In this document: positions 1 through 63,003 of the stretch, piece after piece
How the letters are laid out: each line of letters begins with the position of its first letter
How positions within the stretch are numbered: the first letter of the stretch is position 1
DNA from: Candidatus Corynebacterium avicola
GTDB taxonomy: Bacteria; Actinomycetota; Actinomycetes; Mycobacteriales; Mycobacteriaceae
Reading direction: 5' to 3'
Assembly: GCA_019114135.1 (NCBI GenBank)
Contig: DXGC01000043.1
Span: forward strand, 1 to 63,003
DNA: 63,003 nucleotides
The notes under the pieces: generated by a model
Told to the model about the DNA's origin: nothing
Database searches by the model: none
Seen by the model: the letters and a program-made list of their open reading frames with translations, nothing else
Translations under genes and position numbers: made by a program

Positions 1-215
1 ATATTCTTGGCGCCGGCGTCCTCGAGGACGACGTCGAACTCGTCCTTCTCCTCGGCCGGGGCAGCGCCCTCAGCAGCCTGAGCGGCGGCGACGGCGGCCG
101 GAGCAGCAGCGGTGACGTCGATGGTCTCCTCGAACAGCTTGACGAACTCAGAGAGCTCGATCAGGGTCATCTCCTTGAAGGCCTCGAGGAGTTCGTCGTT
201 GGTGAACTTAGCCAT
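1..215 (-). CDS. rplL: 50S ribosomal protein L7/L12 (3' part cut off by window edge)
   Basis: Reading on the minus strand from the ATG at 215 gives [20 protein letters not shown], the typical actinobacterial L7/L12 N-terminal dimerisation domain, followed by the Ala/Pro/Glu-rich hinge ([20 protein letters not shown]). The protein forms the ribosomal stalk that recruits translation GTPases. The C-terminal globular domain lies outside the window. A purine-rich AAGGAAG sits before the start. It is 115 bases downstream of rplJ in the same direction, the standard rplJL operon in which L10 and L12 are made together. Confidence 0.97.
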
Positions 216-330
216 GGTGGCTTCCTTTCTTTGTCCCGCTGACGCTGATCACGTCCTGCGGGGTACAGGGGTGTAACGATTGGTGGTGGTGTGCACCGTG
301 TGAGCACACCTGCAGCTGACCCTCGGAGGG

Positions 331-846
331 TTAGGCTGCCTTCTTCTCCTGGAGCGCGGCGGAAAGCCGAGCAACCTGGGACGCCGGAGCGTTGAAGAGA
401 GCCGCAGCCTTGCTGAGGGAGCCCTGCATGGCGCCGGCCAGCTTGGCCAGGGTGGTCTCGCGGTTGTCCAGGTCGGCGATAGCCTCAACCTGGGCTGCGG
501 ACAGCGGGTTGCCGTCCATGTTGCCGCCCTTGATCACGAGTGCCTTGTGATCCGCACCGAACTTCTTGAACGCCTTGGCGGCGTCGACGGCCTCGCCCTG
601 AATGAAGGCGACGGCGGTCGGTCCGGTCAGCAGATCATCATCGAGCTCAACTCCGGCCTGCTTGGCGGCCAGCTTGATCAAGGTGTTCTTGGCGACGGAG
701 TAGGTGACCTCCGAACCCAGTGCCTGTCGCAGCTCGGTCGTCTCGGCGACGGTCAGTCCACGGTACTCGGTGAGCACAGTGGCGCTGGCGTTCTCGAAAC
801 GAGCGGTGAGCTCCGCCACGGATGCGGTGTTCTTCGCGTTTGCCAT
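331..846 (-). CDS. rplJ: 50S ribosomal protein L10
   Basis: The 171-residue protein begins [20 protein letters not shown] and matches the usual length of actinobacterial L10, which anchors L7/L12 dimers to the ribosome and represses its own operon. The C-terminus is the Ala-rich helix that carries L12 ([17 protein letters not shown]). A strong GGAGG ribosome binding site lies 7 bases before the ATG. The gene starts its own operon here, because the upstream neighbour (a lipase) runs the other way. A long hairpin in the leader suggests the usual L10(L12)4 autoregulation. Confidence 0.97.
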
Positions 847-932
847 ACTCTCGCCTCCTTCCTGATGTCTGTCGGTGGTGCGACCGGTTCGGTGTGCGAA
901 GCAGAATCAGACGCCTCCCCCTGACGACGACA

Positions 933-960
933 ACGCCCCGTGCCACAGGGCACGGGGCGT
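933..960 (-). promoter_or_regulatory. L10-type ribosomal leader hairpin upstream of rplJ
   Basis: Perfect 12-base-pair stem (933-944 with 949-960, loop ACAG) about 90 bases upstream of rplJ. No T-run follows on the minus strand, so it does not look like a terminator. Position and GC-rich stem fit the ribosomal protein L10 leader known in actinobacteria, where the L10-L12 complex binds its own mRNA. The covariance match itself was not tested. Confidence 0.6.
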
Positions 961-1270
961 CAGTGGGCGGCTCGGTCCGTGTCAGTCTGGCTGACTCGGT
1001 GGCGCTCCTGGTGTCCCATGTTTCCCTGCGCAGGTCGCCATCTGCCAAGCGGTCAGCATGATGGTCCTTCGTCCGACATCCCCGGGTTTCCGGGAATGAC
1101 GTCGACCGACGGTCTCCGGTGAAACTTGAACGTTCGCGGCCATGCCGCGATCAAACTTCGTGTCAGAGTGTAGACCCCATCCCACGCAACAACAAATCGG
1201 TGCCGAAATCAGGTCCTCCGACTCGCTGAAACCGCCTCCGCGACTCCGTTCTCCTGCGTACATTGGGGAA

Positions 1271-2245
1271 ATGACTTCCTCCTCCGATGCAACGTACAAA
1301 CCGAACCACCGGTTCTTCCTCCCCGCCTTCTTCCGGTCCTTCGGCAGCACCGACAAGATGCCCAACGGCGTCAATGACTGGGACTCCCCCATGTCCGAGG
1401 AACACCCCGTGCCGGTCGTCCTCTTCCACGGCACCTGGATGAGCAGTTACGGCACCTGGTCCCTGATCGGGCCTGAGCTGGCCAGCCGCGGCTACCGCGT
1501 GTTCGCGGTGAACTACGGCACCAACCCGGAGAGTTTCGTGGGGCGCCGCAAGTGCTGCTTCGGTAACGGCGCCCTGCTCGAGAGCCAGCCGGAGGTCGCC
1601 GACTTCATCGACCGCGTCCTGGAAGCCACCGGCGCCGAGCAGGTGGACGTCATCGGCCACTCGCAGGGATCCGCCCAGACCCGCCTGCTGGTCACCGAGA
1701 ACGACGGACGTTTCGCCGGGGGCACCCCGAAGATCCGCAACATCATCGGCATCGCCGGCTCCGGCCACGGCACCAGCCTGATGGGCATCGGTACCGGACT
1801 GGTGAAGCTCCGCGACAAGCTCGAGGGCAAGTTCGACCTCTCCAAGCTGATCCGCGCGATCCTGGGCCAGTGTGCCGAGGACCAGGTCCTGGGCTCCGAC
1901 GCCGTGGAGTTCATCAACCGCCAGGGCGACACCGTCCCCGGCGTGACCTACACGATGATCGGCACGAAGTACGACGAGATCGTCACCCCCTGGCGCGTAC
2001 AGTTCCTCGAGGCCGGCGAGGGCGCGACCGCGCACAACTTCTGCGTGCAGGACGACAACCCCACCGACCGCAGCGACCACCTCGCGCTCCTCTACTCCCC
2101 GCGCACCCTGGACCTGATCCTGGAACGTCTCTCCGACAGTGATACCGGGGAGGACGGCGCCTACCGGCGCTCGAACCCGATGGTCACCGGCCGCGTCCTG
2201 CCGATGCTCGGCCTCATCGGCAAGGCCGGGCAGGTCGGACGTTAG
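1271..2245 (+). CDS. Lipase/esterase of the alpha/beta-hydrolase fold (class 2 lipase-like)
   Basis: 324 residues from the ATG at 1271, chosen over an upstream ATG at 1142 because GGGGAA precedes it and the extra residues look non-coding. The core shows the oxyanion strand VPVVLFHGTW (about residue 50), the nucleophile elbow GHSQGS (about 129-134), a likely acid in GTKYDE and a likely catalytic His in RSDHLAL. This fits triacylglycerol lipases/esterases. No signal peptide is evident at this start. It separates rplA from rplJ; M. tuberculosis has lipG in the same interval. A paralogue lies at 31117-32145 and shares the YTMIGT block before the acid. Confidence 0.85.
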   Translation: MTSSSDATYKPNHRFFLPAFFRSFGSTDKMPNGVNDWDSPMSEEHPVPVVLFHGTWMSSYGTWSLIGPELASRGYRVFAVNYGTNPESFVGRRKCCFGNGALLESQPEVADFIDRVLEATGAEQVDVIGHSQGSAQTRLLVTENDGRFAGGTPKIRNIIGIAGSGHGTSLMGIGTGLVKLRDKLEGKFDLSKLIRAILGQCAEDQVLGSDAVEFINRQGDTVPGVTYTMIGTKYDEIVTPWRVQFLEAGEGATAHNFCVQDDNPTDRSDHLALLYSPRTLDLILERLSDSDTGEDGAYRRSNPMVTGRVLPMLGLIGKAGQVGR

Positions 2246-2266
2246 GCGTCCCGAGATACGAGAAAC

Positions 2267-2287
2267 CCCCGCTGCCAGGCAGCGGGG
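2267..2287. terminator. Hairpin between the convergent lipase and rplA
   Basis: CCCCGCTGCC and GGCAGCGGGG form a near-perfect stem in the 60-base gap between two convergent genes. No long T-run is seen on either side, but the place and symmetry suit a bidirectional terminator. Confidence 0.7.
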
Positions 2288-2306
2288 ATTCGTCGTGCGG
2301 GAGGAA

Positions 2307-3020
2307 CTACTCCTCTTCGCCGGCGAAGTTCTTCACGACGGTCGGGTCAACCTGGATGCCCGGGCCGGACGTGGTGGCGATGGTCGCCCGCTTGATGTAG
2401 CGCCCCTTCGCGGCGGACGGCTTCAGACGGTGCAGCTCGTCGATGAGAGCGCCGTAGTTCTCGGCCAGAGCCTTCTCGCTGAAGGAGGCCTTGCCGATGA
2501 TGGCGTGCAGGTTGGCAGCCTTGTCGACGCGGAAGGAGATCTTGCCGCCCTTGATCTCCTGGACGGCCTTGGCGACGTCGGTGGTGACGGTGCCGGTCTT
2601 CGGGTTCGGCATCAGACCACGCGGGCCCAGGACGCGGGCGACGCGGCCGACCTTGGCCATCTGGTCCGGGGTGGCGATCGCGGCGTCGAAGTCGGTCCAG
2701 CCGCCCTGGATCTTCTCGATCAGGTCGGCGGTGCCGACAGCCTCGGCGCCGGCCTCTTCAGCGGCGGTGGCGTTCGGGCCCTCGGCGAAGACGATGACGC
2801 GGACGTTCTTACCGGTGCCGTTCGGCAGGGAGACGGTGCCGCGAACCAGCTGGTCGGCCTTGCGCGGGTCGACACCCAGGCGCAGGGCGACGTCGACGGT
2901 GGCGTCGAAGTTCTTGGAGGAGGTCTCCTTGGCGAGGGCGGTGGCCTCGATCGGGGAGTAGAGACGGTCGGCGTCGACCTTCTCTGCGGCGGCGCGGTAG
3001 GCCTTGGAAGTCTTGCTCAT
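2307..3020 (-). CDS. rplA: 50S ribosomal protein L1
   Basis: 237 residues from the ATG at 3020 ([20 protein letters not shown]). L1 binds 23S rRNA at the E-site stalk and its own mRNA. Typical blocks are visible: [37 protein letters not shown] and [11 protein letters not shown] longer frame starts at 3080, but those residues do not resemble L1. It follows rplK by 94 bases in the same direction, so the rplK-rplA pair is probably one transcript ending at the 2267 hairpin. Confidence 0.97.
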
Positions 3021-3114
3021 GGTGGGGTTCCAATCAGTGTTCTTGGATTGTGGTAGTCGGGCCGCAAGTGGCCCTGCCACGATCTAACTTGGTGATGCCT
3101 GGTAGGAGAGGTTC

Positions 3115-3558
3115 CTACTGGCCCGGGGCGTCGAGGACGTCGATGCCCATGGAGCGGGCGGTGCCGGCAATGATGTGGGCGCCGTTCTCCAGGTCATTGG
3201 CGTTGAGGTCCTCGAACTTGGTCTGGGCGATCTCGCGGCACTGGGCCCAGCTGACCTGGCCGACCTTGTCGGTGTGCGGGACGCCGGATCCCTTCTGGAT
3301 ACCGGCGGCCTTCAGCAGCAGCTTGGCTGCCGGCGGGGTCTTCAGCTTGAACTCGAAGCTGCGATCCTCGTAGACGGTGATCTCGACCGGCACGACGTTG
3401 CCGCGCTGGGACTCGGTGGCGGCGTTGTAGGCCTTGCAGAACTCCATGATGTTGACGCCGTGCGCACCGAGCGCCGGGCCGACGGGCGGGGCCGGGTTGG
3501 CGGCGCCAGCCTCGATCTGCAGCTTGATCAGGCCAGTGACCTTCTTCTTCTTTGCCAT
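3115..3558 (-). CDS. rplK: 50S ribosomal protein L11
   Basis: 147 residues. L11 forms the GTPase-associated centre with 23S r[42 protein letters not shown] and [10 protein letters not shown] are diagnostic. Two in-frame ATGs lie at 3564 and 3558; the second is chosen because GAGG is about 7 bases from it, while it is only 1 base from the first. It follows nusG in the conserved secE-nusG-rplK-rplA order. Confidence 0.97.
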
Positions 3559-3699
3559 TGTCATACCTCTTCACGTGGTATCAGGTGCGCGCCGATGGCA
3601 CGGCGGACACACCTGACCGGATGCCGGACTGGTTACCGGCCACCGGGTGGAATGTTTGTCTTGTGCAGCTGCGCCGCAGGGCACAGCAACGGTCAAACT

Positions 3700-4605
3700 C
3701 TAGTTGAGCTTCTCGACCTGGTCAAATGCCAGGTCAACCGGGGTCTCACGACCGAAGATGGAGACCAGGGCCTTGAGCTTGGAGTTCGCGGCGTCGATCT
3801 CGGAGATGGTCGCGGAGACCGAGGCGAAGGGACCGGAGAGCACGGTGACGGACTCGCCGACCTCGTAGTCGACCTGTACCTGCTCGGCAGCCGGGGTCGG
3901 CGCCATGGCGACACCGGTGTCGCTGACATCCACGCCGCCGGTGGCGCTGTCGACGTCCTCGGATGCCTCCTCGGCCTGGGCAGTCTCCGGCGGGAGCAGG
4001 AACTTGGCGACCTCGCGGATCTTCACCGGAGTGGGGTGACCCTCGTTGCCGACGAAGGAGGTGACGCCCGGGGTGTCACGGATGACGGACCAGGAGGCGT
4101 CGTCCAGCTCGATGCGGACCAGGACGTAGCCCGGCAGCAGCTTGCGCTTGATGCGCTTGCGCTTGCCGTCCTTGATCTCGACGACCTCTTCGATCGGCAC
4201 GACGACCTCGTGGATCTGCTGGTCCACACCGAGGGTGCGGGAGCGGGTCTCCAGGTTGGTCTTCACCTTGTTCTCGTAGCCGGAGTAGCACTGGATGATG
4301 TACCACTCGCCGTCGAGCTTCTTCAGGGCGCGCATGAACTCGCGCAGGCGGGTCTTGTAGGCCGCCATGGCGGCGTCCTCGACGCTGGGGGCAGCGTCGG
4401 CGTCTTCGTTGGCGGTGCCGGCAGCGGCGTCTCCCTCAGCGCCGGAGTTGTCGCCGAGGGCCTGTGCGGACGCTTCGAGCTCAGCGTCGGAGTTCTGGTC
4501 GGCGTTGGCGCCGGAGAGCTCGTTGACCGCCTGCTGGACGTCGTCCTGCGCTGCGGCGGCAAGGCCTTCCGCGGTGTTGGGGTCGTAGCTGGTGTCGTCA
4601 CTCAT
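3700..4605 (-). CDS. nusG: Transcription termination/antitermination factor NusG
   Basis: 301 residues, longer than the roughly 180 of E. coli NusG because of an acidic Ala/Asp/Glu-rich N-terminal extension of about 90 residues, as commonly seen in actinobacteria. The NGN domain follows ([20 protein letters not shown], then [12 protein letters not shown] and TPGVTSFVG). A KOW domain closes the protein ([19 protein letters not shown] ... [18 protein letters not shown]). It couples RNA polymerase to Rho or the ribosome. GGAGAAG precedes the ATG. A terminator-like hairpin upstream means it may be partly uncoupled from secE. Confidence 0.96.
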
Positions 4606-4680
4606 GATGTGTTCTTCTCCAAGGAGTTCTAGGGGGTGGAGCAGTGGACGGACAATGGGTGTTGATAAGGGTGCTGCATG

Positions 4681-4705
4681 AAAAATCCGCCTCGCCGTGA
4701 GGCGG
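4681..4705 (-). terminator. Rho-independent terminator or attenuator between secE and nusG
   Basis: Minus-strand stem CCGCCTC / GAGGCGG with a 5-base loop, followed directly by ATTTTTC. It lies 35 bases after the secE stop and 76 bases before the nusG start, so it would limit read-through from the tRNA-Trp/secE transcript into nusG. Confidence 0.7.
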
Positions 4706-4739
4706 AGGCGGACATCATCTGGGAGTTAGTGTAGCACGC

Positions 4740-5096
4740 TCAGAGGCCGAACATGAACTCGATTCCCTCGCCGGCGAGGAGGTCCACGCCGGTGCACAGG
4801 GCGGTGATGAAGATCAGGAAGACCAGGGTCACGATGGAGTAGGTGAACATCTCCCGGCCGGTCGGCCAGATGACCTTCTTCATCTCCGAGCCGACGGAGC
4901 GGGGGAACGCCAGGGCGCGTGCGCCACCGGACTTGCCGGAGGTTCCGTCCTCCTTGGACACGGTGATGTCCGAACGGGAGGAAGCAGCGCCGGCGGGGGA
5001 CGCCTCAGAGTTGCTGACCTGTCGCTTGCCGGACGGGCGCAACGGAGAACCGCCGACGTTGTCGGTGCGGTCTGCGTTGTTCTTGTCGTCACTCAC
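4740..5096 (-). CDS. secE: Preprotein translocase subunit SecE
   Basis: 118 residues from a GTG at 5096, chosen because AGGAG lies 9-12 bases before it and the reading frame above it runs into tRNA-Trp. The N-terminal 60 residues are a polar, Ser/Asp-rich extension. The SecE core follows (EMKKVIWPTGREMFTYSIVT) and a single membrane helix (VTLVFLIFITALCTGVDLL). SecE clamps SecY in the SecYEG channel. The conserved W-P in the amphipathic segment is present. It starts 87 bases downstream of tRNA-Trp on the same strand. Confidence 0.95.
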   Translation of the reverse strand: MSDDKNNADRTDNVGGSPLRPSGKRQVSNSEASPAGAASSRSDITVSKEDGTSGKSGGARALAFPRSVGSEMKKVIWPTGREMFTYSIVTLVFLIFITALCTGVDLLAGEGIEFMFGL

Positions 5097-5182
5097 GAAA
5101 TATCCGCTCCTGTGGGGGTTGTGCACCCCGGGGGCGGCAGCGGTGATCTTCACCGACCAGCCGCACACCCGGGGTGCGTCTG

Positions 5183-5255
<73 letters not shown>

Positions 5256-5517
5256 TTGCGATGCGTCCACCAGACTACCTCAGCACCTCTGCAGGGGTGC
5301 GGCAACGCTGGGACACGCCACTTCGCGGCGCCGTCGTAACGGCACCGCAGCAGTGTATCAGTCGCCTCACCGGGCCAACAAAACCCGTGGTAGCCCCGCG
5401 CGGTGGGCGAGATCACGTCGGGGACGGCGCGTCGTGACGTCCTGGCGTGTCGTCCTGCCGGGGCACCCCTCCCCCACGCACCATCACACACCGCCACGCA
5501 CCTGCCGGCACAACGAC

Positions 5518-5550
5518 AGAACCCCCGCGGCGCTGTGCCGCGGGGGTTCT
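5518..5550. terminator. Terminator after tRNA-Thr/tRNA-Met
   Basis: Perfect 13-base-pair stem AGAACCCCCGCGG / CCGCGGGGGTTCT with a 7-base loop, 14 bases after the 3' end of tRNA-Met. It separates the Thr-Met tRNA transcript from tRNA-Trp/secE. Confidence 0.8.
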
Positions 5551-5564
5551 GCCTGGTTGTTCTG

Positions 5565-5638
5565 TAGCGATGCCGGGGATCGAACCCGGGACCTCACGAT
5601 TATGAGTCGTGCGCTCTAACCATCTGAGCTACACCGCC
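5565..5638 (-). tRNA. tRNA-Met (anticodon CAT, elongator type)
   Basis: 74 bases; the acceptor stem GGCGGTG/CATCGCT pairs fully with two G-U pairs, the anticodon stem CGACT/AATCG-type arm holds loop CTCATAA, and the T arm contains GGTTCGATCCC. A paired first position argues for the elongator rather than the initiator tRNA. Confidence 0.93.
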
Positions 5639-5695
5639 AGGGCCATTCCTACCGGCTCGAACCGGTAAGCCCGGCATGTGCCTCAAAATGACTTG

Positions 5696-5768
5696 AGCCC
5701 CCTGACAGAATCGAACTGTCGACCTTTTCCTTACCATGGAAACGCTCTGCCGACTGAGCTAAGGGGGC
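5696..5768 (-). tRNA. tRNA-Thr (anticodon GGT)
   Basis: 73 bases; acceptor GCCCCCT/AGGGGGC, D arm GCTC...GAGC, anticodon stem TTTCC/GGAAA with loop ATGGTAA (anticodon GGT), T arm with CAGTTCGATTCTG. It is first in the Thr-Met tRNA unit. Confidence 0.93.
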
Positions 5769-6204
5769 GTGCTCCACTGTTCGCACTTCCCAACATCTCT
5801 GTTGTTACGTGCCCCAGCTCCTGAAGCCTGAAGTAGAATAACCAGAGGACCGTGCAATGCACAAATCTGCAGGTAAACAATAGAAAATGATGCACTTTCG
5901 TGGCGCATGAACGCGTAGGTCTGCACATCCTGCCGACAAGCGCCCTTCTGCGGGACGGCGAGACACTTCCCGGCACCCCGGTCCAGACCCGGGCTCGCAC
6001 ACAGTGGATTGGAGCGTTGGCGCGGGAAGACAGCTCGAGTCTCCGACGACCAAACTGAGCCTGGATCGCGCGAACCGAAGGATTCAACGGATCCATGCTC
6101 ACTTCGGGTCGTTCAGCGTTCAGTGTGGGACCCGGCCCGCCACCCAGACGCCCAGCACCCTTCCGAGCATCCCTCCCCGAGGCGTGCCCGGACATGCAAA
6201 AGGC
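5769..6204. other. Gene-free stretch upstream of tRNA-Thr
   Basis: No convincing coding frame. The part from about 5810 to 5905 is AT-richer than its surroundings and probably holds the tRNA-Thr promoter, but no good -35/-10 pair with normal spacing was found. The rest shows no repeat or RNA that I recognise. Confidence 0.5.
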
Positions 6205-6230
6205 CCGTGGAGTGTTTCCACTCCACGGGC
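6205..6230 (-). terminator. Rho-independent terminator of tRNA-Tyr
   Basis: Perfect 11-base-pair stem CCCGTGGAGTG / CACTCCACGGG with a 4-base loop, followed on the minus strand by GCCTTTTGC, 6 bases after the tRNA-Tyr 3' end. Confidence 0.88.
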
Positions 6231-6236
6231 GATTGT

Positions 6237-6318
6237 GCCAGGTAAAGGATTCGAACCTTTGAAGGCAATGCCGGCGGATTTACAGTCCGCTCCCTTTGGC
6301 CGCTCGGGCAACCTGGCG
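6237..6318 (-). tRNA. tRNA-Tyr (anticodon GTA)
   Basis: 82 bases with the long variable arm of class II tRNAs; acceptor GCCAGGT/ACCTGGC, anticodon stem GCGGA/TCCGC with loop CTGTAAA (anticodon GTA), T arm AGGTTCGAATCCT. Discriminator A. A weak promoter (TTGCGG, 16 bases, TAGTAG) is possible just upstream. Confidence 0.95.
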
Positions 6319-6492
6319 TGCGCTGCATACCCTACTACGAACAGACCCAACTGCCGCAAATCGGCAGGTCACAGGACGCTTCAGGTGGCCACTCCCTCGA
6401 CCACCGGCACCACTTCCCCGGAACACCGTCGCGACTCCCGGATCATCAGACTCGACCACGCAGGCACCGGAAAGCAGGCACCGGAACGCGGA

Positions 6493-6561
6493 AGTCAGAA
6501 AGGTGGGGCGAATCGATGGCAATCGGCGCGAAAACCATCGATTCGTCCCACCTATCTGACA
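6493..6561. repeat. Intergenic inverted repeat A (27-15-27)
   Basis: Arms 6493-6519 and 6535-6561 pair at all but three positions around a 15-base spacer. The right half (CGAAAACCA ... TCGTCCCACCTATC ... GACA) is closely related to the repeat at 58644-58712, which has the same geometry and orientation; 49 of 69 positions agree. It lies 13 bases beyond the stop of the prenyl synthase gene. No T-run follows. Confidence 0.85.
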
Positions 6562-6573
6562 GGTGCCTGGATC

Positions 6574-7596
6574 CTAGCCGAGGCGCTGCAGCGAGAACTC
6601 CATGAGCTGACGCAGCGCGTCCGTCGTCGGCCCTTCCGGCAGCTTCGCCAGTTCGTCCTCCCCGTAGCCGCGGTAGCGCTCCACGACCTCCTCGGCGCGC
6701 TGACGCCCCTCGGAGGCCTTGACGAGGGCCAGGGCCTCGTCCACGAGGGCGTCGTCGGTCACCGGGCCGGTGAGCAGCTCCCGCAGGCGCTCTCCCCCGG
6801 CGTTGTCCTCCTGCATCGCGTAGAGCACCGGCAGGGTGAACACTCCCTCGCGCAGGTCGGTGCCCGGGATTTTGCCGGAGTCCTTCGGGTCCGACCAGAT
6901 GTCGATGATGTCGTCCACGATCTGGAACACCTGACCCATGTGGCGTCCGAAGTGGAACAGGGCGTCCCGGTGCTGCTGCTCCGCCCCGCTGTGCAGCGCG
7001 CCCAGGTAGCCGGCCGAGGCGATGAGCACACCGGTCTTCTCCTGGATGACCTGCATGTAGTGTTCGATGGAGTCAGCGCCCTCGGTGACGCCGATGGTCT
7101 CGCGCATCTGACCGGTGACCAACTCGCCGAAGGTGTCGGCGAAGTGCCGGACGGTGTCGGTACCCAGGTCGGCCATCAGGCGGGAGGCGACGGCGAAGAT
7201 GTAGTCACCGGCGAGGATGGCCACGGAGTTCGTCCAGCGGGCGTTGGCGCTCGGGGCACCACGGCGGCGGTCGGCCTCGTCCATCACGTCGTCGTGGTAC
7301 AGCGTCGCCAGGTGGGTCAGCTCGACGACCACGGCGGCGTCCACCACGGCGGCGTCGCACTGATCATCTGGGGCGTCCTGCCCGTACTGGGCGGCGAGCA
7401 GGGCGAACATCGGACGGAAGCGCTTACCGCCGGACAGGGCGAGGTGGCTGATCTTGTCGGTGAGGAAGGTCTCCCCCGACACCAGGACCTCACGGAGCCG
7501 TGCTTCGACACGGTCCAGGCCCTCCGGAATGGCCACGTTCAGGGACTCGTCTCCGAGGTCGAGTCCCGCACGTGCATCCGAGTTAGTGCTTGCCAT
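6574..7596 (-). CDS. Long-chain polyprenyl diphosphate synthase for menaquinone side chain
   Basis: 340 residues. The two aspartate-rich motifs of trans-prenyltransferases are clear: YHDDVMDEADRRRG (first, chain elongation) and QIVDDIIDIW (second, IPP binding), plus the GGKRFRP entry block near residue 60. The enzyme builds the all-trans prenyl diphosphate used by MenA. It is the counterpart of GrcC1 (Rv0562) in M. tuberculosis, which lies at the same place next to menJ and menG. Chain length (C35-C45) cannot be read from sequence. Divergent from menJ with 214 bases between starts. Confidence 0.9.
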   Translation of the reverse strand: MASTNSDARAGLDLGDESLNVAIPEGLDRVEARLREVLVSGETFLTDKISHLALSGGKRFRPMFALLAAQYGQDAPDDQCDAAVVDAAVVVELTHLATLYHDDVMDEADRRRGAPSANARWTNSVAILAGDYIFAVASRLMADLGTDTVRHFADTFGELVTGQMRETIGVTEGADSIEHYMQVIQEKTGVLIASAGYLGALHSGAEQQHRDALFHFGRHMGQVFQIVDDIIDIWSDPKDSGKIPGTDLREGVFTLPVLYAMQEDNAGGERLRELLTGPVTDDALVDEALALVKASEGRQRAEEVVERYRGYGEDELAKLPEGPTTDALRQLMEFSLQRLG

Positions 7597-7810
7597 GAGT
7601 TACGTCGCCCTTGTTCCTCTGATGTCCGACTCTGATCTGCGCCTGAAACTCGCGCATGCGTGTCCCCGGCCGCACTCCACGTGCCGGTTCGCTCACTCAC
7701 GCTACTGTAGACCAGCGACACGGGGCCAACATAAGCGAACACGGCCGTCGTTCCCGCCTGGCCCCGGCACGATCGGTTCGAGCACAGACAGAGCACAGAA
7801 TGAGCAGAGG

Positions 7811-9208
7811 ATGACTGACACACCTCCCCAGCCCGACCACCAGCGCTGCGACGTGCTCGTCGTCGGTGCCGGGCCCGCCGGAGCCGCCGCCGCCCACTCC
7901 GCCGCCCAGGCCGGGTGGGACGTCCTGCTGACCGACATGCAGTCCTTCCCCCGCGACAAGACCTGCGGCGACGGTCTGACGCCGCGGGCGGTCGGCGCGC
8001 TGCAGTCGATGGGCGCCGGTCACCTGCTGGACGAGGCGTCCAGCCCCGTGATTCAGGGCCTGAAGTTGCATGGCTTCGGTGGTTCGGTGGCCGCGCCCTG
8101 GCCGAAGCACGAGTCCTTCCCCGCCCGCGGTGCGGCGATCGCCCGGACCTCGCTGGACAACTCCCTGGTGGAGTTGGCGGTGGCGTCCGGCGCGCGACTG
8201 CTCACCGGAGTCAAGGCGGTCGACACCGAGCATGACCTGGTCGCCGGCTCGCGGCGGGTGCGCTCGGTGCGTTTCCGTTCGTCAGGACGGGCCAGTAGCC
8301 GTACTGCCCGCACTGCCCGCGCTGCCCGCGCCGCCGAGAAAGCCACCGCCGACACTACCGTCGAGTGCCGCTACCTGGTGCTCGCCGAGGGTGTTCGTAG
8401 CGGCCTGGCGAAGGGCCTGGGCACCCAGTGGCACCGCGGTCTGGTGCACGGCATCGCAGCCCGGTCCTACTGCGCCACCCCCTTCGCGGACGAGCCGTGG
8501 ATCCACTCCCACCTGGAACTGCGGGACACCGAAGGCACCGCACAACCGGGCTACGGCTGGATCTTCCCGCTCGGCGGCGGGGACGGTGAGTCCGACGGCA
8601 ACCCCGGCAACGTGAACCTGGGCTGCGGCGCACTGTCGACCGAGAAGCGTCCGGCGAAGGTCAACGTGAAGAAGCTGCTCACCGCCTACGCCGGCCAGTG
8701 TCGCGAGGAGTGGCAGCTGGGCGAGCCGCAGGACGTCGCCAGTGCCCTGCTGCCGATGGGCGGGGCGGTCAGTCGGGTCGCCGGGGTGAACTGGGCGGCG
8801 ATCGGCGACACCGCCGCGCTGGTGAACCCGCTCAACGGTGAGGGCATCGACTACGCCCTGGAGTCAGCGTCCGACCTGGTGGCGATGCTGGACGACGCCC
8901 GCTTCTCCCCCGAGGGGTTGACGCACATGTGGCCGGCGCACCTGCGCGAACACTACGGCGACGCCTTCTCCCTGGCCCGGCGACTGGCGATGCTGCTGAC
9001 CATGCCGGGACTCCTGTCGGCGATCGGTCCGGTGGGCCTGCGTGGTCCCCTGGCCCCGGCGGTGATGGGTTCGGCGGCGCGTCTGATGGGCAACCTGGTC
9101 ACCCCGGACGACCGCGACCTCACCGCGCGTCTGTGGCTGGGCGCGGGACGCCTCAGCAACGGCGTCGACCGGATCTTCCGGCAGGACGCCCGCCCGCTGT
9201 TCGGGTAG
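7811..9208 (+). CDS. menJ: Menaquinone beta-isoprenyl reductase (MenJ-type flavoprotein)
   Basis: 465 residues, geranylgeranyl-reductase family. An N-terminal Rossmann motif VVGAGPAGAAAAHSAA (about residues 16-32) binds FAD. The CGDGLTPRAV block and the C-terminal GDTAALVNPLNGEGID motif are typical. In mycobacteria MenJ (Rv0561c) saturates one isoprene unit of menaquinone, and the neighbours here agree. An unusual insertion of Arg/Thr/Ala repeats (RTARTARAARAAEKAT, about residue 160-175) sits in a loop. Start chosen at ATG 7811; the ribosome site (CAGAGG) is very close to it, so the start is tentative. Confidence 0.85.
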   Translation: MTDTPPQPDHQRCDVLVVGAGPAGAAAAHSAAQAGWDVLLTDMQSFPRDKTCGDGLTPRAVGALQSMGAGHLLDEASSPVIQGLKLHGFGGSVAAPWPKHESFPARGAAIARTSLDNSLVELAVASGARLLTGVKAVDTEHDLVAGSRRVRSVRFRSSGRASSRTARTARAARAAEKATADTTVECRYLVLAEGVRSGLAKGLGTQWHRGLVHGIAARSYCATPFADEPWIHSHLELRDTEGTAQPGYGWIFPLGGGDGESDGNPGNVNLGCGALSTEKRPAKVNVKKLLTAYAGQCREEWQLGEPQDVASALLPMGGAVSRVAGVNWAAIGDTAALVNPLNGEGIDYALESASDLVAMLDDARFSPEGLTHMWPAHLREHYGDAFSLARRLAMLLTMPGLLSAIGPVGLRGPLAPAVMGSAARLMGNLVTPDDRDLTARLWLGAGRLSNGVDRIFRQDARPLFG

Positions 9209-9210
9209 CT

Positions 9211-9240
9211 AACCCGGCTTAACCCGGCTTAAACCGGCTT
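9211..9240. repeat. Decamer tandem repeat at convergent menJ/menG ends
   Basis: Three direct copies of AACCCGGCTT (the third reads AAACCGGCTT). The array starts just after the menJ stop and contains the menG stop codon, so the last residues of MenG are encoded by the repeat. Confidence 0.85.
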
Positions 9241-9918
9241 CGTGGCGCTGTGCAGCGCGGCAATGCCGAAGGTGAGGTTCTGCCAGCCGGCACCCTCCCA
9301 GCCGCTGTCGTTGACCAGCCGGGCCAGGCCCTCCTGGTCGGGCCAGGCGCGGATCGACTCGGCGAGGTAGACGTATGCCTCCGGGTTGGACGACACGGCC
9401 GTCGCCACGGCCGGCAGCGCCCGCATGAGGTACTCCATGTAGATCGTCCGGAACACCGGCACGACCGGGGTGGAGAACTCGCAGACGGTCAGCTTGCCGC
9501 CGGGCCTGGTCACCCGGGCGAGCTCACGCAGACCGGCGGCGGGGTCGACGATGTTGCGCAGGCCGAAGCTGATGGTGACCGCGTCGAAGGTGTCGTCGGG
9601 GAACGGCAGGTTCATACCGTCGCCGCAGACCTTGGGAACGTCGCGGTGGGCACCGGCGGCCAGCATCCCTCTGGAGAAGTCGCAGGCCACACACCATGCA
9701 CCGGACTCACTGAGTTCCACGGTAGACACTGCGGTGCCGGCGGCGAGGTCGAGGACCTTGTCACCGGGGCCGAGGTCGAGGCGGCGGCGGGTGCGCTTGC
9801 GCCACAACCGGTCCTGCCCGAAGGACAGGATGGTGTTGGTGATGTCGTAGTTCTTGCCGACGGCGTCAAACATGCTGGCGACATCGTTCGGGTTCTTCTC
9901 AAGGCTGGCGCGTGACAC
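9229..9918 (-). CDS. menG: Demethylmenaquinone methyltransferase
   Basis: 229 residues from a GTG at 9918 ([20 protein letters not shown]), chosen because it reproduces the mycobacterial MenG N-terminus; the longer frame above it has no family similarity. SAM motif [17 protein letters not shown] (about 48-63), the SFGLRNI block and the conserved [20 protein letters not shown] segment are present. It methylates demethylmenaquinone in the final step of menaquinone synthesis. The last codons lie inside a decamer repeat. It follows mgtA by 55 bases. Confidence 0.95.
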
Positions 9919-9973
9919 GGGAGTCAAGCCTAGCCGACCGGAGGCACCGGACGAATACCGGACGAGTGCAGCG

Positions 9974-11164
9974 TCAGCTGGCCGGGACGCTCGCCGCGTC
10001 CTTCCGCTCGTGGCGGGGCTCCCCGACGGCGTCGCGGTAGTGGCCCAGCAGGGCGTCACACAGGCCCGGCCAGGTGCGTGGCAGGACGCCCTCCCGGGCA
10101 CGCTCCCGGAAGTCGATGTGGTCGTCGCTGGTCAGGCGTCCGATCGCGGCGGGCAGCTCGGACTCGAAGCGGTCGACCTCCAGCAGCTCACCGGTGACAC
10201 CGTGGTCGATGAGGTCCACCGGACCACCGGCATTCGGGGCGACCGAGGGCACGCCGCTGGCCAAGGCCTCCTGCAGGGACTGGCAGAAGGTCTCGAACTC
10301 GCCGGTGTGCACGAAGATGTCCAGGCTGGCGTAGGCCTCCGACAACGCGGCGCCACGCAGCTCGCCGGTGAACACGGCCTCCGGCAGCAGCTTCTCCAGC
10401 TTGCCGCGCTCCGGGCCGTCGCCGACGACGACCAACTGGATACCGGGGTTACCGACCAGCGACCGGAGACGTTCGACGTGCTTCTCGCTGGCGAGGCGTC
10501 CGATGTATCCGACGATGCGGCGTCCGGCGGTGCCGGAGGCGGGGTCGACAGAATCGACAGAGTGCTCGCCGAGCCAGCTGCGGCGCAGCTCCTCGTTGCG
10601 GTGCCCGGGGTTGAAGCGTTCGGCGTCGACTCCGCGTCCCCAGTGGCGGATGCGCTCGACGCCGCGTTCCTCGAGCTCGGCGATGGTCGCCGAGGACGGT
10701 GCGAGGGTCAGCGCGGCTCGGTTGTGGATCGCCCGTACCATCGACCAGGCTACGCTGGTCAGCGGGCCGAGTTTGTAGCTGGCGGCGAATCCGGGGACGT
10801 CGGTCTGGTACACCGCGACGGTGGGGATCCCCAGCTTGCGGGCGGCGACGGTGCCCGCAGCACCCAGCACGAAGGGGCTGGCCAGGTGAACGACGTCCGG
10901 CTGGTAGTCACGCATGACGGTCAGCACCTTGCGCGAGGGCACGCCCACCGGCAGGGAGTCGACCACCGGCAGCGACAGTGCCGGGACGTGCACGACGGGG
11001 AAGCCCTCGTACTCGTGGACCGAATCCTGTCCCTTCACACCGGCCGGAGCGATGACGAGCGCATCATCTCCGGTGGTGCGCAGGTGCTCGAGCACCCGCA
11101 GGACAGAATTGACGACCCCGTTGACGATGGGGAGGAAGCTCTCGGCGACGATGAGTACTCGCAT
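9974..11164 (-). CDS. mgtA: GT4-family mannosyltransferase (MgtA type)
   Basis: 396 residues with the two-domain GT-B pattern of family 4: N-terminal [20 protein letters not shown], then [13 protein letters not shown] at the start of the nucleotide-binding half and the acid motif [16 protein letters not shown]. The mycobacterial/corynebacterial orthologue (Rv0557, formerly called PimB) is a GDP-mannose-dependent alpha-mannosyltransferase making a mannosylated glycolipid for lipomannan-like polymers. The gene order menD-membrane protein-mgtA-menG matches M. tuberculosis Rv0555-Rv0558. Confidence 0.85.
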
Positions 11165-11168
11165 GGGG

Positions 11169-11678
11169 CTACTCTGACATGGCCTGGTTGCCGGAATCTT
11201 GACTGGCAGTGAACTTCTCCCCCGTGCGCCTGGTCCACCGCCAACGGATGATCAGCAGCAGGACCACGGTCACGGCCGCACCGATCGCCCACACCGACAG
11301 GGCGGGCAGGATCGACAGTGTCCACGAGCGTCCCTGGACCTTGACGTTGTCCGTGTCGGTGCGTTGGTACTCCACCCACACACGGTCGCCCTCCTCCAGG
11401 CCGGTGGGGTACTTCAGCCCCCGCTCCGGTGAGTGGTAGACCGAGGATTCATCGCGGTATCGCACCAGAACCTTGGAGTGTTCGCCGAAGGTCCCGTTGC
11501 CGGGGTCCACGACCTCTGCGACGGCGGTCCCCTTGTCCTGGGAGATCTGCCAGTCGCTCAGTGCGGAGTTGGCGACGAGCATGCCGCTGACTGCGGTGAC
11601 CAGGACGAACAAGCCGAGCACCAGTTGGACGGTGCGTCGGTAGAACGACTCGGCCGGGGTCCGCAGGATCGTGGTCAT
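11169..11678 (-). CDS. DUF3592-like membrane protein
   Basis: 169 residues. Two membrane helices (VLGLFVLVTAVSGMLVANSA near residue 25 and LSILPALSVWAIGAAVTVVL near 115) flank an extracytoplasmic beta-rich domain of DUF3592 type (YRDESSVYHSPERGLKYPTG, GDRVWVEYQ). It occupies the Rv0556 position between menD and mgtA. The ATG overlaps the menD stop by 4 bases, and mgtA starts 4 bases after its stop, so the three are probably translated from one message. Function unknown. Confidence 0.75.
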   Translation of the reverse strand: MTTILRTPAESFYRRTVQLVLGLFVLVTAVSGMLVANSALSDWQISQDKGTAVAEVVDPGNGTFGEHSKVLVRYRDESSVYHSPERGLKYPTGLEEGDRVWVEYQRTDTDNVKVQGRSWTLSILPALSVWAIGAAVTVVLLLIIRWRWTRRTGEKFTASQDSGNQAMSE

Positions 11679-13501
11679 CCAGCACTCCCGGAATTACCCA
11701 GGGTCGTCCGGGCGGTGAGTTCCTCATGGATCCGGGCGCGCGGTCCGCGGCTGACCGCGGCCTCGATGACGAGCATCCCGCCGGTTCCCTCGGCGTGGTT
11801 GTCCAGCTCCACGCGCAGTTCCTCGAGGGTCTCGACACACTTGTGCTCCACGCCGTAGCCCTCGCACAGGGCCCGCAGGTTCGCCGCGGTGGGCGTGGCG
11901 AAGACCCGGTCGAAGACGTCGGTACCGTCGGCGAAGGTACGCAGGGCGTCCCGTCCGGTCTCCAGGGTCTCGAAGATCGCCCCGCCGTCGTCGTTGGCGA
12001 CGACGATGACCAGGTTGTCCGGGTGCGGTTCGCCCGGCCCGATGGCCAGACCGTTGACGTCGTGCAGGAAGGTCAGGTCGCCGAGCAGCGCCACGGTGCG
12101 CGGGGCGCGGATGAGGTCGGGTTCGGCGCTGGCGTGTGCCAGGGCCACGCCGACGGCAGTGGAGACCGTGCCGTCGATACCGGACGCACCGCGGTTGGCG
12201 ACGGTGGTCACCCCGGGGAACGGCAGACCGGTCAGCGAAGCGTCGCGCACCGGGGAGGACGCCCCGAGGACGACCGCGTCCCCGTCGCCGAGGCTGTCGG
12301 TGACAGCGGCGGCGACGTGCAGACCGGTGAAAGAGCTGTCCGGGTCGGCGAGGAGCTCGCGCACGGTGTCGGTGGCGACCTCGCTGGCGGCGGCGCAGAC
12401 CTTCACCCAGCCCCGGGGGTGCTCACCGGTGACGGTGACCATCCGACCGTCCTGCTGGTTCGGGTTGACCTGCGGCGGGGTGTCCCGGTCGGTGACCGCG
12501 AAGATGTCGATGGCAGGGTCCGCCAGCAGCGCGGAGACCCCGCGGTGCAGGGTGGTACGCCCGACGAGGACGATCTGTTCCGGACGCACCCTCGCCCGGT
12601 AGTCCTCCACCCCGGCGGTGATGTCGTCGGGACTGGTAAGCAGTCCGGCTGCGGCCGGGTGCACCGGCGTGTCCGGGGCCAGGGCCCCGGGTTCGGCGAT
12701 GGTGGGGACACCGGCGAGGGCATCGAAGATGCGGTCGGCCCACGCCCGGTCACGGATGTCACCGGCGATGACCAGGGTGCGGCGGGAAAGGTCGACGGTG
12801 AGGGTGGGCAGCTCGGCCGAGGACACGATCGTCGCGGCGGACGCAGTAGTGGCCGCAGAGGACGTCGTGGCCGCGGCGTCCTTCGCCCCTTCCTGTGCGG
12901 CGAGCGCGGCCAACGTGACCTCGTCGGCGGTGTGCGGGACCAGCGGCGGGGCGAAGGGGACGTCCACCTGCACTCCCCCGCGTGCCGTGGCGGCGACGGC
13001 CTCGGCCACCGCGGCCCGGACATCGGAGTCGGCAGCATCAGCAGAAACAGCAGCGTCGATCCCGATGGTGGCCACGGCGTGCGGGCCGAAGAGGCCCTTC
13101 TGGTCGATGGTCTGGTTCGCGCCGGTGCCGAGCATCTCCCACGGGCGGTTCGCCGACATGATCATCAGCGGGATCCCGCTGGCGGTCGCCTCCACCATCG
13201 CCGGCAGACAGTTCGCCACCGCCGTACCGGAGGTCATCACCACCGGCACCGGACGGTACGAGCGTCGCGCCAGGCCCAGGGCCAGGAAGGACGCCGAGCG
13301 CTCGTCGATGCGGACGTGCAGCCGGAGTCGTCCGACACGAGACGCCTCGGCCAGGGCCAGAGCCAGCGGGGCCGAGCGAGACCCGGGGCAGACCACGGCG
13401 TCGCGGACCCCGCCTTCGACCAGTGCGTCGACGATGACGGCCGCGACCCGGGTCGCGGGGGCTACGGCGGAGTCGCCGGCAACGGTGGTGTCTTCATTCA
13501 C
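11675..13501 (-). CDS. menD: 2-succinyl-5-enolpyruvyl-6-hydroxy-3-cyclohexene-1-carboxylate synthase
   Basis: 608 residues. A thiamine-diphosphate enzyme that joins isochorismate and 2-oxoglutarate in menaquinone synthesis. The pyrimidine domain has CPGSRSAPLALALAEA and VMTSGTAVANCLPAMVEA; the diphosphate site is GDLTFLHDVNGL ... VVANDDGGAIF. An Ala/Thr-rich stretch (about residues 190-215) looks like a lineage-specific linker. It heads a unit with the membrane protein, mgtA and menG. The MenF/MenH steps are not in this window. Confidence 0.95.
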   Translation of the reverse strand: MNEDTTVAGDSAVAPATRVAAVIVDALVEGGVRDAVVCPGSRSAPLALALAEASRVGRLRLHVRIDERSASFLALGLARRSYRPVPVVMTSGTAVANCLPAMVEATASGIPLMIMSANRPWEMLGTGANQTIDQKGLFGPHAVATIGIDAAVSADAADSDVRAAVAEAVAATARGGVQVDVPFAPPLVPHTADEVTLAALAAQEGAKDAAATTSSAATTASAATIVSSAELPTLTVDLSRRTLVIAGDIRDRAWADRIFDALAGVPTIAEPGALAPDTPVHPAAAGLLTSPDDITAGVEDYRARVRPEQIVLVGRTTLHRGVSALLADPAIDIFAVTDRDTPPQVNPNQQDGRMVTVTGEHPRGWVKVCAAASEVATDTVRELLADPDSSFTGLHVAAAVTDSLGDGDAVVLGASSPVRDASLTGLPFPGVTTVANRGASGIDGTVSTAVGVALAHASAEPDLIRAPRTVALLGDLTFLHDVNGLAIGPGEPHPDNLVIVVANDDGGAIFETLETGRDALRTFADGTDVFDRVFATPTAANLRALCEGYGVEHKCVETLEELRVELDNHAEGTGGMLVIEAAVSRGPRARIHEELTARTTLGNSGSAG

Positions 13502-13564
13502 CCCTCTGACGCTACCCGGCGAGGTGGTCGGACGAGGAACCAGGCACTCCTCATCAGTTGGTTG

Positions 13565-15955
13565 TCAGTCGGCTACAGCCGCCGCGAGGTAGCGACCGGT
13601 GAGGCTCTCCTGGGTGTCGGATGCCTCCGACTGCGCCACCAGTTCGGCAGGTGTCCCGGTGAAGACCACCGTGCCGCCCTCGTGACCGGCACCCGGTCCG
13701 ACGTCGATGATCTGGTCGGCCGCGGCGACCACCGCGAGGTTGTGCTCGATGACGACCAGGCTGTGACCGTCGTCCACCAGCGACTGCATCATCGTGACCA
13801 GCGTGCCGGTGTCCGCCAGGTGCAGACCCGAGGTCGGCTCGTCCAGCACGATGACCGAGCCGTTCAGCCCCTCCCCGATCTTCGCGGCGAGCTTCAGACG
13901 CTGGCGCTCACCACCGGACAGCGTGTTCAGTGGCTGGCCGAGCCGCAGGTACTCCAGGCCGACCTGCACCAGACGGTCGAGCACCGCGACGACCGCTCGG
14001 GTCGCGGCGTTGCCTTTGCCGGACGCCACGTCCTCGGCGAAGTACTCCCGTGCACCGCGCACCGTCATGTCCAGGACGTCGCTGATGGTGCGTCCGGCCA
14101 GGGTGAACTCCAGGACCTCGGGGCGGAAGCGCTTGCCGCCGCACTCCTCACAGGTGGCGGCGACCCCGGCCATGATGGCCAGGTCGGTGTAGACCACGCC
14201 GAGGCCGTTGCACATCGGGCAGGCGCCGGTGGAGTTCGGGCTGAAGTGTGCCGGGGTGGCACCGGCGTCCTTGTTGGCGCGGGCGAAGAGCTTGCGGATG
14301 TCGTCGAGCATGCCGGTGTAGGTGACCGGCGTGGAACGCCGGGACCCGCGGATGCCGGACTGGTCGACGACGGTGACGTCGGAGCGTCCTGCCAGACCAC
14401 CGTGGACCATCGAGGACTTGCCGGAACCGGCGACGCCGGTGACCACGGTGAGCACGCCGGTCGGGACGTCGACGGCGACGTCCTGCAAGTTGTTCTCGGT
14501 GAGGTGCTCCAGCGAGATGTGCCCGGTGGGTGTGCGGACGGAGTCGCGCAGCGACAGCCCGGCCTCCAGGGAGTGGGCGGTGGTGGTGTCGGCGCCCAGC
14601 AGCTCCTCGTAGCTGCCGGTGAAGACGACCTCGCCGCCGGCCTCGCCGGAACCGGGGCCGATGTCCACGACATGGTCGGCGGCGGCGATGACCTCGGGCT
14701 TGTGCTCGACGACCAGGACGGTGTTGCCCTTGTCGCGGATGCGCTGGAGCAGCTCGTTCATCCGGGCGATGTCGTGCGGGTGCAGGCCGATGGTCGGCTC
14801 GTCGAAGACGTAGGTGACGTCCGAGAGCGAGGAGCCGAGGTGGCGGATCATCTTCACGCGCTGCGCCTCACCGCCGGAGAGCGTGCCGGCCGGGCGATCC
14901 AGGCTGAGGTAGCCGAGGCCGACGTCGATGAGGTTGTCGAGCATGGCCAGCAGGTTGCTGCGGACGGGTCCGACGCTCCCGGCGTCGACGGAGACTTCCT
15001 CCTCGAGGCCGACGACGAGCTCGCGCAGCTCGGTGACCTGGGTGGAGTTCCACTCGGCGATGGTGCGTCCGGCGACGGTGGCGGTGCGGGACGCTTCCTT
15101 CAGTCGCGCCCCGTGGCAGTCGGGGCAGGGGCCGGTGGTGCTGATCTTCTCGACGAAGTTGACGATCTGCTTCTGCTTCGGCGGGGTGTCCCGGTCGATC
15201 CACAAGCGCCGGATGCGGGTGACCAGGCCGTCGTAGGTGGTGGTGGAGAAGCCTGAGTTGTCTTCCTTGGCGACCTTGAGCTTCTGGGTCGGGGCGTAGA
15301 GGAAGAACTCACGCTCCTCCTCGGTGAAGTCGCGGATGGGCTTGTCCGGGTCGAGCCGGTCGTTGCGGGCGTAGGCGGTCCAGTACCAGTCACCGATGTT
15401 GAAGCCCGGCGCGTCGATCGCACCCTCGTTGAGGGTCTTGTCCTCGTCGAGGAAGGTGGAAAGGTCGATGTCGGCACCGGTGCCGGTGCCCTCACAGGTG
15501 GGGCACCAGCCCTCGGGCAGATTGAAGGAGAAGTGACCGGACGCTCCGACGTACGGCGTGGACAGCCGACTGAACAGGATGCGGACCAGGGAGGAGACGT
15601 CGGTGGCGGTGCCGACGGTGGAACGGGAGTTCGCGCCCATGCGCTCCTGGTCGATGATGATCGCCGGGGAGAGGTTCTCGAGCACGTCGACGTCGGGGCG
15701 CGGCAGGCTCGGCATGAAGCCCTGGACGAAGGCGCTGTAGGTTTCGTCGATGAGGCGGCGGGACTCGGCGGCGACGGTGCCGAAGACCAGGGAGGACTTG
15801 CCGGAGCCGGAGACCCCGGTGAAGACGGTGAGGCGTCGTTTCGGGATGTCGACGTCGATGTTCTTCAGGTTGTTGGCTCGGGCACCGCGGACGTGGATGG
15901 TGTCGTGGGAGTCGGGGGACGCAACGGACGAGGCGTGGGCAGGGTCAGCACTCAT
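13565..15955 (-). CDS. UvrA-like ABC-ATPase (UvrA paralogue, drug-resistance type)
   Basis: 796 residues, shorter than true UvrA (about 950). Two ATPase halves are visible: Walker A GVSGSGKSSLVFG (about residue 42) and GVAGSGKSSMVHG, with signatures TLSGGEAQRVKM and TLSGGERQRLKL. Cysteine pairs CPTCEGTG, CPDCHGARL, CPMCNGLG and CEECGGKRF remain. The length and IIIDQERMGANSRSTVGT block fit the UvrA2/DrrC-like class linked to resistance to DNA-binding drugs rather than general repair. Start set at ATG 15955, because the frame above it is a degraded copy of the same 5' end. Confidence 0.85.
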   Translation of the reverse strand: MSADPAHASSVASPDSHDTIHVRGARANNLKNIDVDIPKRRLTVFTGVSGSGKSSLVFGTVAAESRRLIDETYSAFVQGFMPSLPRPDVDVLENLSPAIIIDQERMGANSRSTVGTATDVSSLVRILFSRLSTPYVGASGHFSFNLPEGWCPTCEGTGTGADIDLSTFLDEDKTLNEGAIDAPGFNIGDWYWTAYARNDRLDPDKPIRDFTEEEREFFLYAPTQKLKVAKEDNSGFSTTTYDGLVTRIRRLWIDRDTPPKQKQIVNFVEKISTTGPCPDCHGARLKEASRTATVAGRTIAEWNSTQVTELRELVVGLEEEVSVDAGSVGPVRSNLLAMLDNLIDVGLGYLSLDRPAGTLSGGEAQRVKMIRHLGSSLSDVTYVFDEPTIGLHPHDIARMNELLQRIRDKGNTVLVVEHKPEVIAAADHVVDIGPGSGEAGGEVVFTGSYEELLGADTTTAHSLEAGLSLRDSVRTPTGHISLEHLTENNLQDVAVDVPTGVLTVVTGVAGSGKSSMVHGGLAGRSDVTVVDQSGIRGSRRSTPVTYTGMLDDIRKLFARANKDAGATPAHFSPNSTGACPMCNGLGVVYTDLAIMAGVAATCEECGGKRFRPEVLEFTLAGRTISDVLDMTVRGAREYFAEDVASGKGNAATRAVVAVLDRLVQVGLEYLRLGQPLNTLSGGERQRLKLAAKIGEGLNGSVIVLDEPTSGLHLADTGTLVTMMQSLVDDGHSLVVIEHNLAVVAAADQIIDVGPGAGHEGGTVVFTGTPAELVAQSEASDTQESLTGRYLAAAVAD

Positions 15956-15999
15956 TGGTCCGGTTATACCGGACGGTGTCCCCTCATTCGGGCGGTCGT

Positions 16000-16066
16000 G
16001 CGAGCCAGCTGCCAGAATCGGTCGCTGTCGCACACGTGAGACGACCGATTCTGGCAGTTGGCTCAC
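16000..16066. repeat. Intergenic inverted repeat B1 (25-17-25)
   Basis: Arms 16000-16024 and 16042-16066 pair with two mismatches; the spacer is 17 bases. It sits between the UvrA-like gene and the broken duplicate of its 5' end. The arm sequence (CTGCCAGAATCGGTCG) is not shared with the other inverted repeats. Confidence 0.85.
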
Positions 16067-16137
16067 GCCGGCGGGCCCTATTTCTCGTCGGACGAGTCCC
16101 CGACGGCGGTAGAAGTCGACGTCCGTGCCGCTGTCCA

Positions 16138-16243
16138 CGTCGACGTTCTTCAGGTTGTTGTCGCAGGCGCCGCGGACGTGGATGGTGTCGTGGGAGTCGG
16201 GGGACGTGTCGGCGGGAGGCTCGGCACACCTTCGGTCCGTCAT
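16138..16243 (-). pseudogene. Remnant of a second UvrA-like gene (first ~35 codons)
   Basis: Reading from ATG 16243 gives SPDSHDTIHVRGACDNNLKN, nearly the same as SPDSHDTIHVRGARANNLKN at the N-terminus of the intact UvrA-like protein at 13565-15955. About 70 bases align with few mismatches. After NVDVD the similarity stops and the Walker A region is missing. It looks like what remains of a tandem duplicate after deletion. Confidence 0.75.
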
Positions 16244-16259
16244 ACCCGAAACCTGGCGG

Positions 16260-16748
16260 CTATGAACCGTCCCACAAGTCCAGGACGACCACCCCCTCGT
16301 CGTCGGGGGCTGGAGGGTTCGTGGGTGTGATCGCACGCTTCGGCACCTCGAATCGTGGAAGTCCGGCCAGTGCGCGGTTCTCGTTGGTGGACCTCACGTA
16401 GCGGGTGAAACCTTCGTCGATCTCGTGGTCCGGCAGCCCCGAGGCAAGGCGCTCCACGATCGCATCCCCACTGGTGTGCCATCCCTGCACGTCCGCACCG
16501 TCCTTCCAGGTCGGTCGTCCGTCCGGGTCGTCGTTGAGCTTGTCGAAGTTCCGCTGGAAGTAGCTCGTCCAGTCCAGGATCTCCTGCGCCAGCGTTCCGG
16601 CGATCCCGAAGTCCTCGGGGAGCCGGTAGGGACGGTGCGGATCTAGTGGCTCATGGACCGGCTGACCCCACAGTGAACTCGGGTGGCCGTGGTCAGGCAT
16701 AACCTTCAGGATTCGTGGATTCTCACAAGGAGGCTCTGATTGATCCAT
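16260..16748 (-). CDS. Hypothetical protein of unknown family
   Basis: 162 residues from ATG 16748; ATG 16700 is an equally possible start, with GAAGG just before it. The protein is soluble, acidic and Trp-rich (LAQEILDWTSYFQRNFDKLN; ADVQGWHTSGDAIVERLASG), with a Pro-rich tail ending DEGVVVLDLWDGS. I do not recognise a domain. It lies divergent from the DUF433/DUF5615 pair in an accessory segment bounded by inverted repeats, so an immunity or contact-dependent role is possible but only a guess. Confidence 0.6.
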   Translation of the reverse strand: MDQSEPPCENPRILKVMPDHGHPSSLWGQPVHEPLDPHRPYRLPEDFGIAGTLAQEILDWTSYFQRNFDKLNDDPDGRPTWKDGADVQGWHTSGDAIVERLASGLPDHEIDEGFTRYVRSTNENRALAGLPRFEVPKRAITPTNPPAPDDEGVVVLDLWDGS

Positions 16749-16855
16749 GCCAGAAGGATACTCCGTTCGCCAGGACGTCCACGAAGTGTTGCAACTCCCG
16801 AACAACCAGTGACGGTTCGCCTCGGCAACAGCACTTTCTGACTATGCTCGTACCT

Positions 16856-17092
16856 ATGACACGCTTCGACCGAATCACCGCCGACCCGGCGATACTGGGA
16901 GGGAAGCCGCACATACGCGGTCTCCGAATCTCGGTCAGCATGATTGCAGAGATGGTTGCCGGTGGAAAGACTATCGACACCATTCTTGATGAGTATCCGT
17001 ACCTTGACCGCGATGATATCCACCAGGCACTTTCCTACACTGCGGCCCTGGCGGACAAAGAATACTACCTGGACACCCAGCGGCCAGCGTGA
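16856..17092 (+). CDS. DUF433 antitoxin-like protein
   Basis: 78 residues. The DUF433 pattern is clear: RITADPAILGGKPHIRGLRI, then a helix-turn-helix-like segment (MIAEMVAGGKTIDTILDEYP) and DDIHQALSYTAAL. DUF433 proteins are small DNA-binding-like partners of PIN-like toxins. An ATG at 16844 would add four residues; no strong ribosome site helps decide. Its stop overlaps the GTG of the next gene (GTGA), indicating coupled translation of an antitoxin-first pair. Confidence 0.85.
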   Translation: MTRFDRITADPAILGGKPHIRGLRISVSMIAEMVAGGKTIDTILDEYPYLDRDDIHQALSYTAALADKEYYLDTQRPA

Positions 17093-17403
17093 AGTTCCTT
17101 CTCGACGAGAACCTGTCACCCCAACTCGCGTCTTCGATCCCCGGGGCACAACACCTTCGCGATGTGCTGACAACCGGCATCGGTGATCAGGACATTATCG
17201 ACTTCGCCGCAACACACGGCATGACGATCATCGCCGCGGACACTGATTTCGGAACACTCCTGGCTGCATCTGGTCGCGCAAGACCTTCAGTGGTCCTTGT
17301 GAGGGAGCTGCTCCCGCTCCCAGTCGCCGATCAAGGCGACATGATCGCAACAACCTTCCACGAGTGTCAGAGGCACTGGAACACGGAGCGGTCATCGTCA
17401 TAG
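17089..17403 (+). CDS. DUF5615 PIN-like toxin candidate
   Basis: 104 residues from a GTG overlapping the DUF433 stop. MKFLLDENLSPQLASSI carries the first acidic residue, DQDIIDFAATHGMTIIAADTDF carries the DxD-type acid cluster, and SVVLVREL follows, all typical of DUF5615/Mut7-C PIN-like nucleases. Together with DUF433 this forms a VapBC-like module. All acidic positions expected of an active nuclease seem present. The gene is AT-richer than its neighbours, which suggests acquisition. Confidence 0.82.
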   Translation: MKFLLDENLSPQLASSIPGAQHLRDVLTTGIGDQDIIDFAATHGMTIIAADTDFGTLLAASGRARPSVVLVRELLPLPVADQGDMIATTFHECQRHWNTERSSS

Positions 17404-17495
17404 GCCAGGACAAAATAAGAGTCCGCCTTCTTCCGATCGATTGAGAACGGGCGGCCCCACTGCAGGGCGTGGTGGCCGTGACCACACGTCGATCA

Positions 17496-17560
17496 GCACG
17501 TTGCGTCCTATTTTCCAGCTGCCCGTGGCAGGCTGGCGCCCAAAATAGGACGGAGAGTGC
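17496..17560. repeat. Intergenic inverted repeat B2
   Basis: Outer arms 17496-17514 and 17542-17560 pair at 15 of 19 positions (perfect over CGTCCTATTTT). The centre (CCAGCTGCC CGT GGCAGGCTGG) makes a second small hairpin. It sits between the convergent DUF5615 gene and the siderophore reductase fusion. Confidence 0.75.
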
Positions 17561-17580
17561 CGAGTTACTGGCAGCAGAGC

Positions 17581-19419
17581 TCACCTCAAGCGGTACAGCG
17601 TGAAGCCCCAGCCGACGGTCGACTGCTGCACATCCATGACGCCCGCACGAGTGAACAGCTCCCGGTGCTCCGTATCAGTCCTGGACCCGCCGCCGTACAG
17701 CGTGAAGGCCAGCAGGTCGGCCTCGTAGTCGTGGTCGTGGGCGAGTTCCTCGTTGAGGATCTTGCCGAACACCAGGACCGAGCCGCTGGTCGACGACGCC
17801 TGACTGATCACGTGCGCAGCATCGGCGTCCGGGTAGTCACTAAGACCACCGGTGATGAGCGTCGCGTCCACCGGTGACGCCGGCGGATTCAGCGGGCTGC
17901 CGGGTTCCAGGGTGATGCTTTCGTTGGTGCCGAGGTCCGGCAGCAGGTTGGACACAACCTCCAACTCCGCCGGCGTCGCCAGCACGCTCACCTTGAGTTC
18001 CGTGTATTTCGCGGTCAGTGCCAGGGCGAAGTCCGGCGCAGCCTTCCCGGTGATGCGAAGGGTACGGAGGTCAGCGAAGAGCGATTCCTCGATGAGCGGG
18101 GCGATCATCGCCGAGGAGCTGTCGGACTGGATCGAGGTGCGCTCGGCGAGCAGCTCCGGGGTGGACTGCACCAGATCCTCGAAGTCGGCGCCGAACCAGC
18201 GTGCGTAGTCGCCGGTACCGGTCTTGACCGCCGGGAGCAGGGACAGTAGTCCCGCCTCGCGACGGGCGATGACACCGGTCAGGGTGAACTCCTCGATGGT
18301 GTGCTCGTCGTCCAGCTTGGCGCCCATGCGGGTCAGCGAGTAGCTGTCGCCGCTGTCACCACTGACCTCCACGAGCTCGAGGGCGGCGAGGTAGCGCAGC
18401 AGCTTGGCGAGGCCGACCTCGTTCGCACCGGTAGCCTCGACCAGCTCCGCGAGCGTGCGGGACGCACCGACCAGCGCCGGGCCCAGCCCCAGGGTGACGG
18501 CGACGCGCACGGCCACACCGGGGAAGATCTCGGTGAGCTCGTGGAACTTCGCATTGGTGTTCTCGGCGGTGCCGGAGTCCTTGTCCAGCACGACCTCACG
18601 GCGCCAGTAGCCGGCGACGTCGACCTGCTCCTTGGCCAGGCCCTTCTCCCGGCGCAGCCACCGGCGGATCGGCACCAGGGTCATGGTCTCCCCGGCCACC
18701 CAGGCGAAGACCTTGCCGCCCCACCATTCGCAGCTGGTGATGGCATCGTACAGCGCGGTGGTGGTGCCGGCCTCGGCGCCGTTGCGCGGCAGCCAGGTGA
18801 TCTCCACGCCTTCGGGGTGGTCGATGGTCTGGACGTGGTCGTCCTGGTCGACCTCGATGAACACCTGACCGCGGGTGTCGGCGGGCATCTCCTCGAGCCA
18901 GCGTCCGATGGCGGGCAACGCGGTCTCGTCGCCGGCAATGAGCAGCCAGTCCGCGCCCTCGGGCTGGGTGGCGCACATCTTCGGTCCGGCGATCTGGATG
19001 TCCTCGCCGGGCTGCACGGTGTAGGCCCACCGGGTGGCGGGGCCGAAGCCGTGCTTGACGAAGTCAACGTCGATCTCCCCGTACTCGCCGGCGTCGGGAC
19101 GCCACTTGCGGATGGTGTAGCTGCGGTTGACGGCCAGCTCGTCGGTCGGCCAGTCGAGGACCCCGGCGTTCTGCGTCGGCGCAGGGGTCGGGGCATCCGC
19201 GGGCAGATCGGGGTGGCGCAGGACGAACTTGCAGTGATCGTCGAAGCCGTCACATTGGATCTCGTCGACGGGATATCCGTTGGCCGCGGTGTGGGCCTTC
19301 AGTTCCGGGCCACCGATGGTGACACGGCGCATGCCTGGGGTCACGTCTGCGACGCGCAGGACCTTGAGGGTCCGCGTGGTGATCGGGTGGATGGTCATGG
19401 GACGCAGTGAGCGGGGCAT
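17581..19419 (-). CDS. Siderophore-interacting protein fused to an O-methyltransferase-like domain
   Basis: 612 residues. The N-terminal half (to about 290) is a siderophore-interacting FAD reductase: RRVTIGGPEL, the FAD motif RSYTIRKW, DFVKHGFGPATRW, LLIAGDETALPAIGRWL, and a C-terminal WVAGETMTLVPIRRWL. It would reduce ferric siderophores to release iron. The rest resembles the winged-helix plus catalytic region of TcmN-type O-methyltransferases (GASRTLAELVEATGANEVGL; FTLYGGGSRTDTEHRELF), but no glycine-rich SAM-binding motif is visible. It lies 10 bases after the enterochelin esterase stop, so probably one operon. Confidence 0.85.
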   Translation of the reverse strand: MPRSLRPMTIHPITTRTLKVLRVADVTPGMRRVTIGGPELKAHTAANGYPVDEIQCDGFDDHCKFVLRHPDLPADAPTPAPTQNAGVLDWPTDELAVNRSYTIRKWRPDAGEYGEIDVDFVKHGFGPATRWAYTVQPGEDIQIAGPKMCATQPEGADWLLIAGDETALPAIGRWLEEMPADTRGQVFIEVDQDDHVQTIDHPEGVEITWLPRNGAEAGTTTALYDAITSCEWWGGKVFAWVAGETMTLVPIRRWLRREKGLAKEQVDVAGYWRREVVLDKDSGTAENTNAKFHELTEIFPGVAVRVAVTLGLGPALVGASRTLAELVEATGANEVGLAKLLRYLAALELVEVSGDSGDSYSLTRMGAKLDDEHTIEEFTLTGVIARREAGLLSLLPAVKTGTGDYARWFGADFEDLVQSTPELLAERTSIQSDSSSAMIAPLIEESLFADLRTLRITGKAAPDFALALTAKYTELKVSVLATPAELEVVSNLLPDLGTNESITLEPGSPLNPPASPVDATLITGGLSDYPDADAAHVISQASSTSGSVLVFGKILNEELAHDHDYEADLLAFTLYGGGSRTDTEHRELFTRAGVMDVQQSTVGWGFTLYRLR

Positions 19420-19429
19420 GGTCTGTTCT

Positions 19430-20779
19430 CTACCAATCTGAGGTCATGTCGATGAGCGGGTCGATGATGCTGTACTGCCAGCCGACCCAGGAGTGGTCGT
19501 GGTTGGTCTCGTCATAGGTGACCTCATGGCCTGTCATCATGAGGATGTCGCGCATGTGCCGGCTGACGGTGACCATGTGGCCCTCGAGCGCACCGACCTG
19601 GAGGTGGAGACGGTGTGGCTCCAGGTCGATGTCCCGGAACCGCTCGATGAGCCAGCCGTACTCCCCGTAGCCGTCGGGGTCGCTCGTCGGCGAGTACCAG
19701 AAGGAACCGGACTGGCTGATCACGTTGTGGACGGCCTCGGGATGACGCAGCGCGGTGTAGACGACATTCAGTCCTCCCCAGCTCTGACCGGAGATGATGA
19801 GCCGGTCGGGATCGGCTGGGACGTCCCAGTGCTCGCGGATCCACGGAAGGATCTCGGTGACGACCATGTCGGTGAAAGGGTCGTTGCACCCCAGCTCCTC
19901 CACCGAGATGCCACGCAGCGCCTCGACCGCCACGACCAGCAGCGGCGGGAGCTCTCCGGCATCGGTGAGCTCGGTGAGGATCTCGGCGATGCGGGTGCAC
20001 TGCGCACAGTCGTAGCCGTCGTGGAGGAGCAGGACGCCGCGAGGTGCGGCGTCCGGCTGCCAGGTCCAGATGCGTCGGGTGCTGTCGGTCAGCTCGCTGC
20101 GGAACCAGTGCATGGTCCACTTCTGCCTCGGACCCTTGCCACCGATTCCCCGATGTACGGCCTGGTCGAGTTCCAGGACGGACGCGGACCTGGATTGCCC
20201 GACAACTCGGGAGGGCTCTGACACCTCGTTGCCGTAGATCTTCGGGTTGATCGGGTCGGGAACCGCATCCAGTCGGTACTCCCAGAACGGGAGTTCTTCC
20301 GCCGAGTCCTGGGCATGGATGGTGTAGCTGGTTCGCAGGTCGCGACGGGCCCGAATTGTCAGCGACCAGATGTCGCTGTCGCCGATGCGAGTCATGGGGT
20401 GCTCATGGTCGTCGTGCCCGGAGAGCATCAACCCGGCGTGCCGCAGCTGGCCCAACACCCGCACTTTGCTGGTGTCCGACGTGCCCTTGTAGAGGAACGT
20501 CAGCAGCCGATGGTCGTCATCCTCGGGGTCCGGTTCCACCAGGGGGCCACCCTCGGCGGCGATCCGGTCGTACAGGTCCGACGGTCCGTCCGCAGTGCCA
20601 GACGCTTCAGCGACCGCAGGGCTTTCCCCGCTTCGGCCCTCGCGCGTCGTACGCATCACAGCCTCGCGCCCCTTGAACAAGTCGACCATGTCGACTTGTT
20701 TGAGAGGGGCCTCGGGTCTGGTGTTCGAGTAGCCCGGCATCTCGTCCAACGTATTCTCCAGTTCCTTCGTCTCGTCCAT
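19430..20779 (-). CDS. fes: Enterochelin (siderophore) esterase, Fes family
   Basis: 449 residues. The N-terminal beta domain of Fes (LTFLYKGTSDTSKVRVLG, DSDIWSLTIRARRDLRTSY) is followed by an esterase fold: LLLHDGYD, nucleophile SGQSWGGLN (about residue 340), and His in NHDHSWVGWQ. It would hydrolyse catecholate-type ferric siderophores in the cytoplasm before reduction by the product of the next gene. The ATG at 20779 has no ribosome site and abuts a DtxR-like half box, so either the message is leaderless or the true start is internal (for instance at MVDLFKG). Confidence 0.85.
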   Translation of the reverse strand: MDETKELENTLDEMPGYSNTRPEAPLKQVDMVDLFKGREAVMRTTREGRSGESPAVAEASGTADGPSDLYDRIAAEGGPLVEPDPEDDDHRLLTFLYKGTSDTSKVRVLGQLRHAGLMLSGHDDHEHPMTRIGDSDIWSLTIRARRDLRTSYTIHAQDSAEELPFWEYRLDAVPDPINPKIYGNEVSEPSRVVGQSRSASVLELDQAVHRGIGGKGPRQKWTMHWFRSELTDSTRRIWTWQPDAAPRGVLLLHDGYDCAQCTRIAEILTELTDAGELPPLLVVAVEALRGISVEELGCNDPFTDMVVTEILPWIREHWDVPADPDRLIISGQSWGGLNVVYTALRHPEAVHNVISQSGSFWYSPTSDPDGYGEYGWLIERFRDIDLEPHRLHLQVGALEGHMVTVSRHMRDILMMTGHEVTYDETNHDHSWVGWQYSIIDPLIDMTSDW

Positions 20780-20798
20780 GTAGGTTAGTCAACATTCA
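20780..20798. promoter_or_regulatory. DtxR-like iron box at the fes start
   Basis: The left half TAGGTTAG matches the DtxR/IdeR consensus (TTAGGTTAGSCTAACCTAA) perfectly; about 12 of 19 positions agree overall. It touches the fes ATG, which would let DtxR block transcription under iron excess. Confidence 0.5.
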
Positions 20799-20812
20799 CA
20801 TCCGCGGATGTG
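20797..20812. promoter_or_regulatory. 16-base perfect palindrome between fes and the AraC gene
   Basis: CACATCCGCGGATGTG is fully self-complementary and lies in the divergent promoter region. It may be an operator, for example for the AraC-type regulator next to it. Confidence 0.45.
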
Positions 20813-20875
20813 CAGAAAGCGCCAACTTCGCGACGCACGGCGACTCCCCCCACAGATCAAGCACGCCTTCCCACG

Positions 20876-21640
20876 ATGACAACTTCGCCCCCAGACATCT
20901 CCCACCTCCTCCACATCCCCGCCACCAACATCCCCGAGCGCGTGCACCACGACCTGCACCTGCTTCTCTGGCAGGTGCGCGGGGTATCCGACTTCATGCT
21001 GCGTCCACCCGGCTCCATGTCGTCGCACGACATTCAACTCTCGGCCGGTCACGTCCTCTGGCTCCCCGTCGGCTACCGGCACAAGGTCCACGTCCACGCG
21101 AATTCGACGATGCTGCCCACCTTCTTCGACGCAGCCTCCACCGCCACCAGCCTCAACGGCCCGACGATCATCCCCGTCGACGACATCCTCCAGTCGCTCA
21201 TCCTCGCCCAAATCCAGATGAACCACACGGTGATTCGGCCCGAGGCCAACATCGCCCGGCAGATCCTCTCCCTCATCGAGGACGCTCCGAAAGCCAACGA
21301 CTCCTTGCCCACCCCGACCAGTGAGCCCGCCCGACGCATCGCCGAGGCCATCCGCTTCAACCCCGGTGACGACCGCAGCGCCTCCGAGTTGGCCGAGTCC
21401 GTCCACACCTCACTACGCAGCGTCCAACGCCACTTCACCGCAGAGACAGGCATGAACCTGCAGCAGTGGCGCACCCGCGTGCGTGTCATCGCCGGCGCCG
21501 GGCTGTTGCGCAACGGCAGCACTCTCACCGCCGTGGCAGGACGCACCGGCTACGCCGACGTCTCCTCCTTCTGCCGCGCCTTCAAGTCCCACTACGGTGT
21601 GCCGACCGGTGAATACCTCAAGCGCTACGCCCAGCGATAG
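20876..21640 (+). CDS. AraC-family transcriptional regulator
   Basis: 254 residues from ATG 20876; an in-frame GTG at 20810 would add 22 residues and cannot be excluded. The N-terminal half looks like a cupin sensor (HLLLWQVRGVSDFMLRP, LSAGHVLWLPVGYRHKVHVH). The C-terminal AraC domain has both helix-turn-helix units: SASELAESVHTSLRSVQRHF and LTAVAGRTGYADVSSFCRAF. It is divergent from fes and the reductase fusion, so it probably controls siderophore use. The stop lies 4 bases from the convergent menC stop. Confidence 0.88.
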   Translation: MTTSPPDISHLLHIPATNIPERVHHDLHLLLWQVRGVSDFMLRPPGSMSSHDIQLSAGHVLWLPVGYRHKVHVHANSTMLPTFFDAASTATSLNGPTIIPVDDILQSLILAQIQMNHTVIRPEANIARQILSLIEDAPKANDSLPTPTSEPARRIAEAIRFNPGDDRSASELAESVHTSLRSVQRHFTAETGMNLQQWRTRVRVIAGAGLLRNGSTLTAVAGRTGYADVSSFCRAFKSHYGVPTGEYLKRYAQR

Positions 21641-21644
21641 CCGG

Positions 21645-22700
21645 TCACCCCGCGAGCACCGCGTGGGACGCCGCCAGCCGGTCCAACCACCAGTCCTTCC
21701 GCGCAGCAGGGGACGCCAGAGCGTCCAACCGGTCTGCCTGCGGCACCAACTTCTCGACCGCCAGGTGCCCGTCCACGATCTCACGGGGACCGCAGACATC
21801 CTCCGCATACAGCGACCCTGTCGCCAGGCCCGCCGCCTGCGGGGCGGCGACCAGGTACTCGTCGTCGGAGTACTGCGGCAAGGACGCTGTCGCCAGCAGT
21901 CCGGCGTACATGCCCACCGCAGACTCCAATGCCGAGGACACCGTCACCGCGACGCCGTAGCGTCCGACCTCCTCCGCGATGCGACGCACCGAGGACACCC
22001 CTCCCAACGGCGCGGCCTTGAGTACCGCGACATCGCAGGCGCGTGCCTGGACCACAGCCAGGGGATCGGAGGCCTTGCGGATCAGCTCGTCGGCGGCGAC
22101 GCGCACGATCATTCCGCGCGAGCCCAGCCGACGCCGCAGCTCGGCGAGCTCCTCCACCGTGGCGCAGGGCTGCTCCATGTAGTCGAGGGGCCCACCGCCG
22201 CGGGACGGGTCGGTCAGCGCGACGGCGGCCCCGAAGGCCTCGTCCACGGTCCACCCGGCGTTGGCGTCCACCCGGATGGTGATGCCGGGGCGGGCCTCAC
22301 GCACCGCGGCGACCCGGGCGATGTCATCCTCGAGAGTCTGGCCCCGCTCAGCGACCTTCACCTTTGCCGTCATGCACCCGGGGTAGCGCTCCAGCAGGCG
22401 CGGGACGGTCTCTGGGTCGGACGAGACGTCCACCGCCGGGATGGTGGCGTTGACCTCCACCGAGTCCATCGTCGCAGCCGGCGGCCCGCCCCAGCCGAGC
22501 TCCACGGCGCAGCGCAGCCAGCGGGAGGCCTCCTCCGCCTCGTACTCCAGGAACGGCGACCACTCCACCCAACCGTTCGGCGCCTCGATCAGCATGACCT
22601 CGCGCTCGGTCACCCCACGGAAGGGCACGCGCAGCGGGCAGGTGACCACATGGGCGCGGTCGCGGATGTCGGCGAGCGTGGGAAGGCCAGGTATCTCCAT
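21645..22700 (-). CDS. menC: o-Succinylbenzoate synthase
   Basis: 351 residues from ATG 22700, preceded by AGGG 7 bases upstream; the GTG two codons earlier is less likely. The enolase-superfamily pattern is visible: VKVAERG with the catalytic Lys pair region (TAKVKVA), RVDANAGWTVDEA with the metal Asp, DYMEQPCATVEEL with Glu, and RVAADELIRKASDPL. It dehydrates SHCHC to o-succinylbenzoate. It is divergent from menB with only 22 bases between start codons. Confidence 0.93.
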   Translation of the reverse strand: MEIPGLPTLADIRDRAHVVTCPLRVPFRGVTEREVMLIEAPNGWVEWSPFLEYEAEEASRWLRCAVELGWGGPPAATMDSVEVNATIPAVDVSSDPETVPRLLERYPGCMTAKVKVAERGQTLEDDIARVAAVREARPGITIRVDANAGWTVDEAFGAAVALTDPSRGGGPLDYMEQPCATVEELAELRRRLGSRGMIVRVAADELIRKASDPLAVVQARACDVAVLKAAPLGGVSSVRRIAEEVGRYGVAVTVSSALESAVGMYAGLLATASLPQYSDDEYLVAAPQAAGLATGSLYAEDVCGPREIVDGHLAVEKLVPQADRLDALASPAARKDWWLDRLAASHAVLAG

Positions 22701-22722
22701 GCCCACACCCTACGATGGAGAC

Positions 22723-23676
22723 ATGAGCGAAACCTCCAACTCCCCCTTCGACCCGACCCAGTGGCGCGAGGTCCCCGGCTTCGACTTCGACGACATCACC
22801 TACCACCGGCACGCCGGTGAAGGCCGCGAGAACGGCATCGTGCGCATCGCCTTCGACCGTCCCGAAGTGCGCAACGCCTTCCGCCCGCACACCGTCGACG
22901 AGCTCTACCGGGCCCTGGACCACGCCCGCCGCTCCCCCGACATCGGCACCATCCTGCTCACCGGCAACGGCCCCAGCCCCAAGGACGGCGGCTGGGCCTT
23001 CTGCTCGGGTGGCGACCAGCGCATCCGCGGTCGCTCCGGCTACCAGTACGCCTCCTCCCACGACTCCGACGTGGAGGAGGCCACCGCCGAGGGCGTGGAC
23101 GAGGCCCGCGTGAAGGCCGAGGGAGGACGCCTGCACATCCTCGAGGTCCAGCGGCTGATCCGCACCATGCCGAAGGTCGTCATCGCCGTGGTCAACGGAT
23201 GGGCCGCCGGCGGCGGGCACAGCCTGCACGTGGTCTGCGACCTGACCCTGGCCTCCCGCGAACACGCCCGGTTCAAGCAGACCGATGCGGACGTCGGATC
23301 CTTCGACGCCGGCTACGGCTCGGCGTACCTGGCCAAGCAGGTCGGCCAGAAGTTCGCCCGCGAGATCTTCTTCCTCGGCGAGGCCTACGACGCCGAGACG
23401 ATGCACCGGATGGGCGCGGTGAACCGGGTCGCCGACCACGCCGAGCTGGAGAACACCGCCATCGAGTGGGGCCGCAAGATCAACGGCAAGTCCCCGACCG
23501 CCCAGCGCATGCTGAAATTCGCCTTCAACCTGAGCGACGACGGCCTGATGGGCCAGCAGGTCTTCGCCGGTGAGGCCACCCGCCTGGCCTACATGACCGA
23601 CGAAGCCGTGGAGGGCAAGGAGGCGTTCCTGGAGAAGCGTGCGCCGCGGTGGGAGGAGTTCCCCTACTACTACTGA
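22723..23676 (+). CDS. menB: 1,4-dihydroxy-2-naphthoyl-CoA synthase
   Basis: 317 residues from ATG 22723, with GGAG close upstream. Crotonase-fold signatures: RIAFDRPEVRNAFRPHTVDE, FCSGGDQRIRGRSGYQY, VNGWAAGGGHSLHVVCDLTL and the DADVGSFDAGYGSAYL active-site loop. The C-terminal EKRAPRWEEFPYYY matches other MenB proteins. It closes the second ring of the naphthoquinone. The gene ends at a strong terminator. Confidence 0.96.
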   Translation: MSETSNSPFDPTQWREVPGFDFDDITYHRHAGEGRENGIVRIAFDRPEVRNAFRPHTVDELYRALDHARRSPDIGTILLTGNGPSPKDGGWAFCSGGDQRIRGRSGYQYASSHDSDVEEATAEGVDEARVKAEGGRLHILEVQRLIRTMPKVVIAVVNGWAAGGGHSLHVVCDLTLASREHARFKQTDADVGSFDAGYGSAYLAKQVGQKFAREIFFLGEAYDAETMHRMGAVNRVADHAELENTAIEWGRKINGKSPTAQRMLKFAFNLSDDGLMGQQVFAGEATRLAYMTDEAVEGKEAFLEKRAPRWEEFPYYY

Positions 23677-23778
23677 GTCCCCACCAAGTCGCTACCAAGT
23701 CGCTTCCTGTTCCGGGGCCGATTACTGCTACCGATGTGTAGGTAGCCCCCGCACCGGGGCCTCAGGGGAAGGCGCCTG

Positions 23779-23825
23779 GCCGCCGCACGGGTGTGAAATA
23801 AGTCACACTTCTGCGGCGGCTTTTT
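23779..23825 (+). terminator. Rho-independent terminator of menB
   Basis: Outer stem GCCGCCGCA / TGCGGCGGC (9 pairs, perfect) encloses an inner GTGTGA / TCACAC hairpin and is followed immediately by TTTTT, about 100 bases after the menB stop. Confidence 0.88.
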
Positions 23826-24176
23826 CGCGCCGCAAGGGTCGCAGATGCCCGTTCCGGACCACCGGAAAAGGTGAACGCGAATCACCACCCTGAGCAAAGT
23901 GAACGGAAAGTTACATCACACATACCCGTCAGTGAATTTATCTCCGAGACGTCAAATCGCTGACCTGCATCGAATCCATGGGGCTTTCCCATTGTCCCAG
24001 CGCCCCGCACAGGGAAAACCCCACAGACCCCGGTCTACCTGCGAGAATCCCGAAATGTTCCCCGGGAAAATCGCCAATTACCCCATTGTTCACCTCTGTC
24101 GGAAGACCCCTCGAGCTCCACCCCCATTTGGTGCATTTCGCTGGTGTTTCACGAATCAGAGAGAGACCCTACCTGG
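23826..24176 (+). promoter_or_regulatory. Long AT-richer leader upstream of pit
   Basis: 350 bases without a convincing gene. GTGAA recurs as GGTGAACG (about 23871), AGTGAACGG (about 23899) and AGTGAATTT (about 23932), which could be repeats bound by a response regulator such as the phosphate regulator PhoR; this is inference. The final 150 bases contain several short GGGAAAA/CCCCATT stretches with hairpin potential but no recognised riboswitch. Confidence 0.4.
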
Positions 24177-25490
24177 GTGACCACTGAACTACTGATCCTC
24201 ATCCTTGTGATCGGCACAGCCTTGGCGTTCGACTTCACCAACGGCTTCCACGACACTGCAAACGCGATGGCCACCTCCATCGCCACCGGTGCCCTCAAGC
24301 CGAAGGTCGCCGTGGCCCTGGCCGGCGGGCTCAACCTTGTCGGAGCGTTCCTCTCCGTCGAGGTGGCGAAAACCGTGGCAAGCGGCATCGTGGACCTTGA
24401 AGCGTTCGACCTCTCCAATGTCGCCGACGCCGACAAACTACTACTTGTGGTGTTCTCCGGACTTATCGGTGGCATCCTATGGAACTTGATCACCTGGCTG
24501 TTCGGCCTGCCGTCGAGCTCCTCCCACGCCCTGTTCGGCGGACTGATCGGTGCCGCCATCGGTGCCCTCGGCTTCGCTGGCGTGGAGTGGGACGGCGTCC
24601 TCAGCAAGATCGTCATCCCGGCTCTCGCGGCCCCGGTGATCGCCGGCCTGGTCGCCACCGTCGGCACCTACGGCGTCTACAAGTTCACCCAGAAGACCCG
24701 CGAGACCGACCGCGACACCTACTTCCGCTACGGCCAGATCGGTTCAGCCTCCCTGGTCGCCCTGGCCCACGGCACCTCTGACGCCCAGAAGACGATGGGT
24801 GTCATCTTCCTGGCCCTGGTCGCCTCCGGCCACCTGGAGGAAGCCTCCAACATGCCCTTCTGGGTCACCGCGTCCTGCGCGATCGCCATCGCCGCGGGCA
24901 CCTACTCCGGTGGCTGGCGCGTGATCCGCACCCTCGGTAAGGGCCTCGTCGAAATCTCCTCCCCGCAGGGCATGGCCGCCGAGACCTCCTCGGCCGCGAT
25001 CATCCTGACCTCCGCCCACTTCGGTATGGCACTGTCCACCACCCACGTCTCCACCGGCTCGATCCTCGGTTCCGGCCTCGGCCGCCCGGGTGCCGACGTC
25101 CGCTGGAGCGTGGCCGGACGCATGGCCATCGCCTGGGTCACCACCATCCCGATCGCCGCGCTGATCGCCTTCGCCATCTGGACGGTCTCCCACGGAACCG
25201 CAACAGCGACGAACATGCTCGGTGGTGCCCTCGCCGCCTTCGCCATCCTGCTCATCACCGTCGGCTGGATCATCTACAAGGCCAAGCAGCAGCCGGTCCA
25301 CTCGGACAACGTCAACGCCGACTGGGACGAGCACGGTCTCGCCCCGGACGCCGAGCACTCCGACGCCGCCACTTCGAATGCGGGAGAGACCGCCGGCCGC
25401 ACCCTGTCCGGCGCCACCGCCGGTGTCCACGACCCCGCTCACTTCGTCGACACCTCTGCCGGCACCGACCAGCCCCGGAAGGACGTCTAG
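24177..25490 (+). CDS. pit: Low-affinity inorganic phosphate transporter, Pit family
   Basis: 437 residues from a GTG at 24177 (VTTELLILILVIGTALAFDF); an ATG at 24144 adds 11 residues that are not membrane-like. The duplicated Pit signatures are present: DFTNGFHDTANAMATSIATG near the N-terminus and LVALAHGTSDAQKTMGVI in the second half, with GLPSSSSHAL and STTHVSTGSILGSG. About ten membrane helices. The C-terminal 75 residues are polar and cytoplasmic. Pit carriers import metal-phosphate with protons. Same neighbourhood as pitA (Rv0545) between menE and menB in M. tuberculosis. Confidence 0.92.
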   Translation: MTTELLILILVIGTALAFDFTNGFHDTANAMATSIATGALKPKVAVALAGGLNLVGAFLSVEVAKTVASGIVDLEAFDLSNVADADKLLLVVFSGLIGGILWNLITWLFGLPSSSSHALFGGLIGAAIGALGFAGVEWDGVLSKIVIPALAAPVIAGLVATVGTYGVYKFTQKTRETDRDTYFRYGQIGSASLVALAHGTSDAQKTMGVIFLALVASGHLEEASNMPFWVTASCAIAIAAGTYSGGWRVIRTLGKGLVEISSPQGMAAETSSAAIILTSAHFGMALSTTHVSTGSILGSGLGRPGADVRWSVAGRMAIAWVTTIPIAALIAFAIWTVSHGTATATNMLGGALAAFAILLITVGWIIYKAKQQPVHSDNVNADWDEHGLAPDAEHSDAATSNAGETAGRTLSGATAGVHDPAHFVDTSAGTDQPRKDV

Positions 25491-25493
25491 ACC

Positions 25494-25778
25494 ATGGATC
25501 TCTTCAGCGACCTCATCTCGGTCACCATCGCCGGCATCATCCTCGGCGCCGGCCTGCCGATCCTCTTCGGACTGGGCATCAAGCTCGCCGCCCCCCGGCA
25601 GGGCGTCGAGGGCCACCCCAGCGAGCACATCTCCACGGGACAGCGCGCCCTGGCCGGCATCATCTTCCTGATCATCATCGCAGCCGTGTTCATCGGCCTG
25701 CTGTGGATCACCCAGGGCCGTATCTACGAGACCTTCGGCTGGGACATCTTCGGCACCGGCGGATCCTCGGAAGGCTAA
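25494..25778 (+). CDS. Small membrane protein co-transcribed with pit
   Basis: 94 residues with two hydrophobic helices (VTIAGIILGAGLPILFGLGI and ALAGIIFLIIIAAVFIGLLW) separated by a short polar loop. It starts 3 bases after the pit stop, so it is probably translated from the same message, and a terminator follows. Similar two-helix proteins follow pit genes in other corynebacteria, as far as I recall. Function unknown; an accessory role for the transporter is inference. Confidence 0.8.
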   Translation: MDLFSDLISVTIAGIILGAGLPILFGLGIKLAAPRQGVEGHPSEHISTGQRALAGIIFLIIIAAVFIGLLWITQGRIYETFGWDIFGTGGSSEG

Positions 25779-25800
25779 CGCCAGACCGAATCAAGCAGAA

Positions 25801-25829
25801 GGGCCCCCGACAGTGGCGGGGGCCCTTTC
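25801..25829 (+). terminator. Terminator of the pit operon
   Basis: Stem GGGCCCCCG / CGGGGGCCC with a 7-base loop, followed by TTTCT, 23 bases after the small membrane protein. Confidence 0.9.
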
Positions 25830-25922
25830 TCATGCCTTCTTCCGGTTGTGGACCTCCTCCCCTCTCGAACCTTCACCCCGCCCTCTCAACCCCGACGGTG
25901 TCGCCAAGTGTCCCTGACAACC

Positions 25923-25992
25923 CGTCCCTACCGATCGACTTTTCGGCCTTCCCCTTGGCACGGCGAGGCCGAAAAGTCGATCGGTAGGAACG
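25923..25992. repeat. Intergenic inverted repeat C (26-18-26)
   Basis: Arms 25923-25948 and 25967-25992 pair at 25 of 26 positions around an 18-base spacer. It lies between the pit-operon terminator and the convergent membrane-protein gene. The arm (ACCGATCGACTTTTCGGCC) is unique in the window. Confidence 0.88.
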
Positions 25993-26028
25993 AAGTATGG
26001 CCCCCGGGCAAGGGAAGCGCCGAAAGAT

Positions 26029-26661
26029 CTAACCGCGGGCGGAGCGATCCTCCATGGACCGCGCCACAGCGAAGGCACCCAGGGTCAGAACGGTCACCAA
26101 AGTCGGCAGCCAGAGCATCGACAGGTAGCTCATCCAGGTCGAGAAATCCCAGGCTCCGGCATCGGCACCGAGCCGGACATGGCGTCCCACCGCCGTCGGC
26201 GCGGACCAGAACATCAGGCAGCTGATCCAGAACCCTGCCGCCGCGCCGACGAGCATGAACGGCGGCGCGGTGAGTGCCGGCGCGACCCCGGTCCGTCCGG
26301 AATACGCCGAGGTCCAGCGGTAGTTCTCGAGCGCTGCGACACCGATGATCAACAGCGCCGCCCCCGCCGTGGCGAACACGAGCCCCAGCGGCAACCAGCC
26401 GAACCACTCGGAGGTGCTGTCGAGCCCGAGGAAGGTGACCGTCCTGACCTGGTCGACATAGGACGAGACCGCCGCCGCGCCCAGAAACCCTCCGGTGACC
26501 AGCAGGAACCGGTGGACGGCCATGCGGTGGCGTGCATGAGAGGCGCCAAGGAATGTAGCGTCTCGGGCACTGTCGTCGATGGAGCCCCTGTTGGCGTTCT
26601 CGTCGGGCCCCCCGACGAGCGCCCGGAGGTTGATGGACGGTGCTTGTTCTTGGATCGTCAC
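26029..26661 (-). CDS. Four-helix membrane protein of unknown function
   Basis: 210 residues from a GTG at 26661 (VTIQEQAPSINLRALVGG); the frame stays open to 26748, so the start is uncertain. Four hydrophobic segments: FLLVTGGFLGAAAVSSYV, WLPLGLVFATAGAALLIIG, FMLVGAAAGFWISCLMFW and LSMLWLPTLVTVLTLGAFAV. No known family recognised. It is monocistronic, convergent with the pit unit and divergent from a small gene at 26832. Confidence 0.65.
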   Translation of the reverse strand: MTIQEQAPSINLRALVGGPDENANRGSIDDSARDATFLGASHARHRMAVHRFLLVTGGFLGAAAVSSYVDQVRTVTFLGLDSTSEWFGWLPLGLVFATAGAALLIIGVAALENYRWTSAYSGRTGVAPALTAPPFMLVGAAAGFWISCLMFWSAPTAVGRHVRLGADAGAWDFSTWMSYLSMLWLPTLVTVLTLGAFAVARSMEDRSARG

Positions 26662-26831
26662 AGTGCCAGGATCACCTACCCCGCTTGCCGGGTGATGGCC
26701 CCCAGATGAGCACTCGGTGAACATGACGACAAGCCCACTGAACAGCATCGTCTATCAAAATACTTGACTTCTCCCACCATTGGTCATACCCTCTACAACG
26801 TAATCGAAACACCCTGAAAGAGGTGACCCCC

Positions 26832-27098
26832 ATGATCAACGCACTGACCAAGCTCCTGAGCTGGTACCGCTCCCCCATTGACGGAGACACCAGCGGCGCG
26901 TCAACGACTGCTCTGGGCGTTCTCCCGACGCGGCCGGACCGCAGCGACATCGTCGCCTACCTGATCCATGAAGGACACACTCCGGCCACCACCGGGGACG
27001 TCCGTGCCGCCTTCGCCGTCATCAACGACCGCGAAGCCTCCGACTTCGAGGAGCTCATGGCCCTCGACTACGTCCACAGCTTCGGCCTCCTGGCCTAA
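26832..27098 (+). CDS. Small soluble protein upstream of menE
   Basis: 88 residues with AGAGG 8 bases before the ATG. The sequence is helical and mixed (RSDIVAYLIHEGHTPATTGD, VRAAFAVINDREASDFEELM). No domain recognised. It ends 25 bases before menE in the same direction, so it may lead that operon. Good ribosome site and codon use similar to its neighbours support a real gene. Confidence 0.7.
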   Translation: MINALTKLLSWYRSPIDGDTSGASTTALGVLPTRPDRSDIVAYLIHEGHTPATTGDVRAAFAVINDREASDFEELMALDYVHSFGLLA

Positions 27099-27123
27099 GT
27101 TCCCTCTGAGTACCCTGGGTGGG

Positions 27124-28377
27124 GTGACGCTCGAACCCCTGCCCATCTCCCTCGCCCCGGCCAGCGTGCGCGCGGCCCTGCCGGCCCTGCGCGACTGCAT
27201 GGCCGGTAAACGGGCCGTCCTGCCCATCTCGTCTGACGAGGCCGGACGCCGCCTCGCCGATGTCATGGACGCCGGTGAGGCGGGCCGCCCCGCCGACCCC
27301 GGCACACTTATCGCGTGCACCTCCGGGTCGACCGGTACACCGAAAGGCGCCGTGTTGACGGCGGACGCACTGACCGCGTCCGCAGAGGCCACGGCGTCCT
27401 ACTTCCACGAGCACCATGACCTGAACCCCGGCCCGTGGTTGCTGGCCTTGCCGCCGCACCACATCGCCGGGGTGCAGGTCATTCTGCGCAGCCTGCACGC
27501 CGGCTTCGAGCCAGCCGTACTGCCGGCTACCGGACGGTTCACCACCGAGTCCTTCGCCGAGGCCACCGCGATGCTGCGGCTCACCCACCCGGACGAGGAC
27601 CTCTACACCTCGCTGGTGCCGACCCAGCTGCGGCGGATGCTGGACGACGCTGACCGGGTGAACAGAGCGTCCGGCACGGCGGATGACGTGGCGGCAGCGT
27701 CCGCAGCGATGGACGGGCTCGTCGCCCTGCGTCTCTACTCGGCAATCCTCGTCGGCGGCGCCGCCTGCCCCGCGGACCTCGTGGAACGTTGCGCGGCGGA
27801 GGGGATCCGGATCGTCCGGACCTACGGATCCTCCGAGACCGCCGGTGGCATGGTCTACGACGGCCACCCGATCCCCGGCACCTCGGTGGAGATCGAGGAC
27901 GCCGACCCCGACGGTGTTGGGCGGGTGTTGCTCGGCGGGCCGACCGTCGCCGCGGGCTACCGCAACGTCGACTCCGCCGAGGCGTTCCCCGCCCCACACG
28001 TCTTCCGCACCAGCGACCTCGGACGCCTCGACGACGGCGTGCTCAGCATCCTGGGCCGCGCCGACGGGGCGATCACCAGCGGCGGGCTGAAGATCCTGCC
28101 GGAGGACGTCGAGCGTGCCCTCGCCGACAGCGGCTTCACCGCCTGCGTCACAGGGCTGCCGGACGAGCAGTGGGGCCAGATCGTCGTCGCCGTGGTTGAG
28201 AAGCATGTCGGCGACATCTCCGAGCTGGTCCGCACCACACTGCGGGACGCCGGGGTCGAGCCCCACCTGATCCCCCGGCGCGCCTTCGGACTCGGCGAGG
28301 ACGAGGCTCTGCCGGTGACCGGGCCAGGAAAGCTCGACCGTCAGGCCGTGAAGCGACTCGCAGAGACTAAGATTTGA
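27124..28377 (+). CDS. menE: o-Succinylbenzoate-CoA ligase
   Basis: 417 residues from a GTG at 27124. ANL-superfamily motifs are clear: LIACTSGSTGTPKGAVLTAD (P-loop-like A3), RTYGSSETAGGMVYDG (A5), RTSDLGRLDDG (A7), GRADGAITSGGLKILPEDVE (A8) and the C-terminal Lys in TGPGKLDRQAVKRL (A10). Shorter than many ANL enzymes, as is normal for actinobacterial MenE. It activates o-succinylbenzoate for MenB. menA follows after 3 bases. Confidence 0.94.
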   Translation: MTLEPLPISLAPASVRAALPALRDCMAGKRAVLPISSDEAGRRLADVMDAGEAGRPADPGTLIACTSGSTGTPKGAVLTADALTASAEATASYFHEHHDLNPGPWLLALPPHHIAGVQVILRSLHAGFEPAVLPATGRFTTESFAEATAMLRLTHPDEDLYTSLVPTQLRRMLDDADRVNRASGTADDVAAASAAMDGLVALRLYSAILVGGAACPADLVERCAAEGIRIVRTYGSSETAGGMVYDGHPIPGTSVEIEDADPDGVGRVLLGGPTVAAGYRNVDSAEAFPAPHVFRTSDLGRLDDGVLSILGRADGAITSGGLKILPEDVERALADSGFTACVTGLPDEQWGQIVVAVVEKHVGDISELVRTTLRDAGVEPHLIPRRAFGLGEDEALPVTGPGKLDRQAVKRLAETKI

Positions 28378-28380
28378 GCC

Positions 28381-29298
28381 ATGACTTCGCCTGAGACGAC
28401 CGGGACCGACGACAACTCCGCGCCCCGGACCGCCACCGCCGCCGACTGGCTGACCGGTGCCCGCCCGCACACGTGGGCCAATGCCGCGTCCCCCGTGCTC
28501 GCCGGCACCGCCGCCGCGGTGTACGACGGAGAGGCCTCCTGGTGGCGGGCCCTGCTCGCCGCCGTGGTCGCGATGGCCCTGATCATCGGCGTGAACTACG
28601 CCAACGACTACTCCGACGGGATCCGCGGCACCGACGATGACCGCACCGGTCCGTTACGCCTCACCGGCTCCGGCCTGGTCGCCCCGCAGAAGGTGAAGTA
28701 CGCCGCCTTCCTCTGCTTCGGCGTGGCCGGGGTGGCGGGCATCATCCTGTCCCTGGTGTCCGCCTGGTGGTTCATCCTGGTGGGCGCGGTGTGCATCCTG
28801 GGAGCCTGGTTCTACACCGGCGGCAAGAACCCCTACGGCTACCGCGGCCTGGGCGAGGTCGCGGTCTTCGTGTTCTTCGGGCTGGTCGCCGTGATGGGCA
28901 CCGAGTTCACCCAGTCCGGCTCGGTCTCCTGGGTCGGCGCGCTGCTTGCTGTGGGTATCGGCTCCCTGTCTGCCTCGGTGAACCTGGTCAACAACCTGCG
29001 TGACATCCCCACCGACACCGAGGCCGGCAAGACCACCCTGGCAGTCATCCTGGGTGACGCGAACACCCGGAAGCTCTACGTGGGACTGGTGTCCGTGTCG
29101 GTGCTGGTGACCGTACTGGTCTCTGCGGCAAGCATCGCCGCCCTCATCGCCCTGGTCGCCGTGCCGCTGCTCTTCGTCGCCGCCCTGCCTGTGGTCCGCG
29201 GGGGCAACGGTAAGGAACTGATCCCGGTGCTGGGCCTGACCGGCCGCGGCATGCTGATCTGGGCGGTGGCGATGCTGATCGCCATGTTGCTGGCGTAG
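28381..29298 (+). CDS. menA: 1,4-dihydroxy-2-naphthoate polyprenyltransferase
   Basis: 305 residues with about eight membrane helices. UbiA-family aspartate motifs: NYANDYSDGIRGTDDDRTGP (about residue 78) and the second in NLVNNLRDIPTDTEAGKTTL. It attaches the polyprenyl chain made by the 6574-7596 synthase to the naphthoate ring at the membrane. It is tightly linked to menE and followed after 5 bases by a NUDIX gene. Confidence 0.95.
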   Translation: MTSPETTGTDDNSAPRTATAADWLTGARPHTWANAASPVLAGTAAAVYDGEASWWRALLAAVVAMALIIGVNYANDYSDGIRGTDDDRTGPLRLTGSGLVAPQKVKYAAFLCFGVAGVAGIILSLVSAWWFILVGAVCILGAWFYTGGKNPYGYRGLGEVAVFVFFGLVAVMGTEFTQSGSVSWVGALLAVGIGSLSASVNLVNNLRDIPTDTEAGKTTLAVILGDANTRKLYVGLVSVSVLVTVLVSAASIAALIALVAVPLLFVAALPVVRGGNGKELIPVLGLTGRGMLIWAVAMLIAMLLA

Positions 29299-29303
29299 GC
29301 ACG

Positions 29304-29798
29304 ATGACCGAGCCGACTCGCCGGGTGGCGTCCTACGGCGTCTGTGTGTCTGACGGAGCCCTGCTCATGGTGGTCGTCACCGACCCCACCGACGGCCAGG
29401 AGACCAGGACGTTGCCGGGCGGGGGTGTTGATCCGTTGGAGGATCCTGTTGACACGGTGATCCGCGAGGTCGCCGAGGAGACAGGACGCACCGCCCAGGT
29501 CGTCCGACTGCTCGGCGTGGACTCCCGGGTCATCCCGGCTCACGACGCGGTGCGTGGTGTTCCGCACCAGAACATCGGCATCTTCTACGAGGTCTCCCTG
29601 ACTGATTCGGACAGGGACCTGCGCGCCGAAGCGTCCGGAGACACCAGAAAGCCGAGCTGGATCCCGCTTGACCAGGTCACCAGTCTGCGCCGCAGCGGCC
29701 TGGTCGATGTCGGACGCCGCCTCCTGGAGACCCGCCCCGCCACCGGGCACTTCCCCGACCCGCCGTGTCCCGGCGACAACCCTCTGATCCGCCACTGA
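29304..29798 (+). CDS. NUDIX hydrolase
   Basis: 164 residues. The Nudix box reads GGGVDPLEDPVDTVIREVAE followed by ETG, fitting GX5EX7REUXEEXGU. The N-terminal RRVASYGVCVSDGALLMVVV is the usual first strand. The substrate cannot be told; such enzymes clear nucleotide or CoA derivatives. It starts 5 bases after menA and ends the men operon, converging on a membrane protein across inverted repeat D. Confidence 0.87.
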   Translation: MTEPTRRVASYGVCVSDGALLMVVVTDPTDGQETRTLPGGGVDPLEDPVDTVIREVAEETGRTAQVVRLLGVDSRVIPAHDAVRGVPHQNIGIFYEVSLTDSDRDLRAEASGDTRKPSWIPLDQVTSLRRSGLVDVGRRLLETRPATGHFPDPPCPGDNPLIRH

Positions 29799-29818
29799 CC
29801 TACCCACCGCAGCAACAC

Positions 29819-29912
29819 AATCCATCACACCTCCGGCGATTTCCACATCATGAGAACCGCAGGTCAAGCCCCTCTAGAGACCGGAAGAAAAACGACGGAG
29901 GTGTGATGGATT
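29819..29912. repeat. Intergenic inverted repeat D (17-60-17)
   Basis: Perfect 17-base arms 29819-29835 and 29896-29912. The spacer holds a 31-base core at 29836-29866 (GCGATTTCCACATC...GCAGGTCA) that is 28/31 identical to the minus-strand core of the repeat at 53469-53560, although the arms of the two differ apart from CACCT. Confidence 0.88.
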
Positions 29913-29937
29913 CCGGGTGGCGGCTGGCGAGACGTCT

Positions 29938-30303
29938 CTAGTTCAGCCGGTCCTCGAGCTGCGCGGCCATCTGCTCCTTGTGGGCGCGGCGTCCGGCGTC
30001 GCGGCGGGCGATCTGCTCGTTGACCCGCAGACGCAGGCCCTTGAACAGGAACATCGACAGCGGGAAGGCGATGATCAGCGCCAGCAGCGCGCTCATCAGC
30101 AGCGGGAAGCTCTGCCCCATGCCCAGCAGGATCGCGATGGACTGGATCAGCACAGTGAGCACCAGGAACAGCACGACCCGGGCGAGGCCGTAAAGGAAGA
30201 TGTCGCGCCATGCCTTCCCGGACAGCTTCGTCGGCGCGAGATCTGCGGGGTTGCTGCTGTCGGTGTTGCCGGAGTCGTTCACGTTGCTGCTGGTGTCGTT
30301 CAC
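29938..30303 (-). CDS. DUF4229-type membrane protein
   Basis: 121 residues from a GTG at 30303 (VNDTSSNVNDSGNTDSSN); the frame remains open to 30336. After a polar N-terminus come two helices (FLYGLARVVLFLVLTVLIQS and SALLALIIAFPLSMFLFKGL) and a charged C-terminus (RRDAGRRAHKEQMAAQLEDR), the pattern of actinobacterial DUF4229 proteins found beside menA/menB clusters. Function unknown. Convergent with the NUDIX gene. Confidence 0.78.
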   Translation of the reverse strand: MNDTSSNVNDSGNTDSSNPADLAPTKLSGKAWRDIFLYGLARVVLFLVLTVLIQSIAILLGMGQSFPLLMSALLALIIAFPLSMFLFKGLRLRVNEQIARRDAGRRAHKEQMAAQLEDRLN

Positions 30304-30479
30304 ACTGTCCACCTTACGACCGCCCCTCGCCGACACCCAATCCCCGCCCGATCCTCACACGATGATCGGAATGTGTTTAACGTCATTCACACCCGTACAT
30401 CGACGTGGCCCCACCGGGCGGTTAGCATGGAGACGAGAGAGCGCAACCGACGCACAACTACCTCCGGAGGGCAGAAACC

Positions 30480-30953
30480 ATGGGACGCGTGGTACTTCTC
30501 CTGCTCATCATCGTCACGGTCATCGTACTGTGGAAGGCCTTCGGTCCGAAGACCTGGAACAACGGCGCAGGCCCGGGCAACGGTGCCGACAAGGGCCAGT
30601 TCCCGCAGCTCGGACGGCAGAAGCGGGAGGCAGTCGAGCGCAAGGGGCCGGACGACGACCCCGACTTCCTCTGGAACCTGAAGAAGGAACGCTTCAAGGC
30701 GCAGCGCGAGGAGGAGCGTCGCATCGAGGAAGCCAGGCAGCGCTTCGACCGCGAGGCGAAGCAGCAGAAGAAGCCAGGCCAGAACAATCCCGCCGAGCAG
30801 GACGCTCCGTCCACCCCCGCCGCGAAGGACGAGGGAAACCCGCCCACCAGCGAGAACCGCGCCGACGAGCGCGGTGACGGACGCACCGACGGCCACGGGG
30901 ACGGCCGGAACGACGGACGCAGTGACGGAAAGGCCGAGGGCGGCGCCTCCTGA
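30480..30953 (+). CDS. Membrane-anchored charged protein
   Basis: 157 residues. One N-terminal helix (GRVVLLLLIIVTVIVLWKAF) and then a long, very charged region with coiled-coil character (KKERFKAQREEERRIEEARQ). The tail is a degenerate Asp-Gly-Arg repeat (DGRTDGHGDGRNDGRSDG). CCGGAGGG gives a good ribosome site. Similar single-helix proteins lie in actinobacterial men regions; I do not know a function. Confidence 0.75.
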   Translation: MGRVVLLLLIIVTVIVLWKAFGPKTWNNGAGPGNGADKGQFPQLGRQKREAVERKGPDDDPDFLWNLKKERFKAQREEERRIEEARQRFDREAKQQKKPGQNNPAEQDAPSTPAAKDEGNPPTSENRADERGDGRTDGHGDGRNDGRSDGKAEGGAS

Positions 30954-31003
30954 CCTTTTCGCCGCGACCAGAATCAGGACCGCGGTCACGACCCCTGGCT
31001 AGC

Positions 31004-31120
31004 ATGGCGGCCATGGCACTCACCATCACCGACCACGACGCCGCCGCCACCGTGCGCACCGTGCAGACCATGAATCACCTGCAGACCCACCTGCACCACC
31101 GCGAGAGGTGGCACCCGTGA
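31004..31120 (+). CDS. Possible small ORF coupled to the second lipase
   Basis: 38 codons from ATG 31004 (or 35 from ATG 31013), ending at a TGA that overlaps the lipase GTG by 4 bases (GTGA). The peptide has many His residues near its end (NHLQTHLHHRERWHP). No ribosome site is visible before either ATG. It could be a translated leader that couples to the lipase, or chance. Confidence 0.3.
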   Translation: MAAMALTITDHDAAATVRTVQTMNHLQTHLHHRERWHP

Positions 31121-32145
31121 GCCTGTTCCGTCGATTCGCTGAGTCCGCTCCCGCCTCGGCAGGACGCCCTGCCGTCGGGCGCCGTGCGCGCACGGCATTG
31201 CCGCCCGCCTTCCAGGGCCCGTTGGACGTCCCGCTGAGCAAGATCGTCTCGCAGCGGGCCGGCCTCGCCGACCGGGACGCCCGCCCCGCCGGTGCGGATG
31301 CCGACCTCGCCGCAGAGAACCCTGGCCCGGCCCCTGACCTGTCGCCGTCCCGTCCGGTGCCGGTGGTGCTGGTGCACGGCACCCTGGACAACGCCATATC
31401 CTCGTGGCACTCCCTGGCACCGCTGCTGAGCAACGCGGGCTTCTCGGTGTTCACCGTCAACGTGGGACGCGTCCCCTCCAACGAACTCGCCGGCGGTCTC
31501 GGCCCCGTCGCCGACAGTGCCGCCGAGCTGGCCGCCCGGGTGGAGCAGGTGAGGACGTTCACCGGCTCCGAGGTGGTGGACCTGGTGGGACATTCCCAGG
31601 GCGGTGTCGTCGCCCACGAGTTCATCCGGCACCAGGGCGGTGCGGAGGTGGTCAGGACCGTCGTCGGACTCGGCGTGCCCAATGGCGCGGTGTCACCGAC
31701 CGGGGCGAAGATCCTGCGGACGTTGATCGGCGGGAAGGTCCCGGCCCTCGACGACCTGCTGCCGGGGAGTGACTTCCAGCGTCGGCTCGCCGAGACCGGG
31801 GTCGTGGACCCGACGGTGAACTACACGATGATCGGCACCCGGTTCGACGAGGCCGTCCTGCCGCACTCCTCGCTGTACCTCCCGGAGACCAGCGGTACAG
31901 AAGGCACAGACAACTCCATCACGAACGTCCGGCTGCAGGACCGCCACCGGTTGGACGCCGCCGACCATTTCGCCCTCCCCTACGACCCCTGTGCCCTCGT
32001 CGAGGTGGTCCGGGCGCTGGACCCGTCGGTAGCGGAGGATCCCGACTGGGACATCCCGACGACCCTCGTCCTGCCCTACAACGGTGGTGCGGTCGCTGCT
32101 TTCGCCCGGCCGAAGACCTCCCAGGCCACCGACGCCGGGGTGTGA
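31117..32145 (+). CDS. Second lipase/esterase (alpha/beta hydrolase)
   Basis: 342 residues from a GTG at 31117, with GAGAGG 8 bases upstream; a GTG at 31108 is less well placed. VPVVLVHGTLDNAISSW gives the oxyanion strand, DLVGHSQGGVVAHEFIRH the nucleophile, GTRFDEAVLP the probable acid and DAADHFALPYD the His. Paralogue of the 1271-2245 lipase (both have YTMIGT). The first 80 residues are Ala/Arg/Pro-rich without a clear signal peptide. Its 3' end overlaps the convergent kinase-like gene by 70 bases. Confidence 0.85.
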   Translation: MSLFRRFAESAPASAGRPAVGRRARTALPPAFQGPLDVPLSKIVSQRAGLADRDARPAGADADLAAENPGPAPDLSPSRPVPVVLVHGTLDNAISSWHSLAPLLSNAGFSVFTVNVGRVPSNELAGGLGPVADSAAELAARVEQVRTFTGSEVVDLVGHSQGGVVAHEFIRHQGGAEVVRTVVGLGVPNGAVSPTGAKILRTLIGGKVPALDDLLPGSDFQRRLAETGVVDPTVNYTMIGTRFDEAVLPHSSLYLPETSGTEGTDNSITNVRLQDRHRLDAADHFALPYDPCALVEVVRALDPSVAEDPDWDIPTTLVLPYNGGAVAAFARPKTSQATDAGV

Positions 32146-33059
32146 CCGGTGCGCAAGTGGTCGAGCAGCAAGAATACCGCATCCCACCGGGCGTAGGTCC
32201 ACGCGCGGTGCAGTAGAGCTGCATCATCTTCAGCGTCACCGGACTGCTCCGCCACCCGGCGCGGCAGTGCCGGGTCCAGGGCGAAGAGGTGGGCGTAGTC
32301 CAGGGCCGGGTCCCCGATGTTCATGTCGGAGAAGTCGATCACCCCGAGGCTGGAGCCGTCCCACAGCAGGTGAGAGTCGTAGAGGTCGGAGTGGATCAAC
32401 CGACCGTCGGACGCCGACAACCGCGAGGACAACATCACGTCCACGTCGTGCAGGATCGACTCCACGATCCCGAGGTCTTCGGCACTGATGCGGGCAGGCA
32501 GCAGCTCCGCCGCCCGGGTTCGCACCAGCGCGGCCTTCGCCGGCAGCGCCCGCGGGGAGGCGGTGTTGACCGTCCCGTCCGCCGTCCACCAGGACACCAC
32601 GTCGCTGACGGGTGAGGACGCCACGTCCGACCCGTGCAGCAGCCGCATCATCCCGGCGAGCTGCCGTGTCACCGCGTCCTGACGCTCCGGGTCCAGCGTC
32701 TTCCAGACCTGCGCATCCAGCGGCTCACCAGCGATGCGCCCCTGCAGGGTCACCCTACCGTCAGCCGTGGTCAGTGCCGGGTGCGGTAGGCGGACCGGCG
32801 AATCAGCCGTGCGGCTCAGCAGCTCGAGCACCCCGGCCTCCACCGGAGCCTGCTCGCGGTAGGCCTGCGTCCTGGGCAGCCGGGCGACAAGATCGACGGG
32901 ATCGGCGCCGGACCCAGACGCACCGTGCAGCACGACAACCTCGTGGTCCATGCCCTGCGGAGGCACCGTCGTCGACTCCCAGGTCAGCGTGGGGAAACCG
33001 GCCCGCACCCGGGCGAGCACCTCGCTTGTACCGGCATCCCCTGTACGCCCGCCACTCAC
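32076..33059 (-). CDS. Aminoglycoside-phosphotransferase-fold kinase of unknown substrate
   Basis: 327 residues from a GTG at 33059 that overlaps the rmlA stop (GTGA). APH-fold residues: [15 protein letters not shown] (catalytic Asp, Brenner motif) and [20 protein letters not shown] (metal-binding Asp). The N-lobe Lys is unclear. Coupling to rmlC-rmlA suggests a sugar or small-molecule kinase tied to nucleotide-sugar or cell-wall metabolism rather than antibiotic resistance; that is inference. The last 23 codons overlap the lipase end on the other strand. Confidence 0.78.
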
Positions 33060-33931
33060 CGGTCCCGACCGCGACGCAGCAGGAGGCGCAGGTAGTCGGC
33101 GTAGTCCGCCTTCCCGAGGAACTCGGCACGGGCGGCAAGGGCGTCGTCGTCGATGAACCCCATCCGCCATGCGACCTCCTCCGGGGCACCGATCTTCAAT
33201 CCCTGGCGCTGCTCGATGGTGCGCACGAAATCACCGGCGGCCATGAGGTTGTCCACCGTGCCGGTGTCCAGCCAGGCGGTGCCACGCGGCAGGATCTCGA
33301 CCTTCAGGTCGCCACGTTCCAGGTAGGCGCGGTTGACGTCGGTGATCTCCAGCTCGCCACGGTCGGACGGTTCCAGCGAGCGGGCGATGTCGACCACGTC
33401 CGGGGCGTAGAAGTACAGACCCGGTACCGCGAAATTGGACGCCGGGTCGTCCGGCTTCTCCTCCAGCGAGGTCGCCTTCCCCTCGGCGTCGAAGTCGACG
33501 ACACCGTAGGCCGTCGGGTCAGCGACCCAGTAGGCGAAGATCGCCCCACCACTGACGTCGTGGAAGCGGCGCAGCTGGGAACCCAACCCGGCGCCGTAGA
33601 AGATGTTGTCGCCGAGCACCAGGGCGACCGGCTCGTCCCCGATGAAGTCGGCGCCGAGAATGAAGGCCTCGGCCAGGCCGTTCGGGGCGTCCTGCACGAC
33701 GTACTCGATGGAGACGCCGAACTGGGAGCCGTCGCCGAGCAACCGCCTGAACTGGTCGTTGTCCTCCGGCGTGGTGATCACCAGGATCTCCCGGATGCCG
33801 GCAAGCATCAGGGTGGTCAGCGGGTAGTAGACCATCGGCTTGTCGTAGACCGGCACCAGCTGCTTCGACACCCCGAGGGTGATCGGGCGCAGCCGGGACC
33901 CGGTGCCGCCGGCGAGGATGATGCCACGCAT
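33056..33931 (-). CDS. rmlA: Glucose-1-phosphate thymidylyltransferase
   Basis: 291 residues from ATG 33931 ([20 protein letters not shown]). The nucleotide-binding GGTGSRLRP loop, [26 protein letters not shown] and the EKPDDP block identify RmlA/RfbA. It makes dTDP-glucose for dTDP-rhamnose, the linker sugar between arabinogalactan and peptidoglycan in corynebacteria. Its start overlaps the rmlC stop (TGATG), and the kinase-like gene overlaps its own stop. Confidence 0.95.
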
Positions 33932-34584
33932 CAGTCGTCCTCTTCCTGCTGGACAGCCTCCCACGTCAGACGCAGTTCCTTCTCCCAGCCGCGGCACTCG
34001 TCATAGGACGGCAGGGCGTGGGACGCCTCGAACTCGGCGACGGTGGGGGCGTCACGGTCCTTGTCGGACAGGACGAGGTTGTCCATGGGCAGTCCATGGG
34101 CCGCCCAGTCGATGCCGAGGGCGGGGTCGAGGGGGTTGACGCCGTGTTCCGCGGAAGGGTTGTAGCCCTCGGACATCAGGTAGTTCAGGGAGGCCGGTCC
34201 CCCACCGACGGGAATGCCCGGCGCGTGGCCGACACCGATCGGCACGAACAGTGCCTTGCGGTTCTCCGCGGAGAGCTCCACCACGATGTGCTTCAGGAAG
34301 GTCGGAGAACCGCGACGCAGGTCGACGAGCACGTCGACGATGCGTCCGGCGACGCAGGTGACGTACTTGGCCTGTCCGGGCGGGACGTCGGCGAAGTGCA
34401 CGCCCCGGATCACGCCCTCCTTCGAGGTCGACAGGTTCGCCTGCGGGATGTCCAGCGGGTAGCCGAGCTTCTCGGCGACGACATCGGCCTTGAACCACTC
34501 GTGGAAGGTGCCACGGTCGTCCGGGAAGATCTTCGGGGTGGCGACCCAGGCACCCGGGATCGCAAGGTCGGTGATCTCAGTCAT
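33931..34584 (-). CDS. rmlC: dTDP-4-dehydrorhamnose 3,5-epimerase
   Basis: 217 residues from ATG 34584. Cupin epimerase features: [32 protein letters not shown] with the catalytic His, and [20 protein letters not shown]. In C. glutamicum RmlC is fused to RmlD, as I recall; here there is no RmlD domain and no rmlD gene in the window. Divergent from the ferredoxin reductase gene. First gene of the rmlC-rmlA-kinase unit. Confidence 0.92.
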
Positions 34585-34656
34585 GCGCACCATCCTATCG
34601 TCGCCGCCGGACGGGAGTGCATTGTCCACCAGCGGTCAGGGCCTTCAGTGCCTTCC

Positions 34657-34685
34657 TTGAATCGATATGTTTCTGGTAGTAAAAT
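34657..34685 (+). promoter_or_regulatory. Promoter of the reductase/desaturase operon (leaderless)
   Basis: TTGAAT (34657-34662), 17-base spacer, TAAAAT (34680-34685). Transcription would begin 7-8 bases downstream, exactly at the ATG at 34693, and no ribosome binding site is present. This strongly suggests a leaderless message. Confidence 0.7.
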
Positions 34686-34692
34686 CTCTCGA

Positions 34693-35805
34693 ATGACGAA
34701 ACGACCATTGGGGAGGCTCTTCGCACGCGCGGCGGAGATCGCCAAGCCCCTGGCACCGGCGCTCAAAGGGTTCACGACACCGTTGACCCCCACCGACTAC
34801 GCGAGCCTCTTCGACCCGCTGCGCGGGCGTGAAATCCGCGGACGGATCACCTCCGTGGAACAGCACGGCTCCTTCACGACCCTGACCATCGAGCCCGGCC
34901 CCGGCATGACCGGCACCTTCCAGGCCGGCCAGTTCATCGGCCTCGGCCTGCAGATCGACGGCCGCTGGCGCTGGCGCTGCTACTCACTGACCAACCCGCC
35001 GGTGCGCAAGCCCCGCAGCCTCACCGTGAGTGTGAAGCCGGTGCCCGGCGGAGAGGTCTCCGGGCACGTCGCCAGCCACGCGACCGCCGGGCAGATCATC
35101 CGCCTCAGCGCCCCCGGCGGCGACTTCCACCTCACCTCCCCGGTCCCGAACAAGCTGCTCTTCATCACCGCCGGCACCGGCATCACCCCGGTGATGTCGA
35201 TGCTGCGCTGGTTGCACCAGGAATACCCGCGGACCGCGATGCCGGATGTCATTCACATCCACAGCGAGCGTGGCCCCACTCCCCCGGAACCCTTCGCCGC
35301 CGAGCTGGCCACACTGGCCGAGGAATCGCCGTCCTACCGGCTGGTCTCCTGGGACTCCACGGAGTCCGGACGCCTGTCCGGCCAGAACGTGCAGTCCTCG
35401 GTGCCGGACTGGGAGACCCGCGAACGCTACGCCTGCGGCCCGGTCCCGCTGCTCGACAACCTCGTCGAGTCGATGCCCGGCACACGTACCGAGCAGTTCC
35501 ACAACCAGGGCGCAGGTGCCGGCACCGGGACGATCAACCCCGAGGAGCTCGGCGGGGAGATCGAGTTCGGCGAGACCGGGATCACCGCCACCTCGTCGGG
35601 CTCCACCACAATCCTCGAGGCCGCCGAGGCCAACGGGGTCAACCTCGTGCACGGCTGCCGGATGGGAATCTGCCGGACGTGCGTCACCCCCATCACCGAC
35701 GGCATCGCCGTCGACCTGCGCGACGGAGCGTCCTACGGCCCCGGCGAGCAGATCCGTACCTGCAGCTGCGTGCCCTCGGGACGCCTGCACATCGCCAACA
35801 GCTAG
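34693..35805 (+). CDS. Ferredoxin reductase-type electron donor for the desaturase
   Basis: 370 residues. FAD domain with RWRCYSLTNPP (RxYS motif), NAD domain with LLFITAGTGITPVMSMLRWL, and a C-terminal plant-type 2Fe-2S domain with HGCRMGICRTCVTPITDG and a fourth Cys in IRTCSC. It takes electrons from NAD(P)H to the di-iron desaturase encoded next, as Rv3230c does for DesA3 in M. tuberculosis. The ATG is at the predicted transcription start. Confidence 0.92.
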   Translation: MTKRPLGRLFARAAEIAKPLAPALKGFTTPLTPTDYASLFDPLRGREIRGRITSVEQHGSFTTLTIEPGPGMTGTFQAGQFIGLGLQIDGRWRWRCYSLTNPPVRKPRSLTVSVKPVPGGEVSGHVASHATAGQIIRLSAPGGDFHLTSPVPNKLLFITAGTGITPVMSMLRWLHQEYPRTAMPDVIHIHSERGPTPPEPFAAELATLAEESPSYRLVSWDSTESGRLSGQNVQSSVPDWETRERYACGPVPLLDNLVESMPGTRTEQFHNQGAGAGTGTINPEELGGEIEFGETGITATSSGSTTILEAAEANGVNLVHGCRMGICRTCVTPITDGIAVDLRDGASYGPGEQIRTCSCVPSGRLHIANS

Positions 35806-35828
35806 ACCGAAACGGAAGAGGAAGAATC

Positions 35829-37097
35829 ATGGCCATCCAGGACATCAACGCCTACGCCCACCTCTCCGACGAGGACATCCGTGACATCGGGTCCCGCCTC
35901 GCCGCCATCGAGAAAGAGCACCGCGACGCCCTCGGCGCCGGCGACGCCGACTACATCAAGTCCCTGATCCGCGCCCAGCGCACCCTCGACCTCATCGCCC
36001 GCATCGCCACCGCGTCCTCCTCCACCGTCGCCGTACCCGCCGGCATGATGCTGGCGATGGCGAAGATCCTCGAGAACCTCGAGATCGGCCACAACGTGAT
36101 GCACGGCCAGTGGGACTGGATGAACGACCCGGAGATCCACTCCTCCACCTGGGAGTGGGACAACACCGGCCCCTCGTCGGGCTGGAAGCACTCCCACAAC
36201 GTGGTGCACCACACGTACACGAACATCGTCGGCATGGACAACGACATCGGCTACGGGGTGCTGCGGGTGACCCGCGACCGCAAGTGGACGCCGATGGCCG
36301 CCTTCCAGCCGCTGATCAACATCGTGCTGGCCAGCCTCTTCGAGGTCGCCGTCGGTTTCTACGACGTCGACCTGGGACGTTACTTCGCCGGACGCCAGAC
36401 CTGGGAGGAGACCAAGCCGCGTCTGCTGGACACGGTGAAGAAGGTCGGACGCCAGGTCGGCAAGGACTACGTCCTGTTCCCGGCGGTCGCCGCCGCCGTC
36501 GGCTACCTGCTGCCCGGCAAGAACCGCAGCCGTGCGGCGGAGGCGCAGAAGCGGGCGAAGGCCGCGGTGAAGACCGCGGTGATCGGCAACATCACCCGCA
36601 ACGTGTGGGCCTATGCGGTGATCTTCTGCGGGCACTTCCCCGACGACGTGGAGACCTTCACCAAGCGCACACTGGAAGAGGAGAACCGTGACGAGTGGTA
36701 CCTACGGCAGATGCTGGGCTCGGCGAACTTCCGTGGTGGCCACGTGCTGTCGATCCTGTCGGGCAACCTGAACCACCAGATCGAACACCACCTGTTCCCC
36801 GACATGCCGTCGAACCACTTGGCGTCGATCAGCGCCGCGGTCGAGGAGATCGCCTCCGAGTACGGGCTGCCGTACAACACCGACAGCTTCCCCAAGCAGT
36901 TGATGCAGGTGCAGCGCACCCTGCTGAAACTCTCGCTGCCGAACAACATGCTGCGGGCGGACGCCGCGAACGCCCCCGAAGTGCGTTCAGACGCCGCCTT
37001 CACCCAGAACCCGGAGATCGCCGAGGCGACCGGGCCCCGGCAACTGAAGAAGGGCCTCGCCCTGCTGAAGAAGGCGAGGCCCCGGTTCCTGGCGTGA
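35829..37097 (+). CDS. Membrane acyl-CoA/fatty-acid desaturase (DesA3-like)
   Basis: 422 residues. Three histidine boxes bind the di-iron centre: GHNVMH (about residue 88), HSHNVVHHTY (about 122) and NHQIEHHLFPDMP (about 320). Hydrophobic segments between the boxes fit the membrane desaturase fold. The likely role is delta-9 desaturation of stearoyl-CoA, giving oleate for membrane lipids and mycolates. It starts 23 bases after the reductase gene. GAAGAGGAAG acts as ribosome site. Confidence 0.92.
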   Translation: MAIQDINAYAHLSDEDIRDIGSRLAAIEKEHRDALGAGDADYIKSLIRAQRTLDLIARIATASSSTVAVPAGMMLAMAKILENLEIGHNVMHGQWDWMNDPEIHSSTWEWDNTGPSSGWKHSHNVVHHTYTNIVGMDNDIGYGVLRVTRDRKWTPMAAFQPLINIVLASLFEVAVGFYDVDLGRYFAGRQTWEETKPRLLDTVKKVGRQVGKDYVLFPAVAAAVGYLLPGKNRSRAAEAQKRAKAAVKTAVIGNITRNVWAYAVIFCGHFPDDVETFTKRTLEEENRDEWYLRQMLGSANFRGGHVLSILSGNLNHQIEHHLFPDMPSNHLASISAAVEEIASEYGLPYNTDSFPKQLMQVQRTLLKLSLPNNMLRADAANAPEVRSDAAFTQNPEIAEATGPRQLKKGLALLKKARPRFLA

Positions 37098-37119
37098 TCG
37101 CCAGGGTAAAGACGGTCAG

Positions 37120-37917
37120 TTAGTTCCAGAAGATGCTGTCGGCGTTCTCCAGCTCCTCGACACCCTCGACGTTGTACTCGAACTCGAGGCCGGTGGCGGT
37201 GACACCGGAGCCGTCGTTGGTCTCGTAACTCAGCTCGGCGCCCTTGTAGACCTTTCCGTCCTGCAGCTCGCTGGCGTCGTAGGGAAGCTCGTCGGAGGCG
37301 TGGATGTTGCAGTCGGAGGCGTCGGACATCATGACCCAGTTGGCCCCGTTGCCACTGTCGTCGACGGCCCCGAACTCCGGTGCCTGGACGGCGGAGGCGG
37401 CCTCCGGGTCGGCTTCCTCGCTGGCACCGAGGTACTCGACGTCGTAGTTGACGCAGATGAACTTCTCCACCTGGCCATCTTCATCGTCGACCTCGATGTC
37501 CTCCTTCGGGACGTCGGTGAGGTCCTGGGCGGTGACCTTCCAGTACTGCATCGGGGAAGTCTCACCGGACTCCTCGTCGGCGGGGGCCTGGGTGACGACG
37601 TAGGCGGCCTCCCCGAGGCTGAGCTTGGAGCCGGGCTCGGTGAGCTCGAAGTCGTCCGGGGCGCCTTCGAGCTCGCCGGACGAACCGGAATCGGAGTCGT
37701 CACTGTCGTCCGAGGAGTCCTCGGACTCACCGGAATCTTCAGTGTCTTCAGAGCCCTCGGAGTCTTCAGACTCTCCCGAGTCGGCGGAGTCGGTGGAGTC
37801 GGAGGAACCTGAGTCCGACCCTGAATCCGAGTCATCGGAGGAGCAGGCGGTGAGGGCGAGCGCCGGGACGGCGATACCGGCGATGATGGCAAGGCGGAGT
37901 TTCTTGAAATCGGTCAT
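37120..37917 (-). CDS. Secreted lipoprotein with acidic Ser/Asp linker
   Basis: 265 residues. Signal peptide RLAIIAGIAVPALALTACSS with a lipobox (LTAC). Residues about 25-80 are almost entirely Ser, Asp, Glu and Gly (a flexible wall-spanning linker). The C-terminal domain (about 85-265) contains DDFELTEPGSKLSLGEAAYV, MQYWKVTAQDL, CVNYDVEYLG and GLEFEYNVEG. The same pattern recurs in the neighbour at 38178-38780, so the two are paralogues. Function unknown; the domain may sense or bind an extracellular ligand. Confidence 0.85.
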   Translation of the reverse strand: MTDFKKLRLAIIAGIAVPALALTACSSDDSDSGSDSGSSDSTDSADSGESEDSEGSEDTEDSGESEDSSDDSDDSDSGSSGELEGAPDDFELTEPGSKLSLGEAAYVVTQAPADEESGETSPMQYWKVTAQDLTDVPKEDIEVDDEDGQVEKFICVNYDVEYLGASEEADPEAASAVQAPEFGAVDDSGNGANWVMMSDASDCNIHASDELPYDASELQDGKVYKGAELSYETNDGSGVTATGLEFEYNVEGVEELENADSIFWN

Positions 37918-37956
37918 GGCGCCTGACCCTACCCTCAGGTGATGGACGTCACTCGT

Positions 37957-37976
37957 TAAGTTGCAAAATTAACTTA
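37957..37976. promoter_or_regulatory. AT-rich inverted repeat upstream of the lipoprotein gene
   Basis: TAAGTT, 8-base spacer, AACTTA in the AT-rich promoter region 40 bases upstream of the lipoprotein start. Possible operator. Confidence 0.35.
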
Positions 37977-38177
37977 GTAAACGATCGTCACCGATTAGCT
38001 ACCGCCCTAAAGCTACCGGTCAGGATATACGCCCTCAGCAGCATGAGAGCACTACCGTCGAGTCGCTTTCCCGGCATTCCCCTGCCATGATCCGGCGAGT
38101 TCCCCGCCACACAGGAAGGTGCTAACTATATTCAGGAAGCCCGGAAGTTGTACTGACCAAAGAACAACCATCCGTAA

Positions 38178-38780
38178 TCACTTCCACAGCACCCGTCCAC
38201 CGTGCAGCGGGTCCAGATCCGCACCCTGGACCTGGAACTCGAAGACGATACCGGTGGTCCCCACCCCGCATCCGGAGCGCACCCCGGTGACGACGGTCCC
38301 CCGGTAGGTGGCGCCCTCGACGAGCTCCTCCACGCGGGAAGGAACCGCCGCTACCACGGCGCCGTCGGACGCACCATCGGCGGCGATGAGCACCGGTGCA
38401 GCGACGGCCGGCTGGACGACGGGGTTGCCGTCGTCCCCCGCGGCCAGGAAGGTGATCTCGTAGGGCACCTCGAGCAGGTCCGCCGAGGACCCGGAAGAGC
38501 CTGTCCGGCGGGCGCAGTGCGTGGTGATCTCCCAGTAGAGCGTGGGCCCCTCGGGAAGACGGGTGAGCACTTCGGCGGTCTGTCCGGTGGTGAGTTCGGC
38601 GCCCGGCAGCGTGAGGTCGAAGTCCTGTGGCGGCGCGGGCAGGACGATCGCCTCGTCCCCGATCCGGTAGGCGGAGTCCGGGCGGGCGGTGGCGAGACGA
38701 GGAATGGCGGCTCCAGAGAGAAGCATGGTCCGCCAGGTACGGCGGTGCTTCGGGACGGTGACGACGCGGGACATGGTCAT
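38178..38780 (-). CDS. Paralogue of the neighbouring lipoprotein, without lipobox
   Basis: 200 residues from ATG 38780 (MTMSRVVTVPKHRRTWRTML). The C-terminal domain parallels the 37120-37917 product: QDFDLTLPGAELTTGQTAEV against DDFELTEPGSKLSLGEAAYV, LYWEIT against QYWKVT, and EFQVQGADLDPLHGGRVLWK against EFEYNVEGVEELENADSIFW. The basic N-terminus resembles a Tat- or Sec-type signal start (RRTWRTMLLSGAAIP) but a cleavage site is not clear. The acidic linker is absent. Unknown function. Confidence 0.75.
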   Translation of the reverse strand: MTMSRVVTVPKHRRTWRTMLLSGAAIPRLATARPDSAYRIGDEAIVLPAPPQDFDLTLPGAELTTGQTAEVLTRLPEGPTLYWEITTHCARRTGSSGSSADLLEVPYEITFLAAGDDGNPVVQPAVAAPVLIAADGASDGAVVAAVPSRVEELVEGATYRGTVVTGVRSGCGVGTTGIVFEFQVQGADLDPLHGGRVLWK

Positions 38781-38953
38781 GGGGTGTTCCCTCCTGGCGG
38801 TGTTGATGAGTTGACGAGATGGTGTGGTGTAGCGCCCGCTCCACTTCAGCGAGCATGTCGGCAACCCTAGCCTTAGTTACTTCCACAAATGCATGTTTTT
38901 GTTGTAACCGGGATCACATGTCACCCCCGCTCATTGCCCCCGCAACATGAAAA

Positions 38954-39003
38954 AGACCAGCTCACACCGTAAGTACAGACACTACGGCCGAGTGAGCTGG
39001 TCT
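38954..39003 (-). terminator. Terminator of rmlB
   Basis: Stem AGACCAGCTCAC / GTGAGCTGGTCT with an inner CCGTA/TACGG hairpin, followed on the minus strand by TTTTTCATG, 11 bases after the rmlB stop. Confidence 0.88.
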
Positions 39004-39013
39004 CTCGGTGCAG

Positions 39014-40108
39014 CTAGTCGAGGATCTCCTCGGTCTCCCGGTAGGTCTCCTCCGCCGCCTTGCGGCTGACCTCCCACCAGTCACGGTTGTCCCGGTACCA
39101 CTCCACCGTGGCCGCCAGCCCCTCGGAGAAGTCCGTGTAGCGCGGCGTCCACCCCAGAGATGTCATCGAGGACGGGTCGATCGCATAGCGCAGGTCATGA
39201 CCCGGACGGTCGGTGACGTGCACGAAGTCCCCCGGTTCACGCTCGAAGAGCACCAGCAGTTCGTGGATGCACTCCAGGTTCGACTTCTCGCCGTCGGCAC
39301 CGATCAGGTACGTCTGACCGGACACCCCGCTCTCCAGGATCCGCCAGACGGCCGCATTGTGGTCGTCGACGTGGATCCAGTCCCGGACGTTCTCCCCGGT
39401 GCCGTAGAGCCGCGGGACCTCGCCGTCGAGCAGGCCGGTGATCTGCCGCGGAAGGAACTTCTCCGGGTGCTGACGCGGCCCGTAGTTGTTGGAGCAGTTC
39501 GAGATCGTCGCGCTCAGCCCGTGGCTGCGCACGAAACCACGCACCAGGTGGTCGGCGGAGGCCTTCGAGGCCGAGTACACCGATGACGGGGTGTACGGGG
39601 TCTCGACGGTGAACCGGTCCTCGGCCCCCGGCTCCCCCGAGCCCCGAAGCGGCAGGTCGCCGAAGACCTCGTCGGTCGACACGTGGTGCAGGTGCACACC
39701 GTGCCGGACGCACGCCTCGGCGAGCACCGCGGTGCCGTCGACGTTGGTGCGCACGAACCGCAGCGGGTCACGCAGAGCATTGTCGTTGTGGCTCTCCGCG
39801 GCGAAATGGACCACCGCGGCGGTGCCGTCCTCCCCACTGCCGGAAGCCAGCGCGCCGACCAGACTGTCGACCAGCGCGGCATCGCAGATGTCGCCCTCGA
39901 CGAGCCGAACTCCGCTGCCCTCGTCAGGCCCCGTCAGGCCCGCGAGGTTCGCCGGGTTCGCCGCGTAGGTCATGGCGTCCAACACGGTGATCTCCACCTC
40001 CGGGTACAGCGCCCGGGTGGTGTGAACGAAGTTGGATCCGATGAAACCGGCCCCGCCGGTCACCAGCAGACGGGTGATACGGCGGGGCCGGTCGAGGGCA
40101 GGACTCAT
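39014..40108 (-). CDS. rmlB: dTDP-glucose 4,6-dehydratase
   Basis: 364 residues. Short-chain dehydrogenase fold: VTGGAGFIGSNFVHT near the N-terminus binds NAD, HVSTDEVFGDLP carries the catalytic Thr-Asp-Glu, and YSASKASADHLVR is the YxxxK pair. It converts dTDP-glucose to the 4-keto-6-deoxy sugar. It is 5 kb from rmlC-rmlA rather than next to it, with the desaturase and paralogous secreted genes in between. Follows ccsB after 27 bases, but ends at its own strong terminator. Confidence 0.95.
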   Translation of the reverse strand: MSPALDRPRRITRLLVTGGAGFIGSNFVHTTRALYPEVEITVLDAMTYAANPANLAGLTGPDEGSGVRLVEGDICDAALVDSLVGALASGSGEDGTAAVVHFAAESHNDNALRDPLRFVRTNVDGTAVLAEACVRHGVHLHHVSTDEVFGDLPLRGSGEPGAEDRFTVETPYTPSSVYSASKASADHLVRGFVRSHGLSATISNCSNNYGPRQHPEKFLPRQITGLLDGEVPRLYGTGENVRDWIHVDDHNAAVWRILESGVSGQTYLIGADGEKSNLECIHELLVLFEREPGDFVHVTDRPGHDLRYAIDPSSMTSLGWTPRYTDFSEGLAATVEWYRDNRDWWEVSRKAAEETYRETEEILD

Positions 40109-40135
40109 CAGTTCAATCCGGTCAGGTCGGTCCGG

Positions 40136-41245
40136 TCAGTTCAGGCCGGCGTAGGAGTGCAGACCGGAGACGACGATGTTGATGAAGAAGAGGTTGAAGA
40201 CCATCGTCGCGAAGGCCACGACGTTGATCCATGCGGCCGGCTTGCCGCGCATGCCCGGCGTCGCACGGGCGTGCAGGTAGGCCGCGTACAGCAGCCAGGT
40301 GATCAGCGAGACGGTCTCCTTGGGGTCCCAGCCCCAGAAACGACCCCAGGCAAAGTGTGCCCAGATCGCGCCGAAGATCACACCGAGACCGAAGACCGGC
40401 AGCGCCCAGATCGCGGTGCGGTAGGCCAGGGCGTCCAGCTTGGACGCGTCCGGCAGCGGGGTGGCGACGGCGCCGAAGAAGCCCTTCTCGTGACCCTTCG
40501 GCTGCGCGCGGCGGAAGAGGTACATCAGCGAGGCGACACCGGAGACCAGGCCGATCGAGCCACCGATGGAGACGGTGGAGACGTGGATCCAGTACCAGTA
40601 GGAGTTCAGCGACGGGACCAGCGGCTGGACGTCGGAGTACAGCTCGGTACCGCTGTAGAACATCATCATGATGACCGGGGTCAGCAGCCACGGCCAGACC
40701 ACGCGCATCGACGGACGACGCAGCAGCACGCAGGCGACGACCATGGACACGCCGGTGATCACGGAGATGTACTCGAAGAGGTTGCCCCACGGGAAACGAC
40801 CGGCGGCGACACCGCGGGTGATCAGGAAGAGGAAGTGCACGGCGACGCCGAGCCACACGACCATCTGCGCCATGCCGCCCCACTGGTCGGTGCGACGGAA
40901 GCGCTTACGCAGCGCCTCGACCTGGAAGTGCTTCGGCAGCTGCGACTCGGCCAGGGAGCCGGTCTCGATACCGGAGACGTCGTGGCTGCCGTCGTGGGCG
41001 GCATCCTTCTCGTCGATCTCGATCGTGTCGGACGCTCCGGCGCCGACGGCGACCTTCGCGTTCGCTGCAGCTTCGGACTTCGCCTTCGACTCACCGAGGA
41101 TGCGGGCGCGCTCGCGACGGGCGTCGGTCGCCGATCGCAGCATGCCGTAGTAGATCAGCGAGATAACCAGGGCGATCAGGTAGATTCCTGCGGTCGTCGC
41201 GTAGGCGATGTCCGAGAAAGTCGAGAGCCCCTCGTTGCCGTCCAT
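40136..41245 (-). CDS. ccsB: Cytochrome c biogenesis protein CcsB/CcsA (haem handling)
   Basis: 369 residues with about eight membrane helices. The tryptophan-rich haem motif WGRFWGWDPKETVSLITW is near the C-terminus; conserved His residues occur in FEYI-region and in YWIHVSTVSIG. With ResB it exports haem and attaches it to apocytochrome c (system II). A charged loop of about 80 residues after the first helix is typical of the actinobacterial type (Rv0529). It is last of the tlpA-ccdA-resB-ccsB series. Confidence 0.93.
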   Translation of the reverse strand: MDGNEGLSTFSDIAYATTAGIYLIALVISLIYYGMLRSATDARRERARILGESKAKSEAAANAKVAVGAGASDTIEIDEKDAAHDGSHDVSGIETGSLAESQLPKHFQVEALRKRFRRTDQWGGMAQMVVWLGVAVHFLFLITRGVAAGRFPWGNLFEYISVITGVSMVVACVLLRRPSMRVVWPWLLTPVIMMMFYSGTELYSDVQPLVPSLNSYWYWIHVSTVSIGGSIGLVSGVASLMYLFRRAQPKGHEKGFFGAVATPLPDASKLDALAYRTAIWALPVFGLGVIFGAIWAHFAWGRFWGWDPKETVSLITWLLYAAYLHARATPGMRGKPAAWINVVAFATMVFNLFFINIVVSGLHSYAGLN

Positions 41246-41345
41246 CAGTCGTTTCCTCCGTAGATTCGCACAGGCCGATTGCGGCCATACGGCACTCCAG
41301 AGTAGTGCCGCTGTGCAAGGTTGACCAAACTTCGTGACCTACGAC

Positions 41346-43136
41346 TCAGCGGTCGTCGGTGCCCTTCCCGGCGTCGTCGTCGGTGTCGCTTTCAGTGTCA
41401 CTTCCAGTGTCGTCAGCGTCCGTTTCGGACGTCCCGGGCCCGGGTTCCGGTGCGATCTCACCGGCTGCGACCTCGCGGTTCAGCTCCCGGTCGAGCTCGG
41501 CCTCCCAGTCGTCCCACTCACCGTCGGCCTGCTCGATGTCCTCGTCGAGCTCCTCGTCCTCCAGGTGCAGCAGCTCCTCGGCGACGCGGTTGAACTCACG
41601 ACCCCAACCGGCGGAGTCGGTACGGGCCAGACCGGCGATCTGCAGGGTGGTGGTGCCGTCGTCGTTGCCGGAGACTCGCACCCAGAAGCGGCGACGCTTG
41701 ATCGTCAGCGAACCGACCAGGCTGGCCAGCATCAGGATCGCGAAGGCGAGCACCCAGACGGTGGTCGGGTCACGACTGACCTGCAGGTTCACGAACTCCT
41801 TGGCGCCGTCGAAGGTGACCTCCGTGCCGTCGTCCAGGGTGACCGACTCACCCTGCATGAGGTTGACCCGGTCAAGCTTCTGCAGCGCACCACTGTGCAG
41901 CTGCTGAGAATCCAGGTCGAAGACACTCTGACCGGTACCGGAGTCCAGTCCGGTGTCGCCACGGTAGATGTCGATGGCCACCGCAGGATCGTTCATCGCC
42001 GGGTAGGAGGACTGCAACAGAGCGTCGTTCTCACCGCTGAACTCCGCGGTCGGGGCGAACAGGCCCTGCAACGCCAGCTGGTTCTGGCGGCGGTCGTAGA
42101 GATCCGGGTACATACCGGCCGGCGGGTCCATCTTGACCGCACCGGACGACAGGAAGTTGGTCTGGTCGTCCGGACGGAACTGGATGGTCTCGGTACGGGT
42201 CTCACCGTTGGGCCACTTCACGGTGAACGTCGGGGCGTAACCATGGCCCTGCAGGTAGACCAGGTCGCCGTCGACGTTCAGCGGGTGGTTCACACGCAGT
42301 TGGGTGCTCTCCCAGTCCTCCACGGGGTTCATGGCGTCCTGCCCCTGGGCCCAGTCGATGTCGGAGGTGAAGTTCGTGGCCTGGCCGTTGGATTCGTAGG
42401 TGCCTTCGAAGTTCTTCACGTTCACGCAGAAGGGGTTCAGCGTGGTGCCGTCGAAGGCCGGTCCGTAGCGGAAGCTGTCGAAGTTGGCGACGGCAGTGTT
42501 GCAGAACTGGGAGCTCTGCGAGTCCGTCCCGGCGACGACGATGACCTGGCCTTCGTAGTACAGCAGCCGACCCATGAGGATGGTGACCAGAACACCGACC
42601 AGGGACAGGTGGAAGACCAGGTTGGACGCCTCACGCAGGTAGCCGCGCTCGGCGGAGTAGGACCACTTCCCGGCGCGGTCCTTGTCTGCCTCGGTCGCCC
42701 CGCCGGTCCACTTCTTGAAACGGGCGGTGACGTCCTCCTTGACCTTGTCCTCGGGAAGGTCGACGGTGCCCTCGACGAAGTTGGGCATCCGGGTCAGTCG
42801 CTTCGGAGCTGCCGGCGGCAGGGTCCGCAGTGCCTTGTAGTGGTCCCAGCTGCGCGGCAGGATGCAGCCGATCAACGAGAGGAACAGCAGGATGTAGATC
42901 GCGGCGAACCAGGTCGAGCTGAAGACGTCGAACAAGCCGATCTTGTCGTAGATCTCGGCGATGCGTCCGTTGTTGGCGAGGTACTCCTGCACGTTCGACT
43001 CGCTCAGCGACCGCTGCGGCAGCAGGGCGCCGGGGACGGCGGCCAGGGCCAGCAGGAAGAGGAGCACCAGGGCGGTGCGCATCTTGGTCAGCCACTGCCA
43101 GGCTTTCTTCGGCAGTTTCAGGAGCCAGCGAAGCAT
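41346..43136 (-). CDS. resB: Cytochrome c biogenesis protein ResB
   Basis: 596 residues. Three N-terminal helices (MRTALVLLFLLALAAVPGAL; FAAIYILLFLSLIGCILPRS; LVFHLSLVGVLVTILMGRLL), a large extracytoplasmic domain and a fourth helix (VWVLAFAILMLASLVGSLTI), followed by an acidic Asp/Glu tail of about 90 residues. The LPRSW and VFHLS blocks are typical. It partners CcsB in haem delivery. Orthologue of Rv0528. Confidence 0.94.
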   Translation of the reverse strand: MLRWLLKLPKKAWQWLTKMRTALVLLFLLALAAVPGALLPQRSLSESNVQEYLANNGRIAEIYDKIGLFDVFSSTWFAAIYILLFLSLIGCILPRSWDHYKALRTLPPAAPKRLTRMPNFVEGTVDLPEDKVKEDVTARFKKWTGGATEADKDRAGKWSYSAERGYLREASNLVFHLSLVGVLVTILMGRLLYYEGQVIVVAGTDSQSSQFCNTAVANFDSFRYGPAFDGTTLNPFCVNVKNFEGTYESNGQATNFTSDIDWAQGQDAMNPVEDWESTQLRVNHPLNVDGDLVYLQGHGYAPTFTVKWPNGETRTETIQFRPDDQTNFLSSGAVKMDPPAGMYPDLYDRRQNQLALQGLFAPTAEFSGENDALLQSSYPAMNDPAVAIDIYRGDTGLDSGTGQSVFDLDSQQLHSGALQKLDRVNLMQGESVTLDDGTEVTFDGAKEFVNLQVSRDPTTVWVLAFAILMLASLVGSLTIKRRRFWVRVSGNDDGTTTLQIAGLARTDSAGWGREFNRVAEELLHLEDEELDEDIEQADGEWDDWEAELDRELNREVAAGEIAPEPGPGTSETDADDTGSDTESDTDDDAGKGTDDR

Positions 43137-43206
43137 GGGGACCTTTCCGGGAAGTAAGTCAGTCTGTCAGTCGTTGTGGATTACATCGGCACGGGTCAGG
43201 TGCCCA

Positions 43207-43995
43207 TCAGATCGGCAGGGTCGAGTCGGAGACGAGGAACTGGCGCACCCAGTCGACGAACACCGCCCACTGGCCGGATACCAGCAGGATGCCGACGACG
43301 ATCATCATGGCGCCACCGATGAGCTGGATCGTCCGCGAGTGGCGACGCAGCCAGCCCACACCGCGCAGTGCCTTCGACGAGCCCAGGGCCACCACGATGA
43401 ACGGTACGCCCAGGCCCAGGCAGTAGGCGATGATGAGGACCACGCCACGGAGGGCCGTCATCCCCTCGGTGCCAACGGAGACTGAGATGATCGCCGACAA
43501 CGTCGGCCCCAGACAGGGCGTCCACCCCAGGGCGAAGACCCCGCCGAGCAGCGGGGCGCCGACCACGGTGGACCAGCGCTTCGGCGCCATGCGGGTGTCG
43601 TTCTGCAGCGGACGGATGAAGCCCATGAACACCACACCCATGAGGATGGTGACCACGCCACCGACCCTCATCAGGACGTCCTCGTTCAGCTTCAGAGCAC
43701 TGATCGCGCCGAACACCGTGGCCGTGGCCAGCACGAAGACGACCGTGAACCCGGCGACGAAGAGCAGCGCCGCTCCACCGGCGCGTCCCCTCTTCTTGGT
43801 GACCACGGTGCCCTGCTTGGTGTACTCGGTCTCCGCTCCGACGACGCCGGCGAGATAGGAGACGTAACCCGGCAGCAGCGGGATCACGCACGGGGAGGCG
43901 AAGGACACCAGTCCCGCGACCGCCGCGGCGAGCAGCGCCAGCAGGATGGGGCCCGATGCCGCGGCATCGGCGAAAGTGGTACCGATGTCACTCAC
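43207..43995 (-). CDS. ccdA: Thiol-disulfide carrier CcdA
   Basis: 262 residues with six membrane helices. The two membrane cysteines lie in FASPCVIPLLPGYVSYLAGV and LGWTPCLGPTLSAIISV, the conserved CcdA/DsbD-type pair. It moves reducing equivalents across the membrane to the thioredoxin-like protein encoded upstream, which keeps apocytochrome c haem sites reduced. Its ATG overlaps the tlpA stop by 4 bases. Confidence 0.94.
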   Translation of the reverse strand: MSDIGTTFADAAASGPILLALLAAAVAGLVSFASPCVIPLLPGYVSYLAGVVGAETEYTKQGTVVTKKRGRAGGAALLFVAGFTVVFVLATATVFGAISALKLNEDVLMRVGGVVTILMGVVFMGFIRPLQNDTRMAPKRWSTVVGAPLLGGVFALGWTPCLGPTLSAIISVSVGTEGMTALRGVVLIIAYCLGLGVPFIVVALGSSKALRGVGWLRRHSRTIQLIGGAMMIVVGILLVSGQWAVFVDWVRQFLVSDSTLPI

Positions 43996-44648
43996 AGCAG
44001 CGGCTCCACGGCGTCCCAGAGGTCGTTCTCGTCGATCTCACGGAGGAAGACCTTCGCCGGACGGTGCTCTTTGTCCAGCACGATGGTGGTGGGGATGACC
44101 GAGGCGGGCAGGCCACCGAGGGCCATGGCGCTCATGAACGGCGGATCGTAGATCGACGGGTAGGTCAGTCCGTTGTCGGTCTTGAAGTCGCGGGCCTTGT
44201 CCGCCACCGAGTCACGCACGTTGATGCCGAGCACCGTGCCGCTGCCGTTCTCCTCCAGCTTCTCCTGGACGGCCTGCAGGTCGTCGGACTCACTGCGGCA
44301 CGGTCCGCACCACTGACCCAAGGCGTTGAGGACGACGACCTCACCTTCGTAGTCGTCCAGGGAGATCTCGGTCCCGGGCTCCATGAGGGAGTCGCCCGAG
44401 AGCTCGCCGACCTTCTCACGGTCGGCCTCGTCGTAGGTGATCTCGGTCTGTCCGCCCGGCGAGACGAACTCGAAGGTCTCACCGCCGCCGCCTCCGGCGT
44501 CGGTACCGGCGGTGTTCTCCTCACTGCAGGCGGAGACGCCGAGGACCAGGGCGGCGGAGGCGACCGTCGCCACCGCTGTCCGGGTGACTCGGCTGGCCGT
44601 GCGTCGTCCGTGCTGCCGTCCCTGCTGCCGTCGTGTCGCTGCCATCAC
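43992..44648 (-). CDS. Thioredoxin-like lipoprotein of the TlpA/ResA type
   Basis: 218 residues from a GTG at 44648 with GAGAGG 8 bases upstream; the adjacent ATG at 44645 is also possible. Signal peptide with lipobox (VASAALVLGVSAC). The redox motif QWCGPCRSESDDL (about residue 108) and the cis-Pro region ASVIPTTIVLD show a TlpA-like fold. It would reduce apocytochrome c. Same position as Rv0526. Confidence 0.93.
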   Translation of the reverse strand: MMAATRRQQGRQHGRRTASRVTRTAVATVASAALVLGVSACSEENTAGTDAGGGGGETFEFVSPGGQTEITYDEADREKVGELSGDSLMEPGTEISLDDYEGEVVVLNALGQWCGPCRSESDDLQAVQEKLEENGSGTVLGINVRDSVADKARDFKTDNGLTYPSIYDPPFMSAMALGGLPASVIPTTIVLDKEHRPAKVFLREIDENDLWDAVEPLL

Positions 44649-44686
44649 CGGTGTCGCCTCTCTTTCCGGGGTTGTCTCTGGGAGTC

Positions 44687-45301
44687 TCAGATCGCCTGGG
44701 CAGGCTCGGAGTAGACCACGTCGACCAGGTTGGTGTCGTCCTCACCCTCGAAGACGAGGGAGGTCACCGACGCCAGGTTGCAGCGGCGGGCGGCCGGGTT
44801 GTGCCACAACGGCAGGCCGGCAGAGTCGCGCTGGATGGTCACGATCGGGAGCTGGTGGCTCACGCAGACCGCCTCGCTGCCGAGGGCACCGCGACGTGCG
44901 GTGTCCACGGCGCGCCACATGCGGTCGAGGATCTTGCTGTACGGTTCGCCCCAGCTCGGGGTGGCCGGGTTCTTCAGCATCGGCCACCGCTTCGGGTTCC
45001 ACAACGCCGAGCGTGCACCCTTGATGTGCAGGCCCTCCAGGTCGTTTCCGGCCTCGAGCAGGTTCTCGTCGACGCCCGGGGTGACCCCGAGTGCCTCCGC
45101 GAGCGGGGCGACGGTCTCACGTGCCCGCTCCAGCGGGGAGGAGACGATGTAGCTGATGTCGTGGTCGGCCAGGTCCTCGGCGACCGCGGCTGCCATCTGG
45201 CGGCCGCGGACGCTGAGGTGCCAGTCCGGGAGGCGGCCGTAGAGGATGCGGTCGGGGTTGTGGACCTCCCCGTGGCGGACGAGGTGGACGATCGTTGTCA
45301 T
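44687..45301 (-). CDS. Histidine phosphatase (phosphoglycerate-mutase-like)
   Basis: 204 residues from ATG 45301. LVRHGEVHNPDRILYGRL holds the phosphorylated His, YIVSSPLERARETVAPLA the second Arg, ENLLEAGNDLEG the Glu and AVCVSHQLPIVT the second His. The substrate is unknown; the Rv0525 orthologue is always found between hemL and the cytochrome c genes. AGGG lies upstream of the start. The frame above this ATG has no family similarity. Confidence 0.88.
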   Translation of the reverse strand: MTTIVHLVRHGEVHNPDRILYGRLPDWHLSVRGRQMAAAVAEDLADHDISYIVSSPLERARETVAPLAEALGVTPGVDENLLEAGNDLEGLHIKGARSALWNPKRWPMLKNPATPSWGEPYSKILDRMWRAVDTARRGALGSEAVCVSHQLPIVTIQRDSAGLPLWHNPAARRCNLASVTSLVFEGEDDTNLVDVVYSEPAQAI

Positions 45302-45417
45302 GGGTTCACACCCTACCGCCCAATGTGCTGAGGTCATAAGCGAACGGCATGCCCGGTGAGCTGCGCCACACTGCAGGTGAACGACATAAACTTTCGGCCG
45401 TTCCCTCCCCTGTCCAG

Positions 45418-45436
45418 TGCTGTTAGGCTAACCGCA
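45418..45436 (+). promoter_or_regulatory. DtxR box at the siderophore-binding lipoprotein start
   Basis: TTAGGCTAACC matches the DtxR/IdeR core and 14 of 19 consensus positions agree. It ends at the first base of the ATG, so the operator would overlap a start-proximal promoter. Confidence 0.7.
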
Positions 45437-46491
45437 TGACAATCAAGACGGGATCCCGCGCACTCCCTTACCGCGCGCTCATCACGCTGGCAGCGTCCTG
45501 CCTGACCATGCTCAGCATCGCCGCCTGCGGCGACTCCTCCGACGAGAGTTCCGGCGGCTCCGGCGACGGTAGCGAGGAGGCGATCACCATCAACCACGCC
45601 CTCGGCGAGGCCGAGATCGAAGGAACCCCCGAGCGGGTCGTGGCGCTGGGCCAGGGATCCGCCGAGACCGCCATCGCCCTGGGTGTCACCCCGGTCGGTG
45701 TCGAGAGCTACGAGTGGGGCGCCGACGAGTCCGGCCACCTGCCGTGGATCCGCGAGGCCGTCGAGGAGTCCGGTGACGAGCTGCCCGAGCTGATCGCCGG
45801 TGGCGAGGACGTCTCCGCCGAGGAGATCGCCAACCTGGACCCCGACCTGGTACTCGCCCCCTGGTCCGGCATCACCCAGGAGCAGTACGACCAGATCAGC
45901 GAGATCGCCCCGACCATCGCCTATCCCGAGCAGGCGTGGACCATCAACTGGGAGGACCAGGTCAACACCATCGCCGAGGCGCTGCGCCAGGAGGAGCGTG
46001 GCCCGGAGCTGGTCGAGGAGATCGAGGACCAGTTCGCCACGGTCCGTGACGAGCACCCCGAGTTCGCCGACCACGACTTCGCCTTCATCTACAACCAGGG
46101 CCCGGGCGAGAACATGGGTGTCTTCATGCCGGACGAGCAGCGCGCCGCGGCGGTGCGCAGCATGGGCTTCGAGGTCGCACCGGTCGTCGAGGAGCTCCGC
46201 GAATACGAGGTCGCGGGCACCGACTCCGCTCAGGTCAGCCTGGAGGAGGCGAGCCGGTTCAACGACGTGGACGTGATCTTCACCTTCTACTCCGACGAGG
46301 CGAACCGCGACGAGATGCATGAGCACCCGGTGTACGGGAAGATCAGCGCGATCGAGCGCGGCGCCGAGGTCGCCCCGACCGACCAGTCACTGGTCACGGC
46401 ATCCTCGATGATCAACCCGCTGACCGTGCCCTGGATGCTGGACCACTACATGCCGCTGATCGAGGACGCGCTGGAGAACGTGGAAGATTAG
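45436..46491 (+). CDS. Iron-siderophore ABC transporter substrate-binding lipoprotein
   Basis: 351 residues. Signal peptide and lipobox in LTLAASCLTMLSIAAC-type N-terminus (lipid Cys about residue 31). The FepB/FhuD fold is visible: TPERVVALGQGSAETAIALG, NLDPDLVLAPWSGITQEQYD, APTIAYPEQAWTINWEDQVN. It would bind a ferric siderophore outside the cell. No permease or ATPase genes adjoin it, so the transporter must be completed from elsewhere. A DtxR box at the start indicates iron repression. No ribosome site, suggesting a leaderless message. Confidence 0.9.
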   Translation: MTIKTGSRALPYRALITLAASCLTMLSIAACGDSSDESSGGSGDGSEEAITINHALGEAEIEGTPERVVALGQGSAETAIALGVTPVGVESYEWGADESGHLPWIREAVEESGDELPELIAGGEDVSAEEIANLDPDLVLAPWSGITQEQYDQISEIAPTIAYPEQAWTINWEDQVNTIAEALRQEERGPELVEEIEDQFATVRDEHPEFADHDFAFIYNQGPGENMGVFMPDEQRAAAVRSMGFEVAPVVEELREYEVAGTDSAQVSLEEASRFNDVDVIFTFYSDEANRDEMHEHPVYGKISAIERGAEVAPTDQSLVTASSMINPLTVPWMLDHYMPLIEDALENVED

Positions 46492-46573
46492 GACGGCACC
46501 GGGGTCACCGGGGAAACCCGGGACAGCATGTAGCGCGGGCCCCGTATCCCTTGCCCGGACCAGAGGCGATCGT

Positions 46574-46642
46574 TGTCAGGTTTGAGGTGTCTCAGGGTGG
46601 TCTGACGATGTCATTCCACCCTGAGACACCTCAAACCTGACA
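46574..46642. repeat. Intergenic inverted repeat E (perfect 27-15-27)
   Basis: Arms 46574-46600 and 46616-46642 are perfectly complementary over 27 bases, with a 15-base spacer. Length and geometry equal repeats A and G, and the ends TGTCAG...CTGACA also occur in A, but the inner arm sequence is different. It lies between convergent genes. Confidence 0.93.
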
Positions 46643-46682
46643 TGGGGATAGGGCGGGGCGAGTCGGGTCGGGACGAGGAGGG

Positions 46683-47984
46683 TCAGCCCTCCGGCTGAGC
46701 GGCGGCCGCTGCCTTCGCCGCCGGCACCAGGGCGGCCTCGATCTGCTCGAAGTCGGCGTCGGTCAGCGCGGTGGAGACGAACCAGGTCTCGAAGACGCTG
46801 GGCGGCGGGAAGACACCGTTGTCCAGCAGGGCGTGGAAGAACGGGGCGTAGCGGAAGGTGTCCGCGGCCTTCATGTCGTCGAAGTTGCGGCCCTGGCCTT
46901 CGGCGAAACGGATCGACAGCATCGTGGTCGCCCGCTGGATGTGGTGGACCACACCCTCGCGGGTCAGGGCGTCGCTGACCAGGTCGCCCAACCGGTCGGC
47001 GTTGGCCTGCAGGGTGGCGTAGGTCGACTCGTCCGCCAGCTGCAGCGACGCCAGGCCGGAGGCGGTGGCCACCGGGTTACCGGACAGGGTGCCTGCCTGG
47101 TAGACGGGGCCGGAGGGGGCGAGCATGTCCATGACCTCGGCGCGTCCGCCGAAGGCCGCGGCCGGCATGCCGCCGGAGACGACCTTGCCGAAGGTGGTGA
47201 GGTCACCGGCGACACCGTCCACCCCGAACCAGCCGGAGCGCGAGGTGCGGAATCCGGTCATGACCTCGTCAAGGATCAGCAGCGCACCGTCGGCGTGGGC
47301 GATCTCCTTCAGGGCGGCGTTGAAGCCCTCCTCCGGGTGGACGGTGCCCATGTTGCCGGCGCTGGCCTCGGTGATGATCGCGGCGATCTCGCCGGGGTTG
47401 TCGGCGAAGGCCTGACGCACGGCGTCCAGGTCGTTGTACTCCACGACGATGGTCTCGGCGGCTGCCGAGGCGGTGATGCCCGGGGAGTCCGGCAGGCCCA
47501 GGGTCGCCACGCCGGACCCGGCGGCGACCAGCAGGGAATCGACGTGGCCGTGGTAGCAGCCGTTGAACTTCAGGATCTTGTCGCGGCCGGTGTAACCACG
47601 GGCCAGGCGCACCGCGGACATGGTGGCCTCGGTACCTGAGTTGACCAGGCGGACCTTCTCCACGCTGGTGCGGTCGATGATCTCCTGGGCCAGGCGGGTC
47701 TCGGACAGGGTCGGTGCGCCGAAGGACAGGCCCTTGGCGGCAGCGTCCTGCACGGCAGCGAGGACCTCCGGGTGGGCGTTGCCGTGCAGCATCGGTCCCC
47801 AGGAGCAGACCAGGTCCACATACTCGTTGCCGTCGATGTCGGTCAGGCGTGACCCGGAGGCCGAGGCGATGAAGGGGGCCACCCCACCGACGGAGCCGAA
47901 GGCGCGGACCGGGGAGTTCACACCCCCGGGCGTGACCTCACGGGCCGACCCCATCGCTGCCTCGCTGTTCACCAGGTTGCTCAT
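46683..47984 (-). CDS. hemL: Glutamate-1-semialdehyde 2,1-aminomutase
   Basis: 433 residues, PLP aminotransferase fold. The Schiff-base Lys is in [19 protein letters not shown] (about residue 265); [20 protein letters not shown] and [11 protein letters not shown] are the cofactor blocks. It makes 5-aminolevulinate from the HemA product (C5 pathway). AGGAGAG precedes the ATG. In C. glutamicum hemE and hemY adjoin it, as I recall; here a degenerate P-type ATPase homologue lies upstream instead. Confidence 0.96.
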
Positions 47985-47999
47985 CTACTGCTCTCCTGT

Positions 48000-50894
48000 T
48001 CACGTGCGTTTGTGTGTGCTGACCCCAGCATAACGGGGCCGTCCGGCCATGCCTCCGGTCGCCGTGTAGTCGCGGTGCCCGATGCGCGCCGAACGCCACT
48101 CCACCAGCAGCGACGACCCGAGCATCAGGGCGGTACCGACCAGCGGGTTGAGCACTCCGGCCACCGCGAGGACCACCGCGGCGATGTTGTAGCCCCAGGC
48201 GAAGAGCAGGTTGCCGTTCACCGTGGAGCGCACGTGGCGGGCGAGGTTGAGCGCCTCCGGGATCGCGGAGACGTCCTCACGGACCAGCACGATGTCGGCG
48301 TCGCCGGTGCCCGCGGCGGCGTGGGCGGTGCGTCCCACCGCCGGCGGGTCCAGGTGGTCGGCGGCACCCATGAGGATGCCGACGTCGGCGACGGCCAGGC
48401 AGTCCAGCACGTCCCGGTCCCCCACCATCGCCACGGTCGCACCGTTGGAGTGCACCCGGCGCACGGTGGCGGCCTTCCGGTTCGGGGAGATGCCGGCCAG
48501 GACCGTGGAGATGCCGACGGAGTCCGCCATCCGTCGGGCCACCCGGTAGGTGTCGCGCGACATCATGAAGGTCTCCACACCGGCCGCCTCCAGGGCATCG
48601 ACCGCGCCCGAGGCGTCCGGGGCGACGGTGTCAGCCAGGTTGATCACGCCCCGGGGCTCGCCCTTCCAGCTGACGACCAGCGGAGCACCACCGCTGAGTG
48701 CGGCGTTGACGAGCACGGGGTTCGTCAGTTCGGAGAGGTCCCGTGGACGCCACAGGCTTGCCATGACCTGGCGGACGGGCTTGCCGTCGCGGTCGGGCAG
48801 GTCGATCGTCGCGGAGAACACCCCGTGGTCGTCGACCTCCACCTGGCCGGCCTCCAGCCAGTGCGGCACCTCCGCCCCGCCCGAACCGCTGTCGCGGGAC
48901 TCGCGGTCGGCACGCACGATCGCCCGGCACACCCGGTGCGGGCTCTCCAGGCTGAGCGCACCGGCGACGCGCAAGACCATCTCGGGGTTCTCCCCGGTCG
49001 CGGCGGTGACACCGATGACCGACATCGGCCCGGTGCTGAGTGTGCCGGCACGGTTGAAGATGATCGCGTCGATGGCGGCGAGGTGGTGGATGGTGTCGGC
49101 GTTGCGCAGCAGGGTGCCGCCGGCCGCCGCGCGGGCCAGGCCGATGCGCAGCGACAGTGTGGTGGACACGGCCAATGCCACCGGGGCGACGGCGACCAGT
49201 ACGGTCAGGGCGGTGGCGACCGCGGCGTCCGTGCTGTCACGCACGGCGAACCAGCCGAGGCCGGCGATGACGGCGATGACCACTCCCCAGGGCACCAGCA
49301 GGCTGGCGGTCCGGGTGGCCAACTGGTCCAGCTGGTTCTCGTCCTGTTCGGCGGCGGCGATCCAACGACGCACCGCGGCGATGCGGGTACGCGAGCCGGT
49401 GCGGCTGACGCGGACCTTCAGGGGTTCGGACGTGGCGTCCCCCAGGTGCCGGGCCCCGGCGAACACCCGCGATCCGACGCTGACAGCGCCCTCGACCTGA
49501 CCGTCGGAGGCCACGCCGCCGAAGGGGCCGTTGTCCAACGCGGCGCGTCCGCCGATGACCTCACCGTCGGCGGGCACGGACTCCCCGCCGGCGACGAGGA
49601 CGTCGTCGCCGACGCGGATCTCCGCCGGGCTGATGGTGAACTTCGCCGGACGACCCTGCCGGTCGCGACGCACGACCGTCACCTTCTCCTCGGTGGTCGC
49701 ACCCGAGGGCAGGACCATGTTCAACGCCAGCATCGAGCGCAGCCGGGAGCGTCGGGACGCCAGGCGTCCGAAGAGAAGCAGCAGCGTACAGCCGCAGGCG
49801 ACGTCGAGGAAGAGGGCGTCGCCGTGGTAGCCCCAGGCGATGAGGATGTTGCCGGATCTCCACCCGGGATCACCGGCCGGCCCCGTGATCAGGACATAGG
49901 CGGAGTAGAGGTAGGCGAGGATGATCGCGGCGGACGAGGCTGCGTCCAGGGCGGGCATGCCGCGGCGCAGCCCGGCGATCATCGCCCGGTGGAAGGGCCA
50001 GGCGCACCATGTCACCACCGGCAGGGCGAGTGCCAGGCAGAGCCACTGCCAGTAGTCGAACTGCCAGGGGGTGGCGATCTGCAGCACGACGACCGGGATG
50101 CCCAGGACGGCGGCGACGAGCAGTCGGGCGCCGGTGATCAGTGCACGGGCGGTGTGCAGGACCTCGGTGTTGTCCTGTCCACCGGACAGCCACGCACCGC
50201 GCTTCCCTGCTGCGGTGCCGGGGGCACCGGGAGCACCGGAACTGTTGCCGACACCGGGGTTGACGTCCTCCCGGCGCTTGCGCAGTCGCTCCTCACGCCG
50301 GCGCCGGTTCTCCGAGATGTGGCGGCGCCCGGGGGCGGTCAGGCGTTCGGACCGGCGGCGCAGGGACGCGGCCGTCAGCCAGGACTCGACACCGTACTCG
50401 GCGAAGACCCCACGCAGAATGTCCGGGTTCAGCGACTCCGGTGCGGTCACCCACGCCATTGCCGTGGAGTAGACCACGCGGGCCTGCACTCCCGGCAGCG
50501 TGTTCAGTGCCGCCTCGATCTCCCCGGCGCGTACCGCCGAGGCCAGTCCGTCGAAGTGGAAGGTGAAGGAGGTCAGCTGCGCACCGGCCCGACGTGTGGT
50601 GCCGGGACGGGCACCACGGAAACCTGCAGCGACGCCAGCGAACCCTGCGCCCGCTGTGTCCGCTGTGTCCGCTGCGTTTTCAGTGTCCTCGTCGTCCTCC
50701 GTGTCCAGCCCCGCGGCATGCGCTGCCGCCCGGGCGGCAGCGATCGCACGGTTGACGGCGTCTGGTGTGTCTGGGGTGTCTGGGGCCTCGGGGCTGTCCT
50801 GGATGTCCGGGGTACCAGTGACCTCAGACGTTTCGGTTGACGTGGAGATGTCGCGGGAGGAGTCGCGGGAGAACTCGGAGGTTGTGTCGGCCAT
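48000..50894 (-). CDS. P-type ATPase homologue lacking all catalytic motifs (pseudoenzyme)
   Basis: 964 residues in one open frame. Overall layout is that of a metal P1B-ATPase: N-terminal HMA-like fold (FHFDGLASAVRAGEIEAALN), about eight membrane helices, actuator, phosphorylation and nucleotide domains. The key residues are replaced: the DKTGT loop reads IIFNRAGTLSTG with Asn (AAC, 49053-49055) for the phosphorylated Asp; CPC reads VAPVALAVS; the TGES region reads DNGPFGGVASDGQ; TGD reads MMSRDTYR; GDGxND reads MVGDRDVLDCLA; the GMTCxxC metal site reads GLASAVR. A catalytically dead protein kept intact between hemL and hemB. Confidence 0.85.
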   Translation of the reverse strand: MADTTSEFSRDSSRDISTSTETSEVTGTPDIQDSPEAPDTPDTPDAVNRAIAAARAAAHAAGLDTEDDEDTENAADTADTAGAGFAGVAAGFRGARPGTTRRAGAQLTSFTFHFDGLASAVRAGEIEAALNTLPGVQARVVYSTAMAWVTAPESLNPDILRGVFAEYGVESWLTAASLRRRSERLTAPGRRHISENRRRREERLRKRREDVNPGVGNSSGAPGAPGTAAGKRGAWLSGGQDNTEVLHTARALITGARLLVAAVLGIPVVVLQIATPWQFDYWQWLCLALALPVVTWCAWPFHRAMIAGLRRGMPALDAASSAAIILAYLYSAYVLITGPAGDPGWRSGNILIAWGYHGDALFLDVACGCTLLLLFGRLASRRSRLRSMLALNMVLPSGATTEEKVTVVRRDRQGRPAKFTISPAEIRVGDDVLVAGGESVPADGEVIGGRAALDNGPFGGVASDGQVEGAVSVGSRVFAGARHLGDATSEPLKVRVSRTGSRTRIAAVRRWIAAAEQDENQLDQLATRTASLLVPWGVVIAVIAGLGWFAVRDSTDAAVATALTVLVAVAPVALAVSTTLSLRIGLARAAAGGTLLRNADTIHHLAAIDAIIFNRAGTLSTGPMSVIGVTAATGENPEMVLRVAGALSLESPHRVCRAIVRADRESRDSGSGGAEVPHWLEAGQVEVDDHGVFSATIDLPDRDGKPVRQVMASLWRPRDLSELTNPVLVNAALSGGAPLVVSWKGEPRGVINLADTVAPDASGAVDALEAAGVETFMMSRDTYRVARRMADSVGISTVLAGISPNRKAATVRRVHSNGATVAMVGDRDVLDCLAVADVGILMGAADHLDPPAVGRTAHAAAGTGDADIVLVREDVSAIPEALNLARHVRSTVNGNLLFAWGYNIAAVVLAVAGVLNPLVGTALMLGSSLLVEWRSARIGHRDYTATGGMAGRPRYAGVSTHKRT

Positions 50895-50897
50895 GGG

Positions 50898-51398
50898 TCA
50901 CTGTTCCAACTCACCCGGACTACCGCCGAAGTACGTACGCAGCGCCGGACGGTACATCGCGAGCAGGGCAAGAGCCATCAACAGCGCGACCAGGGCCTGC
51001 CAGGTGGCACTAAGACCGAACACCCACCCCACCAGGGTGAATGCCATGGTGACCAGGACGACCGTCATCAACCAACGGCGGCGCTTTCCGTCCCCACGCA
51101 ACAGCCCGGGCATCAGCCACGCCATGAGTAAGGCACCTGCGATCTGCACGGTACCGACCCACTTCAGGTTGGTGGAGACAAAGTTGAAGGCGGCCTGCTG
51201 GTCAGCGTCCTCCGCCGACGGGGGCTTGTCCAGCCACATGTCGATGCCGCTGTACAGCAGGGCGATCGAGGAGATCAGCAGCAGGACGAAGGCCAGCTTC
51301 GCTGTCCCGGGGATACCGTCACCGGGCTGCCAGTAGTTGATCCGCCGGTTCGGGTCACTCGGGTCGGAGTTGTGGGAGACCGGGAACATCGTGGGCAT
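50898..51398 (-). CDS. Membrane protein of the haem cluster (Rv0514/0513-like position)
   Basis: 166 residues with four helices: LAFVLLLISSIALLYSGIDM, WVGTVQIAGALLMAWLMPGL, WLMTVVLVTMAFTLVGWVFG and ALVALLMALALLAMYRPALR. No catalytic motif. It starts 2 bases after the next membrane gene and ends 3 bases before the ATPase homologue, so the three are probably one transcript downstream of hemB. Unknown function. Confidence 0.78.
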   Translation of the reverse strand: MPTMFPVSHNSDPSDPNRRINYWQPGDGIPGTAKLAFVLLLISSIALLYSGIDMWLDKPPSAEDADQQAAFNFVSTNLKWVGTVQIAGALLMAWLMPGLLRGDGKRRRWLMTVVLVTMAFTLVGWVFGLSATWQALVALLMALALLAMYRPALRTYFGGSPGELEQ

Positions 51399-51400
51399 GG

Positions 51401-52294
51401 TCAGTCGCCCTTCTTCCGACGTTCCTGCTCGGCCTTCTGTTCAGCCTTCTTGGCCTCCTTCTTGGCCTTCTTCTCTGCGCGCTCCTTGTCCAGCTCCTCA
51501 TTGCGCTTGGCGACCTTCTCGGCGTAGGCCTCGACCTCCGCCTTGCCCGGCAGGCCGAACCAGTCGGCGGTGTCCGGCCGGGTCACCAGCCACACACCGA
51601 CCACGGCGATGACGCCGGAGATGATGGTGCCCGCACCGATCAGCAGCACCAGCGGGGTACTTCCGCTGTCCGGCGGTGAGGTGAAGACCTGCAGCAACGC
51701 CATCAGGGCGAGGTAGATCGAGCCGACAATGAGGAAGGCGCGCGAGCGCACACCACCGCGGGCCACCCTGGTGGTGAGGTAGGTGCACACCGACACCGCG
51801 ATGAGGATCACCAGCAGGCTGGAGATGATCGTGCCGTTGACCATGGTCTGCTCGTCGACACCGTCGACCATGGAGAAGGAGTCACTCTGTTCGCGGACCT
51901 GCGCGGTGACTGTGCGAGGGTCCTGGAAGGACATCACCATCTGCAGCACGGCGGTCAGCGCCTGCACGGCGGCGACGATGTACCAGGCGCGCACACCGTC
52001 CCGGACGTTGTCCGGGGCATCCTTGGCCGAGCGTGCCAGGCCGTCAGGACGTCCCACCTTCGGCGGGACCGGGAAGCCGTCGGACGGACGGGACTCGCGG
52101 CGTCCTTTGTCGCGGCGTCCTGAACCCTGGCGGTCGGAGTCCGGTCCGTACAGGGGTCGCCGACGGCGACCGCCCTCGGCGCGCCGGTCCGCCTGGTCAC
52201 CGGAACCGGCGCCGGTGGAATGGTCGCGGTCGTCCGGACGCTCGCGGGTGTCGCCCCGACGGTCACTGGGGTCCTGCGGGTTCTGATGCGTCAT
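51401..52294 (-). CDS. Membrane protein with long basic N-terminus, downstream of hemB
   Basis: 297 residues. The first 95 are hydrophilic and rich in Asp, Arg and Gly (RRGDTRERPDDRDHSTGAGS). Four helices follow (YIVAAVQALTAVLQMVMSF; IISSLLVILIAVSVCTYLTT; AFLIVGSIYLALMALLQVF; LLIGAGTIISGVIAVVGVWL). The tail is a charged coiled-coil-like run (KRNEELDKERAEKKAKKEAK). It follows hemB by 51 bases, like Rv0513 in M. tuberculosis. Unknown function. Confidence 0.78.
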   Translation of the reverse strand: MTHQNPQDPSDRRGDTRERPDDRDHSTGAGSGDQADRRAEGGRRRRPLYGPDSDRQGSGRRDKGRRESRPSDGFPVPPKVGRPDGLARSAKDAPDNVRDGVRAWYIVAAVQALTAVLQMVMSFQDPRTVTAQVREQSDSFSMVDGVDEQTMVNGTIISSLLVILIAVSVCTYLTTRVARGGVRSRAFLIVGSIYLALMALLQVFTSPPDSGSTPLVLLIGAGTIISGVIAVVGVWLVTRPDTADWFGLPGKAEVEAYAEKVAKRNEELDKERAEKKAKKEAKKAEQKAEQERRKKGD

Positions 52295-52345
52295 GTGTGC
52301 TGTCTCTTCTGCGTCATGTCCCGACCAAGCCTAGTCGGCTGGTGC

Positions 52346-53368
52346 TCAGCCGCGCAGCAGCCGGGCGGCCTCCGTGGCCCAGTAGGTCAGGATGATGTCC
52401 GCGCCGGCGCGACGGATGCCGGTCAGTGAGTCGATGATCGCCGGTTCCCGGTCGATCCAGCCCTTCTCGGCGGCGGCGGAGATCATCGAGTACTCCCCCG
52501 ACACCTGGTAGGCAGCGACCGGCACGGATGAGAAGTCGGCGACCTGTCGCAGCACGTCGAGGTACGGCATCGCCGGCTTCACCATGACCATGTCCGCGCC
52601 CTCCTCGATGTCGAGCTCCACCTCGAGCAGGGACTCGCGGGCGTTGCGGGGGTCCTGCTGGTAGGTCTTGCGGTCGCCCTTGAGCGTGGAGCCGACGGCC
52701 TCACGGAAGGGACCGTAGAAGGCACCTGCGTACTTCGCGGAGTAGGCCATGATGCTGACGTCCTGGAACCCGGCGGCGTCGAGAGCTTCGCGGATGACCC
52801 GGATCTGGCCGTCCATCATCCCCGAGGGGCTGACCACGTGAGCGCCGGCCTCGGCCTGGGCGACCGCCATCGCGGCGTAGAGCGGGAGGGTGGCGTCATT
52901 GTCGATGATCGTCTTACCGAAACGATCCTCGGTGAGCACACCGCAGTGACCGTGGTCGGTGAACTCGTCGAGGCAGGTGTCGGCCATGACGATGAGGTCG
53001 TCGCCGAACTCGCGACGCAGTGCAGCCACGCCCTTGTTGAGGATGCCGTCCTCGGCCCAGGCCTGGGAGCCGGAGGCGTCCTTGCTCTCGTCGGTGGGCA
53101 CGCCGAACAGGTCGACGGAGCCGACGCCCGCGTTCAGCGCCTCCTCCGCCGCCTTGAGCAGGGAGGTCTCGGTGTGCTGCTGCACCCCGGGCATCGAGGT
53201 GATGTCGTTGGGGGTGTCGATGCCGTCCCGGATGAACATCGGCAGGACGAACTGCGAAGGCTCCAGGTGCGTCTCCGCGACGAAGTTGCGCATGGTCTGG
53301 GTGGTGCGCAGCCGGCGGGGACGGCGGTACGGGGTGTTGAGGTTGTCAGCGGCATGGGCGGCGTTCAT
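52346..53368 (-). CDS. hemB: Delta-aminolevulinic acid dehydratase (porphobilinogen synthase)
   Basis: 340 residues. Both catalytic lysines are visible: [18 protein letters not shown] and [16 protein letters not shown]. The metal region reads [15 protein letters not shown], with two Cys rather than the three of classic zinc enzymes, as in mycobacterial HemB. It joins two 5-aminolevulinates into porphobilinogen. Between it and hemD lie inverted repeat F and the hemD terminator, so it is probably expressed separately from hemA-C-D. Confidence 0.95.
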
Positions 53369-53468
53369 GGCCCCGATGCTACGCCGCCGACGGTGCGTCC
53401 TGCCCTGACAGGGCGGTCACCGCTCCTCCACCATTGGCCGTCCGGGTGCGCTGGCCAGGCCAGCTGAA

Positions 53469-53560
53469 ACTTTTAGCACCTCCGCCATTGCGCGAGGACA
53501 ACGCAAAACACTCTGACCTGCAGGTCTCACGATGTGGAAATCGCGACAGGTGCTAAAAGT
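53469..53560. repeat. Intergenic inverted repeat F (13-66-13 with conserved core)
   Basis: Perfect arms ACTTTTAGCACCT (53469-53481) and AGGTGCTAAAAGT (53548-53560). On the minus strand the core 53514-53544 (GCGATTTCCACATC...GCAGGTCA) agrees with repeat D at 28 of 31 positions, while the arms differ and still pair. Confidence 0.88.
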
Positions 53561-53562
53561 GA

Positions 53563-53596
53563 CGAGCCCCCGCGCCGTGGGACGGGCGGGGGCTCG
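53563..53596 (-). terminator. Terminator-like hairpin after hemD
   Basis: Stem CGAGCCCCCGC / GCGGGGGCTCG (11 pairs) with a 12-base loop, about 50 bases after the hemD stop and directly beside repeat F. No clear T-run. Confidence 0.7.
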
Positions 53597-53648
53597 TTGC
53601 GGGGCTCGGGGAGGTAGGACGCACCGTCCAACCCGCCGTCTGCCGGAC

Positions 53649-55514
53649 CTACTGCTCGGGCTTCACGCGGCGACGGCGACGTCGCTTACGCGGCGGCGGC
53701 AGCTGACCGGCGGCACGCAGCTCGGCGACGTGGTTCGCCAGGGCGTCCACCAGCTCCGGGACACCGGCGACCTCGGGCATCACGTCGACCCGCAGTCCGT
53801 GCTCGCGGGCGGTCTGTGCGGCCATCGGGCCGATGCAGGCGATGATCGTGCGGGTGTGCGGCTTACCGGCGATGCCGACCAGGTTCTTCACCGTCGACGA
53901 GGAGGTGAAGCACACCGCGTCGAAGCCACCGGACTTGATCATGTCGCGGATCTCCTGGCTGGGCGGGGCGGCGCGCACGGTGCGGTAGGCCACGACGTCC
54001 TCCACGGACCAACCGAGGTCGATGAGCCCCTCGACGAGGGTCTCTGTGGCGATGTCGGCGCGCGGCAGCAGCACCCGGTCCACCGGGTCCAGGTCCGGGT
54101 CGTAGGGCGGGAAGACATCCACCAGGCCGGAGGCGTTGCGGGCGTTCGCCGCCGGCAGCAGCTCCGGGGTGATGCCCAGGTCGCGGACCGCCTGGGCGGT
54201 CTTCGCACCGACCGCGGCGACGCGCACACCGGCGAGGGCACGGGCGTCCAGACCGAACTCGGCGAGCTTCTCCCACGTGGCCTTCACCGCGTTGACGGAG
54301 GTGAAGACGATCCAGTGGTAGCGACCGTCGACCAGACCCTTGACCGCACGCTCCATCTGCGCGGGGCTGCGCGGCGGCTCCACGGAGATCGTGGGGACCT
54401 CGATCGGGATCGCACCATGCGTGGCCAGGCGGCCGCTCATCGGGCCGGCCTGCGCCTTCGCGCGCGGCACCAGGACGTTCCAGCCGTACAGCGACCGGTT
54501 CTCCCACCAGGAGTACTTGCTGCGGCTGCTGGCCTGCTTTCCGATGGTGACCACGAGCTGCTCGGGGATCTCCCCCTCCTTGGCCAGCGGCCCGGAGGCG
54601 GCGACCACGGACTTCAGCGTGTCGAGGGTGACGTCGTAGGAGCGCTGACGACGGGTCGTCGCGTGGGAGGTGACGGTGACCGGGGTGGCACCGGCGATGT
54701 TGCGTCGCTTGAGCTCACCGGTGATCACCACCAGATCGCCCGGGGCGGCGGTGAGGATGAGCGGCTTCGGCGCGGCGGCGATGCCGTCCCAGTCGACCTC
54801 GGCGGCCTCACCGGTGGCGGCGTCGGCGGTCAGGTCGACGGCGGTGTAGCCCTCACCGGTGGAGATACCGGTGTAGGCGGGCAGCGCCGAGGCACCGGTC
54901 ATGCCGGGGACGACCTCGAACTCGACTCCGAGAGCGGCGACCTCCTGCAGCTCCATGAGCACGGCAGGGTTCGACACCGGGTTACCGGCGACCAGGCGCA
55001 CCACGTTGTGCCCGTGGCGGACGCACTCGACCATCTCGTGGGCGAGCTGGTCGGCGGGCATCGCTCCACCGGTCTCGCCGGAGTCGGCGGGGGCGTCCCC
55101 GGCGGCGTAGGCCTCGGCGTCGGCGGCGGCACGGGCCTCCGCGGCGGCGATCTCGGACGCTGCCTCGGCGGTGTACGGGGCGGCCACCACGATGTCGGCG
55201 GCGGTGACCGGCTCCGGACGCCGCGGGCGGCGGCGGGCTCCGGCGGCCTTCGCGGCCTCGAGCTCGGCCTCCCACTCCTTCTCCGCGGCGGCGAGCTTCT
55301 CCTCGGGCACCGGCAGTGCCTCGGCGATGATGGCGCGCACCTGCTGGGTGACGGCCGGGTCGACCCATGCGGCGGCGGTGTTCGCCAGGATCTCGCGGGC
55401 GCGCACGGTCAGCAGTTCTGCGTTTCCAGGTCCAGCGCCCACGAACAGGACGCGTCCCCGGCCGGTCAGCGAACCGGTTGATGAACCGGTCTGGGGGATT
55501 CCGGCAGTGGTCAT
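53649..55514 (-). CDS. hemD: Uroporphyrinogen-III synthase fused to a SUMT-like domain
   Basis: 621 residues. N-terminal half resembles the SAM uroporphyrinogen methyltransferase (GRVLFVGAGPGNAELLTVRA; VVPGMTGASALPAYTGI; LVVITGELKRRNIAGATPV), but the usual GGDP-type motif reads VRLVAGNPVSNP, and an Ala/Glu-rich segment is inserted (about residues 60-150). The C-terminal half is HemD (NVLVPRAKAQAGPMSGRLA; VFTSVNAVKATWEKL; VCFTSSSTVKNLVG) and ends in a basic tail (PPPRKRRRRRRVKP). It closes the tetrapyrrole ring. Same fusion as Rv0511. Downstream of hemC by 128 bases. Confidence 0.92.
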   Translation of the reverse strand: MTTAGIPQTGSSTGSLTGRGRVLFVGAGPGNAELLTVRAREILANTAAAWVDPAVTQQVRAIIAEALPVPEEKLAAAEKEWEAELEAAKAAGARRRPRRPEPVTAADIVVAAPYTAEAASEIAAAEARAAADAEAYAAGDAPADSGETGGAMPADQLAHEMVECVRHGHNVVRLVAGNPVSNPAVLMELQEVAALGVEFEVVPGMTGASALPAYTGISTGEGYTAVDLTADAATGEAAEVDWDGIAAAPKPLILTAAPGDLVVITGELKRRNIAGATPVTVTSHATTRRQRSYDVTLDTLKSVVAASGPLAKEGEIPEQLVVTIGKQASSRSKYSWWENRSLYGWNVLVPRAKAQAGPMSGRLATHGAIPIEVPTISVEPPRSPAQMERAVKGLVDGRYHWIVFTSVNAVKATWEKLAEFGLDARALAGVRVAAVGAKTAQAVRDLGITPELLPAANARNASGLVDVFPPYDPDLDPVDRVLLPRADIATETLVEGLIDLGWSVEDVVAYRTVRAAPPSQEIRDMIKSGGFDAVCFTSSSTVKNLVGIAGKPHTRTIIACIGPMAAQTAREHGLRVDVMPEVAGVPELVDALANHVAELRAAGQLPPPRKRRRRRRVKPEQ

Positions 55515-55642
55515 GGAATGCTTTCTAGGGTAGGTCAGGCAGTGAAGAGACAGGGCGACGAAATCTCGCCGCGGTCACCGGGTGCGGTGGGTGCTCTCGG
55601 AGGATGTCGGTGACAACGGGGCAGGTTGACCGGTGAGGACAG

Positions 55643-56632
55643 TCAACGGGAGCCGACGATGTCGTTGATGATGTCCGCGGCACCACCGTCTATGAGTTGG
55701 CGGCCCACGTCACGGCCGAGTTTCTCGGCCGCGGCGCGTATGGTCGGCCACTCCCCCTCGGCATGTGGATCGAGGTCGGCAACGGAGACGGATGCGTCGC
55801 GCACCAGTTGGCGTACCCCGTCCATCCCGAAGACGCCGCCCCTGAGGGTCAGCGTCCCGTCGACGAACTCGGAATAGGCACCCACCGGAGCGGTGCATCC
55901 GGCCTGCAGTTCCGCCAGGACGGAGCGCTCGGCCACGGCACGGGCGTGGGACTCGGGGTCGTCGAGGGTCAGGACGGCGTCGATGGCGTCGGCGTCGTCG
56001 GCGCGGACCTCCACGCACAGCGCACCCTGGGCCGGGGCGGGCACCATGTCGTCCACGGCGATGACCTCGGAAGCGCGGTCGAGCTGACCGACACGGTCCA
56101 GGCCGGCGTGGGCGAGCACGACGGCGGCGAGGTCCTCCTCGCCGCCACGGACGCGTCCCATGCGGGTGTCGATGTTGCCGCGGATCGGCACGATCTCCAG
56201 GTCAGGACGCAGTGCGCGCACCTGGGAGACCCGTCGCGGGGCCCCGGTGCCGATCTTCGCCCCCTCCGGCAGTTCACGCAGGGAGGCGTCATTGAGGCTG
56301 ACCAGGACGTCCCGCGGGTTGACGCGCTGCGGGACGACCGAGATGAAACGGTCGTCCGGAGCGGTCGGCAGGTCCTTGAAGGAGTGCACGGCCACATCGC
56401 ACTCCCCTGCGGCCAGGGCGTTGCGCAGGGTCTCGGTGAAGACACCGACACCGATGCGGTTCACCGGGGTCTGCGCCTTCTGGGAGGCGTCACCGGGGGT
56501 GTGCACGAAGTGCAGTTCGGCACCGTCGATGCTCTCGGTGGCGTCCTGGGCACGCAGTGCATCACGCACGGTGCCCGCCTGGGTGCGGGCCAGCGTGCTG
56601 GCCCGGGTTCCGACCAGGAGGGTGCGGGTCAC
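55643..56632 (-). CDS. hemC: Porphobilinogen deaminase (hydroxymethylbilane synthase)
   Basis: 329 residues from a GTG at 56632 that overlaps the hemA stop (GTGA), so translation is coupled. LLVGTRASTLARTQAGTVRD, HSFKDLP with a catalytic Asp region, GTGAPRRVSQVRALRPDLE and the cofactor Cys in LAELQAGCTAPVGAYSE identify the family. It polymerises four porphobilinogens on a dipyrromethane cofactor. Confidence 0.96.
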   Translation of the reverse strand: MTRTLLVGTRASTLARTQAGTVRDALRAQDATESIDGAELHFVHTPGDASQKAQTPVNRIGVGVFTETLRNALAAGECDVAVHSFKDLPTAPDDRFISVVPQRVNPRDVLVSLNDASLRELPEGAKIGTGAPRRVSQVRALRPDLEIVPIRGNIDTRMGRVRGGEEDLAAVVLAHAGLDRVGQLDRASEVIAVDDMVPAPAQGALCVEVRADDADAIDAVLTLDDPESHARAVAERSVLAELQAGCTAPVGAYSEFVDGTLTLRGGVFGMDGVRQLVRDASVSVADLDPHAEGEWPTIRAAAEKLGRDVGRQLIDGGAADIINDIVGSR

Positions 56633-58125
56633 GAGGCCTCCCCGTCGTGGGTCGCAGACTGGTTGGCAGCCTGGTTGGTGGCCTTGTTGGCCGCCTGACG
56701 GACGGCGGCGACGTCAGCGGCGGTCAGGTCGGTGGTCTCGCCGGCGGTCGTCGACAGCAGTCCGCCGAGGCGGGCCTTGCCGGCGTCACCGGGCTCGATG
56801 GACTGGGAGACCGTCGCGGAGGACCCGGAGGGCAGGTTGAACAGGGTGGCCAGCGCCTCGGCGTAGTTGACCGCACCGTCCTGCGAACTGAGCTTCTTCA
56901 CCTGCACGGTCGGTGTGTGCAGCAGCTTGTCGACCACACGGCGCACGGTCCGGGCGACCTCGGCGCGGTCGCCGTCGGAGATGCCCGGGGTGCGGCGGAT
57001 CAGCTGGGAGAGTTCGTCGTCGACAACGTCAGCAGCACGCTGACGCAGTGCCTTGACGGTGGGGACGACCGACTGGACGCGGATCTGCTCCAGGTACTCG
57101 GAGAGCTCGGCGGCGATGATCTCGCGGGCCTCGGACTCGTTCTTGGCGCCGTCACCGGCCAGGGTGGTCAGTTCCTCGATGTTGAGGAGGTGGACGTCCT
57201 CGGAGACCTCTGCGGCGGCATCGTCGATGTCGCGCGGCATGGAGAGGTCAACCAGCACCATCGGGCGCGGGTTCTCGGCCTGGGTTCCCCGGACGTCCTC
57301 CGGACCGATCACGGTACCGACGGCACCGGTGGCGGAGACGACCACGTCCACACCGGCCAGGGCACCACGCAGGCCCTCCAGCGGAGCGGCGTCGGCGGAG
57401 ACCCCGGCCTCACGGGCGTGGGTGGCGAGGTTCTCGGCACGGGCGAGCGTCCGGTTGACCACGGTGACGTGGTCGACGCCGAGCTTGCCGAGGTAGGTCG
57501 AGGCGAGCGACGCCATCGCGCCGGCACCGACGACGACGGCGGAGCGTCCCGCCATGTCAGTCGCACCGAGCTCGGCCAGTGCGTGGTCCAGGGAGAAGCT
57601 GACCATCGAGGAGCCGGCCTCGTCGACGTCGGTCTCGGTGTGGACCCGCTTACCGGCGCGCAGGGCGCGCTGGGTCAGGTCGTGCAGGGTGGCGCCGACG
57701 GTGCCGTTCTCCGAGGCGGAGGTGTAGGCGTTGCGCAGCTGGCCGATGACCTGCTGCTCTCCGACGACCATCGAGTCCAGGCCGGCGGCCACGGTGAGCA
57801 TGTGCTCGGCGGCGGCGTCGGCGTAGCGGACGTAGAGGTAGGGCTCCAGCTCGGCGGCGGGCATGCCCGCGTGGGCGGCGATCGTCTCGACGACGTGGTC
57901 CAGCGCGGGGTGGAACGCGGTGGTGGCCGCGTAGAACTCCATGCGGTTACAGGTCGAGAGGATCAGCGCCTCGGTGACGCACTCCCCGTCGAGGAGGTCG
58001 CGCTCGAGCACGTTGAGCTCCGCCGGCGAGACGGAGGCCTTCTCCAGCACCGGCACAGGGGCGGAGCGGAATGAGAGGCCAACCAGCAGTACCGCCGCTG
58101 GTCCGGTGATCCCCAGTCCTGCCAT
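56629..58125 (-). CDS. hemA: Glutamyl-tRNA reductase
   Basis: 498 residues from ATG 58125, chosen because AGGAGG lies 10 bases upstream and the protein then begins just before the family block LLVGLSFRSAPVPVLEKA; an ATG at 58167 adds 14 residues and lacks a ribosome site. The catalytic Cys is in ALILSTCNRMEFYA, the NADPH motif is VVVGAGAMASLAS. First committed step of C5 haem synthesis. The Ala/Asn-rich tail (ANKATNQAANQSATHDG) is extra. Three decamer repeats lie 50-80 bases upstream. Confidence 0.96.
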   Translation of the reverse strand: MAGLGITGPAAVLLVGLSFRSAPVPVLEKASVSPAELNVLERDLLDGECVTEALILSTCNRMEFYAATTAFHPALDHVVETIAAHAGMPAAELEPYLYVRYADAAAEHMLTVAAGLDSMVVGEQQVIGQLRNAYTSASENGTVGATLHDLTQRALRAGKRVHTETDVDEAGSSMVSFSLDHALAELGATDMAGRSAVVVGAGAMASLASTYLGKLGVDHVTVVNRTLARAENLATHAREAGVSADAAPLEGLRGALAGVDVVVSATGAVGTVIGPEDVRGTQAENPRPMVLVDLSMPRDIDDAAAEVSEDVHLLNIEELTTLAGDGAKNESEAREIIAAELSEYLEQIRVQSVVPTVKALRQRAADVVDDELSQLIRRTPGISDGDRAEVARTVRRVVDKLLHTPTVQVKKLSSQDGAVNYAEALATLFNLPSGSSATVSQSIEPGDAGKARLGGLLSTTAGETTDLTAADVAAVRQAANKATNQAANQSATHDGEAS

Positions 58126-58175
58126 GGACTCGCTGCCTCCTGAGTTGCCGATCAAGTCGTCGCGCATCGTCACTG

Positions 58176-58205
58176 CGCTGTCACACGCTGTCTCACGCTG
58201 TCAAC
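58176..58205. repeat. Decamer tandem repeat upstream of hemA
   Basis: CGCTGTCACA, CGCTGTCTCA, CGCTGTCAAC in direct succession, 50 bases upstream of the chosen hemA start and phased at about one helical turn. Possible regulator sites in the leader. Confidence 0.7.
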
Positions 58206-58298
58206 GACAGACATCGTGTGTTTCCGAGTATCTACGGTATCCCTTTGGACCCCCCAATATCAAAAGAACTCGAACCTGCTGCTATGAGGCTGCGACCT

Positions 58299-58553
58299 TT
58301 ATGAGGCCCTTATGGCCTCGATAAGTTCCTGGTCGTCGACCTCCCAGCAGGCGATCTCCTCGTCCTCGACGAGGACCACGGGCACGCGGTCGCCGAACTC
58401 GATGGCGAGGCTTCTTTCCGCATCCACATCGACGATCTGCAGGTCAGCGTGGTGCTCCTCGCAGATCGGGGTGATCTGCCGCCGGACGCGTTCGCAGGAT
58501 CCGCAGGTGCTGCGCACCATGAGGGTGACGGTTGGGGTACCGGAGGATTGCAT
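58299..58553 (-). CDS. Glutaredoxin-like protein upstream of hemA
   Basis: 84 residues from ATG 58553. TLMVRSTCGSCERVRRQI has a CGSC active site near the N-terminus; RVPVVLVEDEEIACWEVDD supplies the cis-Pro and last strand (glutaredoxin 2/DUF836 type). Orthologue of Rv0508, conserved next to hemA. No ribosome site is present, and TACACT lies 7 bases before the ATG, so a leaderless message is likely. Confidence 0.88.
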   Translation of the reverse strand: MQSSGTPTVTLMVRSTCGSCERVRRQITPICEEHHADLQIVDVDAERSLAIEFGDRVPVVLVEDEEIACWEVDDQELIEAIRAS

Positions 58554-58643
58554 GGTGACCAGTGTAGTCGCGGCGTCCTGACCGCTGACCCTCGGTGCCA
58601 GTGCCCTTCCGACGCCAGACCAGCACTCCTCCGACGTCCGCAA

Positions 58644-58712
58644 TTTCGGATTGGTGGGACGAAACGTCGTGATCTGGCCCGAAAACCAGCATCTCGTCCC
58701 ACCTATCCGACA
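58644..58712. repeat. Intergenic inverted repeat G (27-15-27), relative of repeat A
   Basis: Arms 58644-58670 and 58686-58712 pair at about 20 of 27 positions, best at the outer 18 bases (GGTGGGACGA / TCGTCCCACC). The spacer ends CCCGAAAA, as GCGCGAAAA in repeat A. The two elements share orientation, total length 69, and 49 of 69 bases. Confidence 0.85.
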
Positions 58713-58720
58713 GTGTGACG

Positions 58721-58782
58721 CCAAGAGGCACCAAGAAGCACCAAGAGACTCGAGAGGACATCAGGAGACATCAGGAGACATC
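58721..58782. repeat. Two adjacent decamer arrays
   Basis: CCAAGAGGCA, CCAAGAAGCA, CCAAGAGACT followed after two bases by AGAGGACATC, AGGAGACATC, AGGAGACATC. Each array has three units with a 10-base period. They fill the space between repeat G and the bS22 terminator. Confidence 0.85.
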
Positions 58783-58854
58783 AAAAAAAGCGTGGTCCCC
58801 GGCCAACCTTGGGCCGGGGACCACGCTGCGGTCCACACGCTTGCGCGGTGTGGA
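58783..58854 (-). terminator. Double hairpin terminator of the bS22 gene
   Basis: Minus strand: GTCCACAC/GTGTGGAC hairpin right after the stop, then a 16-base-pair stem (58789-58804 with 58812-58827) followed by a run of seven T. Strong Rho-independent terminator. Confidence 0.95.
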
Positions 58855-58956
58855 CTACTTGCCGAGCTTCCGTCGCTGGACGCGGGTACGACGCAGCATC
58901 TTGCGGTGCTTCTTCTTCGACATGCGCTTGCGGCGCTTCTTGATGACAGAACCCAT
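58855..58956 (-). CDS. 30S ribosomal protein bS22 (AURKAIP1/COX24 domain)
   Basis: 33 residues, [20 protein letters not shown] then [13 protein letters not shown]. This tiny, very basic protein is bound in the small subunit of mycobacterial ribosomes and is annotated as an AURKAIP1/COX24-domain protein. GGGAGGA lies before the ATG. It follows the BldC-like gene as Rv0500B follows Rv0500A. A double hairpin terminator follows. Length and sequence are almost invariant among actinobacteria. Confidence 0.95.
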
Positions 58957-59129
58957 GGGTCCTCCCTCGTGGTTGGTCTTCGGTTACGGATCGCTTCTGG
59001 TGGTCGGTTCCCGCCGGGCGCGTAGACATCCTGCAACGGCAACTGAGACCACGGGGGATCTCAGCGATCGGGACCGAACCGACACGAATGGTGGACAGTC
59101 TAACGTCCTCCGGTACCCAGCAGCAAAAA

Positions 59130-59187
59130 GACCCCTCCCTTTTCACGTCGTCGGCAGTACTGCCGCCACCGTGAGAAGGGAGGGGTC
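59130..59187 (-). terminator. Terminator of the BldC-like gene
   Basis: 18-base stem (59130-59147 with 59170-59187, one mismatch) with an inner GGCAGTACTGCC palindrome, followed on the minus strand by TTTTTGCTG, 38 bases after the stop. Confidence 0.9.
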
Positions 59188-59224
59188 GAACGCTTCCGTC
59201 GGACGTACCGACGGGGACGGGACG

Positions 59225-59425
59225 CTAGCCGGTCTGGCCTGCCTCGTAGATCGAGGCACCCAGGTACTCCTCGACCGCCTGCTCGTGCACGCGGAAGGAG
59301 CGTCCAACGCGGACGGCCGGAAGCTCACCGGAGTGAACCAGTCGGTACACGGTCATCTTGGACACCCGCATAAGCTCGGCGACCTCAGCGACCGTGAGGA
59401 ACGTTCCACTGTCATTGCTTGCCAT
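59225..59425 (-). CDS. BldC/MerR-like excisionase-family DNA-binding protein
   Basis: 66 residues from ATG 59425; AAAGG fits this start better than the ATG at 59434, which it touches. FLTVAEVAELMRVSKMTVYR is a winged helix-turn-helix and SGELPAVRVGRSFRVHEQAV the wing. Closely like Rv0500A and Streptomyces BldC, a small developmental regulator that binds direct repeats cooperatively. It lies between proC and bS22, the conserved order. Confidence 0.9.
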   Translation of the reverse strand: MASNDSGTFLTVAEVAELMRVSKMTVYRLVHSGELPAVRVGRSFRVHEQAVEEYLGASIYEAGQTG

Positions 59426-59578
59426 ATTTTCCATCCTTTACGACGCACGCACGCGCTGCAGGCTTCCCCTCCTGCAGTACTCGACACGCCGAGCGCTGGG
59501 CCCAATACTAGCGTTATTCCTGTGAATAATGCGACAGGAACTACATAATTAAACTACTGACACGGTTGTGACTTGCGA

Positions 59579-59647
59579 GGCCCCACGAATCACACCTGCA
59601 CCATACACCCCCGGACAGGGGGACCTGTGCGGAGGAACCGTGGGGCC
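59579..59647. other. Nested hairpin structure between proC and the BldC-like gene
   Basis: Outer stem GGCCCCACG / CGTGGGGCC encloses GCACCAT.../...CTGTGC and an inner CCCCCGGACAGGGGG hairpin, 46 bases after the proC stop. It may be the proC terminator, but no T-run follows. A further short inverted repeat GCGTTATTC/GAATAATGC is at 59511-59532. Confidence 0.5.
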
Positions 59648-59692
59648 GGCGGTCGTTTGAGGGGTCCGTCGCAGAGTTGGCTACGAACCCGA

Positions 59693-60520
59693 CTAGGAGT
59701 CCGAGGGGCGACCAAGCTCCTGGGACTTGTCGGCACAGGCCTGCATCGCGCGGAAGAAGGCCGCACGGATACCGTTCTCCTCGAGGGCACGGGTCGCCGC
59801 AGCGGTGGTGCCACCGGGGCTGGTGACGTTGGCGCGCAGCTGGACCGGGGTCAGATCGCCCTGCGCCATCATCGTGGCCGCACCCTCGATGGTGGAGACG
59901 GCGAGCTGCTGGGCGACGTCGCGGGTCAGGCCCAGCTGGACGCCAGCGTCCGTCATGGCCTCGCCGACGAGGAAGAGGTAGGCCGGGCCGGAGCCGGAGA
60001 CAGCGGTGACCGCGTCGATGTCCTTCTCGGCCACGGCGACGGCGGAGCCGACGGTGGCGAAGAGTTCACGGACGGTCTCGACCTGCTCGGAGGAGGCGAA
60101 GCGACCACCGGCGATGGCACTCATGCCCTTGCCGACGAGCATCGGGGTGTTCGGCATGACGCGGACGACAGCGACGCCGGCGGCCAGGGAGGACTCCATA
60201 CTCGCCAGGCTGACGCCGGCGGCGACGGAGACGACGATGGTGTCGGTGTCGTTGTTGTCGATGGTCGAGGAGATCTCGTCGAGGACGGAGCCCACGATGT
60301 AGGGCTTCACGGCGATGACGACGATGTCGGCGTCCGAGGTGGCCTCGGCCGCGTTACCCGCCGGGATGACGCTGTAGCGCTCCTGCAGGACGTTCACGCG
60401 CTCGGTACTGGGGTCGAAGACGACGATGTCCGGGGCGTCCCCCTGTTCCCCGTTGCCGACGAGCCCTGACATCAGGGCCTCGCCGATGTTGCCTCCACCA
60501 ATGAATGCGATTCTAGTCAT
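59693..60520 (-). CDS. proC: Pyrroline-5-carboxylate reductase
   Basis: 275 residues. NAD(P) motif IAFIGGGNIGEALMSGLVGN at the N-terminus, DIVVIAVKPYIVGSVLDEI, VRVMPNTPMLVGKGMSAI and the C-terminal signature LRANVTSPGGTTAAATRALE. It makes proline from pyrroline-5-carboxylate. GGAG precedes the ATG. Orthologue of Rv0500. Confidence 0.96.
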   Translation of the reverse strand: MTRIAFIGGGNIGEALMSGLVGNGEQGDAPDIVVFDPSTERVNVLQERYSVIPAGNAAEATSDADIVVIAVKPYIVGSVLDEISSTIDNNDTDTIVVSVAAGVSLASMESSLAAGVAVVRVMPNTPMLVGKGMSAIAGGRFASSEQVETVRELFATVGSAVAVAEKDIDAVTAVSGSGPAYLFLVGEAMTDAGVQLGLTRDVAQQLAVSTIEGAATMMAQGDLTPVQLRANVTSPGGTTAAATRALEENGIRAAFFRAMQACADKSQELGRPSDS

Positions 60521-60585
60521 GCACTCCAGCGTGCCAGGCGCGGTGGTCTGGCGCTACCGAACGGCCATCAGATGGGTGAGATCTG

Positions 60586-61725
60586 TCAGATAGACATGAT
60601 CAGGCGTGGTCCCACGGTGAGCGCAATGCCCACCACCAACGCCAGGATCAGGATGAGGGCGTCGCGGTGACGCAGCAGGGCGTGCACCAGACCCACGCAG
60701 ATCAGGGTGACGACCGCGGCCATGGCCAGGACCAGGCCTGCGGCGAGCTTGTCCCACAGCAGGGTGAAGCCGAAGAAGATGATGACACCGACGACGACGG
60801 CGAGAGCCGCCTGGCCGATCATCGCGGGCCACGAGACGGCGTCGTCCTCGTACTCGATGATCTCGTCGTCTGCGGCCTCGACCTCGTCGACATCAGCGTC
60901 GGTGTCCACAGCAGCGTCGGTGTCGGCCGCGACTTCGTCGCTGGCGACGTCGACATCGGCTGCGGCGTCAGTCTCGTGGTCGTCCCCGGAGAACTCTGCG
61001 GCTCCCTCGACGGACTCCGACCGGTCACCGGCGAGTGCGGATACACCGACAGCGGTGGCACCGGCAGCCGTGGCTCCGGCAGCGGTGGCGCCGACCGACG
61101 GGAAGACGCTGGTGGAGTCCTCCTCGGAATCAGCGGCGTCGTCAACGTCAGCGGTGTCGTCAGCGTCAGCCGTGAAGGTCTCGGTCTCCGCCTCGACGCC
61201 GGTGTCGGTCTCGAGGTCGTCCTCGAAGACGGGGGCCTCGGCATCGGCGACATCCTCAGACAGGTCACCGGTCGTCTCACCGGACACCTCGTCGCCCGGG
61301 TCGTCCTCGCCAGCGACCGGGATGATGGTCGTGTCATCGGTGTCGTGGCTGAACAACCCGGGGTAGCTCTGCTCGGCCGGGGTACCGGACTCGACGTCCT
61401 TCTCGAGCTCGAGGCCGGACACCGCCTCGTCCTGTACCTCGACGACAGGTTCGGCCTGTGCGTCCTGCACGGTCGGCTGAGCGGCCTCAACCTGCTCCGG
61501 TGCAGCGTCAGCAGCGTCAGCAGCAGCCTCGGCGTCCGCGTCCTGCCCCTGGTGGGCTCCGTCGTGCTCAATGTCCTCGTCACGGACCACCGGGATGGAT
61601 CCGGTCAGCTCGGAGACGGAAACTCCACCCTCCTCGAGGGTGCGACGTCGCCGCGGACGCTCCGCGCGGCCGCCCTCCTTCGCATTGCGGGCCAGAAGCT
61701 CCGCAACAGTCAGTTTCTCACTCAT
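60586..61725 (-). CDS. Acidic membrane protein next to ppx (Rv0497-like)
   Basis: 379 residues. A conserved N-terminus (MSEKLTVAELLARNAKEGGR, GVSVSELTGSIPVV) is followed by a 230-residue low-complexity region rich in Asp, Glu, Ala and Thr, and three C-terminal helices (WPAMIGQAALAVVVGVIIFF; LVLAMAAVVTLICVGLVHAL; LILALVVGIALTVGPRLIM). The N-terminal motif LTVAELLAR recurs in actinobacterial membrane proteins beside ppx. Unknown function. Confidence 0.8.
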   Translation of the reverse strand: MSEKLTVAELLARNAKEGGRAERPRRRRTLEEGGVSVSELTGSIPVVRDEDIEHDGAHQGQDADAEAAADAADAAPEQVEAAQPTVQDAQAEPVVEVQDEAVSGLELEKDVESGTPAEQSYPGLFSHDTDDTTIIPVAGEDDPGDEVSGETTGDLSEDVADAEAPVFEDDLETDTGVEAETETFTADADDTADVDDAADSEEDSTSVFPSVGATAAGATAAGATAVGVSALAGDRSESVEGAAEFSGDDHETDAAADVDVASDEVAADTDAAVDTDADVDEVEAADDEIIEYEDDAVSWPAMIGQAALAVVVGVIIFFGFTLLWDKLAAGLVLAMAAVVTLICVGLVHALLRHRDALILILALVVGIALTVGPRLIMSI

Positions 61726-61935
61726 CCATCGTTCCCATCATCGGTAACCGCCGGTCGGCGAACCAGTGTCACCACGTCGTCGTCGACCCACTGCAGCCAC
61801 CGTGTCAGTCTCCGGCAGCCATGGTTCGTACCTCAATTATCAGTCGACAGTTTACAGTTATCACAGTTCGTGCCCACATCGTCACTCACTTGGCCCGAAA
61901 AAGCCGACTACAACGAGTGAATCTCCGGCACGTCT

Positions 61936-62898
61936 CTAGTCGAAGTCGATGTCGACAGCGGTGTCTGAGGCGGCGTCCTCGGCATCCGCACGGCGCAGAA
62001 TCACGCCCTCACGCAACGCCCAGGGGCACAACTCCAGCTGCTCGATGCCCAGATGACGCATCGCCGCCTCGGCAACCAAGGCACCGGCGACGATCTGGTG
62101 GGAGCGGTCCGAGGACACGCCCTCCAGCTCGGCCCGGTCCGCCGAGCTCATCCGGGAGATGAACGAGGTCAGCTGACGCACACCCGGCTGGGTGAGAACC
62201 CGTCGCACCCGCGGGCCCGCCGAGGACGGAGCTGCACCGGTCAGCCGGGCCAGCATACGGAAGGTCTTCGAGGTACCGACGGCCAGGTCGACCGGACCGG
62301 CCTCACGCAACTGCTTGATCGGCTTCTCCAGCGTGTCGTCGATATGCGCCGCCAGCGCCTTGATCTCCTTCTTCTTCGGCGGGTCGTTGTCGAACCAGTC
62401 ATGGGTCAGACGGCCTGCACCCAGGTCGACCGACAGGGCCACGTCCGGCATCTCGTTGACGCCGATCGACATCTCCAGCGAACCGCCACCGATGTCGAGG
62501 TCGCAGATGCGTCCCGCCGACCAGCCGAACCAGCGGCGCACCGCCAGGAACGTCAGCTGGGCCTCGGCGTCACCCGACAGGATGCGAAGCCGGACGCCGG
62601 TGTCGGCCTCCACCGAGGCGAGCACCTCGTCCGAATTCGTCGCCGAGCGCAGCGCCGAGGTGGCGAAGGGCAGCATCTCGTCGCAGTTGAACTTGTCGGC
62701 CATCTCCGCGGCCAGACCCACGCCCTTGGTGAGTTTCTTCACGCCCTTGTTCGTGATCGCGCCCTCTTTGTTGAGGTACTCGACAAGACGCATGGGCGTC
62801 TTCCAGTTGCTCATCGGGGTCGGGGGACCACCCGGAGCCATGTCCACCACCACAAGATGGACCGTATTACTTCCCACATCCAAGACACCTAGTCGCAC
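61936..62898 (-). CDS. ppx: Ppx/GppA-family phosphatase (exopolyphosphatase 1-like)
   Basis: 320 residues from a GTG at 62898 (VRLGVLDVGSNTVHLVVVD). ASKHA ATP/phosphate loops: GVLDVGSNTVHLV and CDLDIGGGSLEMSIG. FATSALRSATNSDEVLASVE is the second block. It belongs to the short, two-domain class like Rv0496, which acts on polyphosphate or pppGpp. The frame above the GTG is open but not family-like. Confidence 0.9.
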   Translation of the reverse strand: MRLGVLDVGSNTVHLVVVDMAPGGPPTPMSNWKTPMRLVEYLNKEGAITNKGVKKLTKGVGLAAEMADKFNCDEMLPFATSALRSATNSDEVLASVEADTGVRLRILSGDAEAQLTFLAVRRWFGWSAGRICDLDIGGGSLEMSIGVNEMPDVALSVDLGAGRLTHDWFDNDPPKKKEIKALAAHIDDTLEKPIKQLREAGPVDLAVGTSKTFRMLARLTGAAPSSAGPRVRRVLTQPGVRQLTSFISRMSSADRAELEGVSSDRSHQIVAGALVAEAAMRHLGIEQLELCPWALREGVILRRADAEDAASDTAVDIDFD

Positions 62899-62931
62899 GA
62901 GTCCCACCCTATCCCGTCTACGGTGGACACC

Positions 62932-63003
62932 GTGACACATTCCCTTTTGCACGGCACCTGCGCGGGCGCGGACGGTTGCGGTATCTCCAGTGGATACCCG
63001 GAC
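62932..63003 (+). CDS. Possible start of a divergent gene, cut by window edge
   Basis: An open frame from GTG 62932 (GGTGGA upstream) runs to the window end (THSLLHGTCAGADGCGISSG). It is divergent from ppx with 33 bases between. Too short to identify. Confidence 0.3.
   Translation, partial: MTHSLLHGTCAGADGCGISSGYPD

Follow-up and report, generated by a model that had tools for sequence, protein, structure and literature searches.

In canonical P1B-ATPases, the Asp of the DKTGT motif is phosphorylated, TGE forms the dephosphorylation loop, GDGxND binds Mg and CPC is the metal motif in M4. KdpB, likewise an active ATPase of the P-type, is a subunit of a multi-part potassium transporter. Among proteins of this type that no longer carry such residues, the closest published parallel that we encountered appears to be the degenerated P4-ATPase domain of Plasmodium guanylyl cyclase beta, which is said, in the accessible part of the report, to lack most signature residues (PMC6592433). 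According to the accessible part of a second report, the sister cyclase alpha retains the Asp and a D756N parasite was unobtainable (PMC7858053). In the open-access literature searched, no paper was found on a stand-alone pseudoenzyme of the P-type superfamily, and the papers listed included none on the family described here.

The protein described here (hereafter the ATPase relative) is encoded in a 63,003-nucleotide stretch of DNA, the window, from Candidatus Corynebacterium avicola. It differs from copper P1B-ATPases (CopA, ATP7B) in being devoid of the catalytic Asp, the Lys, TGE, GDGxND, CPC and CxxC. Like KdpB, it is a P-type protein accompanied by putative membrane partners, but its neighbours are haem genes. 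The likeness to Plasmodium guanylyl cyclase beta would lie in a P-type fold retained by a protein that serves a different purpose (as far as the accessible part of PMC6592433 goes); yet the Plasmodium domain is eukaryotic, of the lipid-flippase type and joined to a cyclase, whereas the bacterial protein from Corynebacterium stands alone, is of the metal-pump type and has a replacement motif that is fixed. As an enzyme-family homologue that lost its catalytic residues and is under purifying selection (see below), the ATPase relative resembles, by analogy, other pseudoenzymes keeping a fold for binding. The order on the minus strand, from hemC to hemL, is as follows, together with the divergent gene beyond hemL:

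55643-56632, minus strand: hemC, same cluster
53649-55514, minus strand: fused methylase/hemD gene, same cluster
52346-53368, minus strand: hemB (porphobilinogen synthase)
51401-52294, minus strand: P3, membrane protein gene after hemB
50898-51398, minus strand: P2, gene for a small membrane protein, with 3 bases between its stop and the start of the ATPase relative
48000-50894, minus strand: putative pseudo-P1B-ATPase gene (964 aa), 964 codons
46683-47984, minus strand: hemL, start 15 bases past the stop of the ATPase relative
45436-46491, plus strand: periplasmic-binding-protein gene (PF01497), divergent, between hemL and a phosphatase-like gene

The frame of the ATPase relative runs from ATG to stop without interruption, as the initial annotation had it. 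The gaps of 3 and 15 bases make it likely that P2, the ATPase relative and hemL share a transcript. PF01497 is the type of iron-siderophore lipoproteins. Beyond this gene, the minus strand again carries histidine-phosphatase-like, thioredoxin-like and CcdA-like genes and ResB. The hemE gene of this genome was found on a separate contig (C13, locus L110) beside an oxidoreductase-like (hemY-like) frame, the pair having moved out of the haem cluster. Contig C48 (L111) carries another URO-D match, which is partial and 207 codons long. Opposite the ATPase relative lies a 942-codon open frame (48012-50840, plus strand); it is probably a shadow frame, as is usual where coding DNA is rich in GC.

The P1B-like fold order attributed to the protein at the outset held: P-type domain order and fold are present, and matches to Pfam E1-E2_ATPase (8.9e-26) and to a copper ATPase of the PDB (7e-43) were far beyond chance. 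Scores were below the cut-offs of the NCBIfam heavy-metal subfamily TIGR01525 (272 vs 346.25 bits) and of TIGR01511 (211.8 vs 397), and far below that of the KdpB profile (74 vs 527.9 bits). By its sequence, the ATPase relative descends from a P1B-ATPase; it was not classed as a P1B pump because the defining P1B motifs were checked and found absent. Public records name such proteins 'heavy metal translocating P-type ATPase' or 'copper-exporting P-type ATPase'. The motifs contradict these names, and metal-handling claims resting on such labels are doubtful.

Residue conservation was read in 103 non-redundant family rows (<88% identity) out of 161, the C. avicola protein included, and compared with 113 P1B-ATPases picked for having DKTGT, a column that is thus fixed by choice in the pump set (one reading of pump locus L185, which yielded just a 47-residue frame, was excluded). 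The sites concerned are located as follows in the C. avicola gene:

50376-50576, minus strand: HMA-like domain (predicted), residues 107-173, lacking CxxC
49515-49538, minus strand: A-domain region of the TGE loop, residues 453-460, motif lost and sequence variable, with 0 of 8 positions invariant
49179-49187, minus strand: A-P-V, residues 570-572, replacing CPC in M4
49041-49058, minus strand: FNRAGT, residues 613-618, replacing DKTGT, with the Asn614 codon AAC at 49053-49055
48936-48938, minus strand: His653, retained His of the N-domain SEHP motif
48546-48557, minus strand: R-D-T-Y, residues 780-783, replacing GDN of TGDN, with Arg780, Asp781 and Tyr783 invariant
48474-48476, minus strand: Lys807, retained P-domain Lys
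48408-48422, minus strand: G-D-R-D-V, residues 825-829, replacing GDGxND, one residue shorter and with the second Asp lost

The reading of FNRAGT in place of the phosphorylation motif, down to its AAC codon, proved exact, and in 103/103 family rows the Asp of DKTGT is replaced by Asn and the Lys by Arg. Losses were equally complete for both Cys columns of CxxC, the second Cys of CPC, the second Asp of the shortened GDGxND and the ATP Glu of the N domain (column 648), each absent in 103/103. The first Cys of CPC was retained in 1/103 and the second Gly of GxG in 5/103; the TGE column held Glu in just 4/103 rows, although this loop could not be aligned with certainty, and the C. avicola protein is without TGE. 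TGD became (S/T/A/C)RD. That every catalytic motif had changed, as first stated, holds for DKTGT, CPC, TGE, GDGxND and CxxC, but 'every' was slightly too strong since several residues are retained: the Asp of TGD (103/103), the first Asp of GDG (90/103), Lys807 (103/103), the SEHP His (102/103) and, in the membrane part, Tyr902 (103/103), Asn903 (101/103) and Met924 (97/103). Pro571 of M4 was likewise kept in 103/103. Two acidic positions distinguish the family further: Asp364 replaces a conserved Glu, and Glu932 is new (100/103). F613, N614, R615, G617, P571, R780, D781 and Y783 were invariant in all 161 aligned rows.

Beyond this alignment, FNRxG was read in 41/41 Corynebacterium loci (29 from the first genome search plus 12 named contigs, C. 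avicola included) and in 190 of 191 fetched proteins, the remaining one displaying MNRxG (C. kutscheri). Since the Asp is gone, along with the Mg site and TGE loop, no phospho-enzyme cycle and hence no pumping would be expected, and on these residues the ATPase relative very probably does not pump. An unorthodox pump whose cycle dispenses with the usual residues, e.g. through deamidation of the Asn, could invoke the P-type fold and the nucleotide-site residues that remain; yet the Lys, the TGE Glu and the Mg-binding Asp are gone as well and the catalytic Asp occurred in no member read, which leaves this explanation very improbable. The metal-sensor role suggested by the initial annotation found no support, neither Cys pair remaining.

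In nine close pairs, dN/dS of the ATPase relative was 0.034-0.130, and the same comparison gave 0.008-0.110 for hemB, 0.031-0.092 for hemL and 0.033-0.189 for ResB. The initial annotation had proposed a conserved pseudoenzyme, and had named intact DKTGT in close orthologues, or dN/dS near 1 with frequent frameshifts, as marks of decay. DKTGT occurred in none of the 41 loci and 191 proteins, all of which displayed Asn-Arg; together with the low ratios, this bore out the proposal. A decaying pump gene would be consistent with absence by score from 58/242 genus genomes and with the sole broken copy met (L140, genome G260), whose matches fall in three separate frames. The latter genome is, however, listed as 77% complete, for which reason a sequencing error is possible, and the replacement residues are fixed in 161/161 rows. 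Recent decay is ruled out by these fixed substitutions and the low dN/dS; as a general account decay is refuted, and what probability it keeps is negligible.

Synonymous divergence of the ATPase relative exceeded that of its neighbours in several pairs (loci L035, L039, L040 and L041; for L039-L041, 0.394 vs 0.088-0.234), so that it may have recombined on its own. In a P1B tree built by a quick method and holding 22 of the 161 family rows, the family members grouped in a single clade (full SH-aLRT support) whose stem measured 2.65 changes per site; because this stem is long, the exact sister among intact pumps was not placed. Such a topology suggests much change early in the history of the family, followed by constraint.

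Where this constraint now lies was expressed as mean pairwise identity divided by the core mean of each group (1,500 random pairs per group). The headpiece of the family scored above that of intact pumps (N domain 1.08 vs 0.73, P domain 1.10 vs 1.00, active-site loops 1.47 vs 1.29), and the A domain (0.87 vs 1.02), its TGE loop (0.67 vs 1.07), M3-4 (0.97 vs 1.11) and M5-6 (0.94 vs 1.18) scored below; M1-2 was similar (1.01 vs 0.99). The two sets are unequally diverse, with median identities of 0.509 and 0.715, and the pumps were partly picked by their match to the C. avicola protein; a matched-divergence comparison yielded no intact-pump pair within the chosen identity range. In the loops lining the HAD active site, 9/16 positions were invariant, against 96/694 in the core (p 6.5e-5); these positions were our choice, and from the known HAD loops we take the invariant residues to lie close together in space. 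The pattern suggests that constraint has moved to the headpiece, leaving the transport path and the dephosphorylation loop freer to vary.

A passive channel or carrier, whose membrane part would move a substrate without ATP, is favoured by the retention of Pro571, Tyr902, Asn903 and Met924 and by the near-invariant new Glu932. Yet compared with pumps, conservation is lower along the membrane path and higher in the headpiece, and mainly because constraint moved to the headpiece, binding or docking was preferred over this improbable alternative. The invariant loop residues could also be structural. The ATPase relative would then be non-pumping, with no ligand at the old site and with invariant residues locking the shape of the headpiece, and would serve as a structural anchor or as an assembly chaperone for its neighbours. 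Such a lock is favoured by the drift of the A-domain loop, by the complete constancy of the Asn, Arg and Arg-Asp-Tyr residues, as expected of a fixed salt-bridge network, and by the constant place of the gene beside P2 and P3. However, conservation that runs through the N domain and retains the SEHP His goes beyond what a lock needs, and we regard this reading as rather unlikely, if less so than a channel.

The explanation that we favour, to which we give an even chance, is a non-pumping membrane protein whose headpiece binds a ligand or a partner and thereby tunes haem or cytochrome synthesis. Judged by where conservation has shifted, the working part would now be the P and N domains, which would bind either a partner protein or a ligand at a rebuilt site, made of the invariant Asn614-Arg615, Arg780-Asp781-Tyr783 and Lys807 in the HAD active-site loops. 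The A domain and the ion path would have been relaxed, and the membrane part would anchor the headpiece beside P2 and P3. Gene order suggests that the protein may act as a sensor or scaffold in the membrane, together with P2, P3 and the haem enzymes. A more specific and tentative version, less probable than its contrary, has a copper pump turned into a receptor in the membrane, whose pocket of Asn-Arg, Arg-Asp-Tyr and Lys would bind a small anionic ligand (nucleotide, phosphate or haem precursor) and relay its level to the surrounding enzymes that build haem and cytochromes. A headpiece-only role would have no need for Tyr902, Asn903 and Met924, and the fact that these are nevertheless largely retained counts against it.

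Most Corynebacterium species examined carry this pump-like protein with fixed replaced motifs beside haem-synthesis genes; C. callunae and C. deserti are among the species with a record of it. By score, the gene was present in 184/242 genomes of the genus; for 37 of these the motif itself was read, and the rest are counted on score. The figure corresponds to 186 matches minus G031, whose match reads DKTGT (L030), and G217, whose haem locus (L157) is without the gene, G260 being kept although split. Some lineages can dispense with the gene, which 58 genomes lack by score. As initially proposed, it is linked with hemB and the two small membrane genes, keeping its place beside P2 and P3, and hemB preceded it in 17/17 loci readable on both sides. 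The supposed fixed place between hemB and hemL stood in part: hemL directly follows in 11/12 long named loci, but in the readable loci whose contigs continue, the next recognised gene on the 3' side was hemE in 12/16, with hemY then also intervening before hemL, and hemL in 4/16 (L036 belongs to both locus sets).

Gene order taken by itself makes a role in haem or cytochrome synthesis fairly probable. In C. glutamicum, copper induces hemL and ccs genes, as stated in the accessible part of one report (PMC3140484), where the ATPase relative is not mentioned; the name of this species was absent among the best 120 matches listed in each of two protein searches. A regulator acting, for instance by pairing, on an intact P1B-ATPase encoded elsewhere could find its target in the C. 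avicola genome itself, where two intact relatives (L175 and L176) both read DKTGT. The gene is, however, linked with haem genes and not with a metal pump, and such regulation appears quite improbable. The preferred haem-linked reading is itself challenged by the genomes that are without the gene. Of 20 hemB-adjacent loci fetched from genomes first judged gene-negative or weak, one (G260) had the gene; the other 19 displayed hemB, then at least one small open frame and hemE, with no match to the ATPase relative, and retained the haem genes in 19/19. In a hemB/E/Y/L tree of 37 loci, midpoint-rooted, with several weak deep forks and missing rows for hemE (5), hemY (5) and hemL (8), these 19 fell in one main group and two further places, which implies at least three changes, i.e. 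gain or loss more than once. The fixed site replacement, the shift of constraint to the headpiece and this present-or-absent slot in the cluster make the job of a non-pumping P-type fold testable. An association with haem uptake was dropped, as HtaA (PF04213) was equally common in genomes with (88/184) and without (28/58) the gene.

A search of 298 genomes of the order with one family member, five of them Corynebacterium, gave matches of 711-769 bits in four of these five, the fifth being without the gene by score, and of at most 312 bits everywhere else. Outside Corynebacterium, 26/26 of the best loci, kept from this search, read DKTGT, as did 67/67 non-Corynebacterium loci of a separate locus set. 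A P2/P3-type gene followed hemB in 8/11 loci outside the genus, a count that cannot tell P2 from P3 because their profiles cross-match after iteration. From this arrangement, the ATPase relative likely joined a pre-existing, older P2/P3 pair.

One family member with FNR (P0169) is filed under Staphylococcus chromogenes, likely from a contaminated or misnamed assembly.
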